A stretch of DNA of 64,000 nucleotides from Phytoseiulus persimilis. Taxonomy: Eukaryota > Arthropoda > Arachnida > Mesostigmata > Phytoseiidae. Made by a program: the position numbers and the translations under genes. Shown here in pieces: positions 1 through 64,000 of the stretch. The DNA lies in assembly GCA_037576195.1 (NCBI GenBank), contig CM075102.1, positions 48,790,745 to 48,854,744 of the forward strand, written 5' to 3'. Below the pieces are notes generated by a model. It made no database searches, was not told the DNA's origin, and saw only the letters and a list, made by a program, of their open reading frames with translations. Numbering within the stretch: the stretch's first letter is position 1; every line of letters begins with the position of its first letter.

Positions 1-643
1 GGCAAGCTGCCGCAACGAGCGCTCGCCCCGCGCTACTTTACCCTTGGTTTCCTTTCAGCTGGCCTTCGAGCCCTCTCAGCTGACGGATCCTTTCGCAGCG
101 ACGTTCGGTATCTAGACTTCAGCGACTTCAACCTTCGCTCGCCGCCTCCTCCGCTGAAGCCCTCGTTCGCCGCCAACTTGGCGGTTCTGCTTCGGTTACA
201 TCGCGCATGCTCCGCCAAATGAATGCTCCGCCGCGCCACCAGATTTCAAACGTCGCCGACGCCAGACGCAATAGAACAAAACATAAACAACAATCCAGCG
301 AAGGAACCAGCTAGGTCCTAGCGCGAGAGAGGTGCCTCGGGGGAGCATCGCAATGACAGCGACCGCCATCGAGTAGAAATAATCGATGAGCACGCTGGAT
401 TCCGAGTTGAGATTAGACACGGGGATCGATGGAGAAGTGAGAGAGCCGAGAGATAAAAATGGCGACCCATGTTTTGCCGGTGGAGGCCAGCGCCGCCGAC
501 AACGAAACAACTACGACGACATTGTGTTGTCCTCCTCTTCTTCTTCACTCCTCTTCCTCACGTGCGTCTATGTGGGCACTCTGATGTTTTTGCAGAACCA
601 AAAGTTTTAACGAGCTTCACGGATTAAATTCCAAGCTGTGGAC
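1..643. other. Upstream region of CHCHD4, no gene supported
   Basis: I see no convincing coding exon here. Open frames exist on the minus strand but show no recognisable domain and look like by-products of GC-rich sequence. The last part must hold the promoter and 5' leader of the CHCHD4 gene that starts at 644. Confidence 0.4.
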
Positions 644-2068
644 ATGGCCGACGCAGCTACGAGAGAATTCGACTTCGGTGAGTAGAGTGGAAACGCGAAA
701 AATTGACTGTTTGCGGACGGAAGTCAAACTCGCAGTGATCACGGAGGACTGCGCGGACAGTGACCGGTCTGGAATTTATCGTTACCTTTCTTTGCACAAT
801 CGTAATGAAATATCCGAGAACTTGGGAAGGAACCCACTGACCCCGTTGAGCTGATGGTAGTCTCTGAGAGAACTGGCTCCTGTCATGCTTGTCCAGGATG
901 CGACTTGTCGGAACGCGCGAATCTTCGAATCATGGACGCTTCATTACTGACTTTTATTTCGAAGGCGTTTCGGAACTTTTCTTCCCGTGCGACGAACTGT
1001 TCTTTCACGATAACAGAACGCTTTGGTTTCCGATGTAGGTAAAGATCATGTCGTTTTGATGACGGACGCCGATGCTAGCACGGAATCGAAGTACGAGCTC
1101 CCAGAACGGGACATAGATGACAACGAGCCCAGAGGTAAAGAGCTCTCTCTTCCTTTATTCCCTCTTGTAGATTAACAGTCGTGATGATCAGGTAAAGTTG
1201 AAGAGTGTGTAGATTTCGACTGTCCAACACTTAACGATACCGACTCGACACTAACAGCAGCAACTCGGATGGCGTCAAGAATGCCGGCAGACGTTAATAT
1301 CCAAATAATCTGAGTAGGCCACGGAGCGCTGTTCAATCTCCGATCGAGCTCAGGTCACGCCTCCGACGAGCCGTGCGGCGGCGCAGTCTGATCCTTACCT
1401 ATTACTCCGAGATGAAAATTCTTCGAATTGAATGCTGTAACACAGGTGTGATTCAGCCGAATGGAGATTTCAACTGGGAGTGCCCTTGCTTGGGAGGAAT
1501 GGCTACTGGGCCTTGTGGTCTCGAATTCAGAGAAGCTTTCTCGTGTGTACAGCTCTCAACGGAGGAACCCAAAGGTAGAGAGGGAAGAAATATTAGTGCC
1601 CAAAGTTATTCGAGTCACCCGCTAGAATCCAGACCAGTGCATCTCAAACTTTCGTGTCCCGTGGACACTTTACGGACCAATTCTCATAACCTGAATGCAG
1701 CGCGATGCATCGCCGAGTCCCCATGGACCTCAGGGGGACCCGTTTAAGTATAAGCATCATTTATCGAGACAATGATCAAAGCCCGGAAAATTCACAAGCT
1801 TGTATAAACTGGAGGTCTCTCTCACGTAGGCATGGAATGCGTCGACGCCTTCAGGTCAATGCAGCAGTGCATGAGCAAGTACCCTGCTCTCTACGACAGG
1901 GGAATCGATGACGACGATGAAGACGACGACGGCAAAAATGAGGACGACGCCGATGTAAATACAACCGATAACCCGGGAGAGAGATTAGAAATGAAACACG
2001 GTGATCCAGGAGACGCGCGGCCGCCGACTGGAACGGCCCCTGGCAGCCCGGATTCATCAACGAAATAA
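644..2068 (+). CDS. CHCHD4: CHCHD4/Mia40 intermembrane-space import oxidoreductase
   Basis: Four exons join in frame: 644-677, 1039-1134, 1446-1574 and 1830-2068, giving 165 residues. The protein carries the redox-active CPC motif (in WECPCLGG) followed by twin CX9C motifs, [11 protein letters not shown] and [11 protein letters not shown], which define the Mia40/CHCHD4 family. The N-terminal exon reads [12 protein letters not shown], like the GKDRIIFVTKED of the human protein. Mia40 oxidises small cysteine-rich proteins entering the mitochondrial intermembrane space and is reoxidised by ALR/Erv1. There is no signal sequence, as expected for the animal form. The C-terminal tail is highly acidic (a run of D/E) and longer than the human tail. 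All introns have GT-AG ends in matching phase. The gene converges on TSR1, whose stop lies 500 bp downstream. Confidence 0.93.
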
Positions 2069-2427
2069 CATCTTTGCCTTGTCCAGTTGTGAGTAGCTGT
2101 ATTTCAAATACGGAAGGAGACAAACTTTGCGAGACGAGAACAGCGGGTGCGCCCGGACAATTGCACCGCATCGTGCCGGCGCATACGACGGAGAATCTCG
2201 CTTTTCTCAACCTGAGCGGTTTCGCGCAATTGTAGAAGTGTGTATCTAGTTCCGAACTGCGCACGAATATTGTTGAACGTGAGCGTATGTGGCGTGGTTG
2301 AGAGGAGTGGTTCCATAGAGTATTCCAATTGAGGAGCGGGAAACATGTCGATTCCTCCTTCGGGGGTCCTTATTATCGATTTTCAGGAATTGATTCGAAC
2401 TCAGTGGATGGTGGGTTATATTCTTGG

Positions 2428-2433
2428 AATAAA
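2428..2433 (+). terminator. Candidate polyadenylation signal for CHCHD4
   Basis: An AATAAA hexamer lies about 360 nt past the CHCHD4 stop and before the end of the convergent TSR1 gene. It is the only such hexamer I noted in that gap; assignment is inference. Confidence 0.35.
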
Positions 2434-2572
2434 TGAACGCTCGAAATCAGTTTCATGCCTATTGCGTTTTATCGTAAACAATCTCGACAGTAGATCGGTC
2501 TGGATGAAGAGCAAACCGAGATTCCCGTGGAAGCTGTCTTCTCACAAAACTCGCCCATCCCTCGGAAATTTG

Positions 2573-5500
2573 TCACGCGACCATCTCGGAATCCTCCGGC
2601 TCTTTAGCCGGTACGGGATCTGTCTCGATGAATCTCGCAGGCGCTACCCAAGGATCGTAAGTCCACTTCGGATAAACCCGTTTATAGAGATTCATCAACA
2701 CCGTGTCCATGGATTTCATCTGCTGATTGAACACACACTTCATGTGGCCGTGGGTTCCTTGAATGGAAATAAGTTTTGATGCCGTGACGCGAAAATGCTG
2801 GTATTCGTCTGAAATGTGGGAGAATCATTCCTTCCAAGTCAATGAAAATCCGAGCTCACCCAAAGGCTCTTTGATATGGCCTCTGAGACCGTACTTCGTA
2901 CGCAGCTCAATCGGCTTGAACCACAAGATGTCCTCTGGAACGGGGGCAACATACGTCATAAAACTCCAGCAGTCATCGAAGGGGTGCAGCACATCTATTC
3001 CTCGAATCCTAGGTCGCTGAGCATTTATGATTCCAGCCTAGATTCTCTATGAGCAGAGAATATCATACCTCTGTTGAAGAACATGTGACGTATGACGGCA
3101 CTTCGCTTATTGATCTTGAACGGATGACCCGACAATACGACCCTCTTGATGATACATCGATCTGGATCAGCCGACAATACGCCTCCTGTCGCGACGAGTC
3201 TCAAGCCATCCTTGGCAGAAGGCTTCGGAGTGACGGGAGAAAAATGAGTGATTGCAGAGTCTCTGTGACTCTCGACCCATACCGATCTTCTATGTGGCTG
3301 GTCGTTACTCGATGCTGAATAAACTGATAGTGAACTCGAGCCGGAAAGCTACGATTCGGCATGTGATAGCATGTGTGTCATCACGGATCTCCGTTCTGAG
3401 AGAAGAAGCTTTCATACTGCGCTCTGCCCCGGGAAAATCAAATTTAATCGGAATGATGAAAAATATCTCACCAGGAAAACGAGAACAGGAGCCGGCGGGA
3501 AAGTGATCGGAGCGAACATTGAGGCAACACAGGCGCCCTCAAGAGGAAGGAACCTCTCGAATTTGTGCTTGCTAGTCATGGTGTGTTGCGAAAATATGGG
3601 GCAGTTCGTGAACCTGGAATCCAGAAGTCGTGTAGAGGACGGAGCATGTCTACGGGGAACGCATATGTCTATACTTTCAAATGCGAGGGTTCGATCGGCA
3701 GTCTTTACCGTCGGAAGCCAACTTGGAAAGTCAGTCTCTCCTTGCTTCGGATAGGCTCGCCGAAGGTGTGATGTCTCGCGATGGCAATATTCAGCACAGA
3801 CATTTTCTGCTCGCCAGGGAGAAGGCCAAACAGGACGATTGGAGATCGGGAAGCTGCCACTCTATGAGGTACATTGATGACATACACAGCGATGTACCAT
3901 CCGGGCTACAGCAGAAGACAATTTTCGTGGTTACTGGAAAAGCAGGTGCCTCGGATGCTTTCAATCGAAACTCCTCAGGAAGAGTGGAGACTGACCAGAG
4001 CGCCATCACAGTCTTCTTCGTCGACCCGAAGCACACGCTTTCGTATTCTTTGGAAGTTTCTGAACTGGAAAATGCGAGAGTAGTCGGGGGGCAGGTTCTC
4101 CTTTGGGTCCCACGGAGACGCGTGGAAGCTCTTTAGACCACGGAATCTTTGGAAGCGGGTACGGGCATTCGTGTCTTGGGGTGTGTCCATTTCGTCCGGG
4201 AACTGAACCTCTTGCCGTTGTTGACGGAATTTCTCCAGCCTGAAATTCGTGATGGTTCGTAACAACGTCGTCTATTGTCAAACGAAAGCGCGGCCTGAAC
4301 TGTCGACTACGCTCAGCTCACATTTCCATATCTTCTTTCAAGTCCATATTCTTGTCATAGGCTCCGTCCGGAGCGATGGACATGGCATCACTCTGTGTGT
4401 CCAGCCATTCGACGTCTTCTTCCTCTTCGGAGCTTTCAGAGACTCCCCGAGCATCGAAATATTCATGGGAGTCGGCGAATTCGTCCGAGTCGGAATCCTC
4501 GTCCATATCTTCATCTTCGTCTTCGCTCCCGGAATTTTCTTCGTCGAGAATCCATGCGGCCTGCGGCGCGAGACATCACGTCACAGTACGTGTGAGAGCT
4601 CCGTACAGCTCGATCATTTGAGACCAATTGCTGAGTTTTCTTCCAACTACAGTGCGAAGAGCGTTCACCTGATACTCCGAAGTTCCTCGGGGAACTTTCT
4701 TCCTGATGGTTTTATTATCTCTCTCAGCCTCCTGTAATTCCTCAGGAGACGGGAAAGTCTGCTCAGCGTCCATTTCGTTAACTGGATTCTCGGCGACCAA
4801 GGTTTGTCTCTTCGATGGATCCGACTTCTGTAGGAGCTCGGGTTCACATTCCATTTCTGGGAAGATTTCGGAGAGAAATTCTAACTTCTGCAGCACTCAT
4901 CGACTCCTAGGGAATTGCCTCAAAGTTATCGCCGAAGAGGGAGCTCATCTGCCCCTTGAGCCTCACCATTCGGTTTGGATCTCGGTCGATATGGATCAGC
5001 AGGCTTTTCAATGCGGTCGATTTGGAAATCTCCGAAACCCGGGATATGCACCAAATCGTTGGCGTTCAGAGGCCGCCCGCCTCTTAGGTACCCGGTAACC
5101 TGGAACGCGAGAATTCATGTTTTCGAATCCGTACGAACCGGGGCTCTCGGAGTAGCGGGATCGTCCATCTGCTCATTCGACCTACCTTCAGAGTTCCCTC
5201 GAAATTGTTGGCGTCGTTTGCTGTGAACTCGACGTTGTCTGCCAGAAGACAGCAACGGTTGTTCCGCAAGTTCAGACTTTTCTTCTTGATGTCCGCGATT
5301 TGGTTCAGCAGCAGGACAGCATCGGTCTCCGTTTGAACGCAATGTACTTTCTCCCCAGGAAATCTGGAATAGGAGTCGTTCACCGAAGACTTTCATCGTT
5401 ACATGGAGACAACTTGCTGAGCCCAACTTCCATTCTCCTCACCGGCTATCGATTTGGAGTTTTGCGCTCTTTTTGAAAAGTTTCGCGTTGAACGGTTTCT

Positions 5501-6515
5501 CCTCCATCGACGCATAGGTTGAGACTACATGAACGGCGGACGGCAGTCCTTGCCCCATGAGTATCGATATCCAGAGATCGCCCTCTTCGTCGTACCTTCA
5601 AGGAGATTGAGAGGAGTGCTTCAGTTGGGGTCATTGGATGATAGACCGCATCCCTCACGTTCAAGTCCGAGTTATCGATGCCCGAGGCAATGGGAATGGT
5701 TGAAATAGAATACCCTTCTCCATAATCGTAGAGGAACACCACAACATCAGCGACTTTCACAACATCCATGGAGCCATAAATATCTTCGCGGTTGCAGACA
5801 GCGAAACGGTAGCGTTTCTTCAGGTGTGTCACTGCCATATGAAGGAACCCTTTGGAATCTTCTTGAAGCTGCACATCATCGTGGCATTTCTTCATTTGAT
5901 CCAAAAATCTAGATGAAGAAATCGCTGTCAATCGTTTAATTCGACGAGTGTTCATTCGAACTCTACGACCTGATCCACAGTAAGTCCCTACCTGTGAGGG
6001 TCAATAACAGGGTGGAGAGGAACGACGGCGACGAGGTAGGGAGCGGTCCCGAATCTCCCCAGATGACGTTTCTCTTCCGCCGCTTGTTCCCTCTTCTGCT
6101 TTCGCATCTGAGCCATCTGCAGTTTTCGTTCATGTCGTTTGAGTTTGCGACCAGACTTGACCGACGCCACTTTAACGCTGACTCGACCTTTGAATAAATG
6201 ATCCAGAATATTGAATCTCGTTCGAAAACACGCTGGTAGTGTCTCTAGAGCAAGGGAGTAGCACTGTATCCAACTCCGAACTGTCAAGCTCCGATAAGTA
6301 TTTCATCTAAGCTGAGAACCGGGAACCAGACGCGTCTCTCAGATCTCACCAGGCCCGTCGGAAAGGTGCGACAATGGCTAATTCACCACCGCGAACAGAA
6401 ATGTACAAGTACCTGCGGCAATGCGACTCACGGCGCGTTTGCTCGAGTGCGCTCCAGTTTTGTGAGTTTTGTTCTGTTGCTTGAGGGGACCGGCTTTATG
6501 CTGATTTTCCGGCAT
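2573..6515 (-). CDS. TSR1: TSR1 pre-40S ribosome maturation factor
   Basis: Fourteen minus-strand exons, in transcript order 6515-6413, 6187-5992, 5908-5714, 5595-5443, 5363-5186, 5099-4967, 4895-4669, 4560-4322, 4239-3996, 3905-3709, 3613-3472, 3222-3069, 2934-2860 and 2757-2573, sum to 807 codons, against 804 residues in human TSR1. The start was chosen because it begins [21 protein letters not shown], matching the conserved [13 protein letters not shown]. Landmarks follow in order: LRKQKK-like basic stretch, a degenerate GTPase-like domain, the acidic EDEDED stretch, [78 protein letters not shown] and [19 protein letters not shown]1 is a GTPase-like but non-hydrolysing factor that binds late pre-40S particles and blocks premature initiation-factor binding. 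Two junctions (near 4895 and 3222) have weak acceptor context and could shift slightly. Confidence 0.93.
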
Positions 6516-8940
6516 CTTGCTCCCTCGGATTCAGCTTGCCGGAACGGTTTCACAAAAACGAACTGCACAATAGAATGTTATCCCCAGTCTTCACTCAGAA
6601 GCACGTGTTTCTGCAGGCAACAAAAAGGAGAGGATCGAAAGCGATTGTTGTTGACAACTGAGAAACGCGCCAATATTCAAATTAGGAACTGGTCCGTTGA
6701 GGGGCACCATCCTTGCAAAGGCGGAAGAACATGCCCCTGCGCTGGCCTCGAGAAGATCCGCGACTGTCCAGTCTGGGACAGGAACAGGTGAACTAGGAGA
6801 CCCGTCGACTCTTCCGAATTTCGTCCAGCCGGGAGCGCCCTCGGTGGAACCTGAACTCCGGGAAGGGACTGGAGACTCCTGACGAGAGGAAGGGAATGTT
6901 GTGAACTCCTCCAATTACAGCTTATCACAGGTCCACAGTCATGTTCTACTGGAACGCTGTCCCGGATCTCTCAGAGCGGAGATAAGATCATTCCCGGTGG
7001 GATGAACGGAAGGCTGCTGTAGAATGACTGCATTGAGATTTCCGTGTCGGGCAGCGGCAGGCGTCGCCACCTGTGAGTTGCCGAGTTCATTCGTTAGCAA
7101 GAGCCGTCAGAATATAGTGAGGGGCTCGGGAGGTTTGGTTCCCTCGAGCGAGGAGCTTGAACCGGACGCTTCGGCCCAAGTTATTTCCGCCGCCTGTGTG
7201 GCAATCGGTGCGCGGGTTGTCAGCGATGCTCGGTTGCAGTCGCAAGTGCAGAGTGAGGGACCTATCTTTTGGGTTAGAACACCTCACAATCATGCAAGCG
7301 GGAGCATACACGCTTCGTTCGCCCGCCCGTGCCTACTCCCAACCTCACCCGGTGCCCCACGAACGCACCGACTTGCAAGCCTACTCGCTTTCCCTGCCAG
7401 GGCGCCAACTGATAACAGAAATGCAATTCCTCGTTGTCCGTGTCGTTCGATTTGCCCCTCCCGCTTCATTCTCTTTTACCACGAATTTACCGTAGCTGGC
7501 CTGTTCTCGTCCTGATAACAGCCCGTGAACTCTAACTCGACTCTTCTCGGGCGGGATTCACTCCCCTTCCCCAATCACCCATGTTTGGGGATGCCCCTGA
7601 ATCCAGACAGAGTTACTTCGAGAACACTGATGTAGTAGTAACGAGTGGGATCGTGAGAATCGCTATTCTGATTGGATGTTTGCGCAGTCTGTTTCAGTGG
7701 GAAAATCCGCCTCCTCATCGCGCTCACGATGGTGTACTTGGGCGTTCGTTTGCTGCTGGACTACCACAGTGAGTGCAACGAGTGTTATCAGATGATGTAG
7801 ACTACCGCGACTACAGTGCGATGGGACAACCCGAAAAATCTCCTAATGTTTATTCCAACTTCATAATTACAGAGAAGAGCTTGCATGAGCAGCTTCGCCA
7901 CGAACTGGACTTCGGTCAACCACGTAAGACACCTTTGCTGATTTCCTTAGACGCTGACCCGGAATACCGGATTGGTCAGTAGAACGATAACCCTAGGGAA
8001 AACGGCCTCTTTGAGAAGGCGGACGTGGGACGATAGTATTGGTGGAGGGCCGTTTCTTCTGAAAGGTTTTCCGAAGGCAACCAGTGCTTCCGCCCCCTGC
8101 TTAGGAGAGAGTTGAGCTGTGATCCGCGAACGGTAACAAAGCATCCATGGAAACCGGGTAGGATGGCGTTTTCTGAGAAATCGGGTTCGAGGATATCGAT
8201 CTCGGAGTTTGCTCTCTCTCCCTCTCCGTCTCTCTCCCGGGTTCACTCAGGTCGGAGCTGCTGCTGCCGTACAGACCCACGGGCAGCGCACTATTCACAC
8301 AAAAATGGTTTCCGGAATTCATATTCGTGATGGATTCAAATACCCCAGAGGTGACCTTCGAAACTTGCGGCGGAGCAGTCTCTGGAATCGCTTGGTTTTC
8401 TATGACGCGTGGCTGTTATCGATCATGCGCTGCTTGAGGACATGCAGATACACTCTCCCAGAGAGCAATAAACTCTATCGTGGAAATCACATAGTTCGCG
8501 GCGGCGATGAGATAGGAGAAGTTGATAGACGAATCACCCGGGCGGATCTGCGACACGAGACGGAATCCATCTACGATTCCAAGAATGCTTCCCCATCAAA
8601 TGATTATCAGAATGAGATAGCTCACACGGGAAAGGGTTCTAGGCTCTTCAAAGAGTTCAACCCGGCCTACACAGCGGGGACAAGGTGCACTCAGCTTCCT
8701 GTTGCAACTGACCCGTTGACATTTTTTGGGAACTCATTGATTTCCGCGGTAAAAAAGCTTCCTTGCTAAATACGGAAGCGCTCTTGAGAGTCAGACCCGA
8801 TATGACTAAGACCGTGGAGACTGATACATTGGAGACGTGTCTGGTGCGGATTCCTCTGTGATTATCAGACTGATACGACGAGCCGATGAGCGGAGCTGAA
8901 TGCGTTCAGCTGAGAAATGAGTAGAAAAACGGTTCAGTGT
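6516..8940. other. Intergenic, no gene supported
   Basis: This stretch separates TSR1 (reading leftwards from 6515) from the desaturase 3' end. It should contain the TSR1 promoter near 6520-6900. Several short open frames occur on both strands but none has a recognisable domain. A minus-strand hydrophobic frame near 8417-8596 is described separately. Confidence 0.4.
8417..8596 (-). other. Hydrophobic open frame, possible membrane-protein exon
   Basis: A minus-strand frame of about 60 codons includes the stretch INFSYLIAAANYVISTIEF, which is long and apolar enough to cross a membrane. No start codon, family motif or convincing partner exon was found. It may be chance. The opposite strand is also open over part of this interval, which weakens the case. 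Confidence 0.15.
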
Positions 8941-8948
8941 CCCAAGTG

Positions 8949-8954
8949 TTTATT
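8949..8954 (-). terminator. Candidate polyadenylation signal for the desaturase
   Basis: AATAAA on the minus strand about 600 nt after the desaturase stop codon. It would imply a fairly long 3' untranslated region; position alone supports it. Confidence 0.3.
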
Positions 8955-9550
8955 ATGTGGGCACCTGTTTCTCTCATTATCCATGTGTTACCATAAAATA
9001 TTTAACTGTGAAATAGTCTAAGATTTATGCTACACCATGCCCTCCCACCAACGTCAGTCTCATAGTGACACCGCATACGCCACTGATACTAACAGAGTTG
9101 TGATGCGTTCATGTCGAGGGTAGAAAATTATATTACAGAATGTGCAGGAGTCGCCTACGTAAACCATACGAGTTCGTCAGATTTTGATATGCGTCGGTCT
9201 GGACGACCCGGCCGTGTCAGCGAGCGCCAGAAAAAGAACAACCACTCCGACAGTTGCCCAACATATCCGAGTAAGAACGTGTGTTCGGTTGTGGATATTA
9301 TTTGGAAGAAGAACAGTTACAGCTCAAAACTTCACGAGAGCTTGTACCCTGACCGCTTCGGAAGAGCTCGAACGGCGGTCTAAAATCTCACTCTGCCTAT
9401 CTCCTCTAAGAATAGAAGGCACTTTTTGACACAATTGTTAAAAAAACAGTCCTAGATGAAGGAATGAAACACTCCACTCTCTTCAGTTCGTCTACTCGGT
9501 AATCTCCAAGATTCGCCGAACCGGTGAATTTTAACAATGAATCAGATTAA

Positions 9551-12500
9551 TCAGTAAGAAAAGTCCTTGTCGGCGTAGGCCTCGTGGTTGCTGCTCTCAC
9601 AGCCCGTTCTCATCTTGCGCGCCCTGACAGTTTCCGGCGAAACGGTTTTGCGATCGTAAGCCAGTCCTAAATATGCGAAAACATCGATAATGAACGTTGT
9701 TGGGTTCAGCGTGTAGGGGACCTCGGCCGCCTTGTAGTCCTGGAGAGGAAAATATTCGGCTATGAGTGGGAAATAGTGGGGGACCATTCGGAACTCGGCG
9801 AGCAGGCGCTGCATACTCAAATATGCTCGGATTCAGCAAAATAATCAGGGAAACCCGCCCAGATACGATCCTGTGGAATGAACAATCGTACCCTGGACCA
9901 GCGCCCATGCCAGCATCGCTCTTAGTGAATAAACCGGAATTCCCTTCGATGGAAGTTGAAAATTCTTCTCGAGCTTACTTGAGGGAAAGTGTGATGATAA
10001 TTGTGCCAGCCTTCGCCGATCGCGCCGATAGAGACTCCCCAGTTTTCGACCGGGTTGATATTCTTGTCATAGGGTTTGTCGCCCCACATATGCGCAGCTG
10101 AATTTACCAGCCAGGTGACATTCAACGAAACGCAGTACCTGTGGAGTAATGAGCGATCACGTGAGTACTCATCCTTGGTCCTTGGAATTATTCCGTAAGA
10201 GTTCGAGGATTTGCTGGATTTCGGGCCGAGAGATCAAGTTACACCTACCGCGTCAAAGCGCATACAATGAAAGCGTGGATCAAGCTCTCGCCCCAGAGGA
10301 ACCAGGGCACGACGGTGGGGAAGACGAAGCATGCAAATAACACTGTCTTGAGGTAATGCTTCTTCTGGAACATGACTACGGGATCAGCTTTGAGATCTGA
10401 GAGATCGATTTTGCGGCCCTTTTCGATGACATCCGGATGCTTGCGCACTAGGAGCCAGCCGACGTGTGAGAAGAAAAAGCCTCTTTTCGCATTGTGAGGA
10501 TCTGCGTTTGTTTCTGAATATTTGTGATGGACGCGATGGTCGCGAGCCCATTCATAAATATGGTTTTGAAACGCCAAGCTCTGGAGAAATGCGAGGAATA
10601 TCCGGAGGGGCAATTTGGCCTTGTAGGTCCGGTGAGCCCACAGTCGATGCGCACCAGCGGTAATGCCCAGACAAGATCCAAAGTAGAGCACGTAAGCTGG
10701 AACAAAGATATCCGTGAAAGGCTGGGACGATTTCTTGCGACCATGGAAGACTGAATATGAACGACAAGTATCGGAAGGGTGAGGAGCCGGAAAGATTGCA
10801 TGAAAAAGCGCGCGAAGCTTGATGGGAGTCGGATGTTCGCATCCTGCATACGCGGCTCTCGTGAAGAGGTCAGTGCGGAACGAAGTTTCGAAAGTCCAGT
10901 CAAGATTCCATGCAACTTCCGTAGGCTCAGGAGATCCACGATTAGAATATTGGCAGGCTATATCAGCAGGGAACAATGCGTCCATTAGAATCACTGATCT
11001 CAACCGGACGTTGGAGAATCTTTCAATGTCAAGCATACTTGGCGTCAATCCTTTCATCTCCCGGTTTGATAACCATCGACGTTCGTGAGCCAGTGATGCG
11101 TGTCGCAGCCGCTGACGGCTACAGTGAGTGACGAGCTCAATTCTGAGCCGGTTGCACATCTTCCTTTCGTATGACTATTTGTGGCCTATCGAATATTTAG
11201 TCTAGTCACATTCCTTATCAGCATGGGCCACGTCCAAGCTCTTGGATCGAATGACCTCGACGAATGCGGAATCGTTTGACGGAGGAGCTCTATCGAGATA
11301 AACAACAGTCTGATGTAAGGTTCAGATTCTCGGATGTCAGCCATCGTCATCCTAGACCTCGCTTGTCTGGCAGAGATGGAAGATATTGGAGAATTCAATC
11401 GGAGAGCAGCCATTCACGCCTGTTATATGCTCAGAATTTCTCCATGGAAATTCATCTCCTGGATACCCCGCGATGAGGATCCCTCTCGGCAAATCCGTCT
11501 TTCCAGCATAAATAAATATTGACTCCCACTTTCGCGCACATCTCGTAGGCGTGAGGGATCGTCCTCTTTCCGATGGAAAATGGATTTTCCGGAGCCTGAT
11601 CTCAACCGGTAAAGAAACACGTTGAGCCGGTATCGCGTGGGAAACTGCGCGCGTGGTCCATTGATGCGTGACAGGGGATTGTCACATGTGTTCACTTGTC
11701 AACGCCGATCACGCTCAGGACCAGATTCGTGCCGTCAGCTCTCCATTCATCGAATGGAATCCGCCGCGGATGGCTTAAAGCATATCGATTACATCTCATC
11801 GATGGACGGCGTTAAGAAGCGAAGATCCGATACTCTCGTCAGAATGCACTGCACTTTGTGCGTAGGAGCATGACAGCGAGGGCTATGACAGGAACGACTC
11901 GACACGTTTCAGGGACGAACTATAGAGCCGTTGTCCCGGTGAGCTTCGAGTCGTGGCTCGTCTGAGTCACATTTTCGCTGAGACGCTATCATCGACACGG
12001 GTTAGGTGAGCAGCCGGCCGGCAATTTCACCCATGAATCCAGGAGGAATGCAGCTACGCGCTATGACGTGCCGTGCTGAGCTTCTCCCCAGTGGCTGGGA
12101 AATCTCTGATTGTTCCCAAGAGACCGCTAGCGATTATTTCGACGTCACAATCCCTTCGATCAGCTCCGAACGGAAGGCTGTGGCTGGAATCTCACCGACA
12201 ATGCATGGGGTTTGAGTATTAACCTGATTTAAGAGGATCTGACCCTCTGCCCGATGGTATGATAAAACCGAAGACTTGGAATCCCTATTCTGGTAAATGC
12301 TCGGGGATTGAACAATCGAACAGCCCACAGATTAAGCAGCGAGAAGCTCGACCATCCATTACGTTGAATTTGCGATCGCGGCGATCTTTTCAAACTCTCC
12401 GTTGACCTTGCAATGTCTCCGAGAGTCGTTCTGAGGAAGTTCCAGTGATCAGATAAGTCCGACATGGCAGAAGAACTCTAACGAGCATTGAACGGCCACC

Positions 12501-13201
12501 AAGGATGACGGCAAGCCGCCGCCTCGGTCGGAGAAGTTCTGCGGTCCGATTATTGAGACCCGGAGCAGTTCTCCAACTGCAAGCGCGAACACCAACACTG
12601 AATTGATTGTTTAGATCGAGAGCACTGAGCAATGCAGATATCAGTGACAAACATCGGAAGCAGCGAGGTATTTCCCGGCTGCCCGAGCGTTTAAGCCCCA
12701 GCATGGGGAACGTGCTGCGGTTTCGAACGTCTGATCAGGTCGACGTTTAGAGCTAACCGAACACACATCGCGCTTCTCGTGGCGTAGAAAGCCTTCGGAC
12801 ATCGCGACGATCCAGCGTGGAACCGGAGAATCACACGAACGGAATCCATTCGACCAAGTTGGCCAATGCGAGCCAGCCTAAGTGACAGCACTCGACGCCG
12901 GCTACTTGATCATATTCGAGGGGCATCGAGCACGTTTCCGTGGAATCTCGTCTCAAAACTTTCTGCCAATGGCTGACACCGGGTCATCAGTAACATGACA
13001 AACAGACTTACCCCACGCCGCGGTTAACCACATCACTTTGGTCGCGAATAGATACAGTCCGTAGATGGAAATGGTGTGCAGGTAGACCATGAGCGCAATG
13101 TTACGCCAGACGAACTTGAGCTGGTATTCATCGGCGGAAGCGAACTTAGCGCCTTTGCGGAGTTTGAGCTCCTCTGTGGTAACCGACTGGGTGATGGACA
13201 T
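9551..13201 (-). CDS. Acyl-CoA delta-9 desaturase (stearoyl-CoA desaturase family)
   Basis: Four coding exons, 13201-13012, 10696-10249, 10138-9979 and 9739-9551, join in frame to 328 residues, a normal length for the family. The three histidine boxes that bind the di-iron centre are present: HRLWAH, HRVHH and HNYHH, in the expected order. Other family signatures are GITAGAHRLWAHRTYKA, WARDHRVHHKY, NSAAHMWG and GEGWHNYHH. The enzyme sits in the endoplasmic reticulum membrane and uses cytochrome b5 electrons to put a cis double bond at carbon 9 of acyl-CoA. The first coding exon holds the first membrane segments and is split from the rest by a 2.3 kb intron (10697-13011), long for this window and a plausible place for regulatory sequence. 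No gene was seen inside that intron. The N-terminus is short. Confidence 0.93.
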
Positions 13202-15753
13202 TTTGCCGGCAGCAGGTTCCGTGGGCAGACCTCGGTCAGGAGTCTCAATCGGTCAGGTCTCTCGAGCAGACTGACTGACTCGACGGCAACGACGACCACT
13301 CAGTTTCTGAAACCAAGGGAGCCAACGCAGGGCTGGTGCTACAACTAGGCACACGAACTGAGGGAGCAGCAAGGCGCCGTAGAGAGGCGCGGTTAGCAGC
13401 GGACTGGAGAGGAGGGAATGAACGCAAGCGAGAAAGAGGGGTCCACGTCCACCATCCGGCTTACAACACCACACACCATCAGCACACCGCCATCACCGGC
13501 TCTATTCTCCTCGTGCGCCGAACCGCCGCCGCTGGCCGGCCTGGCTACCTGCATGCCCGGGTACCGGCTGCTGCTCCGAGCCGGAGAAGAAAAGAAGTTG
13601 GAGCTACCCGGACCGCTGACTGCTGCTGCTGAGTGAGGAACATCACGGCGGAGACATCATGGGTGTGGAGCCATGCGCTCTCCGGCCGCTACCGCCAGCG
13701 GACGAGGAACCAGCGACCCAGGGCTCTGGCTCCGACCGATTCAGAAGAGATCGACGAAGGAGGAAATGACGGATCTCACTCTGAAGTATTCGGCAAACTG
13801 CCTATGCTGTATGAGACACCATTTTCGATATTCTTTCCTCGGGAAAAGCGCGGGAAAACACGGTTTTTCTATGGGGGAACCTGCCTGTCGAAGCAGAGAA
13901 CAACTCATTCATCGGTTCCAAGTCCCTGATTTCTCAAGGGAGAGACCTAAGATTCGGACCAAGGGGGTTCAAAACGATGAAGTCGGTAGTCAGCGATGAA
14001 TTCCTGCTTGTCATCCCTGGCTCCACCTAAATGATGAGTTGTGACCTCTTTGACGCGAAGCCTGTTCTCCGGGAACTAATCCCTCACTAGTTCGAGTGCA
14101 CTCCCATTCCCACAGACAGTTCCAGACAGAGATTCCCGGAATGAGTTGCATCGAGTTTCTCGATGGGCGTCGGTTTGGATGGAGAATGAGACGTCTGAGT
14201 TGTCATTCAAGATCGGGAGAGCGGCGCGCCCTCTGAACTCGAGCGATCGGTAACAGACATCAATATCTCAACTCATGGGAATCAAGAATCGGAAGGATGA
14301 ATCGGGAGATATTCTGCATATGCATGTCTCTGATGGTATGGAATTTTATTGTCACATCTATGTGTTGTTTCCCATCCAGTTAATCCTAGAGCAACGCGGA
14401 AAACGAGGGCTTACGGAATATAATGGACGAATGAATGAAATGTTAATTGATAGTTTTTGTTGCCATTTCCGCACCATCGGAAGAATAGGAAAACCCCAGC
14501 CGAGGAGCGATAATTCAGTTAAGCTGCTGTTCGGCTCACCTAGCCTCGAATATGGACGATTTTCTCGTAGAGGCTTCTTTAGGTCAGGAATTCTCAAATC
14601 GATTGAGTTCTGACCGTAACTCTCTCGTTTCTTGGGATATTTGAAGGCGGCCATTTAAATTCTTCGTTAGAGCGGTGTCCTTGAGAATGAGCCATGACCT
14701 GTCGACGTCTTCCTGAGAGTGATCAAGGAAACATTGCATTTCACAGGATCGGAGTAGCCGGAGTCGCGAAGGGGAGCCGGTCACTTTCGAGCGAGAAAAC
14801 CTATTGGAGGTACCTTGAGGCCACAGAAAATGGCGAGCGATAGTATCCATAATTTTCCTGAGGCTCAAGGAGGTTTCAGGAATCGAGGGCGGAGAACAAG
14901 AATCGTATGATCCATCCAGGAGCTCAATATTCGGAACGCCCGGCCATTCCTGAGTAATTTAACTCGAGGAGATACCTCCGAAAAGTCGCCCCTGTTGGAG
15001 AGTTACGAGAGGAAATGCGAGCAATCGAGATCGACTAGGAGGCAGGGCTCCACAACAGGGGTGGAAACGATCGCTTGTCACCGGTCGCAATTTTCAACAT
15101 AAACGTCAACAAAAGACCAGATTGAACTTTTTGAGATTGTCTATCGATCAGCTCTTGATTTTCGGGAGAATTTTGGAATATTACGGAGTTATGGCCGAAA
15201 CAAAACTTGGCAACGAGAATTACCGACCTAAAAAGGCCACCCTGTAGAATGTTGTTATCGAATTCCACGACTGCTGCTTTCGATGGTTTCAATATTCGAG
15301 CGCCATCGCCCAGCTCTACTTCGGAGGTTTTCGAGTCTTTTGCCAAGTTTGCGGGTCAGGTGGTGACCGCGTTCGCGTCTGTCAGTTGCAGCACCACCAC
15401 GCCTATCAACTCGATAACAGTCATCCCCAAATCGTTGAATTTCCACGTGGTTCACGCTTGCAGTCGTCGAACCAGTTCCTCTTTGACTTCAAAGATTACA
15501 TATTGTCACTCTCAGCGCTTGTGTGCGCTCCACGGTATTATGCGAGTGTAAACATACAAGTCCAAGCCCAGCAGACGTATAAATGGACCTCTCCACGTCG
15601 ATTCGTTCTATAAATAATGGCGTTCCACTGATCAGCGGTTTCTTTCAATTCTTCTCAACGACCGTCCTCGCGAGAATCCAGTGTACTATCGATGACATTG
15701 TCATCGGCTTGCACGTCTAGAGACAGTACTCTCTCTTTCTCTCCTCAACCACA
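13202..15753. other. Intergenic, desaturase 5' region and unassigned sequence
   Basis: The first few hundred bases are GC-rich with CTG-type triplet runs (about 13550-13640) and probably hold the desaturase promoter and leader. From 13650 to 15750 short open frames occur on both strands but none shows a family motif, and I see no repeat or RNA gene. Confidence 0.35.
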
Positions 15754-16022
15754 GAGGAATTGAGGAGCCCAGATGCAAAACGTCGTATCTCCAAATTTTT
15801 GAAAGTCGAGTTGTCAGTCAGAAACTCATCGAACCGATTTTCGATAACGTATCTTGCGTTTTTTCGGGAACCCTTCCCTCCTTGTTTCCCTCCACTCTTC
15901 GCGTTGCCAAGGAAAGCGCAGAATGACGTTGTCGGAACTCGGTTCGATGAATTTCTGACTGACAACTTGACTCTCAGGAATTCGGAGTTGCGACGTTCTG
16001 TATCTGGGCTATTCAATCGTCC
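15754..16022. repeat. Foldback (inverted-repeat) element, about 270 bp
   Basis: Two arms of about 110-120 bp, roughly 15754-15872 and 15905-16022, are inverted copies at an estimated 75-80% identity, separated by a short spacer. One shared core reads AGTTGTCAGTCAGAAA on the left and appears as its reverse complement on the right. Because the arms are coding-like in one frame, similar peptides can be read from both strands. The shape fits a non-autonomous foldback transposon or MITE. I did not find a clear target-site duplication, so the ends are approximate. Confidence 0.65.
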
Positions 16023-16338
16023 TCCCGACCCAGATCTTCAGAGATAGTTTCTATGGATTCGGGCCCTAGTTTATGAGCTCTTTAGTTGGCTTTCCGGATT
16101 CCACACCGCGATCGGAATGAAACAGAAGCTTCCTAACAGGCTCACCATCGGAGAGTTGAAACAATCGGAATGGTGTACTCATATGGGAGAAAACGCGAGA
16201 GGTGCTCACGAGGAGTTTCTATCAGGTGATTCCCAGGAAGAACAGGGCTCCAGCGACCTGGAAAGCTCCTTACGAACCGATAATATTTTCCAGGATCAAC
16301 CTCGTATCCCGGGCATCAACACCTGCGGGGTTTTCTGA

Positions 16339-18583
16339 ATGGCTTTGAGCAAGAGAACGGTCGAGAGTGAGTAACCCGAATGCACGGAACATCGACGTCT
16401 CTGGGAAAAGTTCTTGTCATGCAAATGCTAAGCTTTCGTCTTTGAACCATTGAGCAGTATCATTCATGTCGTGCCATCAGTCGCTGTCGGAGAGCGTGTT
16501 CCGAATTGCGGTCTGCCCGATCCCTGTCCATCAGATTCGTTCTCCGCCCATTTGTTCACCGGAGTTGACCACCACGACCAGCCCAAAGTCTGCGTTGACG
16601 GAAAATAGTGAGTTGACGCGATAGATTGCGGTTAGCTCCGTACAGACATGATACTAGGCAGATGAACTAAATGGCTCTCTCAAGTGAGTCATTTGCAGTT
16701 CCAGCGGCGATGCAGCTTGGTGAGTCTCTCAAAGCTTTATTAACTTCCTCTTCCGAGTTGCAGCATCGTCGGGAACGGTTTAAATAATGGAGGACGCGGC
16801 ATCAATATGGTTGTACTGGACACCGTAAACAAACATCTGCAAAGAGTCGTCAGATTCGATACTTATCAGGAAGGCACGTATCTCTCAGATGGTTTATCTG
16901 TGCTGCTCACGAACGTCTGCTGAGAGCACGGACTATTCGTCGAGTTGACTAGGTCTCTCTTTCGTTCAACATGTCGAGTATCGCAGCTCCCATGGAAGGG
17001 GCAAGACAACGCCGACTGGAATCGTCTTGCAACACACTCACGAGCAGGAGAAATTGGTTCGTCGTTCAAAGACGGCATTGACTCGAATCTTCTGGCATGC
17101 CTCGTTCTGAAGCCGGAGGTTTTCAAGGTCTTAGAATTCACGGTTCAGGATTCACAGGATTCCAACGGGTGAAGGTCCATCCCATCATACCGGGTCCTGA
17201 GGCTGGTTAAATGGCCATCTCGAGGAACGCGACCCTTTCAAATGAGGAGCTCTCGGAGTAGCCAGGGAAAACACTCAAAGAAAACAGATACCCGACGAAA
17301 ATAGAACTTCTCTTGAAATAATCCGCGCTAAAAATAGCATCTTCAAAGATGAGATGATTCGGCATCAGAAATATCTTCAAAGAGAAACGTACAAAACTGT
17401 GCAAGAGTGAGACAAACAATCCAACATGCTTTCTTACCCACAGATACCCTCTTCCCTCTAAGACTGATCAACCTCTACGAGATAACCGATTCGAGCCCAT
17501 TGCGTCGTCGTACGATGTGTACTCTCAATGACGGCCCTGCGATTCGACGCAGAAACAAGGGCCTGTTTAATTCTCTGGTGTTGGCGTGCCAGTTCCAACA
17601 AGTCAAGTACACAGCAAAAACTAAGACTGGAGATCCGATGAGAGTAGTCTGTCATGAATACTTCCTCGTCACGAGAACTTGGCATATTGTTTCCCGTCCA
17701 CCTTCCGTTCTCAGTCACTGGTATTGACCGGTGACTGGGAGGAGGAACTCCCACGATCCCGTGAAGAGACCATCAGCGTTGAATGAATGATATCACTGAC
17801 CACGCAACGTTCCCGGTTTCACGTTACGTTTCGGAGATCGACACAATCAGGTGAACTACCCGCGAGTTGTTCATTTCTGACGAGCTTCGACTGACCGTGG
17901 AATCGTCGACCGTGCGTTTGGACGAGTCGAAGAGGAGCGCCTCCGCCTCTTTGATAAACTCGATGGCTGTTCTCAAGGGTGCGGTCGTCGGATCGTTTCC
18001 GGATCGGAATCCAAGACGGACTGTTGTTTAGAATCGTAAAATAGTGGATGCCCTCGCATTCACAATATCTACATCGATGGCGATTTCTCTTGCAGATTCG
18101 TCCTTATTGGAATCACTATTGCTGAATCTCAGGACTGGAGACATCGTGTTATTGGTGACGTTTGACGAACCGACGAAGAAGTCAGTTTACAGTAGATAAA
18201 TCCTTTTTGGATATAAGTTCACTCCATAATGAGGTGGATGAAGGATAGCACTCATCGCCTTTCTGACTCAGTCGTTTCGTATTGCTTCGTTCAGGTTGTC
18301 GTCGGTAGCTCGCCTCCTTTTCCATGAGCTGGGCTCCGCTCTGTCCCAAAACTTGCTGCATTATCGATCTTCATGGTATCTCGCAACTCAGAAAGGGATC
18401 GACGGCTTCACGCCGTATGAAGATGTGAGTCCGGGTCGTGCATGAAACAGGACGTTCTCCTCGGGAGTCGGCTGAACATATGAGTATGCTGAACATGTTC
18501 TCGTACGCTGTTCCAGTTGCACACGGTTCTCTCGAAAGGATGGCCACCACCTCACGATGTGAGATTCTGCATCCCATTCAAAA
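16339..18583 (+). CDS. FAM3/ILEI-domain exons (possibly 5' part of a POMGNT1-like gene)
   Basis: Exons 16339-16366, 16481-16607, 16764-16891, 18096-18180, 18295-18424 and 18517-18583 join in matching phase. The product reads CGLPDPCPSDSF, then KVCVDGKYIVGNGLN, GGRGINMVVLD and RFDTY, then GDIVLLVTFDEPTKKL, ARLLFHELGSAL, SSWYLATQKGIDG and GWPPPHDVRFCIPF. This matches the FAM3/ILEI fold, including the conserved cysteines near each end; the RFDTY segment is closer to the POMGNT1 stem (VFDTYS), the cysteines closer to FAM3. In POMGNT1 this domain binds the glycan and precedes the catalytic domain. Without the 18583 donor the last exon would read on to a stop at 18795. The ATG at 16339 follows an in-frame stop, but no signal peptide or anchor is visible, so an upstream exon may be missing. 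The 1.2 kb intron after 16891 uses a weak GTTTAT donor. Confidence 0.7.
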
Positions 18584-18713
18584 GTGAGTCGATGTTCCGT
18601 GAAGCGTTCTGTCGAGCTGTTTCAGCCGGTGAAGTTTCACGTTCCCTCCTGATATGGCTGCCGGATGTAAAAAACGATATCGGGTTCGGAATCCAAGCAT
18701 CAGTTTGTTCAGT

Positions 18714-18719
18714 TTTATT
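18714..18719 (-). terminator. Candidate polyadenylation signal for the sphingomyelinase
   Basis: AATAAA on the minus strand about 560 nt after the sphingomyelinase stop. It lies opposite the end of the last FAM3/ILEI exon's open frame, so the two transcripts would overlap if both are used. Confidence 0.3.
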
Positions 18720-19276
18720 TACAAAGATGCTCGAACGCCTCATCTGTGAGTGGGGTTCTGATGACTGTATGCGTGACCGTGAGCACGAGGAATGATCCAT
18801 GGCACAAACCATAAGTACAGTTTAAGAATCCTACGCAGTCGGCTTGATTTGAGATTTCAACAGAACACAAGCCTCTGGGCTTCCGTAACTAGGCGCTGAT
18901 CAGCGGGGAAGGTATTCGCGGACACTAGTATCGCCAAGGCATCACAACCTTGAGGACCAAGGCTGCCGAAATTCCCAGAATCTCTGTCACAGCTGCATCG
19001 ATGAGCTCGTTTTCAAAAACATCACTAAGAATCCTTCGTTGGAGTCGTTCACCAAGTCCGTATTGCTCAGACAAGGAGGCATACTGCAGAAAAGCTGACT
19101 GAGGCCGAAAATGAGCGGAACTTCGGAGGAAAGCAAGAGACGGGCATCTCTCGGAATCGGAAGCCTCTCTCGAATGCCCCAGAACGATTCCGGTTCTACT
19201 TCGGAGTCGCGAGCGATTTACCCTTGTGTTTCCTCCTGTTTCTCCTGCAGACGCTTCCCGTCTGAGCGTTGTCTGG

Positions 19277-20599
19277 TCAGACTGGCAATTTTTCTTTTGG
19301 AATATCAAGAAGGCGATCTTCTTTCTGCTGTAGAAACGTCAGAATTGTACCTATGGCCTGTCTGGTTGATAAAATTGACGTCCGCTCCATGGCGTTCCAG
19401 ATGAAACCCATCAAGAAAGAGAAGCCAAGGAGTAGACTCGCGAAAATGCGGGCAATGTGCAAAATGACAATGTAGGTTCCTTGAACGTAGAAGTCCACCG
19501 GTATCGAGCTGAGCAAAAGGATGAGCAGCAGGCTTGCGACACTGAGGAAGAAAATCCTATTGAACCTGAGGGAAGCCAACGTTTCGTCCATCAGTTTCAC
19601 ACTCGCCTGCAGGCAGTCTATGCGACACTTGAGGTTCTCGTCATTGAAATAATTTACGAAACCAACAGGATCGTCCCCACTGTCGAGTTGAGGACTCTTA
19701 TCTATTCGGAGGAGGGCGACGACGGGTTCGTGGTCGGAGACAGAAATACCGGATGTCGTCTTCCAGTTCGGGCTGAGATATTTCTCGCAGCGCAGGCTGA
19801 CTTTACCGCTGCCCGCTCCGTACAAGATGTAATCAATCCTCTGCCCTTCGGGACTGCATTTTCGGTCGCTGTTCGTGGTGAAAGTATTCCTCGGATGTCC
19901 GCATGTCCCAGCGACATCCGTTCCTAAGGAGCTAGATTCCTTCTCTTTGAAAGCGTCTCGGAGTCTCGAGTTGTACAGTATCACTTGGTATGGCAGATCC
20001 TCAGGTTGAGTGTTGAAGTCCCCAGCGACAATCGTATAATCACAGCTCCCGAGAAAGGTGTGCGAAACAAACTGAGAAAATTCAAACGCTTGGCTCACTC
20101 TGTGGTAAAGATAGGCGTCCTTCAACCGATTGTACTCTGCGTGAAGGTGGGTGACGTAGAGATTGGCGATCATGTCGTGATGCTGCACCTTGGCCATTCC
20201 AACAACTTTGCCGCCGAACCAGTCACCGTGATGGAATTTGTGAGCATAGCCATTGAGATTGTACTTGTAGGAGAAAATGTCGATGATTGGCCACCTCGAG
20301 AGCAAACAAACTCCGGAACCGATGACACCGGAGTGGAAATAGTGGTTGTACTGGAATACTGGTCGAGTCAGTTCGATAAGTCTCTCGAAGTCGGCCGAGC
20401 TCCAAACCTCTTGAAGGAAGACATAGTCGGTATCTGATTCCGACGTTAGGAGGAGTTCTGCGAATGCCTCATAACGCTCCTTGCGGTTCTCCGAAACTCC
20501 AACCAGGCCCCATATGTTGTAGGTGATCGCTTTCACTTTGACAGATGAACTGAATCGGCTGGAGAGGGAACGTCGCGTTAGCCCGCGAGAATGCGCCAC
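19277..20599 (-). CDS. SMPD2: Neutral sphingomyelinase (SMPD2-like)
   Basis: A single open exon of 440 residues. It begins with a short basic stretch and then the endonuclease/exonuclease/phosphatase fold: TYNIWGL, the metal-binding glutamate in FLQEVWS, GSGVCLLSRWP, YVTHLHAEY, the catalytic asparagine region AGDFNTQP, QRIDYILY and the catalytic histidine in VSDHEPV. Two closely spaced hydrophobic segments follow near residues 345-410 (FFLSVASLLLILLLSSI and IARIFASLLLGFSFLMGF), as in SMPD2, which anchors in the ER/nuclear membrane. The enzyme cuts sphingomyelin, or lyso-PAF-type lipids, to ceramide and phosphocholine and needs magnesium. All catalytic residues I can place are present. The gene lies antisense between the FAM3/ILEI exons and the GT13 exons; if these are one gene, this one is nested in its intron. 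Confidence 0.93.
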   Translation of the reverse strand: MAHSRGLTRRSLSSRFSSSVKVKAITYNIWGLVGVSENRKERYEAFAELLLTSESDTDYVFLQEVWSSADFERLIELTRPVFQYNHYFHSGVIGSGVCLLSRWPIIDIFSYKYNLNGYAHKFHHGDWFGGKVVGMAKVQHHDMIANLYVTHLHAEYNRLKDAYLYHRVSQAFEFSQFVSHTFLGSCDYTIVAGDFNTQPEDLPYQVILYNSRLRDAFKEKESSSLGTDVAGTCGHPRNTFTTNSDRKCSPEGQRIDYILYGAGSGKVSLRCEKYLSPNWKTTSGISVSDHEPVVALLRIDKSPQLDSGDDPVGFVNYFNDENLKCRIDCLQASVKLMDETLASLRFNRIFFLSVASLLLILLLSSIPVDFYVQGTYIVILHIARIFASLLLGFSFLMGFIWNAMERTSILSTRQAIGTILTFLQQKEDRLLDIPKEKLPV

Positions 20600-23533
20600 G
20601 AATCTCGAGGGTTGGCAAGCCCCGTATGCCGAAAGTTTTCAACTTGGCTTTGCGAAGTTTAATACTCGATCAAGGCAACCTAGAAATGAGTGATGGATTC
20701 TTACGGTGAATCTGATGAGGTCTTGTGGTCTATCATCTTGGTCGGAGGAGATGCGACGATGTTCGGATCCACCAATACGTCAACCAGATGGTGAGCATCC
20801 ATGACTACCGAATTGAAAGACCGCACATTAGTTCCCGTCTCGAATCTTTTCCGCAGCTCCACCGAAATCAGTGGAGCAGGACGAAATTATCAAAGTTGCT
20901 CAGAGATCCATGTTTCGCTCAATCTTCGGGACTTGACAAAACCATCCACCAGACTTACTTCTAAGAAGATTGAGAGAGATGTGCGGCTAAGAACACTCCT
21001 CTCCGGTTCGGGCTCCGACCGACGACATTGGCTGAAATTTGTCCAGGATTTTGAGAAGCGCGATCGAGCTATCAGGGCAGAGGGATCCTCGCGGCAGCCT
21101 CCAGGGGATCGCCTGCGCTGTCCGTCGAGATCAATCCGATTAAGTCGTGGGCGTGTATCAGCCAGTGATCACGTTACCGGCGGTTGAGATCACTGTAAAT
21201 CTCTGAATAACGTATGTTACTTCATATGCCCGCTTTGGTCGCTCGAGGAGAAGGACCCGATGGGAACCTCAAATTTTCAAACCAGACAGCAGCAGAGGCT
21301 TCCCGGACGAAGAACCGGACATGGTCTCTTTTCACCTGGGCTTCCGCTGCCTTGCGACTTTCCCAGCTGTGCTGATTATAAAACACAGCATGAACAAGTG
21401 CCAATATTGTGGGTACCCGTCAAACAATATTCAGGGTCACGGGGCAAGTCACCCGAGCTCTTGACATGCCAACTCCGCCAATTCCAGGAAACCGTTGCTA
21501 TGATCTTCTTGATCATTGCGCCCATCACTGGCGAAGACACAGCAGAATCAACTTGAACAGAGAAATATGATTCTCGGACGCCTCGATCGCAGCACCTCTC
21601 AGAGACCACACTCAATACAGGCGCCAGGACTGAGGAAGCTCTTCTGGGGCGACCAGCTCATTAATAGTCAAGGATGAGGAACGAAAAACGACGTCTTTGG
21701 GTTGAAGCCAGAAAGAGACTGACTCATGTCAACGTTTCGTACCAGGAAGGTTGTTGAGCAAAGCTTCCGCGGGGCACGGATGTAACGTTCGCTGTGGTGT
21801 ACGAAATTCGCTCAGAAACTCGAAGCAACGAAAGCGGTCTAAACGACCTCTCTGCTAACCACGGTGAAAAATTACGACGACTGCTCGGGGTTCCGAAAGC
21901 TTTTGATAGATGTTCGTGAGCGCGGTCATAAGGGTCGGCCTGATCAATATTGGACTGTCGCGAAAGTCGAAAGCCATTGCGAATCCTCGGACTGCCAGTG
22001 AGGGGGCCGTTCCGCGATAACAGTTCTCGATGCTTGTCAGGGCACAGGAACCCATGGATATCTGAGAGCTTGTATGAGCTGCGATCATCCAACCACCTCA
22101 CAGAGAGCGGGTCGAGTTATCTGAGATTCAGAGACCAGCAAACAGAAAATGTTGGAAGCTCAAGTCTCATCGGAACGGATTTACATCCAAATACTGAGCC
22201 ATGCTTCGTCGGCAAAGTTCGTGATGCGTCAGAAGGAGCGAACAATGATTATCCTTCTGCATCAACACGTAGGTGGAGTCGTCAAAGCCACTTGTTGGAA
22301 GAGAGAACCACGCTCCCGCAAGCTCACGAACCACTGCTTGAGACCACCCCCAAACCTGTTAGATTCCGACTCAGAGCAAGAGATGATCTGACAAATGTTC
22401 TGGACCGCACCGAAATTTTTGAAGCACAAGTTACCGCGGGAATGCGGAGAGCCTCCTTTGAGCGATTTCTCGCAGAAACTTGTCACCGCCGGAGATCGAG
22501 GTTACAAGGGGAATTTATACTGGGTCCTCTCAAGTTCTTTTTCTGTTTTCCGATGCCCAGACGAATCCTCTCGACGGAGACGTGGCGAGTCTTCTTGATG
22601 AATAGAGAAACAAGCACATTTTCCACTTTCACTGACCGCCTATTTGCGCACAAGGAAAATGATTCTCCGCATCCGATGTCCTCTTCGGATACCGCGGCAC
22701 ATATGTTGACTTTCGATGGGATTCCGGGGCCAGAACAGTGAAGAATAAGAAAGAGAACGCTTGCTTCAATTCTTTTGCAACGACTGCGTCCTTGAAGTCG
22801 CCAAATTTACCGATGGAACGACTGGAGGCGAGCGGTCGGAAAAAATGACTTTGGAACTGATCGGGAACCCAGACCTGAGCATTTTGTCTACTCACCAAAT
22901 GAGGACTGCCGGTGAACCAGCCACGCACTACTATAAATTACTAAACAGATGTCATTCGAATCGACTCTCTCTACGAAAGCACAGCAGGCTGGAGCAGCTT
23001 AGCGCCTGTGACTGGAATAGTCATCAGTGATGATCTTTCCTGCTCGACTCAGAAGAGGCCGGGCGGCACTCCATCTGTGTTGCAATCGAGGCATCCGAAC
23101 GAGACCACGATCATGGAATAAATTGCTCGATATTTTGAAGTTCAGGGGATGCCAGTCCACCCGGATCCATCTCAACACGACAACGCGGATCGAGTTCGCT
23201 TCTGCTCGAGGCATAGCGACGTAATCCCAACGTTTTGCACCGGAGATGCAAAACCAGCCCAGCACATCCTACAGCAGGTATGCCTGAACAGAGGCCGTAA
23301 GGCGTAGGAGCATTATCTCACACCCCGAGGATCCCGCAGGAACTTGCACAGCTGAAACTCAGCGGACGGCCAGCTGGCAACTGGCTGATTTTCGCGTCGC
23401 GGGTGACACAACGGATCGAAAATCATGGCGGTATGATTAGTCACCGGAAAGTCGGGCTTCGAAAAGTACAACGCATAACCCCGACGAATGCCCCGGGATC
23501 AACCTCCACTCTCCCGCGAAGGATTCTAAAATA
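20600..23533. other. Unassigned region between the sphingomyelinase and the foldback element
   Basis: No gene is supported. A plus-strand frame at 21950-22741 runs 263 codons but has no recognisable domain and biased, shadow-like composition; an overlapping frame near 22395-22560 reads more protein-like. A frame at about 20950-21187 is charged (contains DRRHWLKFVQDFEKRD) and could be an exon. None has adequate splice or homology support. Confidence 0.3.
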
Positions 23534-24512
23534 CAGGGTGTGTCCTCTAAGCTGCAACATTTTCGTGGCCTTTCTGTTTTGGGCTGTATTTCGGTCAAAT
23601 TTTATCCGATGTGGGAATTTTTTTGATCGAAAGCTCTTGAAGAGACGCATGTTTTCGCTTCATTATTTTTGATCATCAGATCAGTGTTGAGTTTTCCAGA
23701 GCCTGTCGAAGTTTTCCTCAATTCAATCCATGGTCCCTAAAAGAACTAACCAGGAAATCGCCGATTCTCAACCGATTTCGGAAATTAAAAAACGGAAAGA
23801 TTCCCCTCGATCCAAGCTACAAAACGCTCGCAAGAACGCGCGGATCGGTTGCGAACCGGAGGAACGGTATTCAATACGAGATACCCCAAAATTGAGCCTC
23901 CCGGACCCCCTGCCGACCCCTCCCGTAAAGAACTGCCTCTAACTCCTCAGGGAGGCCGATTTCGGAAATTTCACTGATGGCAAAAGTTTCTTATTTTGAG
24001 CCAAACTACCCGGAAACGAAGTCACCGAGTCAATCCGATAACTTTTTTCTTCCACCTCAAAAGTCATGAGATGAGCGCCCAGTGACTTTCGAGGTGGAAA
24101 AAAAAAGTTATCGGATTGACTCGGTGACTTCGTTTCCGGGTGGTTTGGCTCAAAATAAGAAACTTTTGCCATCAGTGAAATTTCCGAAATCGGCTTCCCT
24201 GAGGAGTTACAGGCAGCGTTTTGTAGCTGGGTTCGAGGGGAATCTTTCCGTTTTTTAATTTCCGAAATCGGTTGAGAATCGGCGATTTCCTGGTTAGTTC
24301 TTTTAGGGACCATGGATTGAATTGAGGAAAACTTCGATAGGCTCTGGAAAACTCAACACTGATCTGATGATCAAAAATAATGAAGCAAAAAGATGCGTCT
24401 CTTCAAGAGCTTTCGATCAAAAAAAAAATTCCCACATCGGATAAAATTTGACCGAAATACAGCCCAAAACAGAAAGGCCACGAAAACGTTGCAGCTTAGA
24501 GGACACACCCTG
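23534..24512. mobile_element. Foldback DNA-transposon derivative with TA target site (979 bp)
   Basis: The element runs from CAGGGTGTGTCC to its inverse GGACACACCCTG, flanked by TA on both sides (23532-23533 and 24513-24514), the Tc1/mariner-type target. It is almost entirely palindromic: outer arms 23534 to about 23835 and about 24215 to 24512, and inner arms about 23942-24065 and 24087-24210. Both outer arms encode the same start, MVPKRTNQEIADSQPISEIK, on opposite strands, so the arms look like inverted copies of the 5' end of a longer transposon including the start of its protein. No intact transposase is present. Arm identity is high, suggesting recent formation or gene conversion between arms. 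Confidence 0.85.
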
Positions 24513-24514
24513 TA

Positions 24515-24821
24515 CAGTACAACCTCGATTATTTCAACTGATTGATGCAAAGAAACGTTGAAATAATCGAAAGATGACAAAATTACCCACATTCTTGGAC
24601 TCCGCAACCGATTCGGGGATGAGAGTCCGAGCTCGAACGCTAACCGCTCCAGAATGCTACGAGATGTATTGACGATGGAAGATTCTCAACGATGGATTCA
24701 TCTTCCACATAAAAATACGCTCCCGGTCGACATCCTTCGGCCTGTTCCGCAGAGTTGGAATAATCGAGGTTGAAATGCGAAAGGTTGAAATAATCAAAGT
24801 TGAAATAATCGAGGTTGTACT
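24515..24821. mobile_element. Pogo/Tigger-like MITE, 307 bp
   Basis: The terminal inverted repeats read CAGTACAACCTCGATTATTT and the reverse complement at the right end, very like the CAGTAGAACCTCGATTAT ends of pogo/Tigger elements. TA flanks both sides (24513-24514 and 24822-24823). The right terminus holds repeated copies of GTTGAAATAATC. No transposase is encoded. It abuts the foldback element, sharing one TA with it. Confidence 0.85.
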
Positions 24822-24823
24822 GT

Positions 24824-26355
24824 ATACTAAAAGTTCCAAGAACTGAAGTTCTCGTCGCTTCGTAGAGCGCTAAATGGAAGATACGGATCCCGAACTCTTT
24901 CCCGAGCGATCGAGCTTCGTAGGTATTTGGGTCCAGAGTCCAGAAGCAGCCAGGCTGTCCCTGTCCTCTGCAGATGATTGGCAGTTATCTATCAAAGCAA
25001 CATCGTTCCAAAGTTGAAACGTCGCACTCACGATCCCTGATGAGAGGTGAATAACTTCCCGGGAATCCCATGCCCGGTCTAGTCTAGATCCCGCGATGGT
25101 AGGGCTGCATTCTTGGGACGAGGGCTGCAGTTCACCGAGGCTTCGGGAGCTTGAGGGGTACTCGTGGGGAAACTCCACGATCGGGACGAAGTGCACCCGT
25201 CTCCAACCTCCTCACAATGAGGTATTTCCAGCGTTATCCGTCTGGGTCGTTCGGCAAGTTTTCATCACAAGATTCAAGACTGATTTCGTTGTTTGATTTC
25301 TGATGGGACGTCGGTGCGGAAGCGTCAGGGTGGAAACTCACTGTCGAGCGCACAGCATGGGGGAGCCGCTTCGGAAGAATCGCATCTTATCAAAGGCTTC
25401 AGCATCTCCTTCCAGATCGTCCCTATATCGGTTCGGATCGGAAGCTGTTACGAAGTGAGTTCAGGACCCTGCGTCGAGTGGGAATGTTCACTCCGGCTTC
25501 TTGTAATCTTGAGTACATGACGCTTCCTTTCATGCTGTCTTCCTCAAGGTATCGGAGCCCGTTGGGTTTCACTGAAACTATCATCGCAGCTTACATTGCC
25601 AGCTAATTCGCCAGACGTCTTCCCAATCGTGCCTCTGATTTCGTCCTCGACTCGATCCCGAAGGTCCCGAGAGAGGTCCCTGGGCTTGCGATATTCTTCT
25701 CGCGAAGGAGTTGATGGATGGCTATGTGTGTGGAGATCACACAGGTGAACCGCAGTCCATCCATCCGGGGCAGGCCGTTTTCGAAGGTCTTGCGACCTGG
25801 CGGGTGGTTTTCTCCTCCGATTCGGGCCCTCAGTCAGAATCCCTGAAACCCAGCGGCGTACGCAGGGAGGGGACGAGGGGGCCATTCGATCAGACTAGGA
25901 AGGCTGGATGATATTCTACTTTACTGAATGAAAGTATCCAGCAAAGATTCGGTCTTATCAGCAACATCCTCACAGGTTCGAATATCACGTAGATTCCGTC
26001 ATCAAAAGCTCGCGCCGATGACTATCATAATCATCATCAACATCATCAACACATACCTCGCCGCCTCCCCCTCCCAACAAAAAGGAGCTAGGTACGCCCC
26101 CGAACCTGTATCATTATGCCGTGGCCGAGACCTCCACGAAGCCGAGCTCGGCTATCTGAGAATCCGCACGCTGCGACGGTTCGGAGCTCCTGCAGCGAGA
26201 TCTGGATCTCCCCATTCCAGAACGATTATATTGGAAAAAAAATCTATCCGAGATCAGCGGCCCTTCATACCGCGCTTCCCTCTTGCCCAGTAGACTGAAT
26301 TCCGCGCAATCCGGGTTAACTAATATCGATCAACATATCCCTTTATCATTACCAG
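24824..26355. other. Unassigned region upstream of the GT13 exons
   Basis: No gene is supported. A 250 bp stretch from about 25852 (GGCGTACGCAGGGAGGGG) to about 26104 (GGTACGCCCCCG) has ends resembling those of the hAT element at 56725-57787 and may be a related MITE, but I found no clear target duplication. A minus-strand frame near 25544-25885 contains a charged stretch that faintly recalls a Tc1 transposase N-terminus; I do not regard it as established. Confidence 0.35.
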
Positions 26356-29300
26356 TCCAAGACATCGAATAACAAGCTCGCGAGTTCGCCCGTGGTGGTG
26401 ATTGCGGGGAGTCAAAGCAGACTCCTGCCGCAAACCTTGGACACTCTATCGCTGCAGACCGGTCTCGAAAGGCCAAATGTTCTGGTTAGTTGAATGAAAA
26501 AGAGGAGTATACGATGTCGTTTCTGAGCAGCACAAACTCTCCTTTTTTTCTAAATATCTTATTCTTCAGGTTTTCCACGAGGCCGATGATGTCAAGGCTC
26601 AAGATCTCTGCGAACTCTTCAATTTTTCGTGTCAGCTTCTGCAGAGTGATTCGTCAGGCGGGAAATGCGGTGAGCTTGTCAAGGGATTTCATCCAGTACT
26701 CTGAATGACCTCGAACAATCCTCGACAGAAACGGGGGTATTGTCAGTGTATCTAGTGTTCAATTTTCTGACTCTCACAGAGCTCCTGGGACAAGCCATGG
26801 ATACAGCGGAAACAATATATCCGGAGGCTGTAAGTCTTCGATGCTGCATGCTTCAAGAACTCTCAAAACGGTGGCTTTCACTCCAATTTCGATTCCCAGC
26901 GTTATTTGTCTTATTAGAGGCTCGGAATTCCAGCCCTACATGACCATCATCGAAGCCGACGTTCTTCTCGGCTCGGATTTCCTACCATTCGTATCGTCCA
27001 TGATTTTCCTCCTTGACCAAGACTCGACGATCGGCAGTATATCGGGCTTCAATCCTGATGGGTCGAACCATCTCGCTCATGATGAATCTCAAGCATTCAG
27101 GTGAGCTGCTTAGCGAACTCTTGCAGCAGAGTTACGGCAAAATAGCGTAGTTAGACTTTTATCGATGTTGGAGCTCAGAGCCTTCGGCCGCAATCAATCA
27201 TGATGAGGGAAGCTTTTGGCCAGTTTCAATTCGTAATCCGGTTCTCTCTAGTAATTCCGATAGCCGGCGCTGATCGTTTGTGCCTCGTTCACGCTCCGAA
27301 ATTAGACTTCCGATCATGATCCGCTGCGGGAGAAAGCTTCAGATGAAATGAAATGAGACTTGGAGTTGATAAATATTGTTGGTTGACTACAAGTAGAAAG
27401 GCTCTCTTCATGGACAGATGAGGTGCAACGAACCGTGTCAGCTAACCGAGCTCAGTGAAGCCCTGACGGTGATAGCTCTATCATTCCATAGTTGAGTTTC
27501 TGAAATACTCTTCGAAAGCTGCCTTCATCATGACAATTATTTCTTCAAGATCTTGAACGTTTTCAATTTGCCGGATGCTGTCGACCGGTGGATCCGACTT
27601 GAGACCTGCAGTGGGAAGTTCAATCCTTGAGAGAGGGGATTTCTCGGAGGTCATACGAGTTCCCGTTTCTCTCCGGGTCGGCACAACTCATTCTCACTGA
27701 ATCACCCACACTCACCGCAAAACTTGTTGGATTCAATGTCACAACGAAATTGAAAGTACGCCGATCGACTATCAATTTCCATCTGAGCTTGAAAAACATT
27801 GTCGGTCACGTGTGTCACGTTGACAGCTCCTGGAAGCGCACCACACAATGAATCGAATCCTTACCGTATGAACGTATATTACTATCATGAATATGCTTCA
27901 CGATTTTTCGTACCACTCTGCCGGGACTTTGATACATTATCGGTTGAGCGCTGGATTCTATCTAACAGCTTCCGCGTCTCATTTTCGAAAGCCTCGGTCT
28001 CCTTTCCGAACTCATGGAGCTTCTTGTTTTCTGAAGAGGAGAGGGAGGATTCAGACGTGAGGAACTCCATCGAGTTTAATGCCAATATTTTCCAAAAGCG
28101 CCACTTACCCATCTTCAGTTTTCTAGATTTTTTTAACTTGTCCAGTGATTCAGTCACATCATTCACTGGAAATATTTGATGGAATCAGTTGATTGGGTTC
28201 GTACATCACCTCCATAGTCTGGGTTTTTTCAGTCGATTGACGAGAGTTTTTTGAAAGATTAGTTGCCTTCGACACTGATCGCAATCAGAAAGCGAAAGGC
28301 GGAAGTCTTCGTGCCCAGTGACTCTGTGTGAATCGATCCAATCGAGACATTCAAAGTTGGAATCGAGTACTGACCGTTGATCTCAACTGTGGGAAGCATA
28401 ACAGGAATCAGTTCACAATGTGGTCTCAGAGACGTCGTGGAGCTCTTTATTCTATTGAGAAGAGCATCCATGGGACCTGGTATGGTTGCTCTATTGTCTG
28501 AAACGGCCGGAGATCTAAATTCGACGAGGCTGTCAATGCGATACCGTCCAGCGCGCGCCTCTGCTCGAAGTTGCTGATGTTGTTGTGCGTTTTTTTTTTC
28601 AAAATAAGTGGAGAGAGGTTCCAAGTTTGAACTGTATGGCGCGACGCTCCATCCGGAACATGAACTAATGTTGTCGATCGTCGAGAACGAGCATCGCGGC
28701 GGTGATCGCGAGCTGTATGGGTAGATGTCTCACTTGAATGTTACAGGATTCAGGGTATACCAGGCGCGGCCTTCATTGTTCGCCGTGGATTCTCAGCTAA
28801 GGATCGATGCTCAGGCGATCAATGGGATTCCGTGATACCCGAAGTTTCCCGAGCTCTCCCGATATCAGATGACGTGTTGATCAAACATAACGTTTACCTG
28901 TAAGCGTTTGAATTGTACAGCATGAAATTCTCCCAACCAATTCTCTGTCGTGGGGAGGCGATGTGCCATTCAGTCAAGCCTCAGTCTGCATTCACAGAGG
29001 GAGCCCAGTCGCGTGGCCCATACAATCCCACTTGGAGAAAGCCGCATACGATCAGTGGCTCCTCACTAACATGGAACAAAGCGTTCTCTGTATCATTGAC
29101 GTCGCCGATTGTCAATTCAAGGGACTTCCTACGGTTGATTCGCCCAACAGGTATGACAGAAATTAAACTTTCTGATCAGGTCATTCTATGAACCAAAGAA
29201 CTTTATGGGTTGGGCGCAGAGGAACGAGATTCGCGAAAATCCGCTCCGGATGCCGCTGGTCGCGGCAGATTCGGTGGTATCTGTAGCGTACTTTCCCATC

Positions 29301-29759
29301 TTAGACTCATACTACCAAATTCGTGGGGTGATCAACGTTTATCACAATAGAGCTTGATCAGACTGTCCCCCCTGGGAGTTTTTTTTGACATGAAATGAGA
29401 TTGTTTCTTTTGCTGCTAGTCTCCGCTTCCAAAGAGCTGAGAAAACTCGCGGTAACATTAAAATTTGCGAAATTACCACAGCTTCGCCGCTAATTATCGC
29501 TACCAACGTCCGTCTCTAATCATGATGATAGGAGTGCGCGTCCACAAAATGAGGATTTGACTGTTCCAGCCAAATGATCACCGTGACATTCGAACAGACA
29601 TCGCCCGACGACGACTCTAAACTCACCGAACTCAGCAGAAAGTGCTTCCAAACGGAGTCTCTGCGGGCGAATTATCGTGGCTTGTACCGACTGCATTACA
29701 GAAACCATCATGTTCTCCTTGTCGGAAGTAAGAGCCCGTTCGCGAAAATCAGCTCGTGA
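26356..29759 (+). CDS. POMGNT1-like GT13 glycosyltransferase exons
   Basis: Exons approximately 26356-26484, 26570-26669, 26780-26829, 26934-27100, 28747-28873, 28921-29150, 29180-29287 and 29570-29759. Family matches in order: SSPVVVIAGSQSRLL (human V-P-V-AVIAGNRPNYL), VFHEADD, YPEA, the metal-site region TIIEADVLLGSDFL (human VVLEEDLDIAVDFF), GSISGFNPDG, IQGIPGAAFIVRRGF (human MPGLGWVLRR), VIPEVSRAL (human IIPDVSRSY), HLEKAAYD, and the C-terminus NYRGLYRLHYRNHHVLLVGS (human NHRGLWRLFRKKNHFLVVG). GT13 enzymes add GlcNAc in beta-1,2 linkage, POMGNT1 to O-mannose in the Golgi. The tryptophan-rich WDWDMWMR segment is not visible, so activity is uncertain. Junctions around exon 28921-29150 are poor: implied introns are about 47 and 29 nt. 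No start codon is visible upstream, favouring continuation of the FAM3/ILEI exons. Confidence 0.7.
27481..28624 (-). CDS. Coiled-coil protein nested in a GT13-gene intron
   Basis: Five minus-strand exons, 28624-28375, 28165-28109, 28030-27914, 27829-27716 and 27668-27481, join in matching phase to 241 residues. The middle is a charged heptad-like coil (LDKLKKSRKLKM, LHEFGKETEAFENETRKLLD) and the C-terminal half reads as a small globular domain (MEIDSRSAYFQFRCDIESN ... VQDLEEIIVMMKAAFEEYF). This layout and length recall kinetochore Spc25, whose C-terminus is an RWD-like domain after a coil, but the similarity is too weak to name it. The final intron (47 nt) is short and its acceptor is weak. 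The whole gene lies within the 1.6 kb intron 27101-28746 of the plus-strand glycosyltransferase. Function unknown. Confidence 0.55.
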
Positions 29760-29817
29760 CAGAACCACGTGTGAAGATGAATGTCCGCCTCTTAACCGCG
29801 TAGTATTAAGCGATCTC

Positions 29818-29823
29818 AATAAA
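29818..29823 (+). terminator. Polyadenylation signal of the GT13 gene
   Basis: AATAAA begins 59 nt after the predicted stop of the glycosyltransferase, a typical spacing, and supports 29759 as the gene's end. Confidence 0.5.
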
Positions 29824-30187
29824 GTTCTCGATGACAAATTGAACATCAGAACCCGTCTCATTCCTTCGCGAAGCATGTGCCGAAATTTCGAATACCTCCA
29901 CGAATGCCCATGAGTCCGTGATGTCGTCAGCAACTCGAGAGCGTTCGGAGGAATGAACCTCTTCTTTATCTTGTGATTGTCTACAGTCGCGGATAGTAAG
30001 TCACAGTGAGCGAAGAGCAAGATTTCTTACCGCAAAAGCCTGGAAAAACCTCGATCACGTTTTGAGATCGTGGGGCCTGGGACTACGCCGAAAGCGCATG
30101 GTTTCATCTTGTGAGGTGCTCTTCATGACGAGATGTTACGGGGAGAAATTCTCGGGAAAATAAGCTTAACGAAGAAACACATGAAGA

Positions 30188-30360
30188 GATCCCCCCCCCC
30201 CATCAGTATCCGGGTTTCTTGCCCGAATCGATCGGAACTCAATTGATAAGAATTGTCGCGGTGGCAGCAAAAGCATCCACTCACGATGACGTAATCGTGA
30301 CGCAAACTCTCTCTCAGAATTTGCCAAAGCGAGCCATTAAGCGTGGTCCCACGCTGAAAC
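30188..30360 (+). repeat. Dispersed repeat copy A
   Basis: About 130-170 bp shared, same orientation, with 31692-31876, at roughly 70% identity. The conserved core includes GCATCCA, CGATGACGTAA-CGTGACG and TTGATAAGAAT. It begins next to a run of C. Probably a short interspersed or non-autonomous element; family unknown. Confidence 0.5.
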
Positions 30361-31691
30361 TGGTTTTGTATCTGGAATCACATGGTTTTCATGTATCTCT
30401 GAATGTCGTGAAAAACAACTGAACCTTCGAAACGAGTCAAGCGGCGAGCTGACCCGTCATTTGGCCAGGTGGAGAAATGTAGAACTACGGCTGAACGATC
30501 ACCAGCCCAGGAACCTAGTCCCTTAAGAGGATGCCTAAGGATATTTCGGTGACGATATTGAATGCGAAAGAAGTGTCGGGTTCCGAGTTTATCCACACAA
30601 AGCACCAAACAATGATATGGAACGAGAGCCAAAGTTTGGACAACGCGTCGATGTTTTCTAGCTATTCTGAGTCCGTCGTCAGCTCATCTGTGAGTTTCCG
30701 TGTGTCCCGGGACCTTCGTTCCTCACGTTCTCGTTCGGCTCCCATGCCTCTCGGAGCCGAGAAGAACTCGCGTCGCATCCGAGCAGTACCGTCCACCGGC
30801 GAGCCTGATTTTCGACAAATACGCGGAGTCTCTCGGGAAATAGTATCGAACGTCAGACAAAGTTTGCGTTCGACTGCCTACACCATGAGTATGTCAGGAA
30901 TTCGGAGCAGTAATCGCCGCGGAGTAACACCGCGCGGATTCAACATGTACTCGACATGGGAATGAAGAATACTCGAATCAGGATCCGAGACAACATAAAG
31001 AACGTGTATCGATCCCCCGCTCAGCCTAAGACAAAACTCGCGGTGAGGTTGAAGATCGCGGGCTCACGAAGCGAGATGTCGTCGGCGAGAAATCGGCATT
31101 CGAGCAACGAGGTCAAAGATTTTGTGTCGTCGATTCGTCTCGCTCTAAGTTGCGATTTCGGAGAGTCCCGGATGATAGGTCAGCAAGCGTGGAGTCGTTG
31201 TGAGCGCGGAGCAAAATATCTCACCAGGAAAAAAGTCGTTTGATTCCTGAGATAACTCATTGGATTTTTCATGTACATCAGACCGCCCCGACATTGCTGA
31301 TCTGACAACTCTTTGCTTGAAGTTATATGGAGCTGTTTGCAAGATGTCCCCAGCGGATTCCAGTGGCCGCTGCGAAAGCTCGGTGCCGCTCTAGCTGAAC
31401 AGCTCTGCCGAGTTTCTCAGATCTGATGGTTGCGTGTGTTGCGACTTGCGACGCTAGGTATTCGACGCCATCCGCCGTTCGGTGTTGTTGTGCTGAGGTA
31501 AGCGCAAATGAGCGTTTACCTCCAGGCCACGAGATCCATCCTCGGATATTTTGCAAACTTGATTCCCCCCCCTACGGCTAGGACCTGGAAGTTCAGGCAC
31601 TGGCCATTCCATATCCTCTATCCAGATTCTCCTCACGAGCTATAGAGCGCATTGTAGCTGTGGAAACGAGAGGTGGAAGCTCACTCCGCTC

Positions 31692-31876
31692 TTAGTATCC
31701 CCCGGCTTTCCCCTACCCACTCGTTATCAAGGCTCTCAAACGGAATCGCTCGGATCTCATTTGATAAGAATGGCGGCGGCGGCGGCAGCAGAAGCATCCA
31801 GCGACGATGACGTAAGCGTGACGAGTAACCCTCTCTCAAGATTGGTCCGATCGAGCCGTTGAGCGTAGTTCTACGA
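31692..31876 (+). repeat. Dispersed repeat copy B
   Basis: Second copy of the repeat at 30188-30360. It has an expanded GGC run (about 31770-31785) where copy A reads GTCGCGGTGGCAGC, and keeps the GATGACGTAAGCGTGACG core. Confidence 0.5.
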
Positions 31877-33092
31877 TACAGACACCAATCAGAAACCGGC
31901 GACCACACACGCCGCCTCCGGCAAACAACAGCCGTGTCACCGTCTGTCCGGCTGTAGGATAACACTGCCTGTACAGAATTTTCGGATAGGGCCCCCGTAG
32001 ATGTGGCTCATACCGCAAACATGAGGATGCATGCTACCCCACGGAAGGACCGAGCTCTCCTTCCCCACATTGACACCATCATTGTCCCTCATCGAACTGA
32101 AGGCATGCTTGAGAGACGTTCCGAACATCCTTTGTACGGAAACCCCACTCACAGCAAACGGGATGTCGTGACACACTTCGGCGCTTGGTTAAGAGAAACC
32201 AAACGTCAGACGACACGAGAGCTTCGACTTTCCAAGAACCCTCGCTCGAGGTTCTACCTCCTGGGGGGCAATCACAGATATTGGCGGTGTAGTGATCTTG
32301 TTCCAGTCGAGAACAGCTCTGGGAGATCGGGGCCACCGCAAAGAGAGGAAGTGTAGCCCGAGCGCGTCAAGGCTGAACTGACTCTCAACGCTCTGGATTG
32401 AACATAGCGGGATGTATGGGATGGTTCCAGTGAGTCGATTTGGGAGTTCAGACAAAGTCATGCTTGCCGCGCATCAGAATAAGGCGCAAACCCATCATTT
32501 GGTCGCATGAAAGTATAAATTCACGCCGGGACGCTCCTGAGCCATGCGGTAGATCCGTACCACGAAGCATCCAGATGAAGTTGTGATATCTCAATCACAT
32601 GAGCGTTGAACTCATCGCTCCATCAAGTCCAAGCTGAGTCCAAGGGCCGATTGTCGCCCTGGGTTGGTGGAACAACGGAAACAAACCGAAAATCCGAAAA
32701 CTTGAGCTGCGTGGCGGGCTATCGAAAGCGAAGTTAATGGTGCACTCCAGCGCCCCTAGTGGATAGTTGTTCGAAGCCCAACCTCCCGCTCCCGAACACC
32801 AAGCCCAGGAGTGAACAGGACTGGGAAACAGAGATTGTGTGAATCCGCCGGCCACATTTCGGCGCTCGCCGACAGCTGAGCCTATCACAATATCACATCA
32901 ATCTCGCTGCACAAACCGTGTTAGACGCCCCCACCATCTGAAAAGTCCTCAAGAGATCCATGGGACTGTTGATTTCATTCGACGGCATAGTACAAGTCGA
33001 GAGCATCACACTAGTCTCAGATCCTTGGTGATACGCGTGATCGGTGCCGGGAATCCTTTCGCTGAACTCGATCGCGACTCTCGTGGATTGAA

Positions 33093-34241
33093 ATGGCCAG
33101 GTCAATCGTTCTTGTCTGTCTGTCTTTTTTCTTGGGTCTGTTCTTCATATTCATAGGATCAATGAAAATAACGCCCAATATCAACAGGGACATGCATCGT
33201 GAAATCGTGAGTATTGCTCGGATGCCAACAGTCATTTCTGGAGGCTCAGAGGCTGTCAAAGAAGCGCTGAGGCGAAGTTCTTAAAATGTTCATATTCGCC
33301 GCCCCTAAATACCCTTGAAAACTGAACCTAGATCCAACGGACACATCATTGATCGGATCCCCTTACCGTTGCAGCGGAGGAACTTCATCAGCTATGCCAA
33401 AGTGTTTCCTTGGAACCTTGTCTCCAGTTTGAAACTGAGTGCCAAAGTCTTACGCTACATTGTCGGTTGGACTGAGGTTTGCTGCGGTACAACTCTCATA
33501 TTGATTCCTGGTGAGCTGAGATTCCCCGAGAGGCAACCGCTGCATGTACCCCGTCCGCCGTCACGGCGATCCGTATGTTCCTGCTCAAATCGGATAGGCC
33601 GAGTTCCTGAACGGGAGAATGAATGTTGCTAAGAGGCATTTGTCGAGAATCATTTCCTCCTTCCAGGGCGAGTCAAGCAGTTCGCGAACTTCTGCCTCCT
33701 CGTCCTGTGCTGTGGAGCCGTTTACACCCACCTCATGTTATGGTGAGTACAGTGGGGAATTCCCAGTACTGATCGATAATTGACCGAAGAATCCTTCTCT
33801 CGATTGCTCTATCCAGAGGCGCTTGAGACGGAATCCCGCCGAAACCGCAGTGATTATTCATTTCTAGGGATCCGTTCGAGCGTATGGCTCCCTCACTGTT
33901 CTTCACCCTACTTCTCTTGTGTCGCCTGGTTGTATTCTACCAAGTAGGTTTCCTTCGGAGTCAGAGATCACCCGCGTTTGCCGGAGACTCGAGAGGAATG
34001 AGTTTCGGAAACTGACTCGAACTTGTCAGATTAGAATTCAACGCATTTTTATCTCAACCAGGTCGCGAAGAGGGAAGAAATCATGGGAGAGAAGGAATTG
34101 CTCAAAGTCAACCGTGATGATGCATCCGAGAAAGCACAATCACTCGCGACCAAAGAACGCAAAGGCTCCTGGCTAGATGAGCCTGCTCAAACAAAGAAAG
34201 GATCGAGGAAGCACAGGCGCAAGATCAAGAGGGAGGACTAG
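33093..34241 (+). CDS. TMEM35/NACHO-like DoxX-family membrane protein
   Basis: Five exons, 33093-33206, 33375-33510, 33667-33742, 33868-33943 and 34062-34241, join in frame to 193 residues, against 167 in human TMEM35A. The first exon reads SFFLGLFFIFIGSMKITPNIN (human ALGLFFVFMGTIKLTPRL). Then follow KVLRYIVGWTEVCCGTTLILIPG (human [20 protein letters not shown]), VKQFANFCLLVLCCGAVYTH, DPFERMAPSLFF and LLLLCRLVVFYQ. Four hydrophobic segments fit the four-helix DoxX-like fold. In vertebrates NACHO is an ER chaperone for nicotinic acetylcholine receptor assembly, and arthropod relatives are known. The C-terminal cytosolic tail is strongly basic and ends KKGSRKHRRKIKRED, which could act in ER retention. 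All splice sites are GT-AG in phase. Confidence 0.88.
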
Positions 34242-36011
34242 ACGCTAGCAGCGGAGCTCCAATTACAAGATAGGATTCCGCGGTCCTCAATAATCATACC
34301 TAATGGTCGAACTAGGGCGGACATTGACCAAAGCAGTCGATGCGACCACACATCGCACATGTACACTAACTCATTGCAGACGGACCAGAGCAACAACTGT
34401 GTCTGCCAGCAGCTATTTCCGTATCACGAGGTTTCTCCCGCTGAACTCTTCGGTGACACCTTGCCTTGTGTAGGTGACAGTGATCAAAGGATGGGAAGTT
34501 AACAACTCCAAATGCATCTTCCTCGACGAGGAAACAGTTTGAAAGCGTATCTCGGCATCACGGAATAAAGGATAACAAAATCGAGAATAAAATTCCGAAG
34601 AGCATAACATGATGTAACGTCAGTGACGTCACCTGCGGCGTATATGTTTTGCTGGCAAGGAACGCACTCGGCCGACGTGGATTCGACGCATAATGATGCG
34701 TTCGCAGCGAGAATAAAGTCACTCTCCCTTTCGGAAACTTCATGACGGAGCATTTTCTTAATTGTTCGCCGTGGCAGATCTGATTCAGCCCAGGGCAGTT
34801 CTCGGCGGGCAGGATCGAACTCCCCACTGAAGAACTAAACAGAACAGGAGAGCAGTGACACCGTTTTCAGAAGGATCGGAGGAATTCCCGATTCGATAGA
34901 ATGTTTCCAGCAGTCGGGCAACTTTTCTGTTTTCTAGGAATTGATTGGACGTACATATACGCGCTCTCGTGTCAAGTTCCAGAGTGAATTCTAAGCCCGC
35001 CAAACCTCAGCAACGGAAAACTCCGCACGAGAGACGAGTTTCCTCCAGGTTCATTCCTCCGGCTCTCAGAGAAAGTTGACCGGTTCTGTCGCTCGCGAAA
35101 ACATCATACTCGGTCTTGTGGATTCTTCTTTCACAAAGCATTTCGAGTTTGGTCGCTATGTGAAACCTTTCCTGTCATTTTCTTCGGAAACTGACTCCTG
35201 TGAGAGAAAGCTAATCGAATCGAAGGGATTTTCAATTTTCCACCACGGTAGTTTGGACAATAATCTCGTTTGAAGCAGTGAATCTTTAGCTCAAAACTAA
35301 TCTTCACAGGAATCCGGCGATTGAGTGCGCCGTGATTTCAAACTCTGGGATCTAAGCTATCGCAGGATTCTTGCGAACTCAGTTGGTTCAGTCTCGATCT
35401 CTCGTACCGTGCGAGGTATTCTCGTACAACAAAATCATGGTCTCGCCAGCGCCACATACAAACACTCGTATTTCTCTCATGGGAGTAATTAAAAGATCCG
35501 AATCATAGCAGTCGAGTGAATCTGCGCCCTAAACAGAGACAGTACTCGATGAGACACAATGTTGAGGGCTCGATGAAAAATATTCAGTTCGAAGGAAACG
35601 TCGCGGAGCTCATCGCTCTCAATCGGGATAAAAGTTACACGGGAAAGACTAAGACGAGCGTCAGAAGCATCCTGGCCGTAGCTCAGACCCGACGGGTCAT
35701 CGCTGACGAAGGAAAACTGAAACTGTGAAACCTGAGTGATTGCGTGTTTCCCGAGGGATGGGTAAGGGGGAGGGAGTTGAGTCCCAGAGCTCAGGTATGA
35801 GGCTATAGCCTCTTTTTGCTCAATCTGCGGACCTCCCTTACGAAGCTGCCAAGTTGTGTGACGACCCAAAGTTCACCTTAGCCGGAGATGACATGAACGA
35901 ATTAATTCAATCAGGACAAAAGGGTTGATATTGTGGCTTCATTCGGTCAGACGAGCTTTCGGTTTATTCCCATATCACGCGCTGACAGGCGATGCCGATC
36001 GGGGTGAGCAA
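34242..36011. other. Intergenic, no gene supported
   Basis: An AATAAA at 34564-34569 may end the TMEM35-like transcript. Minus-strand frames at 34413-35003 and 35489-35869 and a plus-strand frame at 35516-35728 were examined; none has a supported family match or splice structure. Confidence 0.35.
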
Positions 36012-36215
36012 TCAGTAGCGAGTACACCGAGCTGGTTGACTGCCGGAGGTACAATATCCAGCACCGAAACCATGAGCACGGCAGCACTCTTTGATGTGTT
36101 CAGGTCCTCTGGGACAGACTTCATTGCAGGCGCTGATTGGAGGACAAACTATGCCCTGTTGACAGAACGCGATGATCACGAAGACCATGAGCGTGCAGGA
36201 GCTGAATTTCGTCAT
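36012..36215 (-). CDS. Psychimicin-like secreted antimicrobial peptide
   Basis: A single-exon frame of 67 residues. It starts MTKFSSCTLMVFVIIAFC, a standard signal peptide with a hydrophobic core, likely cut near residue 20. The mature part has seven cysteines spaced C-x5-C-x3-C-x9-CC-x9-C-x8-C, and includes the segment NEVCPRGPEHIKECCRAHGF. Psychimicin, an antimicrobial peptide described from a bagworm moth, has DQVC-x9-CCRAHG with nearly the same spacing, so the two are probably one family. The frame is also open upstream for ten codons, but the internal ATG gives a clean signal peptide and sits about 50 nt from a TATA box. Expected role is a secreted defence peptide. The odd cysteine number is unusual and could mean one free cysteine or a dimer. 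Intact, no break seen. Confidence 0.75.
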   Translation of the reverse strand: MTKFSSCTLMVFVIIAFCQQGIVCPPISACNEVCPRGPEHIKECCRAHGFGAGYCTSGSQPARCTRY

Positions 36216-36263
36216 TGTTCGCGATGAGGTGGATTCCACGGTCACGGAAAGGTAAGAGCTTTC

Positions 36264-36270
36264 TTTATAC
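36264..36270 (-). promoter_or_regulatory. TATA box of the psychimicin-like gene
   Basis: The minus strand reads GTATAAAG about 50 nt upstream of the start codon, leaving a leader of around 20 nt if transcription begins at the usual 25-30 nt downstream. Inducible defence genes often have TATA promoters; I did not find a convincing NF-kB site. Confidence 0.45.
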
Positions 36271-38602
36271 GGACTCTCGCACTGTTTCAGATCGAAAGCA
36301 AACGGTCTGGCCTCTTGGCAGAAATTAAGGTAACACTAGTTTTCACCAGTGAGCGACCAACAACCACTGAAGTGGGACTCTATCAACTCGTATTAATATA
36401 TTTCCCGCCCAAAGCTTGGGGAAGGGTCAAAGAAGAAAGAGTGTGTGAAATTTGGAATGCTACTCGGAGGATAGTTCGTGAAGCCGATTCAAGCACAGAA
36501 AACATCCAAAATACCGGTTCCGCTGGATCCACAGCTCCAACCGCTAGAAAAAAAAGCACACAGAATCGGAACGTTCATCCGAATGCCGATGTGGAGAGCC
36601 TTTACAATCGTGCGGTTATCACGTTTTTTGCTACGTAGAGTTGACAGAGTTCTGCTGGAGGACGAAGGAGTCGATGTCAACTTCTGACATGGTGCATATT
36701 TGTCCCAAACATTCTACAGCTTAACGCGAACATGTAGAATTTAATGATGATCAAGTTTCCAATATATGGCAGCCGTTGAGCGTGGTGTTTTCCCTGCGTT
36801 TTGAACAGGAGCAGACTGAATGTCAGCGAACAGTATCGATCGTGCCGCGTTAGGTTTCTGCCGAGCCAGCGAGCGCTGAATCACCGCTCGTACTGTGTGA
36901 GAAATCATCACTCGGCGTATATCATGATTCTCATCTTAAGACACCATACAGCTCGAGAAAACTGCTCGTCAGCATATAGCTCGTCAAAGCCGGAGCAGCG
37001 CATGGCCTGAGGTGTCATAAACTAGAAGAACGGCACAGAATTCATCGCTTACTCAAAGTTCATCGTGAGCTCAGGATGGAGACCTGGGAGCTACGACAAG
37101 GGAGTAATCCTGAAAGCCGTGCTCTTTGAGCCTCATAACTTCTCATGAAAACAGATTTATAGTACACAATAAATATTTGATGCGTATAATCGACTCTCGA
37201 GCCAGGTTCCTTGCCCTGCTCGAAGCGGCATCAGATGTGTGACGCATTCGGACGGAGATTTCTCCTCTTCCTGTTGTTCACATTGCGACCGTTGCGCAGG
37301 GATTTCGTCCGGGCTTGTTTCTATGTTCGGTCGAGAAAAAGACTCGGCAAGGGAGCGAAGTCAGGCCATCGTCGACGGCGATGACGTCATCTCCGGTCTC
37401 TGGGAACATATAGAAAGTCGCGAGCCATCCAAAACCATGCTCGTAATCTCACCCGATCCGGAAGTTCAGTGGTACGCTGCTCTACGTTGCTCTTGTTTCG
37501 GAAACGATACGTCTGAGGGAGGCCGTCTCGGTAGTTTGAAGCATTTTCGTAAGAATCGGTGGCTTGGTATTCAGATTTTTTAAGTTGAGAAACGATCGAT
37601 AGGACCGCGTGGCCTTGTCGCCGTCATCGTTGGAGGACGGACTCTCTTTGTCTGACGCAGTTTTCTTCCTCAAGAATTTCGATGGCGGGCCTCTCCGCAA
37701 ACAAGACCCAGCAGAATGCGTTCCATTCAAATTATAGGAGCGTGGACCTCACTCGGGACAGATTGGAAGCACAGAAGTATAGAGGTGAGCAAATAGGGAG
37801 TACAATGCGGGGAACGACAATAACTTTGTGTCATTCTCAGAAGCTGCGTTTACATCGCGGAAGACTACGAAACGTGTGCCCGGCGGCAAGGGAAGGTGCT
37901 GAGAAATCCGCTTTTCTTCGAGTAGACGGGACGATTCAGAGAATGACAAATCCTGATAAGGGTATTCCCCGGCTCCCCAAAGCTGGCGCGACTTGTGTTG
38001 AGGCACATGATCAATAAATCCCGGGATTCTATCCAAAGGAGCGGAATGATGTTTGATAACCCTCAGACTGTCACGATGGATCATTAGAGGGGTGGGAATT
38101 TGAGCCGGCATTCGCAGTCACACCACCTCAATGAATCCTGCGCAACGGCCGTGATCCATGCGCCACGGTGGTGAAACGGTAACTTAGCCGTGAAGGTAGC
38201 TGCTCTTGCAATGAATACTGTGATTTTCTGACCTTTTTTTTTGACAAAATACTTTTAGAGTTCTCTCCATCTCTCTCCCAAAACTTCCTGCCTCCTGTTG
38301 GCCTTCTGGTCTCTTCCACCTGTCATGCCCTCCTCCCATTGTCGAATCTTCCAACTAGACCCTCCCTGTCGACATATTGTGCTAAGGAGTATTCGTGCTC
38401 CCCATTGCTCCCATCCAAACTTCGCAAGATAAGCCTCCATGAGTTGGACCGATGCCACATCGGAATAGGCGCTCAGCCAAACCCGAAAATGACGGGCGCC
38501 TCATCTCTGCTAAGGCGGCATCGTTTTCCTGGAGCCAGAGTTTTTCGTAGGTCTACTGCTAGATTCTATGGTTCAGGAATAGCGCAATCTATCGCTGCAT
38601 TC
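36271..38602. other. Intergenic, no gene supported
   Basis: Open frames at 36315-36638, 37239-37583 (plus) and 37749-38111 (minus) were examined. None has a recognisable domain, convincing splice partners or signal peptide. Confidence 0.35.
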
Positions 38603-38610
38603 CTCTAGAG

Positions 38611-38845
38611 CAGTGGTTCTCAAAGTGGTCGATATCGACCCCTGGGGGTCGACGGTCGACCCCCAGGGGATCGGTGGCCGATCTCCGGTTTACAGAGGTG
38701 ATGCCGGGGTGGATTTGACCATGCTTCTTGGCGTCCACGTAGGTGAATCAAGGGTCGACGGTCGACTACTTGGGGGACGGCAGTCTATAAACTTCAAAGA
38801 AGTCGCCTAGGGGGTCGATGGGTCAGTGGAGTTTGAGAACCACTG
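38611..38845. mobile_element. hAT-type MITE, 235 bp
   Basis: Ends are CAGTGGTTCTCAAA and its perfect inverse, a sequence typical of hAT (Charlie-like) elements. An exact 8-bp duplication CTCTAGAG lies on both sides (38603-38610 and 38846-38853). The interior is GC-rich with repeated GGTCGACGGTCGAC-type motifs and encodes no transposase. The perfect duplication and ends suggest a fairly young insertion. Confidence 0.93.
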
Positions 38846-38853
38846 CTCTAGAG

Positions 38854-39918
38854 ATTGAATTTGAGCTCATGCTTTCTGACACTGAGGACGCAAGCGGTGG
38901 GTGAAGATCGAACTAACTGCTCGCTCATTGAGCTCCCGCTGGAAGCGATGGTCGGACGTCAATTCAACTTCAAGGCGGATTTGGGTGCAGCACTTGCTTG
39001 CCTCTCAATCCGTTCAAGCATATGGTCCTCCGAATGCACGCCCAAGCATTCGTCGGCGCTGCAGCGGCGGACGCTAGAGCCTCCCAAGCGTCATAGATTT
39101 CCAAGTCTGGGCCAGGAGCCCCTGCTCCGTTCCCTCTCAGCAGAGATCATCATCTTCATCGTCACCGGCCGGAGTCGTCTGCTCTCGAGGATACCTATTC
39201 TTGAAACTAAAGAGAATTTTAGTGATACTCGAGCTTTTCTATCCCGTTTCTCTGGAACGGTACGTCTTGCGCGGTCATACCGTTCCATCGGAACACCGCT
39301 CCTTCCTTTCGGAATCTCCATCTCCATTGGTTATCGAAAGTCGATCTGAAGAGGAGCTTCCACTCGAGACTGCTCTGAGGTTTTCTCAATTTTGAGGAGC
39401 TCCGGCTATCTTGTTCATTACTGGGAAACAAACCGCTGTGCTCCTTCCCGTGATGGATACTAAATGGTAAGTGGGACAGCAATTCAACTCAGGTAGCTGA
39501 ACAGTTACTTGCACGCTGAGACAATCGGTCTCACACCAATGATCGAACCAATCGATATCTCAGAGACGTTGAGGCTATGTGAAGCTTTCCAAGATAAATC
39601 TGCGGGATTCCTCTTGGAGAGGTGTTCCCAGTTTCGGTTTCCGGCTTCTGGAACGTACCGTTGTTGACCATTGTAGCTTCGAATTCCCGTTGGGAAACGA
39701 AAAAATCCGGGTCAATCCTCAATTTTGGCCAGTCGCTTGAAGCCTTGATGCGGCTATGGAGAGTATTAGGCTACTGTTGAAGCTCGCTCGAGTCGAAGAC
39801 ATTTTCAAGACAGGCCACCCTCGGTGTGAGAACCATCATAGTTTCCTGATTGATGAACCATCCATCCGTGAAGCGGTGCTCACTCTGAAAACCAGGTCTC
39901 GTCCCTGTTTGATTGCAG
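38854..39918. other. Region upstream of the NCOA5-like gene
   Basis: The 5' exon or exons of the NCOA5-like gene should lie here, since its first recognised exon (39919) begins mid-protein at an acceptor. Candidate starts exist (for example ATG at 39756) but none can be joined with confidence. A plus-strand frame at 38855-39349 has no recognisable domain. Confidence 0.35.
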
Positions 39919-42520
39919 GAACGAGAAAATTTCCAACAACACATCGGATCCGTCGAGGGCTCTTCGGCGAGTTTTCGTTGGCTATTTGAAACCGCATATA
40001 ACACGGAAAGACTTGTTCGAAATTTTTAGAAAATACGGCGAGATCGCTGGTGAGTCATCTGAAAAACGTTTCTCCGGTTTGAATCGATATCTTGCGTTCA
40101 AATTATAATGAGAGCAATTCACGAGCAGCCATCTCAATCAATCGCAACGGCTATGGTTTCGTGGAGTTCGAAACCCAAGAATCAGCAGTACTTGCCACCG
40201 ACGAAAATGGTCGACAGAACAAGGGGGGCACTTTCCAGGCAAGTTCTTTGGGACTTTTACACAAGATTGGACGCACGACGTCCATAAGATTCATGCTGAG
40301 GTAGATTTTGATTTTCATGTCGACAACTACTCTCGCACTTCACAGGTCAAGCAATGTTCTCCCGGAGACGTCCGCAAGAAAGCGGCGGCGCGGGATCGCA
40401 GCAGGAGCCCCTTACCTCACAGGTGTGACAAGGCCGCCTGCAAATCAAGCGAATTTTCATATTTCCCTGATCGATCATTGATATCGATTCCTGCAGTGAG
40501 GAACCCTCCCGTGTTGACGAATGAATACCATTTCATTGCAGTCGCTCCTCAGCGCAAGGAAATCACAGTCCTCGCGGACGCAATTCACCAAGTGCAGCGC
40601 ACGACCATCGATCGAGGTCACCATTGAACGTCCGTTCCCCATCATCGTCCTCATCATCGACTTTGAAACCGAAGTAAGCCTTGATCCAACGAAGAACATA
40701 AATTGCGTGTGATGCGGAGTTGAGCTTGAGAAATCTTCTTGGAGGTTCCTCTAAGTGAGAGCAAGGGCGTTCATTTTCGAATCAGTGGCGTGAGCGATGG
40801 GCAGCCGGTATCGGACCTATTGTTCACGCCTCAAAACGCCGGTCGAGATTTTGATCTGACCATACAAATCTGCTCGTGTGCCGCGGATCGCGCGAAGCTT
40901 CTTGCCTCCTGTTCGCTCAGCCGAGAATCACTACTTGCAATGAGCTCTCCCAGAGAAGAAACGGTCCCCATTCAATTGGACACGATCATTCGGCACATCA
41001 TGTATAGAATCTCAATCGGAATTTCCGCAGGATATCCGACGAGGGTACTCGGAAGCCAAATGATTGCGAAATCGTAGTCATGTCGAAACAGCTCCGTGAC
41101 TATGCTGAAACGGTTGAACGGAGACTCAAGAACTTGGGTCTCAAGGTGAGCTGTTGTGTTTCCCCTTTGGCGCTGTTCGCTTCTCAATCCAGATTCCGCT
41201 CGATATATCCTGGGGACTCAAGTTTCGCCCTTAACTCAAGGTGGATGTGCTCTTCATGAAAGATGAGGCCCTGTTAACTCAGGCTCTCGACGATCTGACT
41301 CTCAGAGGAACCCTCTATGCCTGTGTCATAGCTCAGCAGCACGAACTTCACAATTCCCTGACATTGAACGTCCTCCACGGAGTTCCTCAAGGTACATCTC
41401 TAACGATCAATCGAAATCAACGCGAGTGTTCCTCAGGTTCACTTGTGGTTCGTGTTGCGCCGTTAGAATCAAATTTCACCAGTGCTCTTCCTCCTATCCG
41501 GCGAGCGAAAGCTCTTTTTTTTCAACCGCGGTCTTTGATGGAGATTTCGTCTGCTGTGCCGAGAGCAGGGATTCTCCATTTTATTTTTCGAGGCCTTTCC
41601 CTCTTTCCGCGCATTCCGAACATTAAGATTTTTGCAGAGCATCGAAACATGCCTATAGATGAAGCTCTCAAGTTCCTAGCGAAGAATTTTCGAGAGCACC
41701 TTGAGCGTCAGAGAGATCGCGACACTGGAGACGACGAACGGGAAATAAAATTTTTGCTGAAGCTCGTTATCGAATCGCGCTACATTTCAATCAATGAATA
41801 CGATCGACTTATTGAGCATCTCCGTTTGAGGCGTGATCAATTGGTGAGTTGCTTTCTTGATATCAACGAAGAGCAATGATTCGATCTTTGTCCGCTGACA
41901 ATCCTCTGCTGGATCGGTGGATAAGAGCAATCTAAGGGCACGGATGGAGAGTGATGCGCTTTGAAAATATTTCCAGATCAAGGAGGAGATTGGGGACTCA
42001 CGGCAGGTTTCCGTTCCCTGCAGAACCGGTTCTTCTTCATATCAGAGCGCTCGGAGCATGGGTACGTTGATGACTTCATCATGCACGTGGCACGACAGGG
42101 GAAGATTTACGCTCTCTTTCTGAGCCCAGTCCCGGACGACATCATGTTGACACGTTCTTTCTGTCGCGTGCGGTGATACCCTGAAACTTGGTGAATAAGG
42201 GCCGTATGTTTTCAGACGCATTCATCCCTAGCCCTGAAATGCAGAATCAACAACTACATGATCAAATCAGAAAACTGATTGGAACACCAGCGCAAAGCTT
42301 AGCGCCGGCAGCCGCTCCGGTTCTAGCAAGTCCTAATCCGGTCGATGCTTTCGCATCAGCTAACGATCAGGTCAACAACCAGAGCTCTAGACCGTTCTTG
42401 AATCTCAATAATCCAAGAGTGCAAGAAGCCTTGGACAAACTCATGAAGAATGGAATCAATCAACAAAGCATGGTCCTAGCAGACCCTCGAAACTTGTACT
42501 CTACGCGGCACAATTTCTGA
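39919..42520 (+). CDS. NCOA5: NCOA5-like RNA-binding coregulator
   Basis: Exons 39919-40049, 40129-40238, 40346-40422, 40542-40673, 41031-41145, 41241-41391, 41638-41843 and 42216-42520, plus one or two uncertain exons between 41978 and 42175. An RRM comes first: RVFVGYLKPHITRKDLFEIF (RNP2) and NGYGFVEFE (RNP1). An RS-rich linker follows (RDRSRSPLPH, HRSRSPLNVRSPSSSSSS). Next is the anticodon-binding-like domain of NCOA5: CEIVVMSKQLRDYAETV, VDVLFMKDEALLTQALDDL, YACVIAQQHELH and PQEHRNMPIDEALKFLAKN (human VITQQHQIH, PQEHRNMP). The tail FLNLNNPRVQEALDKLM matches human INFDNPSVQKALDTLI. NCOA5 is a nuclear coregulator of estrogen and orphan receptors. The second exon ends with a GC donor (CAG|GCAAGT). 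The N-terminus is not resolved. Confidence 0.85.
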
Positions 42521-42662
42521 GCGCACATGATTTCACCGTCATTTTCCTCGGTCCTGCTTTGCGCCAGCGGGCCTCACCCGTTTTTCCCTGAGACAAACAC
42601 CGCTGGACATTCCGTCGACTTCATGAAAGGAGTGCTGTTCTGAATGGGTTGAGCATACCCTG

Positions 42663-42668
42663 AATAAA
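42663..42668 (+). terminator. Polyadenylation signal of the NCOA5-like gene
   Basis: AATAAA lies 143 nt after the stop codon, a normal 3' UTR distance, with no closer candidate noted. Confidence 0.45.
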
Positions 42669-42784
42669 AAGAGAACGTGTAGAAACAACGTCTGGTCACG
42701 TGGCATGACTGAGCACACTCGCAAAATTTCGCATTAGAATGAAGGAGTGGATCCTGGTAGAGGAAAGGGTCTCTCGGCGTGCCT

Positions 42785-42905
42785 TTCCCTGTTGTCGTGG
42801 TCTGAGTAGCGGACTGCTGAGGGAGCCGACTCGGTAACCGAGCTGAGATCGTCGTAAGTTCGATCCTCGGCATCGCCCCACTCCTGGTGATGCAGCTGGC
42901 ACCAT
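42785..42905 (+). repeat. tRNA-derived SINE-like sequence
   Basis: A segment carries GTTCGATCCTC, a good RNA polymerase III B box, about 55 nt after an A-box-like AGTAGCGGACTG. It does not fold into a credible tRNA cloverleaf, so a tRNA-related SINE head is more likely than a functional tRNA. The tail and family are unknown. Confidence 0.35.
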
Positions 42906-44660
42906 CTAATATAACAGTCACCCGTACCGCAGCCTCCGTACAAGCTCCTGAGAAGTGCGAACCATTTCCCGTCTGTGAGCGCGGGATGCAATGTTAGAGG
43001 TGGATTCGTAGGTGCCCACAACGTGCCCTTCACCAATCAGTACGATAGAAACCAAAGCTTGACGAGGAATGAATGCAACTCTCAAAACTCGGCAGCGGAC
43101 GGGTGTTGAGGAGAATCGGGCTCACTGTTGAGACTGCCCGTAGCGTCTTTAGCTCACGCACTTTTTGCCTTTGTGAGACTTTCCAGATTTTCGCAAATCG
43201 GAATTCTTCGGAAACATTCGAGCCTCATCCATGGATCCGTGCTCGGTGTGAATTAAAACAATGGTCGTAATAGGGGAATAAAGATTTTTTACGAGGGTGC
43301 TCGACAGGGATCACCCGCCTGTTGAGAACGAGTAATCACCTGATGCAGGTCACCACGTAAAGAAGTCAGCAATTCACGCGATTCGATCCGGCTCATCGAG
43401 ATATACGGTGATGTGGCGCTTGATGTATTCAGTTCATGAATAAAATTCTGTCCTCTGATTTGGGAGACTTGTGACAAAGCGGAAGGATTGATCAACCACA
43501 GTTATCTCGGATCCCTTCTGCGTCTTCGCACCTATGTCTCCGTTTTCGTATGTTCTGTTGTATTCCGCAAATATGTCGACCAATGGCTTTGGATGCAATT
43601 CCTCATTTAGGCTCTAGAAGGTGTCCATGGGCGAACGAAGCTGAATAAGTCGCTAACAGTGAGATGGAGGAATCTGAGAGTTCTGCCTTCGCTTGCAAGG
43701 CGGTTTCACAGAGGAGTGAACGACCTGGTCAATATCGGTGAAGCTCCCAAAACGACTCCGGCTCGGTCCATCTCACCGGTGAGTTCCGCCAGGATCTCTT
43801 GCTTTCATCGAAGGTCGCTGGTGACAGCGATGGAGGAGAATGTTTTTTTTTTTCCGCGCAATTCTGTGCCGTCCGAACCATGATTTCCTGGACGAAGCTA
43901 CATCGAGTCCTCTCTGGCCCAACATTCCCGCGGGGGACCCCGCCCATCAATCGTCACTGCCACAAAGGAATGTGTCCTTCCTAATTTCTAGGAAAGGTAT
44001 CATCGGAGCCTTCCTGAAATGTAAGTCCTCTTTGCTTGTTGCCCGCCGAAATGTGAGAGTGATACTCATCGTTTCGGATTCAACTGAGGGCTTGTTCACT
44101 GGCGAATCGAATCGCGGAACATTTGGCAAGCCTCGATATCTTGGTTTATCGAGTTGGTTTACTGGATCGACGAAATTCGAATCGCCTTTCCTCGGTTCCA
44201 CCCGGGCGTGAATAAGAAGAAGGTGATCGTCTATCGAGAGGAAATAATAAAATATGCCATAAATATACCAGAAAAACAGTTTTCTTTATATTCTTCATAC
44301 TTCTGAAACATCTCACCCACTGTCTCTATGTGAAATACCAGGAGAGATCATTCGGTGCAGTTCAACATTTTGTGAGCATAGATATTATTCGGTTGCATCA
44401 TGCGATTCCATTCTGTGGGCATGACTCTTCCTTAGATGATGAAACAAGATTGATGAATCTATGGAAGACTGCGTTGTGTATGGGGTTCAGGCAGCGAGAA
44501 TCGTTTCCGAGGATGGCAATAGAGGATTCTGCCTCCGCTTCCCACATTGACTACGTACCGGCAACCACACCTTCCTGTTCTAGCTGTCGGCCTATGGGCA
44601 ATGTGAAGAGGAAAAACGGCATTTGAACACTGGATCTACCGAGTCCCGGGAACCGCGGGT
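42906..44660. other. Unassigned region downstream of JAK
   Basis: Several minus-strand segments look exon-like (for example near 43520-43620, reading LVDIFAEYNRTYENGD, and 43330-43450, reading NFIHELNTSSATSPYISMSR), with plausible splice ends, but I could not assemble a consistent gene or name a family. No repeats or RNA genes seen. Confidence 0.3.
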
Positions 44661-47600
44661 TCATTCCATTAACTCGATGATTGTGGTGATTCTTTTGAGT
44701 AAGCTCGCGAAACTCGGCCGTAGATCCTTATCCGACTCCCAACAATGACGCATGATCTGACGAATCTCTGGGGGACATGCGTCGGGAGATGGCAGACGAT
44801 AGCCAGCCAGTAGCGATTGACCAAGCGCCGCGGGATCATCCCATTTCACTTCTGGCTCGCACCCGAAGGTGAAAATCTCCCACAGAGCCACGCCATAGCT
44901 CCAGACATCGCTTTTGACGGTGAACGTGTTATACAATATGGACTCCGGAGCGTACCACATGATCGGAAGATTGCGGCTCATGCTTTGTATCCGATAGTAG
45001 TCTTTGTCCAGGAGATGCGCGAGACCAAAATCGCTAAGCTTGACGCACGATTCTGACTTGACTAGAATGTTGCGTGCCGCCAGGTCTCGATGGATAATCT
45101 TCTTGCGCTCCAGATAAGCCATGGCGCTCGCGACGTCATGGCTGAACTTTATCAGCTCCTTCACGGTCAGCGTTCGTTTATTCGCTGCTAAATATGCTGA
45201 AAGCGCACCCATCCCGACGTATTCCATGATCAGCATCAAACCGTCTTCATCATTCCGTCCTATGATTTCCACGATATTTGGATGGCGGAGTTTCTTCATG
45301 ATGTCGATTTCACGCTCCAAATCCTTCTCACAAAAGTCGGCCACTGTTGATTTCATGATTTTTGCGGCAACGATTTCTTTGTCACCAGACGGCCGCGTCA
45401 GAACAGCCTTGAAAACCATTCCGAAGAAGCCTTGGCCGATGGGGTTCTCAAGTTTGAGATCGCTCCTCCTCAATTCCCAGTCCTCCTTCGCTAGCGCATC
45501 ATCAATGTCTCCTTCCAGGACTTCCTCGAAACTGTCGTCGTTCAATCTGTTATCGTCCGCCACATTGGTGTCCACAGTGTGCTGCGACGGAGCGATGGAG
45601 CTGATGGAAGACAACGTTTCGTACTCGGGATCTCTCCTTAAGAAAAACTTCAGCAGGTTATTCGTTCTCCACCCTTTCCTGCTCGCGATGCTCGATTGAC
45701 TCGCGGCGGAGTTTCTTCGCTGAAGTCTTGCAGGCTGCTCCTGGTTGACGCGGCGCAACGCTGGCAGTTGCATTGTCTTCGACCTGCAGCAACATGAAGC
45801 GAAGTATTAGAAACGGTCGATTCCTGGTCAAGATTGAGAGTCCAAGCAACCGACCCGAGCCGATATGAGCGATTTGGCGACAACTATCAAAGCATGCAAT
45901 GAAGTTGGGCTTACTCGGCGGTTTTCGCTGGAAGACACACGGCGTGAACGTCGCCAGCTTGAGTATCCATCTCTCGATCCCGTGGTGTGTCGAGTTGGTG
46001 CAGCACTCGGTTGATACTTCGAACGATTTCGTTCGGTGCGCTGCGCTCGTCGAGATTTCTTTCCCAGCAGCCAGTGATCACTGAGTGGAACCCTTCAGGA
46101 ACCTCTGCGACCGACAGACGTTTCCCCGATGCGAAGAACTCCGTTGCGTTCTCACCAGATATCACATCCAACGGGCTTCTACCCCCGTGGAAAATCTCCC
46201 ACAGAGTCGTTCCCAGTGCGTATACATCTGCCTTCTGTGCGTGGGCGACTGATTCCAGGTCTGGAAAGTGTTCCGGTGCGATCCAGGGCGTGTCCTGATG
46301 GCTGTACACCGGGGGTCCGGGCTCCCCCAGCTTGACTGTGAATGGACGGAGCGATCCTTCGACGACGAAAGCGGAGCGGCAACGAATTTTACCGTGAACG
46401 AAGCCATTCTCCTCGAGATACCAAACCGCTTTGGCGAGGCACAGAGCCGCGTTGCCGAGGTCAAATGCACTCATGCCTCCCCCGCAGTCTCTAGAAAGGA
46501 AAAGAAATCAGTTAACGGGACACTTTTTCTCTTCATTCGTTGCGCTACAGGGTAAAGTAGAGCAGACTCGAACCCACAACTGATCCGGACTGCCTGGAGT
46601 CCGCCACGCGATCGGGAACAATTTCACAGTAATACAACAACGTACCTCAGGTACTTGTCAAGAGATCCCAGGGGCATATATTGGGCTGCCAAACAGACTC
46701 GCGGTGCCACTCCAAGCCCAATTATTGGCACGAAGTTGGGGCTTCTCCATAACAGAGCGTCGCTTGCTTTGCGTAGGAAGCGCCTGATCATACGAGGATC
46801 GTCGTCCTGAAGGACTCTACACACCACCGCAGAACGTTCGTATGTTCCCTGGAGATGTAAATGATACATCAAGATCGAAGCGTCTGAGCCGGTTTCGAGA
46901 CCTGGCTTGTACTCAGCTTCATGTACACCATGTTATCTAATTCCAATTACAGGGATCGACCTTGGGACGAGCCGCTTAGGAGATCTCCGCCTACCTTGAG
47001 AACTTTCTGCTGGTTATATGTGCTCCCGAGCATTGGCAGCTCAAATTTGAACTTCCGGAAATCCAAGGGCTTCGCATCGGGTTCTGTTTCGTCTACCGAA
47101 TCTGCGAGAGAGATCTTTCTGCAGAGCTGTAAGCCGGTCTTGTCGCGATCGTTCGGCACCAGCTGATGCATCGGTTTCCCGTACGTGATCTTGGCTAGGA
47201 TCAAAGCTTCCAAGCTCTGGAAGACGAGTTGATCAAGGTATGCCACCTCACTGAATTGTCCCTCCTCGTTTTCGATGAGTTTGTGCGTTTCGTATCGGCC
47301 GTCACCCGAGAGTGCATCCACATGGTAAACCCTGTAGGCAAGCTGGTCCTGTCTCATCATATAGCAGCCCTGAAAGCAAAAACTATGATGACCGCCGCAC
47401 TTATTCCTTTTGAATGCGGATGACGTAAACCAGTGGTTTTCGCTGGTTTGGAACTACCTAGGAACTCAAACAAAGCTTCACCTCGCTCGTCTTGTTCTCA
47501 GAAAGCTTCTTACGAGCTGTAGAGCCTCTGATTGGACCATGGATTTTCCGTCTTCTCATTGCCACAATCGAAGGTGGTTGGACTTCGCTACATAGGCACG

Positions 47601-49104
47601 CCGAGAAGCGTTCAGTCATCCGGTAGTAACCATCGAGGAGAGTGCACAGCTCGGTCAGGTTTCGCTCCTTGAGCAACATCATGATTGGTTGTTCATCGCG
47701 AATGTGTATTTCAACGGAATTCGCATCCAGGGGGAGTAGATAACTCATCTGCGACATCGGGAATACATCACCTGGCATCTTGTCTTGGAAAATCTTCAAG
47801 AACGGGCCTTCATTCGCTTGAGGTGTACCGTAGGACAAGTGCCCGACAATGACCTGCACCTCGTAGGTCTTGCCGTCCCTCACGATTTGGGCCTGAGAAA
47901 CGGAAACTCGGGTATTAGTCAAACCCTTGGGAGCGGATGGCGAACAGGAAGCGGCGACGTGCTGGGCGGCCTGCACTTACCTCGAAATGTTCCTGACGGC
48001 TGCCAAGAAGCACTTCGCTCACACCGTTTATGAAAGCGGTTTTTATGGCCGAGAGCTCAAGGTAACAGTCATTGAAACATTTTTTCACACAGAGTATGAA
48101 ATCTTTTTTGACCACTTTTTTCTTCCACCAGAAGAATTTCCAGGTGGCGGGCAGAGCACTTGACTCCAAGAGTTCCGCAGTTTTCTCATCCGTGGGGGCC
48201 TCATTTTTCTCAATAAGTTGCTTCACGTAGTCCATGGCCACTAGGCCCATGAGTTGGCTGACCAGCTCGTGGCTGTATTCTTTCACCTCAAACTCATTGA
48301 AGAGGTAGTTCAGCATTTGGTGATAGTAGAGGTTGAGAGTATTGGGTTCTTCCAAGAGTCCAGAGTGGATCGGATGGAATCTGGAATATTCACATTTGCT
48401 CCACCTGATTGAAATGTTCAGGAAATGGGTGAACTTCGATTGCTCTCAATTTCGATCGGTCAGAACGGACTCGTTTCTCATTCTGCAAGATGAGCTCACC
48501 TGATTCGCAGCTGGAGCTCGTGGCTCACTCCATCTCCTCCAACAGTTTCATGGGCACCCAAATACGCTCTCTTGTCGGAGTCGTACAGAGCTGTGAGATA
48601 CCTGAAAGGTGGATTGCTGGAGGTTGGTGATCGGAAAAAGCGACGCCGACATCCTGAGGGCTGGAGTCGTAGTTTCGCGAACCTTCTCAGTGATCGTTCA
48701 TCGATGTCGACGAGGACGACGATAGGAGAGATGGAAGTACACTCCATGTAGCTTAGCTACTACCTTGAGCACGACACGTGAGAACCGGTCGAAAAAAGAA
48801 GTATCTGTCTCTCTGACGGCGAGTGTACAATAAATAATCCGAGTTGACCATACATCAAATGCATACGGCAAAAAATCAAACACGGCAATTTTCGAATTCC
48901 AATGTTTTCAGGCAGACATTTAGGATAGGAGACCGTACTGTTATGGCCAAACATGATCGTTCCAGAGAAACCTCAGACTTACCGGTACACTGGAGGAACA
49001 CTATTGAGCTCGCAAGCTCTCTGAATGAGTTCGTCGACAACATGTGCTGTTTCCCCTTGTAACCGAACCAAGGGGATAGATTTCGTCACAACGAAGTCCA
49101 CCAT
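44661..49104 (-). CDS. JAK: Janus kinase (JAK) non-receptor tyrosine kinase
   Basis: Eight exons, 49104-48983, 48601-48500, 48380-47981, 47892-47482, 47369-46995, 46911-46646, 46490-45915 and 45783-44661, join exactly in phase to 1124 residues, the usual JAK length. A FERM domain comes first (YLTALYDSDKRAYLGAHETV; ELCTLLDGYYRM), then a divergent SH2 domain (LAYRVYHVDAL), the JH2 pseudokinase and the JH1 kinase. JH1 is complete: glycine loop IGQGFFGMV, lysine in VAAKIMK, HRDLAARN, DFGLA, tandem activation-loop tyrosines in DKDYYRIQ, and APES. JH2 has HGKIRCRSA in place of the HRD loop and LGEPG in place of DFG, and no lysine at the VAIK position (AVVCRVL). JAK binds cytokine receptors through FERM-SH2 and phosphorylates STATs. 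The start is the first ATG after a likely 5' UTR intron acceptor at 49110. Confidence 0.95.
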
Positions 49105-51440
49105 TGCTCGACACTGCAAGACCAGCCAGGCTAAGAACACATCCAGAAGAATCTGATCATCGATGGATGTTGACTACAATTTCTCTCCGCGGTTTAGATT
49201 CCTACGAGAAATCGAGTGCTGGTAACCTCACTGCTCTCCCGAAAGACGGATACGCATGAGACAATGGAACCGAAACTTCAGATGACGGGCTGAGAACTAT
49301 GAGGGCCTATGCTCTCAGGCAAGGAACATTGACGCGCACTGATTCTTCCACTGATGGAGTTCCTCTCAGCAGGTAATGCCACCGGAAGAACCGTGAAGTC
49401 AAACATCAACAACGTCCAGACTCGAGTGGCGAGAGACTTCAGCATTGAATAGAGTACTGAACTTCTCCCCCCTGCGTTCCGCGCAACCTTTCGAAACGGA
49501 AAAGTAGGATGCCGGCAGGGTGCTTTTCGGTTTGGCGCCCGGCGAGTTGAGCAGCCGAATATGGCCAGTTATTCAAAGTCTCCACAGGCCATCATAGCCG
49601 AGACGTGGAGAGGGAGCGCCTGAAATCAAAACACAGGGACGGCGGGGTTGGGCCATATGGGACAGGGGCCAAGTGATCGTATTCCGATCGTGTCTTGGTT
49701 GTTTCTCATGCGCGGATTTGAGAGAGGGACAATGATAGCAGCGCGCGGTTTTTCGAAAATCTGAGCGCGAAATACATAATATCGCTCTGAGCGGTATGTT
49801 CGCGAGATATCACATCATGATTGAGAAAAACGAGTCAGGCCGTGGACCGATCCGGGGTGGAAATCGAAGACTAGAAGAATAGACTGTGACGAACAGTTCA
49901 CACCTTCCAGGTAATCATTGGAGCAGGCCCTGATCCCCTGAGAAAATTTGAAGAAGAGCCAAGCGCTTGCTCCCAACAGGAGAACGGAGGGGGTGGAGGT
50001 CCATTTCAGAAAGACGACCCTTCAAGGTCCGCTGATCAGCGACATTCTCTGTATTCGCTCACAAGTACGGGTCTCCGCGGTAAAACCGGACTGTCGAAGA
50101 GAGAATACCAATGAGAAGAGAAAAGTTTCCAACGCATATCGACTCATCTGATTCATAATATCTCGCGAGTTTCCGACGTCTTTGTCGATAAGCTATTCTG
50201 ACTATTGGTTTCCTCATGCATTCAATCATAACTTCCGCTCTTTGTTCGCATCCGAGATAGGGATCATGTGACGCGATAAATGTATCTAACAATGGGATTG
50301 ATGGAAGATTTCGCTCTCGCAGATACACTCGACCGACACCTAGATATAGAATACCGAGCGGAAAATCTCTCCTTTCGTTGCTATAGACGCTTTAACGCAC
50401 CCTATCTCCCGTCCGTTGTTCGTTCCTCTTCATATGCACAGTCCGATGATGGTCAGTTCATTCGCAGGGAAACAAACAGGGCACAGACGGCCGGAGTGAT
50501 CACTAACAACTTGTATGATGAGGGGCTTTTTATCAGAACTGGCTCATCATTGGAAGCTGGCAATATCAAGGGGAGGATCTCCAGTCTTGATGAGTAGCGC
50601 AAGGCGACTTCAGGCTTCGGAATCCACAAGGGAGGGAGAAGCTGGCACGTCGCGGGTTCTTCAGACCAGCCAGGATGACTCGGAACCCCTCTTGAATGTC
50701 TTCGCTCGGAGGTGCCGGTCGCGAGCTACTTGCCACCCTATGAATAGCCCGCTGACGTTGGTCGCTGACTCCTGGCTCGACAGTGATTGTAGATGACCGC
50801 CTACGTGCGCGCATACTATCCTCCCTCAGAGCTGGGAGACAACGAATCCATTCCTGAACCAGAGTATCCCGATTCTGTCTGCAAAATTCGAATGGAAAGT
50901 CGCACCTCAGGTAAGATCGTCAACGTAGCGCACTGCGGACATGAGCGACACTGCCAGTGCGTATTCCATCCAGCGTCTCACAGAGCCTCAGAAAAGGGTC
51001 TTCCAGCAGTGGAAACCAACGTATGAAGACATGATACATCCGTGACTCCTGTAAAAAGCTTCCGTGTGCGATACGCTGATCCATGGAAAATTCTATGCGG
51101 CTCCATTATCTATTCACCCGATCGCTAGAGGCGTCGACTCAGCTGAATGATGCCGAAAAAGAAGAACGCGATCGGTGCCTCTTCTGGAGTTGTCCAGGAA
51201 TAGAATAGGAGGGCTGATGTATCTTCGGGGACCTATCCATGATCGTGAGCATCAGTGTGAATTGAAGCTCGCGCAACTGTCGGAGCCCCAGCATGGAAGC
51301 TGCGGCCCATGTCATCAGTTTCATTTGATTGTTAGGGAAAACCGAGCGGGGATCACAATCGGTCCTCTAAAAGCTGTTGAATTTTAGTTGGGCTGATAAA
51401 TGATGCATATCGAAATCTATTTGATTGTGTTCCTCTAGAG
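49105..51440. other. Intergenic between JAK and HMG gene 1
   Basis: The divergent JAK and HMG promoters should lie here. A plus-strand frame at 50793-50940 (contains YYPPSELGDNESIPEPEYP, followed by a GTAAGA donor) and a segment near 50970-51040 (reading RLTEPQKRVFQQWKPTYE) look like possible exons of an unrecognised small gene. Otherwise nothing was seen. Confidence 0.35.
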
Positions 51441-53580
51441 ATGACGGAGAGCAGCTATGAAAGTGCGCCTGAAGACAGTGGCACTTGGAGCGGATCGGAG
51501 GATGGGAGCGTGTTGACAGGCGGAAGACAGCCTACGACAGCCTATTTCCTTTGGATGATGAAAAATCGGAAGCGAATCAAAAAAGAAAATCCTGGTATGT
51601 CCATTACCGAACTCGCCAAAGAATGTGGCAAACAGTGGAGCCAGCTTCCTGACAAAGCAAAATGGGAGAAACGGAACAATAAGCTCAGGAAAAAGTGGCG
51701 AGAAGCTAAAGAAAAGGTCCGTTCGTGATTTCACGCAGATATATGTCCTACTCATTGATCTCGCTTCTTATTTGCGAATCTGCTTTCCTGATTGAGAGGT
51801 TGCTGCGATCGATGATCTTCGATTACAGGGCACTGAGGGTGATTTCGATACCGCTAGCCAGGGTGACGAGGATGCCGAGTCGGAAAAACCGATCAGCAAA
51901 AGCCAAGCCAACAGCGGAGATTCGGATTCCGAAGATAACAGTGGGTCTGAGAGTAGAGATAAGGAGTCTAAAGATAAAAAGTCTGAGCGCAAAGATATCA
52001 AGTCGAAAGACAAAACAAAGAAGTCCAAGGACAAGGATAAAAAGCTCAAAGGCAAAGATGGGAGGTCCGGGGACAAACATGGGAATTCGGAGAACAAAAA
52101 AAAGAAACTCAAAGACAGGAATATAGGTGGAGATAAGAAGCTCAAAGAGAAGGATGGAGAGCCTAAGGTCGAGGACAGAAAGTCGAAGAGCAAGGATGGA
52201 AAGTCAAAGGACAGGGATGAGAAGTTCAAACAGAAGAGTAAAAAGACCAAGGATGAAAAGGCCTCCGATAAGCATGGGAAGCCCAAGAACAGAGTTGGAA
52301 AGTCCAAAGACGAGGATGCAACGTCCAAGGACAAGAATAAAAAGTCCGAAGAAAGGGGGTCTGGGGGTGATAACAAAAAAGGGAAGAGAGCTAGAGCAAA
52401 AGATGAAAAGTCAACAGGCAAGAAGGGCGGGGAAATTGCGACCAAGGGTGAGAAAACGAAGAGCAGGAACAAGAAAGGAGCGGAAGCTGGAGCCGCGGGT
52501 CGAAGGCTCAGTGAGAGAACCGAGCGTGCAGATGAGGCTACAAGTGAAGAGGTTCGAGCAAAGAAGAGAGCGAAAGGTGCAGTCGGAGGTGATAAATCCA
52601 GAGGCAAAGACGAGAAAGTACGTGACAACGCGGCCAAGGTCGGGAAAACTGAAGACATTCCCAAGAAAAAAGGGAAGAAAGGGGTCGACAACACGGGGAC
52701 GAAAGCTGCAACAGGCAAGATTGAATCGTCTAGCAAAGAGAAAAAACGAGAGAGAGACGTGTCCAAGAAGCAAAAATCTGAGGGCAAGGAAACGAAACGA
52801 GCGAAAATGGACACGCAGAGCAAGAAGTCCGGGAAAAAGGGGCAGGCTCCGGAGCTCGAGGCCAAGAAGAAGCAAGGCCCAAAGCCCGAGGCCAAGGGGA
52901 AAAAGAATTCACGGCAAGTATTCGCGGCTGAAGCAGCTCCCAAATCAAAGACTGCAGTCCCAAAAGGAGATAATAATAGTCAGAAACCCAAGAAGTCCAA
53001 GAATGACGACAAGAAGCGTCCACGGGAGAATTCATCTGATGACGTTGTGTCTGACAAAAAAGGAACAAAAAAGAACAAAAACGCCGCTGCAATGGAGAAG
53101 CCGACCAGATCGAAGCGGCCAGAGGAAAAACAGGGAAAAGGCCAGACCGCTGATCGGAAATCTCCCAAAGCGAGGAGCGGAGCTCCGACAAACAAGTTGG
53201 GAGGTTCGGAGGTCAAGAACAAAATTCAATCTAGAGGCGACAACGCAGCTCAAAAGCAATCCAAACCAGGCAGTAAGGATAAGATTTCGTCGATGAAGAA
53301 GTCATCCCCCGGAAAACGATCGAAATCTGGAAATAAAAAGGATAAGCTTTCAGCGGACGATTCCTCGCAAGATCAGCTGGAGCAACCAGGTGTTGAGGGC
53401 AAAGGAATAGCACAGGGCGAATCATCCGAAAACGTTCCTGCAGAGCCTGGAGAGGATATGGGAAAAAACCGTGCGGATGAATCACTCGATGATAAATCAT
53501 CGGAAACGAAAGATGAGGCGAAGGAACCACCGGCAGAAGGATCATCTCATGACCAGCTAGCCGAAACTGGGGCTAAATGA
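51441..53580 (+). CDS. HMG-box protein 1 with long lysine/serine-rich tail
   Basis: Two exons, 51441-51716 and 51829-53580, give 675 residues. Exon 1 has an HMG box reading TTAYFLWMMKNRKRIKKENP then GMSITELAKECGKQWSQL, closest to the box of SSRP1, the FACT subunit (LW-NASREKIKSDHPGISITDL). Exon 2 is one open frame of 583 codons, low-complexity and very rich in K, S, D, E and G, with short repeats of the type SKDK/SKDG; near the end it becomes acidic and ends EPPAEGSSHDQLAETGAK. The HMG box bends DNA; the basic tail probably binds DNA or histones, so a nuclear chromatin role is likely. It lacks the SSRP1 N-terminal PH domains. The start follows a CTCTAG acceptor by two bases, implying a 5' UTR intron. 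Long frames on other strands here are by-products of the biased composition. Confidence 0.85.
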
Positions 53581-54671
53581 GTAACCATCGAGCAAAGAAC
53601 TCACAGACAGTATGGCACCTGGATCAGGAATGGTGGAGATACAACTGGCCCTATAAATCAGTCGCAGGAGTGCAAAACAGACACCTAAGGTTACTGATGA
53701 TGGAATAGGGTCAACAGATTGAATGAAGGTTCCGTCCTGGCGGCCGCTGTTCTCGCAGAAATTCCGTGGGTTTTCCGCTTTGGGAGAACCGAGGATAAAA
53801 ATCAGATGAGCTTCTTCATCATGTGGACAAATGCCTAAAAACGCCAGCACCGTTCGAATGATTTCCGACCTCGGGACTTCGAGACTCGCGAGCAGCGCAT
53901 CTGGCTCAGAAACTGCTCCGCATCGACCAAACGGGCAATTCTCAGCTAGGGTCCAAGGGAGACTCTCCCAGACCAGATTTTTTCCTGACAAAGCGTTGCC
54001 TCAACCGTATAATTTTCTAAATTCCCCAACCTTGCTCGACATTCATTCATCTCATATTACGCGGGGCTCACAGCATTCAGACATTCGCAATGGCTTGCGA
54101 CGTCCATAGCAGAGCTCAGTGGATCTCTCAGCATTCGCGTCAATTATGTGCGGATCAGGCTCCTTCTCGAGCGAAGGTGCTGTTTGGTTCAGTCGGAGAT
54201 TCGCTTGCCCGTGAAAGGCATCGAATCGGATTTCGTGGAGGGGGTACTAACCCTACTGTCGAAACTGATGTGAAGACTGATGATTCAAAGAGTACGTGAA
54301 TCCCGAGATGAAGAGCGACCACACAATGAGGCTTCGCTGTGAAATATTTAGGATAATAGGAGGTTATTCGACATCGGAGTAGAGTCCGTTATATGGAAGC
54401 TACTGATTGGGAGCTGAATTGCAGTTGCTAGCGCAAACGCGAGTTTCTCCATTTCGGAGAATCGATTGAACTAGAACATCAAACATCTCTAGCCACTACG
54501 GATCCTTTATACGCCTAGATGAGCCGGGGTGGAGCAGTCCGTCTCCCTCGCATCGGGGAGGCTTGCATTGGATTTATTCCAGCCCAAGATATACACCAAA
54601 ACAAGTTCCTCTCCGTTCAAATATTGCCAATTGACTCGCCCCGTGTAGCTCCAGCCCCAGGTATCATTAAT
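53581..54671. other. Intergenic, no gene supported
   Basis: A minus-strand frame of 144 codons at 53557-53991 overlaps the end of the HMG gene and has no recognisable domain. The right part borders the LTR element. No other structure seen. Confidence 0.35.
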
Positions 54672-54885
54672 TGTTCCAGGTACCACCAGAGAGCGCCTCG
54701 GCCATCTCAAAGAATATGGTGCGAGGGCAAATTTGGAAGGGAAAGCTGGGAGTTGAGCATAGAGAGAGTAAAACAGGCATTCTTACTTGAGACGAATGTC
54801 AAGCTGGTAGCACCCGCGATATCCAGTGGACGAGTCACGCTCGAAAGAATGAAAGTAGTGAGCGAACCAGCCCATAGTGTCATCG
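54672..54885 (+). repeat. 5' LTR of the gypsy-like element
   Basis: Matches 59358-59560 in direct orientation; shared blocks include CCAGAGAGCGCCTCGGCCAT and ATGGTGCGAGGGCA. Outer limits are approximate. Confidence 0.75.
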
Positions 54886-56724
54886 GTTTAAGTGGTGGAG
54901 ATTGCGTTTCGATTCCCTGTGCAACTGCCGCTCTACCGTCGGAAAACTAGCCGAATTCGTCCGATCCGAAAACTGGAGACTCTCCTCAAGGATGACAACT
55001 CGAAATACATGCCGCACCTTAACTACGTGATCCAGCTGTGCAGTAAAGTTGATCAAGCTATGTCGGACGAGAAAGTCATTGTGAGGTGTATACGGACGCT
55101 CCGACCGGTGGATATACGAACCGTGGTGGCATTGTTCAAGCCGGCGTCCCTCAGGGAGCTTCGAAGCCACTTGGCGCGGCTGAACCGAGCGGCTCCGATT
55201 TCAAACGCGGGATTTCTTCCTCCATGCTTCAGTGGTGAAGGTGTGAACCGCCCGGTGTGGTACTCTCTGAAAACTCGAATGGAGAAATCCAATTTCTACG
55301 TTCCCGCTCAACCCCGCGGAATCGCGGAGGCCTAGCAAGACGAAGATACCGAACTCCCAGCACAGAGAGAAGACTTAGCTTGCCGTTGCACGAGATGAGA
55401 GCTCCGCTGCAGCCAAACCAGCTGAGGAATCGCTTTCTGACGCCCTATCACCCCATTCCGGCCCTGATCGCGCTAAAAAACTCATCGCAGCTTCAGCACA
55501 ACGAAGAGAACGCACGCTTCGAGGGCAATCGTCGCCTACCAGACGGCCGGGCGTTATGTAACTGGTGTAATAATAGAGGACACACGATGAAATATTGCAG
55601 AAACCGCAAAAACGGTCTGCCACGCACACTTGTGTCGTCCCAGTCGGGCCGTTGAGCAGTCTCCTTCCGTCGCAGCTGTCAACCTCCACGGAAACTACGT
55701 AGAGATTTTCTCTGACCACCGCGGGACCGTCCCTGCTTTAGCGGACCTGAGGGCCGATGTTTCAGTCAGGGGATCTAGCTTTGCAGAAAAATCAACTAGG
55801 TTCCAGTCTGATCCAGTATACGACTCCGCTCCAGCGTTTATAAGAGTCGCAGACGGTTCGAAGGTCAGGGTTCAGGGTTCTTGTACGCTCCGCGCGGGTT
55901 TCAATGATATCAGGAAACTATTCCCGTCTGAGTTCGCCATCGTTGAGTCTCTAAATAGCAAGGTCATTCGAGCATTCGATTTTTGGCGAGCGGTCGGCGC
56001 AACATTCGATTTTAGAAATGGGAAGGTTCGTCTCCACGGGTCCTTCAGATAAGCAGGGAACGGCAGTTTTCCCAGGCGGCCTAGTAATCGCTTCAATCAG
56101 TGTGAATCCAGACAATCCACAGAAAGCGTCGAGGGAGGTAACACCAGGAAAGTCGGCTTCGGAGATCGCGATAATTAATTCGGGGCAGTGTTACGATCTT
56201 GCCCAGAGAAGCCGTAGTGGTAGACTTAGAAGAGCTGGATGTCAACAACTCCTGCAGCGATCATCCCGCCGGGGGCTCCTTCATTCTACACCAAGCTCCA
56301 GCACTCCAAACGAAGAAGAATCCGCCCATCGCGAGCTCAACAGGACAGGGCCTGTTGGGCAAGAGGGACCGAGAGAAGACAGCGTCCTCCATCCCAGATA
56401 AGCTGTTTGAGTTCCGAGTACTCCCGTTTTGGATCTCCAACGGTCCAGCGACGTTCGAGCGAATGAAGCGAAAATACTGCTTGGCCCACCTGCACGACTC
56501 GTGCATTTTCGCAAAACCCTGTAGAAAACAACCAGCGCCTCGCGGAAATTCTGAGGTGTCCAGATCAAGCCAACCTGTCGCTGAACTTCAAGAAGTGCTA
56601 TTTCGGCGCCACGAACATCTCGCTCCTGGGCCATCAGATCTCGCCGAACGGGGTCCTGGCCGATCCAGAAGAGACCGATGCCATCCGATCCTTCGCAACC
56701 TCGAAAAACTTGAACTCGCCCAGG

Positions 56725-57787
56725 CAGTGGCGTATCTAGGGGGGGGGGGGGCGAGGGTGCGGCCCGCACCGGGCGGCACACCTCAGGGCGGCACCAGGGG
56801 CGGCATTTTCACTTCGATGTTCTTTTCATCATGTGGCTTCGGTTGATCGGCAAGAATATTCGAGACTCTCAGGAGAACTTCTTCACGATATTTCCGGAGC
56901 TCAGCTTGTTCGGAGCCCGCGTGAGACAGTGAGAACGGTAAACCGAGGGAAAATCATTTCGCAGACGGGAATCGCTATACTGCAAGAGAAGATTCATCGG
57001 AATAACAACGCGGACTGAGCGGATTTCATTTCTTTTTTCGCGTCGGCTCATTTCACTCAGGGCACACTCCACGTAGGATCAGTGGTCGTGAAAACAAAGG
57101 GAGAGTTGACATGCAGTCGAGCAAATGACAACACAATTCGCGAAGCACTTGACGATAAATATCAACGATCCAGCAGCTTCATAAATCAGCGTGCATCCCT
57201 TCGTCGCTTTTAGTGAGATACTTCTCCTCATCACTATCCCGTACGAAGGAACGCATTCGCCAAACTCAGGTACAGCCTCCGAGATCTTCTTGACAGTACT
57301 TCGATCATCGGGTTATTCTGTATAGAATGCTGCCACTCTGCCCCAAAGGTCGATTTGTTTTTTTTTCTTCGGATAAGCTCTGCTAGTTGTGAGAGGATCT
57401 TTTCGAAGCTTAAGCTCATCAAGTCTCATCTCCGGTCAAGTATGAGTCAGTTGCGTTTGTCGAACCTCGCGATCCTCTCCATAGAGAACGAGCTGTCTTG
57501 TGGCATCGACATGGAGGAAGCGATACATGAATTTGCAATCCTCAAAGCTCGGAGGGTTGCACTATGAGGTGCATCATAAAGTCCGAAAACGCGGTTCAAA
57601 TAAATCAATATACTGTCAACATTAAGTACCAAAGTTATGGCTGGTTTCCCTCAAATTCGTTTGGCTCCACGTTCGTTTGGTCACGCACAAGAGCTCCTCC
57701 AGTTTTTTTTGGGGGGGGGGGGGGAGGCGACATTTTCGGAATCTCCGAGCTCCGCCCCGGGCGGCACTTCGCCTAGGTACGCCCCTG
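56725..57787 (+). mobile_element. Internally deleted hAT transposon inside the LTR element (1063 bp)
   Basis: Ends are CAGTGGCGTATCTAGG and, inverted, CAGGGGCGTACCTAGG, flanked by an exact 8-bp duplication CGCCCAGG (56717-56724 and 57788-57795), the hAT hallmark. Near the right end, 57355-57567, a frame encodes the hAT C-terminal dimerisation domain: SSASCERIFSKLKLIKSHLR, then LSNLAILSIENELS. The rest of the transposase, including the catalytic core, is missing, so the copy cannot move itself. Runs of 12-14 G lie just inside each end. The frame reads without a stop over the domain, suggesting a younger insertion than its retroelement host. Confidence 0.92.
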
Positions 57788-59357
57788 CGCCCAGGAGCTT
57801 CCTTAGCCCCTACTCATATCATAGGCATTCATGGAGCACTCCTCGAAGGTGGCAGCACCGCCAAACAACCTGCTCAACGACGGCGTAAAATTTCAATGGA
57901 ATACGGAACACCGGTCGGCGTTCGAGGACTTGGAGGGATAACTCTCTCAACCACCGCTGTTGGGCCAATCAGCTCGGGAAAACTTTTCGAGCAATGAACA
58001 AATGAACTTGGTAGGTAGGATGGGAATGAATATTTCGGGTGCTTTCTTCTCGACTCTCATGGCTCGTACCGAAGGAGGAACGTTTTTTTAGCTTCTCCAG
58101 ACCGGCTGTACTTGGAACGGAGGCTTGTAAATACGGAATCGGAGCTCTCCTAGCGCAGATAAACACAGCCGGAGTGGAGCGAGCTATTGACTTCGCCGGT
58201 CGCAGGTTGTCAGGTCTGGAACCCCCATACTCAATAACGCATCAAGAGGGACTCGCTCTCATCTGAGCGATAAAAAAAGCTCAAAGCATACGTTCACAGC
58301 CGCCCAGTGAGTGTCATTACAGATCAGCGTGCGTTGATTCGGCTAATGACATCGAAAAACTTAACAGACCGCCTGACGAGATGGGTTCTCGCACCGCAGG
58401 AATACGACATACCGTGATGAACAACACGGAACGAAGCATTCGGATGCAGACCGTCTCTCACGGCCTCCGGTGACAACGGCAAACGGTGATGTTGAACAAA
58501 AGCAAAATGATCCCTAGCCTCAGCGATCCCGATCTGGCAATCCAGCAATAAACTCGCCAACCCCGATTCAGCACATTCCAGTATCAAGACACCTGAAAAT
58601 GAATTCGATTTCGCTGACATCTCAAGCCAAAGTTCAAGAAGACGATCCAGCACTGGGAATGATGAAAGACCGCGACGGAAGATCCAGCACGTTCGAGATC
58701 GCCACGGGAAGGCTTCTCAATGAAATGAGAAAAACTTCTCAAGGACCGGATACGAATTATTGCTGGTTCTTCCCGAATACACGAGAGAGGAGGCCCTGGC
58801 CGCAGCATAAACCGCGGAAGAAGCGGGACGCCCAGGCATCGCCAAAACCCAAACTCGTCCAGAAGCATTACCTGCCGCCAGCATACCGGGACGCGAAGAG
58901 CTTCGTCAGAAGCTGCGCCCAATGCCAGGGACGGTAAAGCGATCCACCGAAAATCAGCCAGCTTCAGAACATGGCGGGGAGGTAGCAGCTACCTTCGATG
59001 CGATGCTTCCGTCACCTCCAGTCGCAAAGACGAGTACGGAAAATAACTAGAGCGGCGGCTTGACGAAGCAAGGGATGCGAGGAATTGAAACCAGTCCTGG
59101 CGGCAGAAGATCAAACAAGCGCGGCCCAGCAGAACGAGCAGGAAGACGAGAGAGCCAGCAACACCCCGGCACCACTGAAGAAAACCAGCATGGCCCCAGC
59201 ACCCATAGACACAGCCGGGAACACGGAACAGTCGCAGAAACAGGAAATAGGTTCCCGACTAGAGACCTGATACGCCCTGGAAACCTGGGAAAAGCAAATC
59301 AATTATGTTGGGACAATGTGGGATTTTAAACGCTCTCGCACAGCGTAGCTCAAGCCC

Positions 59358-59560
59358 TGGGTTCCAGTACTACCAGAGAGCGCCTCGGCCATCTCGAAGA
59401 AGATGGTGCGAGGGCAGACTCGAAAGCAACATGGAAGTTGAACAAATGAGAGGGGAAACAGGCATTCTCAGTCGATAGTTCAGCTCGTCGCAACCGCCAT
59501 ATCCAGTTAGGGAGTCGCGCTCGAAAGAATGAAGTGAGCGTAGCAGTCCTCTGTGTCATC
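59358..59560 (+). repeat. 3' LTR of the gypsy-like element
   Basis: Partner of the repeat at 54672-54885. Identity is visibly reduced with small insertions and deletions, pointing to an old insertion. Confidence 0.75.
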
Positions 59561-60262
59561 CCCACCATTTCATACCGGGATTCCCGTTTTGCCTCGTTAT
59601 CAGGTGCGGAAGAGTTATAGTTGAGTCGGGTGGATGACACCGCTCACTTTCCCTCTCAGAAGCTGCGATTCCACGTAGTTCGCACCTCGAAGGAATGCTA
59701 AGAAATACCATGAGGGGATTTATCATTGACGATAAATAGTTTCCACGAAGTGTTTCGTATGATTCTGAGCGAGCATGTATCGAGACCTCTTTCGCCTTAG
59801 GACTGTGGTCTCGTCGATTCCCCATAAGAAGGTAGTCACTTCGTTTCGACGACCGGGAAGCGTTCGATCTTATCAACAGCAGTCGTCGACGGTGCCGTCC
59901 CGCCCAACCCGTTATCGAACGTGTCGAACTGGCAAGCGTGCGTTTCCGTCGATAGCGATTCGGTGCGGCAAGCTGCTGCGAGTATTCAACTTTCATCCAA
60001 ACTTGTTCATATAGCTCGCGCGTCTGAGTTTTCGAGAAGAATTCTCGAAATTGATGCGAGCGGAGAACGCGAGGCACTCTAGAATAGCGAGAGCTGGCGC
60101 CTAAGGGTAATCAGTACTGTTCAGTGCGAGATTCGATGAATTAAGCCCTGAGATAGGTTCTCTCGTACGCACGAGCGCAGAGGAGGTTATGGGGCAGAAA
60201 AATGTTCCCGAGGAAAGTTCCAACGTTATTGAGCGACTTTCACAGAACAGAGACGTTTCCTC
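59561..60262. other. Spacer between retroelement fragments
   Basis: A minus-strand frame of 173 codons at 59556-60077 has no recognisable domain and starts within the LTR. Nothing else seen. Confidence 0.35.
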
Positions 60263-61200
60263 TTGCGTAAACTAACCAACCTAGAAAGCGGCGGTCAGGC
60301 AACGAAGGTGGGTCAGCCGATACTCCTAGACTCCGACAGATCGACTTCTGTCTTTGGGCACGGGACAATGGGAAACACGGAAAGTGTTTTTGAGGCCGTA
60401 AAATGTATCGGGGAAAGATACTGTGCCACGGGTGCGAAGTGCGGAGCTGCGGGACTGATCTGCAGGCCTTCAGGGTATTTCCGCGCATACCTCGACGCGA
60501 TGACCTCCGGGATCACTCGAACGCCACAGGAAGAAGTTTGCTTGTTTGGAGCCTGTCGTTGGCGGGATCACGGCCCATGGGTGTGAATCCTGAATGGCGT
60601 CTCATCATTTTCTGCTTCGCCTATTCAATGCCAGGAGGGGACCAGAACAGCACTGGTTGATTCGGGAGCTGATTCGAGACAGATGCTCGGTACGTACATC
60701 TTCCAAAAAATATAGTCGCCCTCGTGCAGAGACTGTAAGAGGTCTGTGTCGGGAACTGGAAGAATTCTCAAATCAAGCGAAACCCTTGCTGATCAGCAAG
60801 TCAAAATCCGGAGACAACGAAAATCGGAATCGAGTACCGATCGATTGGCCTGATGCGAAGATCAACACATTCAGCGGCAAAGCTTCGGTACAGCCCATTT
60901 GACCTGTAGGCAGGATGCGGGTCGATTACAGCTTCACGACATTTTCTTCGGCAGAGTAGTACACGTGAAGCGCACGAAGTTGTATCGTTGACGCGAACCG
61001 GAGTCTATCCTGAGACGAGGACTCGACGAAGAGTTATCCCTCGTTCGCCGCTTGAACCGACTGCACCCTGAACAGGGAATTCAATCGGTCCACAAGGGAA
61101 CATCCGAGAATAGCGATGAGGTCGCGGGGAAACTCCAGCAGATTGCAGGCCGTCCGTTGGAGGTGGTGACTTACTGTACGATAACTCATCCGAGGTCCTG
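60263..61200 (+). mobile_element. Fragment of a second retroelement (gag/protease region), broken
   Basis: A cysteine-rich stretch near 60400-60470 resembles gag zinc knuckles, and about 180 bp later a frame reads ALVDSGADS, the aspartic protease active-site motif of LTR retroelements. The piece is incomplete and broken, no terminal repeats were found, and it does not clearly continue the neighbouring gypsy-like element. Family probably Ty3/gypsy or a relative; old. Confidence 0.5.
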
Positions 61201-61248
61201 GCATAACAGACGATCCAAATGAGAGCATTCGCGTCCCTCTGTGTCATG

Positions 61249-61266
61249 GAGCCCCCCCCCCCCCCC
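61249..61266. repeat. Poly-C tract
   Basis: A run of about 16-17 C followed by CTCCCTCC. One of several long C or G runs in the right third of the window. Confidence 0.8.
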
Positions 61267-61800
61267 TCCCTCCTTTCTGATGACTTCGTCTCGGATAAAA
61301 GCATCACTTCCCCGGCTAGCCAGTCCAACTCCACTGCTCCCGACATCGAGCTCTGCCTCGAATTCCCTGTTTGGCCTTCCGGCCGTGTTTCATCTTTCAT
61401 GGTACCTATCAACAAATGAACGGAATGACGATTCTTCGCGGCTCACAATCGTGTCACGATTCCATTTGGTTGTCATCATCAGAACTGGGGATATTGATTT
61501 AGTACGCTTAGTTTGTGGAATTTTTCATGGGGAGTGAATGAGGCCCCGATTCCAGCGTGAGTTTATGTCGTCAAATCCACAGCCCTATAAGATCTTTCTT
61601 TTATATAAGGAATTCCATCTCACCCGTTCAAGGTCGAGGATTGGGCGCCAAACAAGCAAAAGTCATGATCGGCCCGCGAGATCGCCGTAAGAAGTGACAC
61701 AATGGCTAATCGCATGTCGATGCCTGCTGTCTGTCATTCTGGATTGAAGCTTTCAAGGGAAGTTCTGAGCTCTCACACACATCGGTTTTCCAGGGAGAGA

Positions 61801-62340
61801 ATGGGACACAGAACTCACGACGAGATAAGAGGTGGAGCTGACAAACTCAAAAAAGAAAAGAAGAAAAAAAAGAAAGAGGCCAAGAGTAAGAGTGAAAGCA
61901 AGGCGAAGAGTCACAGCACAAGAGAGATGGCATCTACGATTCCCGGGAGCGAAGGGAGCTTCGAGAGAAGGCCCACGACCGGCTACTTCCTGTGGATGAT
62001 CGAGAACAGGGATCGTATCGAAGAGGAAAACCCAGGCATGACGCTCCCTGAAATCGGATCTGAATGCGGCAGGCAGTATCGGGAGCTCTCAGACAGACAC
62101 GAATGGAGCGAACGTTGCGCTAAACTAAAGAAGAAATGGAAAGAGGTGCGTTTCGGGGATCTTTGACCAACAGTCTTGATTCCGGAGGAGGACTTTGATT
62201 TTAGCGGTTCTTTGAATGTAAGTCGAATCTTTCCCATTCAGCTTCAAGCCAGTGAGTCCGCCAAATCTAGAGACACAAGTCACGAAAGCGAAACGAGCAG
62301 CACTAGTCCTTCCGGCAGTGCGAGCGATGGCTCCTCTTAA
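61801..62340 (+). CDS. HMG-box protein 2 (paralogue of HMG-box protein 1)
   Basis: Two exons, 61801-62145 and 62242-62340, give 147 residues. A lysine-rich N-terminal stretch (LKKEKKKKKKEAKSKSESK) precedes an HMG box reading TTGYFLWMIENRDRIEEENP then GMTLPEIGSECGRQYREL, clearly related to the box of the gene at 51441. The short second exon is serine-rich and ends TSPSGSASDGSS. As in gene 1, a likely acceptor (TTTTCCAG) sits just before the ATG and an intron follows the box directly in phase 0, so the gene plan is shared. Compared with gene 1 the basic region lies before the box rather than after it, and several basic box residues are replaced by acidic ones (for example IKKENP to IEEENP), which may weaken DNA binding. 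An upstream ATG at 61702 is open but would ignore the acceptor. Confidence 0.8.
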
Positions 62341-63600
62341 CAGGCGAAACGACTCTGGATGACAGAGTTGTTTCAGAAGAAAATCGGCACTAGTCCACAA
62401 GCATTCAAAAAGTGATGTTTCGGAGCGGATTCTCCGTCCGGAAGTGAAACCCATGACAGTACGCCTGAAGCCTTTCTTGCTCCGTGTGGATCCGACGCTC
62501 CCGGTAGCATCCGTAGTTGACCATCCCCCCCCCCCCCCCCCCCCCCCCTCCCGATGCTTAGCACGCTTCGATCCGGCGACCGCTGTTGAGCTGCTCTATT
62601 CCTTAAGAAATTACCAAAGAGGCGCTGTAGTATACACAATGACAGGCATATCTTCCTGTCTTCCATATCTCCCTATTGCACAGACTCGACCATTCTGAAT
62701 CAAAACCGAGGAGTCGTTATCTGCGGCTTTTGAGAGCCCGGAGTTCTTGAAATTCCCTACGCTTCCCTGCAGGAAGCATCCGGTCTATCACCGGGCGGAG
62801 CCCGCGACTTTTTTTCAGGTTAGATTGAGCACCTCACATTGAAGATGATGCAATTCTTTAGCCAGCAGGAGCTCCTGCAGTAAGAGTGGTGGCCTTCGTC
62901 CTAGCGGCGTCCCGGGGAGATACTTCTCCTCATCAAAGTTCCCTCTCATGGCGAGTAATCTATTCCTCGAATAGTCTGAACATGAGACCCGACCGATGGC
63001 GCTCCACACTCCTCTCACTTGCTCGACGGAATCAAGGGTCGAAGCCCGGAGCGCCGACATCTCGTTAGCCGTGCGAACCACGGTACTCAAGACGAGTGGT
63101 GATCGACCGGTAGGGCGCGACGCTCCAGGTTCTTTCTCAAGCAAATAATGTGATTCTGAAATGTTCAAGAAACGACGCGAGATCCGGTAAGGAAATACCG
63201 AGGTCTCATGCAGTCGTTTTGATAAATGGTGAGCATCACGACAGCTCCATGAAGTGGGACGCGCAAACTATATCCTTCTTCCTGACAGGTCATGATTCCA
63301 GCAGTGACGTTTACACTCGCCAGATTTGTTGCCTAGGTCCAGATATGAGTTTGCCGCCTGGAGACTCAGGATGGCAGGGATTTCGAATATACATTCAGAA
63401 ATCTCAGGTTGGGGACTCTAGGTAACGCACGGAGTAAAACTCTCGCGAGGCCCGGGAAATCTTCGAGATCACGGCTTCCCATCGAGATGAGATTCATCGG
63501 ATGGAAAACTCCCGTGTTCCGGCTGATGGCGTCCGATCTGCCAAGTAACGTTGGCTGGCCACGGACAATAAGTGGTCGAGGGAGGAGTAGATGAACGAAC
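62341..63600. other. Unassigned region with poly-C tract
   Basis: A 26-27 nt run of C lies at about 62525-62550. Otherwise no gene, RNA or clear repeat is supported; short frames such as 63150-63425 have no recognisable domain. Confidence 0.35.
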
Positions 63601-64000
63601 GGGTTGGAACCGATACCGTTCGCAATGAGCATCGATGACTCTGAGGGGATCCCGCTCAGAGATCGTCTCGTGTATGAAGTGAGGGACCAGTTAGACAACT
63701 ACTACGGACTGGCTGCTGTTTGGGACCTGAGACTGGAAGGAGTAGCGTTCGCACCGATGAATGCATTGTGTGGGAAGATCCTCCCGTTGCGAACCGTGGC
63801 CGGAGGTAGTTTTACGACCGAAAATTCGGAGGTTCTTTTGGACCGTTACGAGTAACCAGCATCGGTTCGGGCAGGACAAAGGGAATTTGTAAAACTCAAA
63901 ATTTCCTGCCCGATTCCGATCAACGTGATTGCCGATTCGTCCGGCATTAGCTGGAGTGCTGTTTCTGAGAGGGGTCAAGAGAGTGGCAAGTATCGTTCGG
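63601..64000 (+). mobile_element. Possible retroelement RNase H fragment at window edge
   Basis: The last 120 bases read PIPINVIADSSGISWSAVS, like the start of a retroelement RNase H domain (…ADAS-GIG-AV). The preceding 250 bases are open but unrecognised. The sequence leaves the window, and the piece appears broken; family cannot be assigned. Confidence 0.3.

Follow-up and report, generated by a model that had tools for sequence, protein, structure and literature searches.

We analysed a 64,000-nt stretch of the Phytoseiulus persimilis genome (assembly GCA_037576195.1, contig CM075102.1, positions 48,790,745 to 48,854,744), called here the window and numbered from its first letter. Its minus strand carries a diapausin-family precursor gene at 36012–36215, a single open exon with its ATG at 36215 and the 67-residue translation MTKFSSCTLMVFVIIAFCQQGIVCPPISACNEVCPRGPEHIKECCRAHGFGAGYCTSGSQPARCTRY. 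The assignment draws on the reading frame itself, on matches to Pfam family PF08036 and to PDB structure 2e2f, and on the dN/dS ratio, each described below. Residues 1–24 at most (36144–36215, minus strand) form a predicted signal peptide region. The N-terminus is visibly hydrophobic, and a low-confidence structure model and the alignment of paralogues contribute to the prediction; the cut sites within it are putative. Residues 30–64 (36024–36128, minus strand) hold a six-cysteine core, C-x3-C-x9-CC-x9-C-x8-C, recognized by cysteine spacing, alignment and a pattern scan. The core carries little net charge, +2 in the window peptide and 0 in the nearest copy elsewhere in the genome.

Upstream, TATAAAG occupies 36263–36269 on the minus strand, with its first base 54 nt before the ATG. 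A TATAWA in a comparable slot is seen at about 0.7% of random places in the window. This element is not conserved among the paralogues: of the nine intact copies in the genome, two (the window copy and one other) have TATAWA between −80 and −30, and seven do not. Downstream, an AATAAA poly(A) signal at 35963–35968 (minus strand) begins 43 nt past the stop codon. Every intact copy (9/9) has an AATAAA at most 62 nt from the first base of its stop codon, against a background of 345 in 20000 random 63-nt stretches of the window. The 67-residue frame, the C-x3-C-x9-CCRAHG motif (CCRAHG lies within the core) and the TATA box had all been named in the original prediction from sequence, and each is present at this locus.

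Two further searches concerned regulation and structured RNA. Sites resembling kB elements numbered two in nine 500-nt upstream stretches, with about 0.39 expected per stretch, none above chance; immune induction is therefore not indicated. Rfam gave no match within the window.

Several other open frames lie in the window. At 44661–46507 on the minus strand there is a full tyrosine kinase domain with a second, weaker kinase domain before it, an arrangement as in Janus kinases that would suggest a JAK label. Open frames go on to 48445, and the two at 47458–48445 have no Pfam match. The open frame at 51796–53580 encodes 594 residues; it is repetitive, rich in lysine and serine and strongly strand-skewed, and Pfam returned nothing for it. 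The minus-strand frame at 19277–20638 combines an endonuclease/phosphatase domain with a hydrophobic tail, possibly neutral-sphingomyelinase-like, and that at 10245–11174, also minus, has a fatty acid desaturase domain.

Family membership and fold

On sequence evidence, the window gene encodes a diapausin-family peptide. Searched against Pfam with an E limit of 10, the peptide matches a single family, PF08036 (diapausin antimicrobial peptides); its score of 34.3 bits clears the cut-off of 25 (E 2.4e-8). Of the solved structures, the diapausin 2e2f matches best (E 7.1e-5). The original prediction had likened the peptide to psychimicin, which pointed to the right family: in addition to the two matches above, the blapstin paper lists psychimicin, spodomicin and diapause-specific peptide as diapausins (PMC10269622). 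We aligned 10 sequences, namely eight of the nine mite copies, blapstin and part of 2e2f, each with a PF08036 match at E 0.001 or below. Invariant columns over the 10 include C30, C34, C44, C45, A47, H48, G49 and C55.

A chance origin of the core had been named as a way for the homology to fail. A six-frame scan of the window finds the pattern C-x3-C-x9-CC-x9-11-C-x6-9-C a single time, and it is absent from 30 windows shuffled in 2-nt blocks; with PF08036 aligning as well, the core is not a chance product. The Pfam E-value, the shuffled windows and the nine copies under selection together rule out a chance motif. A defensin of the CS-alpha-beta type was also rejected, as the window peptide has an adjacent CC and no C-x-C, and Pfam returned no defensin family at E up to 10. 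The springtail defensin motif is published as C-x5-6-C-x3-C-x9-10-C-x7-C-x1-C (PMC10051947).

The peptide shares the C-x3-C-x9-CC frame and the CCRAHG core with the PF08036 members 2e2f (from Gastrophysa atrocyanea), psychimicin, spodomicin and blapstin, and like them it has a short precursor with a hydrophobic start. By analogy it is probably secreted and cysteine-bridged. A diapausin fold is expected to have two helices and a three-stranded sheet. The single-sequence structure model of the window peptide is poor (mean pLDDT 56.6), with helices at 6–19, 27–33 and 41–47 and no strands, and does not confirm the fold.

Similarity beyond the cysteine frame is limited. BLASTP aligns the window peptide with blapstin over 24 residues only (46% identical), and the last two loops are x10 and x6 in blapstin against x9 and x8 here, so that the window C5–C6 loop is 2 residues longer (PMC10269622). 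The motif given for collembolan diapausins, C-x3-C-x9-14-CC-x9-11-C-x6-9-C, includes the window peptide (PMC10051947).

Copies in the mite genome

The genome searched comprises 181 Mb in 127 contigs. Searching it with the window peptide (E limit 1) gave 13 matches, and PF08036 (E limit 10) gave 20, nine of them over the cut-off. Each of these nine (L001–L009 below) has an intact frame, between 67 and 81 residues long. The window copy lies at 48.8 Mb on contig C2; single intact copies lie at 42.6 Mb on C1, at 21.8 Mb and 7.3 Mb on C3, and on C11, a 25-kb contig. Pairs of intact copies lie at 15.69 Mb on C1 and at 27.36–27.38 Mb on C2. Thus the peptide, presented in the original prediction as if it stood alone, is one of nine. 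There are also two decayed relics: that at C1:15695112 lacks one cysteine and is interrupted by a stop within the signal region, and that at C2:27373934 has lost one cysteine. The count of nine leaves out the 11 of 20 PF08036 matches under the cut-off and four of the 13 peptide-search matches, relics included. The cysteine pattern was absent from the weak matches inspected, which were C4:18686849, C1:18231712 and several of the PF08036 matches below the cut-off, a part of the 11 only.

The copies vary outside the shared frame. In L003 and L004 a basic tail of 17 residues follows the last cysteine, compared with 3 residues in the window copy. In L007–L009 the last loop is 14 residues long, so that their last two loops read x10 and x14; the x14 loop is outside the collembolan x6–9 range (PMC10051947).

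Contamination does not explain the family. Copies sit on contigs of 54.7, 52.0 and 38.9 Mb, and the window copy shares C2 with a locus matched by RpS2 primers, which encodes a Ribosomal_S5 domain. The host had been guessed from the letters alone to be a mite or tick relative, and published P. persimilis primers agree with a chelicerate genome: of the 22 mite primers printed in a paper on RNAi by soaking in this species (PMC9656875), 12 were tested and 10 match exactly. All four for RpS2 (the qPCR pair is labelled PpRpS20 in the source table) and all four for RpL11 do so in facing pairs, each gene at a single locus, and two of four for tra-2 do so at one locus. The remaining tra-2 primers have no match in that 3-kb locus (6 mismatches at best); across the genome the forward dsRNA primer has 2-mismatch sites only, four against two for the control, and both primers may lie on other exons or span a junction. 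A nematode host was rejected: the TIM protein scores 354.6–366 bits with its seven best-ranked PDB sequences, which include 2i9e (beetle) and 3th6 (tick), against 304 with 1mo0 (worm), and the primer matches decided the matter. COX1 was not found in the assembly. The four largest contigs (54.7, 52.0, 38.9 and 28.1 Mb) would fit four chromosomes; three are given for the related N. cucumeris.

Cysteine number and signal-peptide cut

The original prediction counted seven cysteines, one more than in the moth peptide, and suggested a new disulfide plan. The precursor has nine, at positions 7, 18, 24, 30, 34, 44, 45, 55 and 64. A cut after C18 would leave seven and a cut after C24 the usual six, so the count of seven holds for one of the two cut sites. 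C24 directly precedes the core, within IVCPPISAC, and is present in L001–L004 and absent from L005–L009.

In two other copy groups the paralogue alignment places the likely cut after TVA or TEA, read by the −3, −1 rule; this would correspond roughly to a cut after C24 in the window copy. Such a cut would put an unfavourable proline next, while a cut after C18 would retain C24 in the mature peptide. A new disulfide plan is accordingly not established, since the extra cysteine occurs in four of nine copies and sits at a likely signal-peptide cut. These four differ in their extra pre-core cysteine from the usual six of diapausins.

Selection and age

Between the window copy and its nearest copy, dN is 0.08 and dS 1.78 (dN/dS 0.045). 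We compared all 36 pairs of copies, each whole and from residue 25 on, by the Nei–Gojobori method. The ratio lies between 0.03 and 0.36 in the 51 of 72 comparisons where it is defined; dS could not be computed in the other 21, as happens at saturation. The nine-copy family is under purifying selection.

With 1.5-kb flanks included, the window copy resembles the other copies along its coding sequence and for no more than 14 nt upstream of it; the flanks do not align. L003 and L004 still share flanks, as do L007–L009, and these are therefore younger copy groups. The window copy is separated from every other copy by a dS that exceeds 0.7 or is saturated, so the family's arrival is not recent.

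Discussion

We read the locus, with a probability of about 0.75, as a functional P. persimilis diapausin with a signal peptide, secreted, held by three disulfides and most likely active against fungi as an effector at their cell surface. The gene is intact, ends in a poly(A) signal and belongs to a nine-copy PF08036 family under purifying selection, while secretion, disulfide pairing and antifungal action are carried over from relatives. The precursor would be made with a signal peptide and secreted. The mature peptide would then fold, with disulfides C1–C3, C2–C5 and C4–C6 predicted by homology, into the compact diapausin fold and may act on the fungal cell surface. Among relatives, the beetle peptide blapstin has minimal inhibitory concentrations of 7 uM for Candida albicans and 5.3 uM for Trichophyton rubrum, with membrane damage (PMC10269622).

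The chief functional rival is that the peptide is secreted mainly to block ion channels and less as an antifungal; in the saliva of a piercing predator it could quiet prey. Diapausins are stated to block N-type calcium channels (PMC3175473, PMC8145965), one ranks in the top 20 of toxin-candidate genes by expression in stinging caterpillar hairs (PMC8145965), and the host here is a predatory mite. Yet blapstin was tested as an antifungal and caused little haemolysis and little harm to human cells (PMC10269622), and nothing in the window sequence points to salivary glands; we consider this reading improbable. It is a long shot that the copies form a mite-specific diapausin branch in which a subgroup with a seventh mature cysteine would make disulfide-linked dimers, as the predator's secreted channel-blocking or antifungal agent. 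Finally, the frame might be a non-functional relic left open after gene duplication. Copies of this family do die: both relics are missing a cysteine, and one of them has a stop as well. However, the window copy keeps an intact frame, all six core cysteines and a poly(A) signal, and its low dN/dS to the nearest copy persists while the flanks have diverged beyond alignment, which makes decay very unlikely.

A separate matter, compatible with an antifungal effector, is origin. Diapausins have been reported from beetles, moths, flies, springtails and free-living nematodes, and in part from an iridovirus (PMC10051947, PMC10506718, PMC3175473). Springtails have 23 genes in five species, with 1 to 10 per species (PMC10051947). 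Nematode diapausins, 116 genes in one survey (PMC10506718), have six cysteines at conserved positions and are multi-copy, as in the mite; that survey places them in certain free-living soil nematodes only, and a beetle origin is argued for them (PMC10506718, PMC3175473). Horizontal transfer from insect to mite, direct or through a virus, followed by multiplication, would suit this patchy distribution, and there is precedent in the transfer from beetles proposed for Pristionchus and in the related stretch of the iridovirus (PMC10506718, PMC3175473). Several observations weigh against it. No relative was found in IMG/VR or the GTDB genome set, neither of which holds insects. GC3 is 0.51–0.69 in the nine copies, compared with 0.60–0.63 in four other genes of the same genome, and the synonymous distances speak against a recent event. 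The shortness of the peptide, with about 35 shared columns, and the two non-mite sequences do not allow a decisive tree. We regard transfer as unlikely.

The original prediction offered an extension of the family's range or a transfer. The first part stands in a modified form: the known range already went beyond moths, no report from a mite or other chelicerate was found, and no transfer is visible. The literature search reached papers on mites and Acari incompletely and extended neither to subscription journals nor to protein databases, so an earlier report or database entry of a mite diapausin may exist. Within the portions available, no mite diapausin is reported in PMC10269622, PMC10051947, PMC10506718, PMC3175473, PMC8145965, PMC11180206, PMC6889759, PMC9079694, PMC6902594 or PMC6275457. 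As far as this literature goes, the diapausin kind is known and Chelicerata is new as a branch.

Because P. persimilis is in wide use for biological control, how well it resists fungi matters in practice. A nine-copy diapausin family is a concrete candidate immune effector of such a mite. A relative in the same mite family has been reported to lack homologues of fly antimicrobial peptides; a survey built on fly peptides can miss a mite effector such as a diapausin. With the copies described here, the range of diapausins in the literature searched, so far hexapods and nematodes, extends into Chelicerata, which bears on the question of whether this is an ancient arthropod family or one that has moved between lines.
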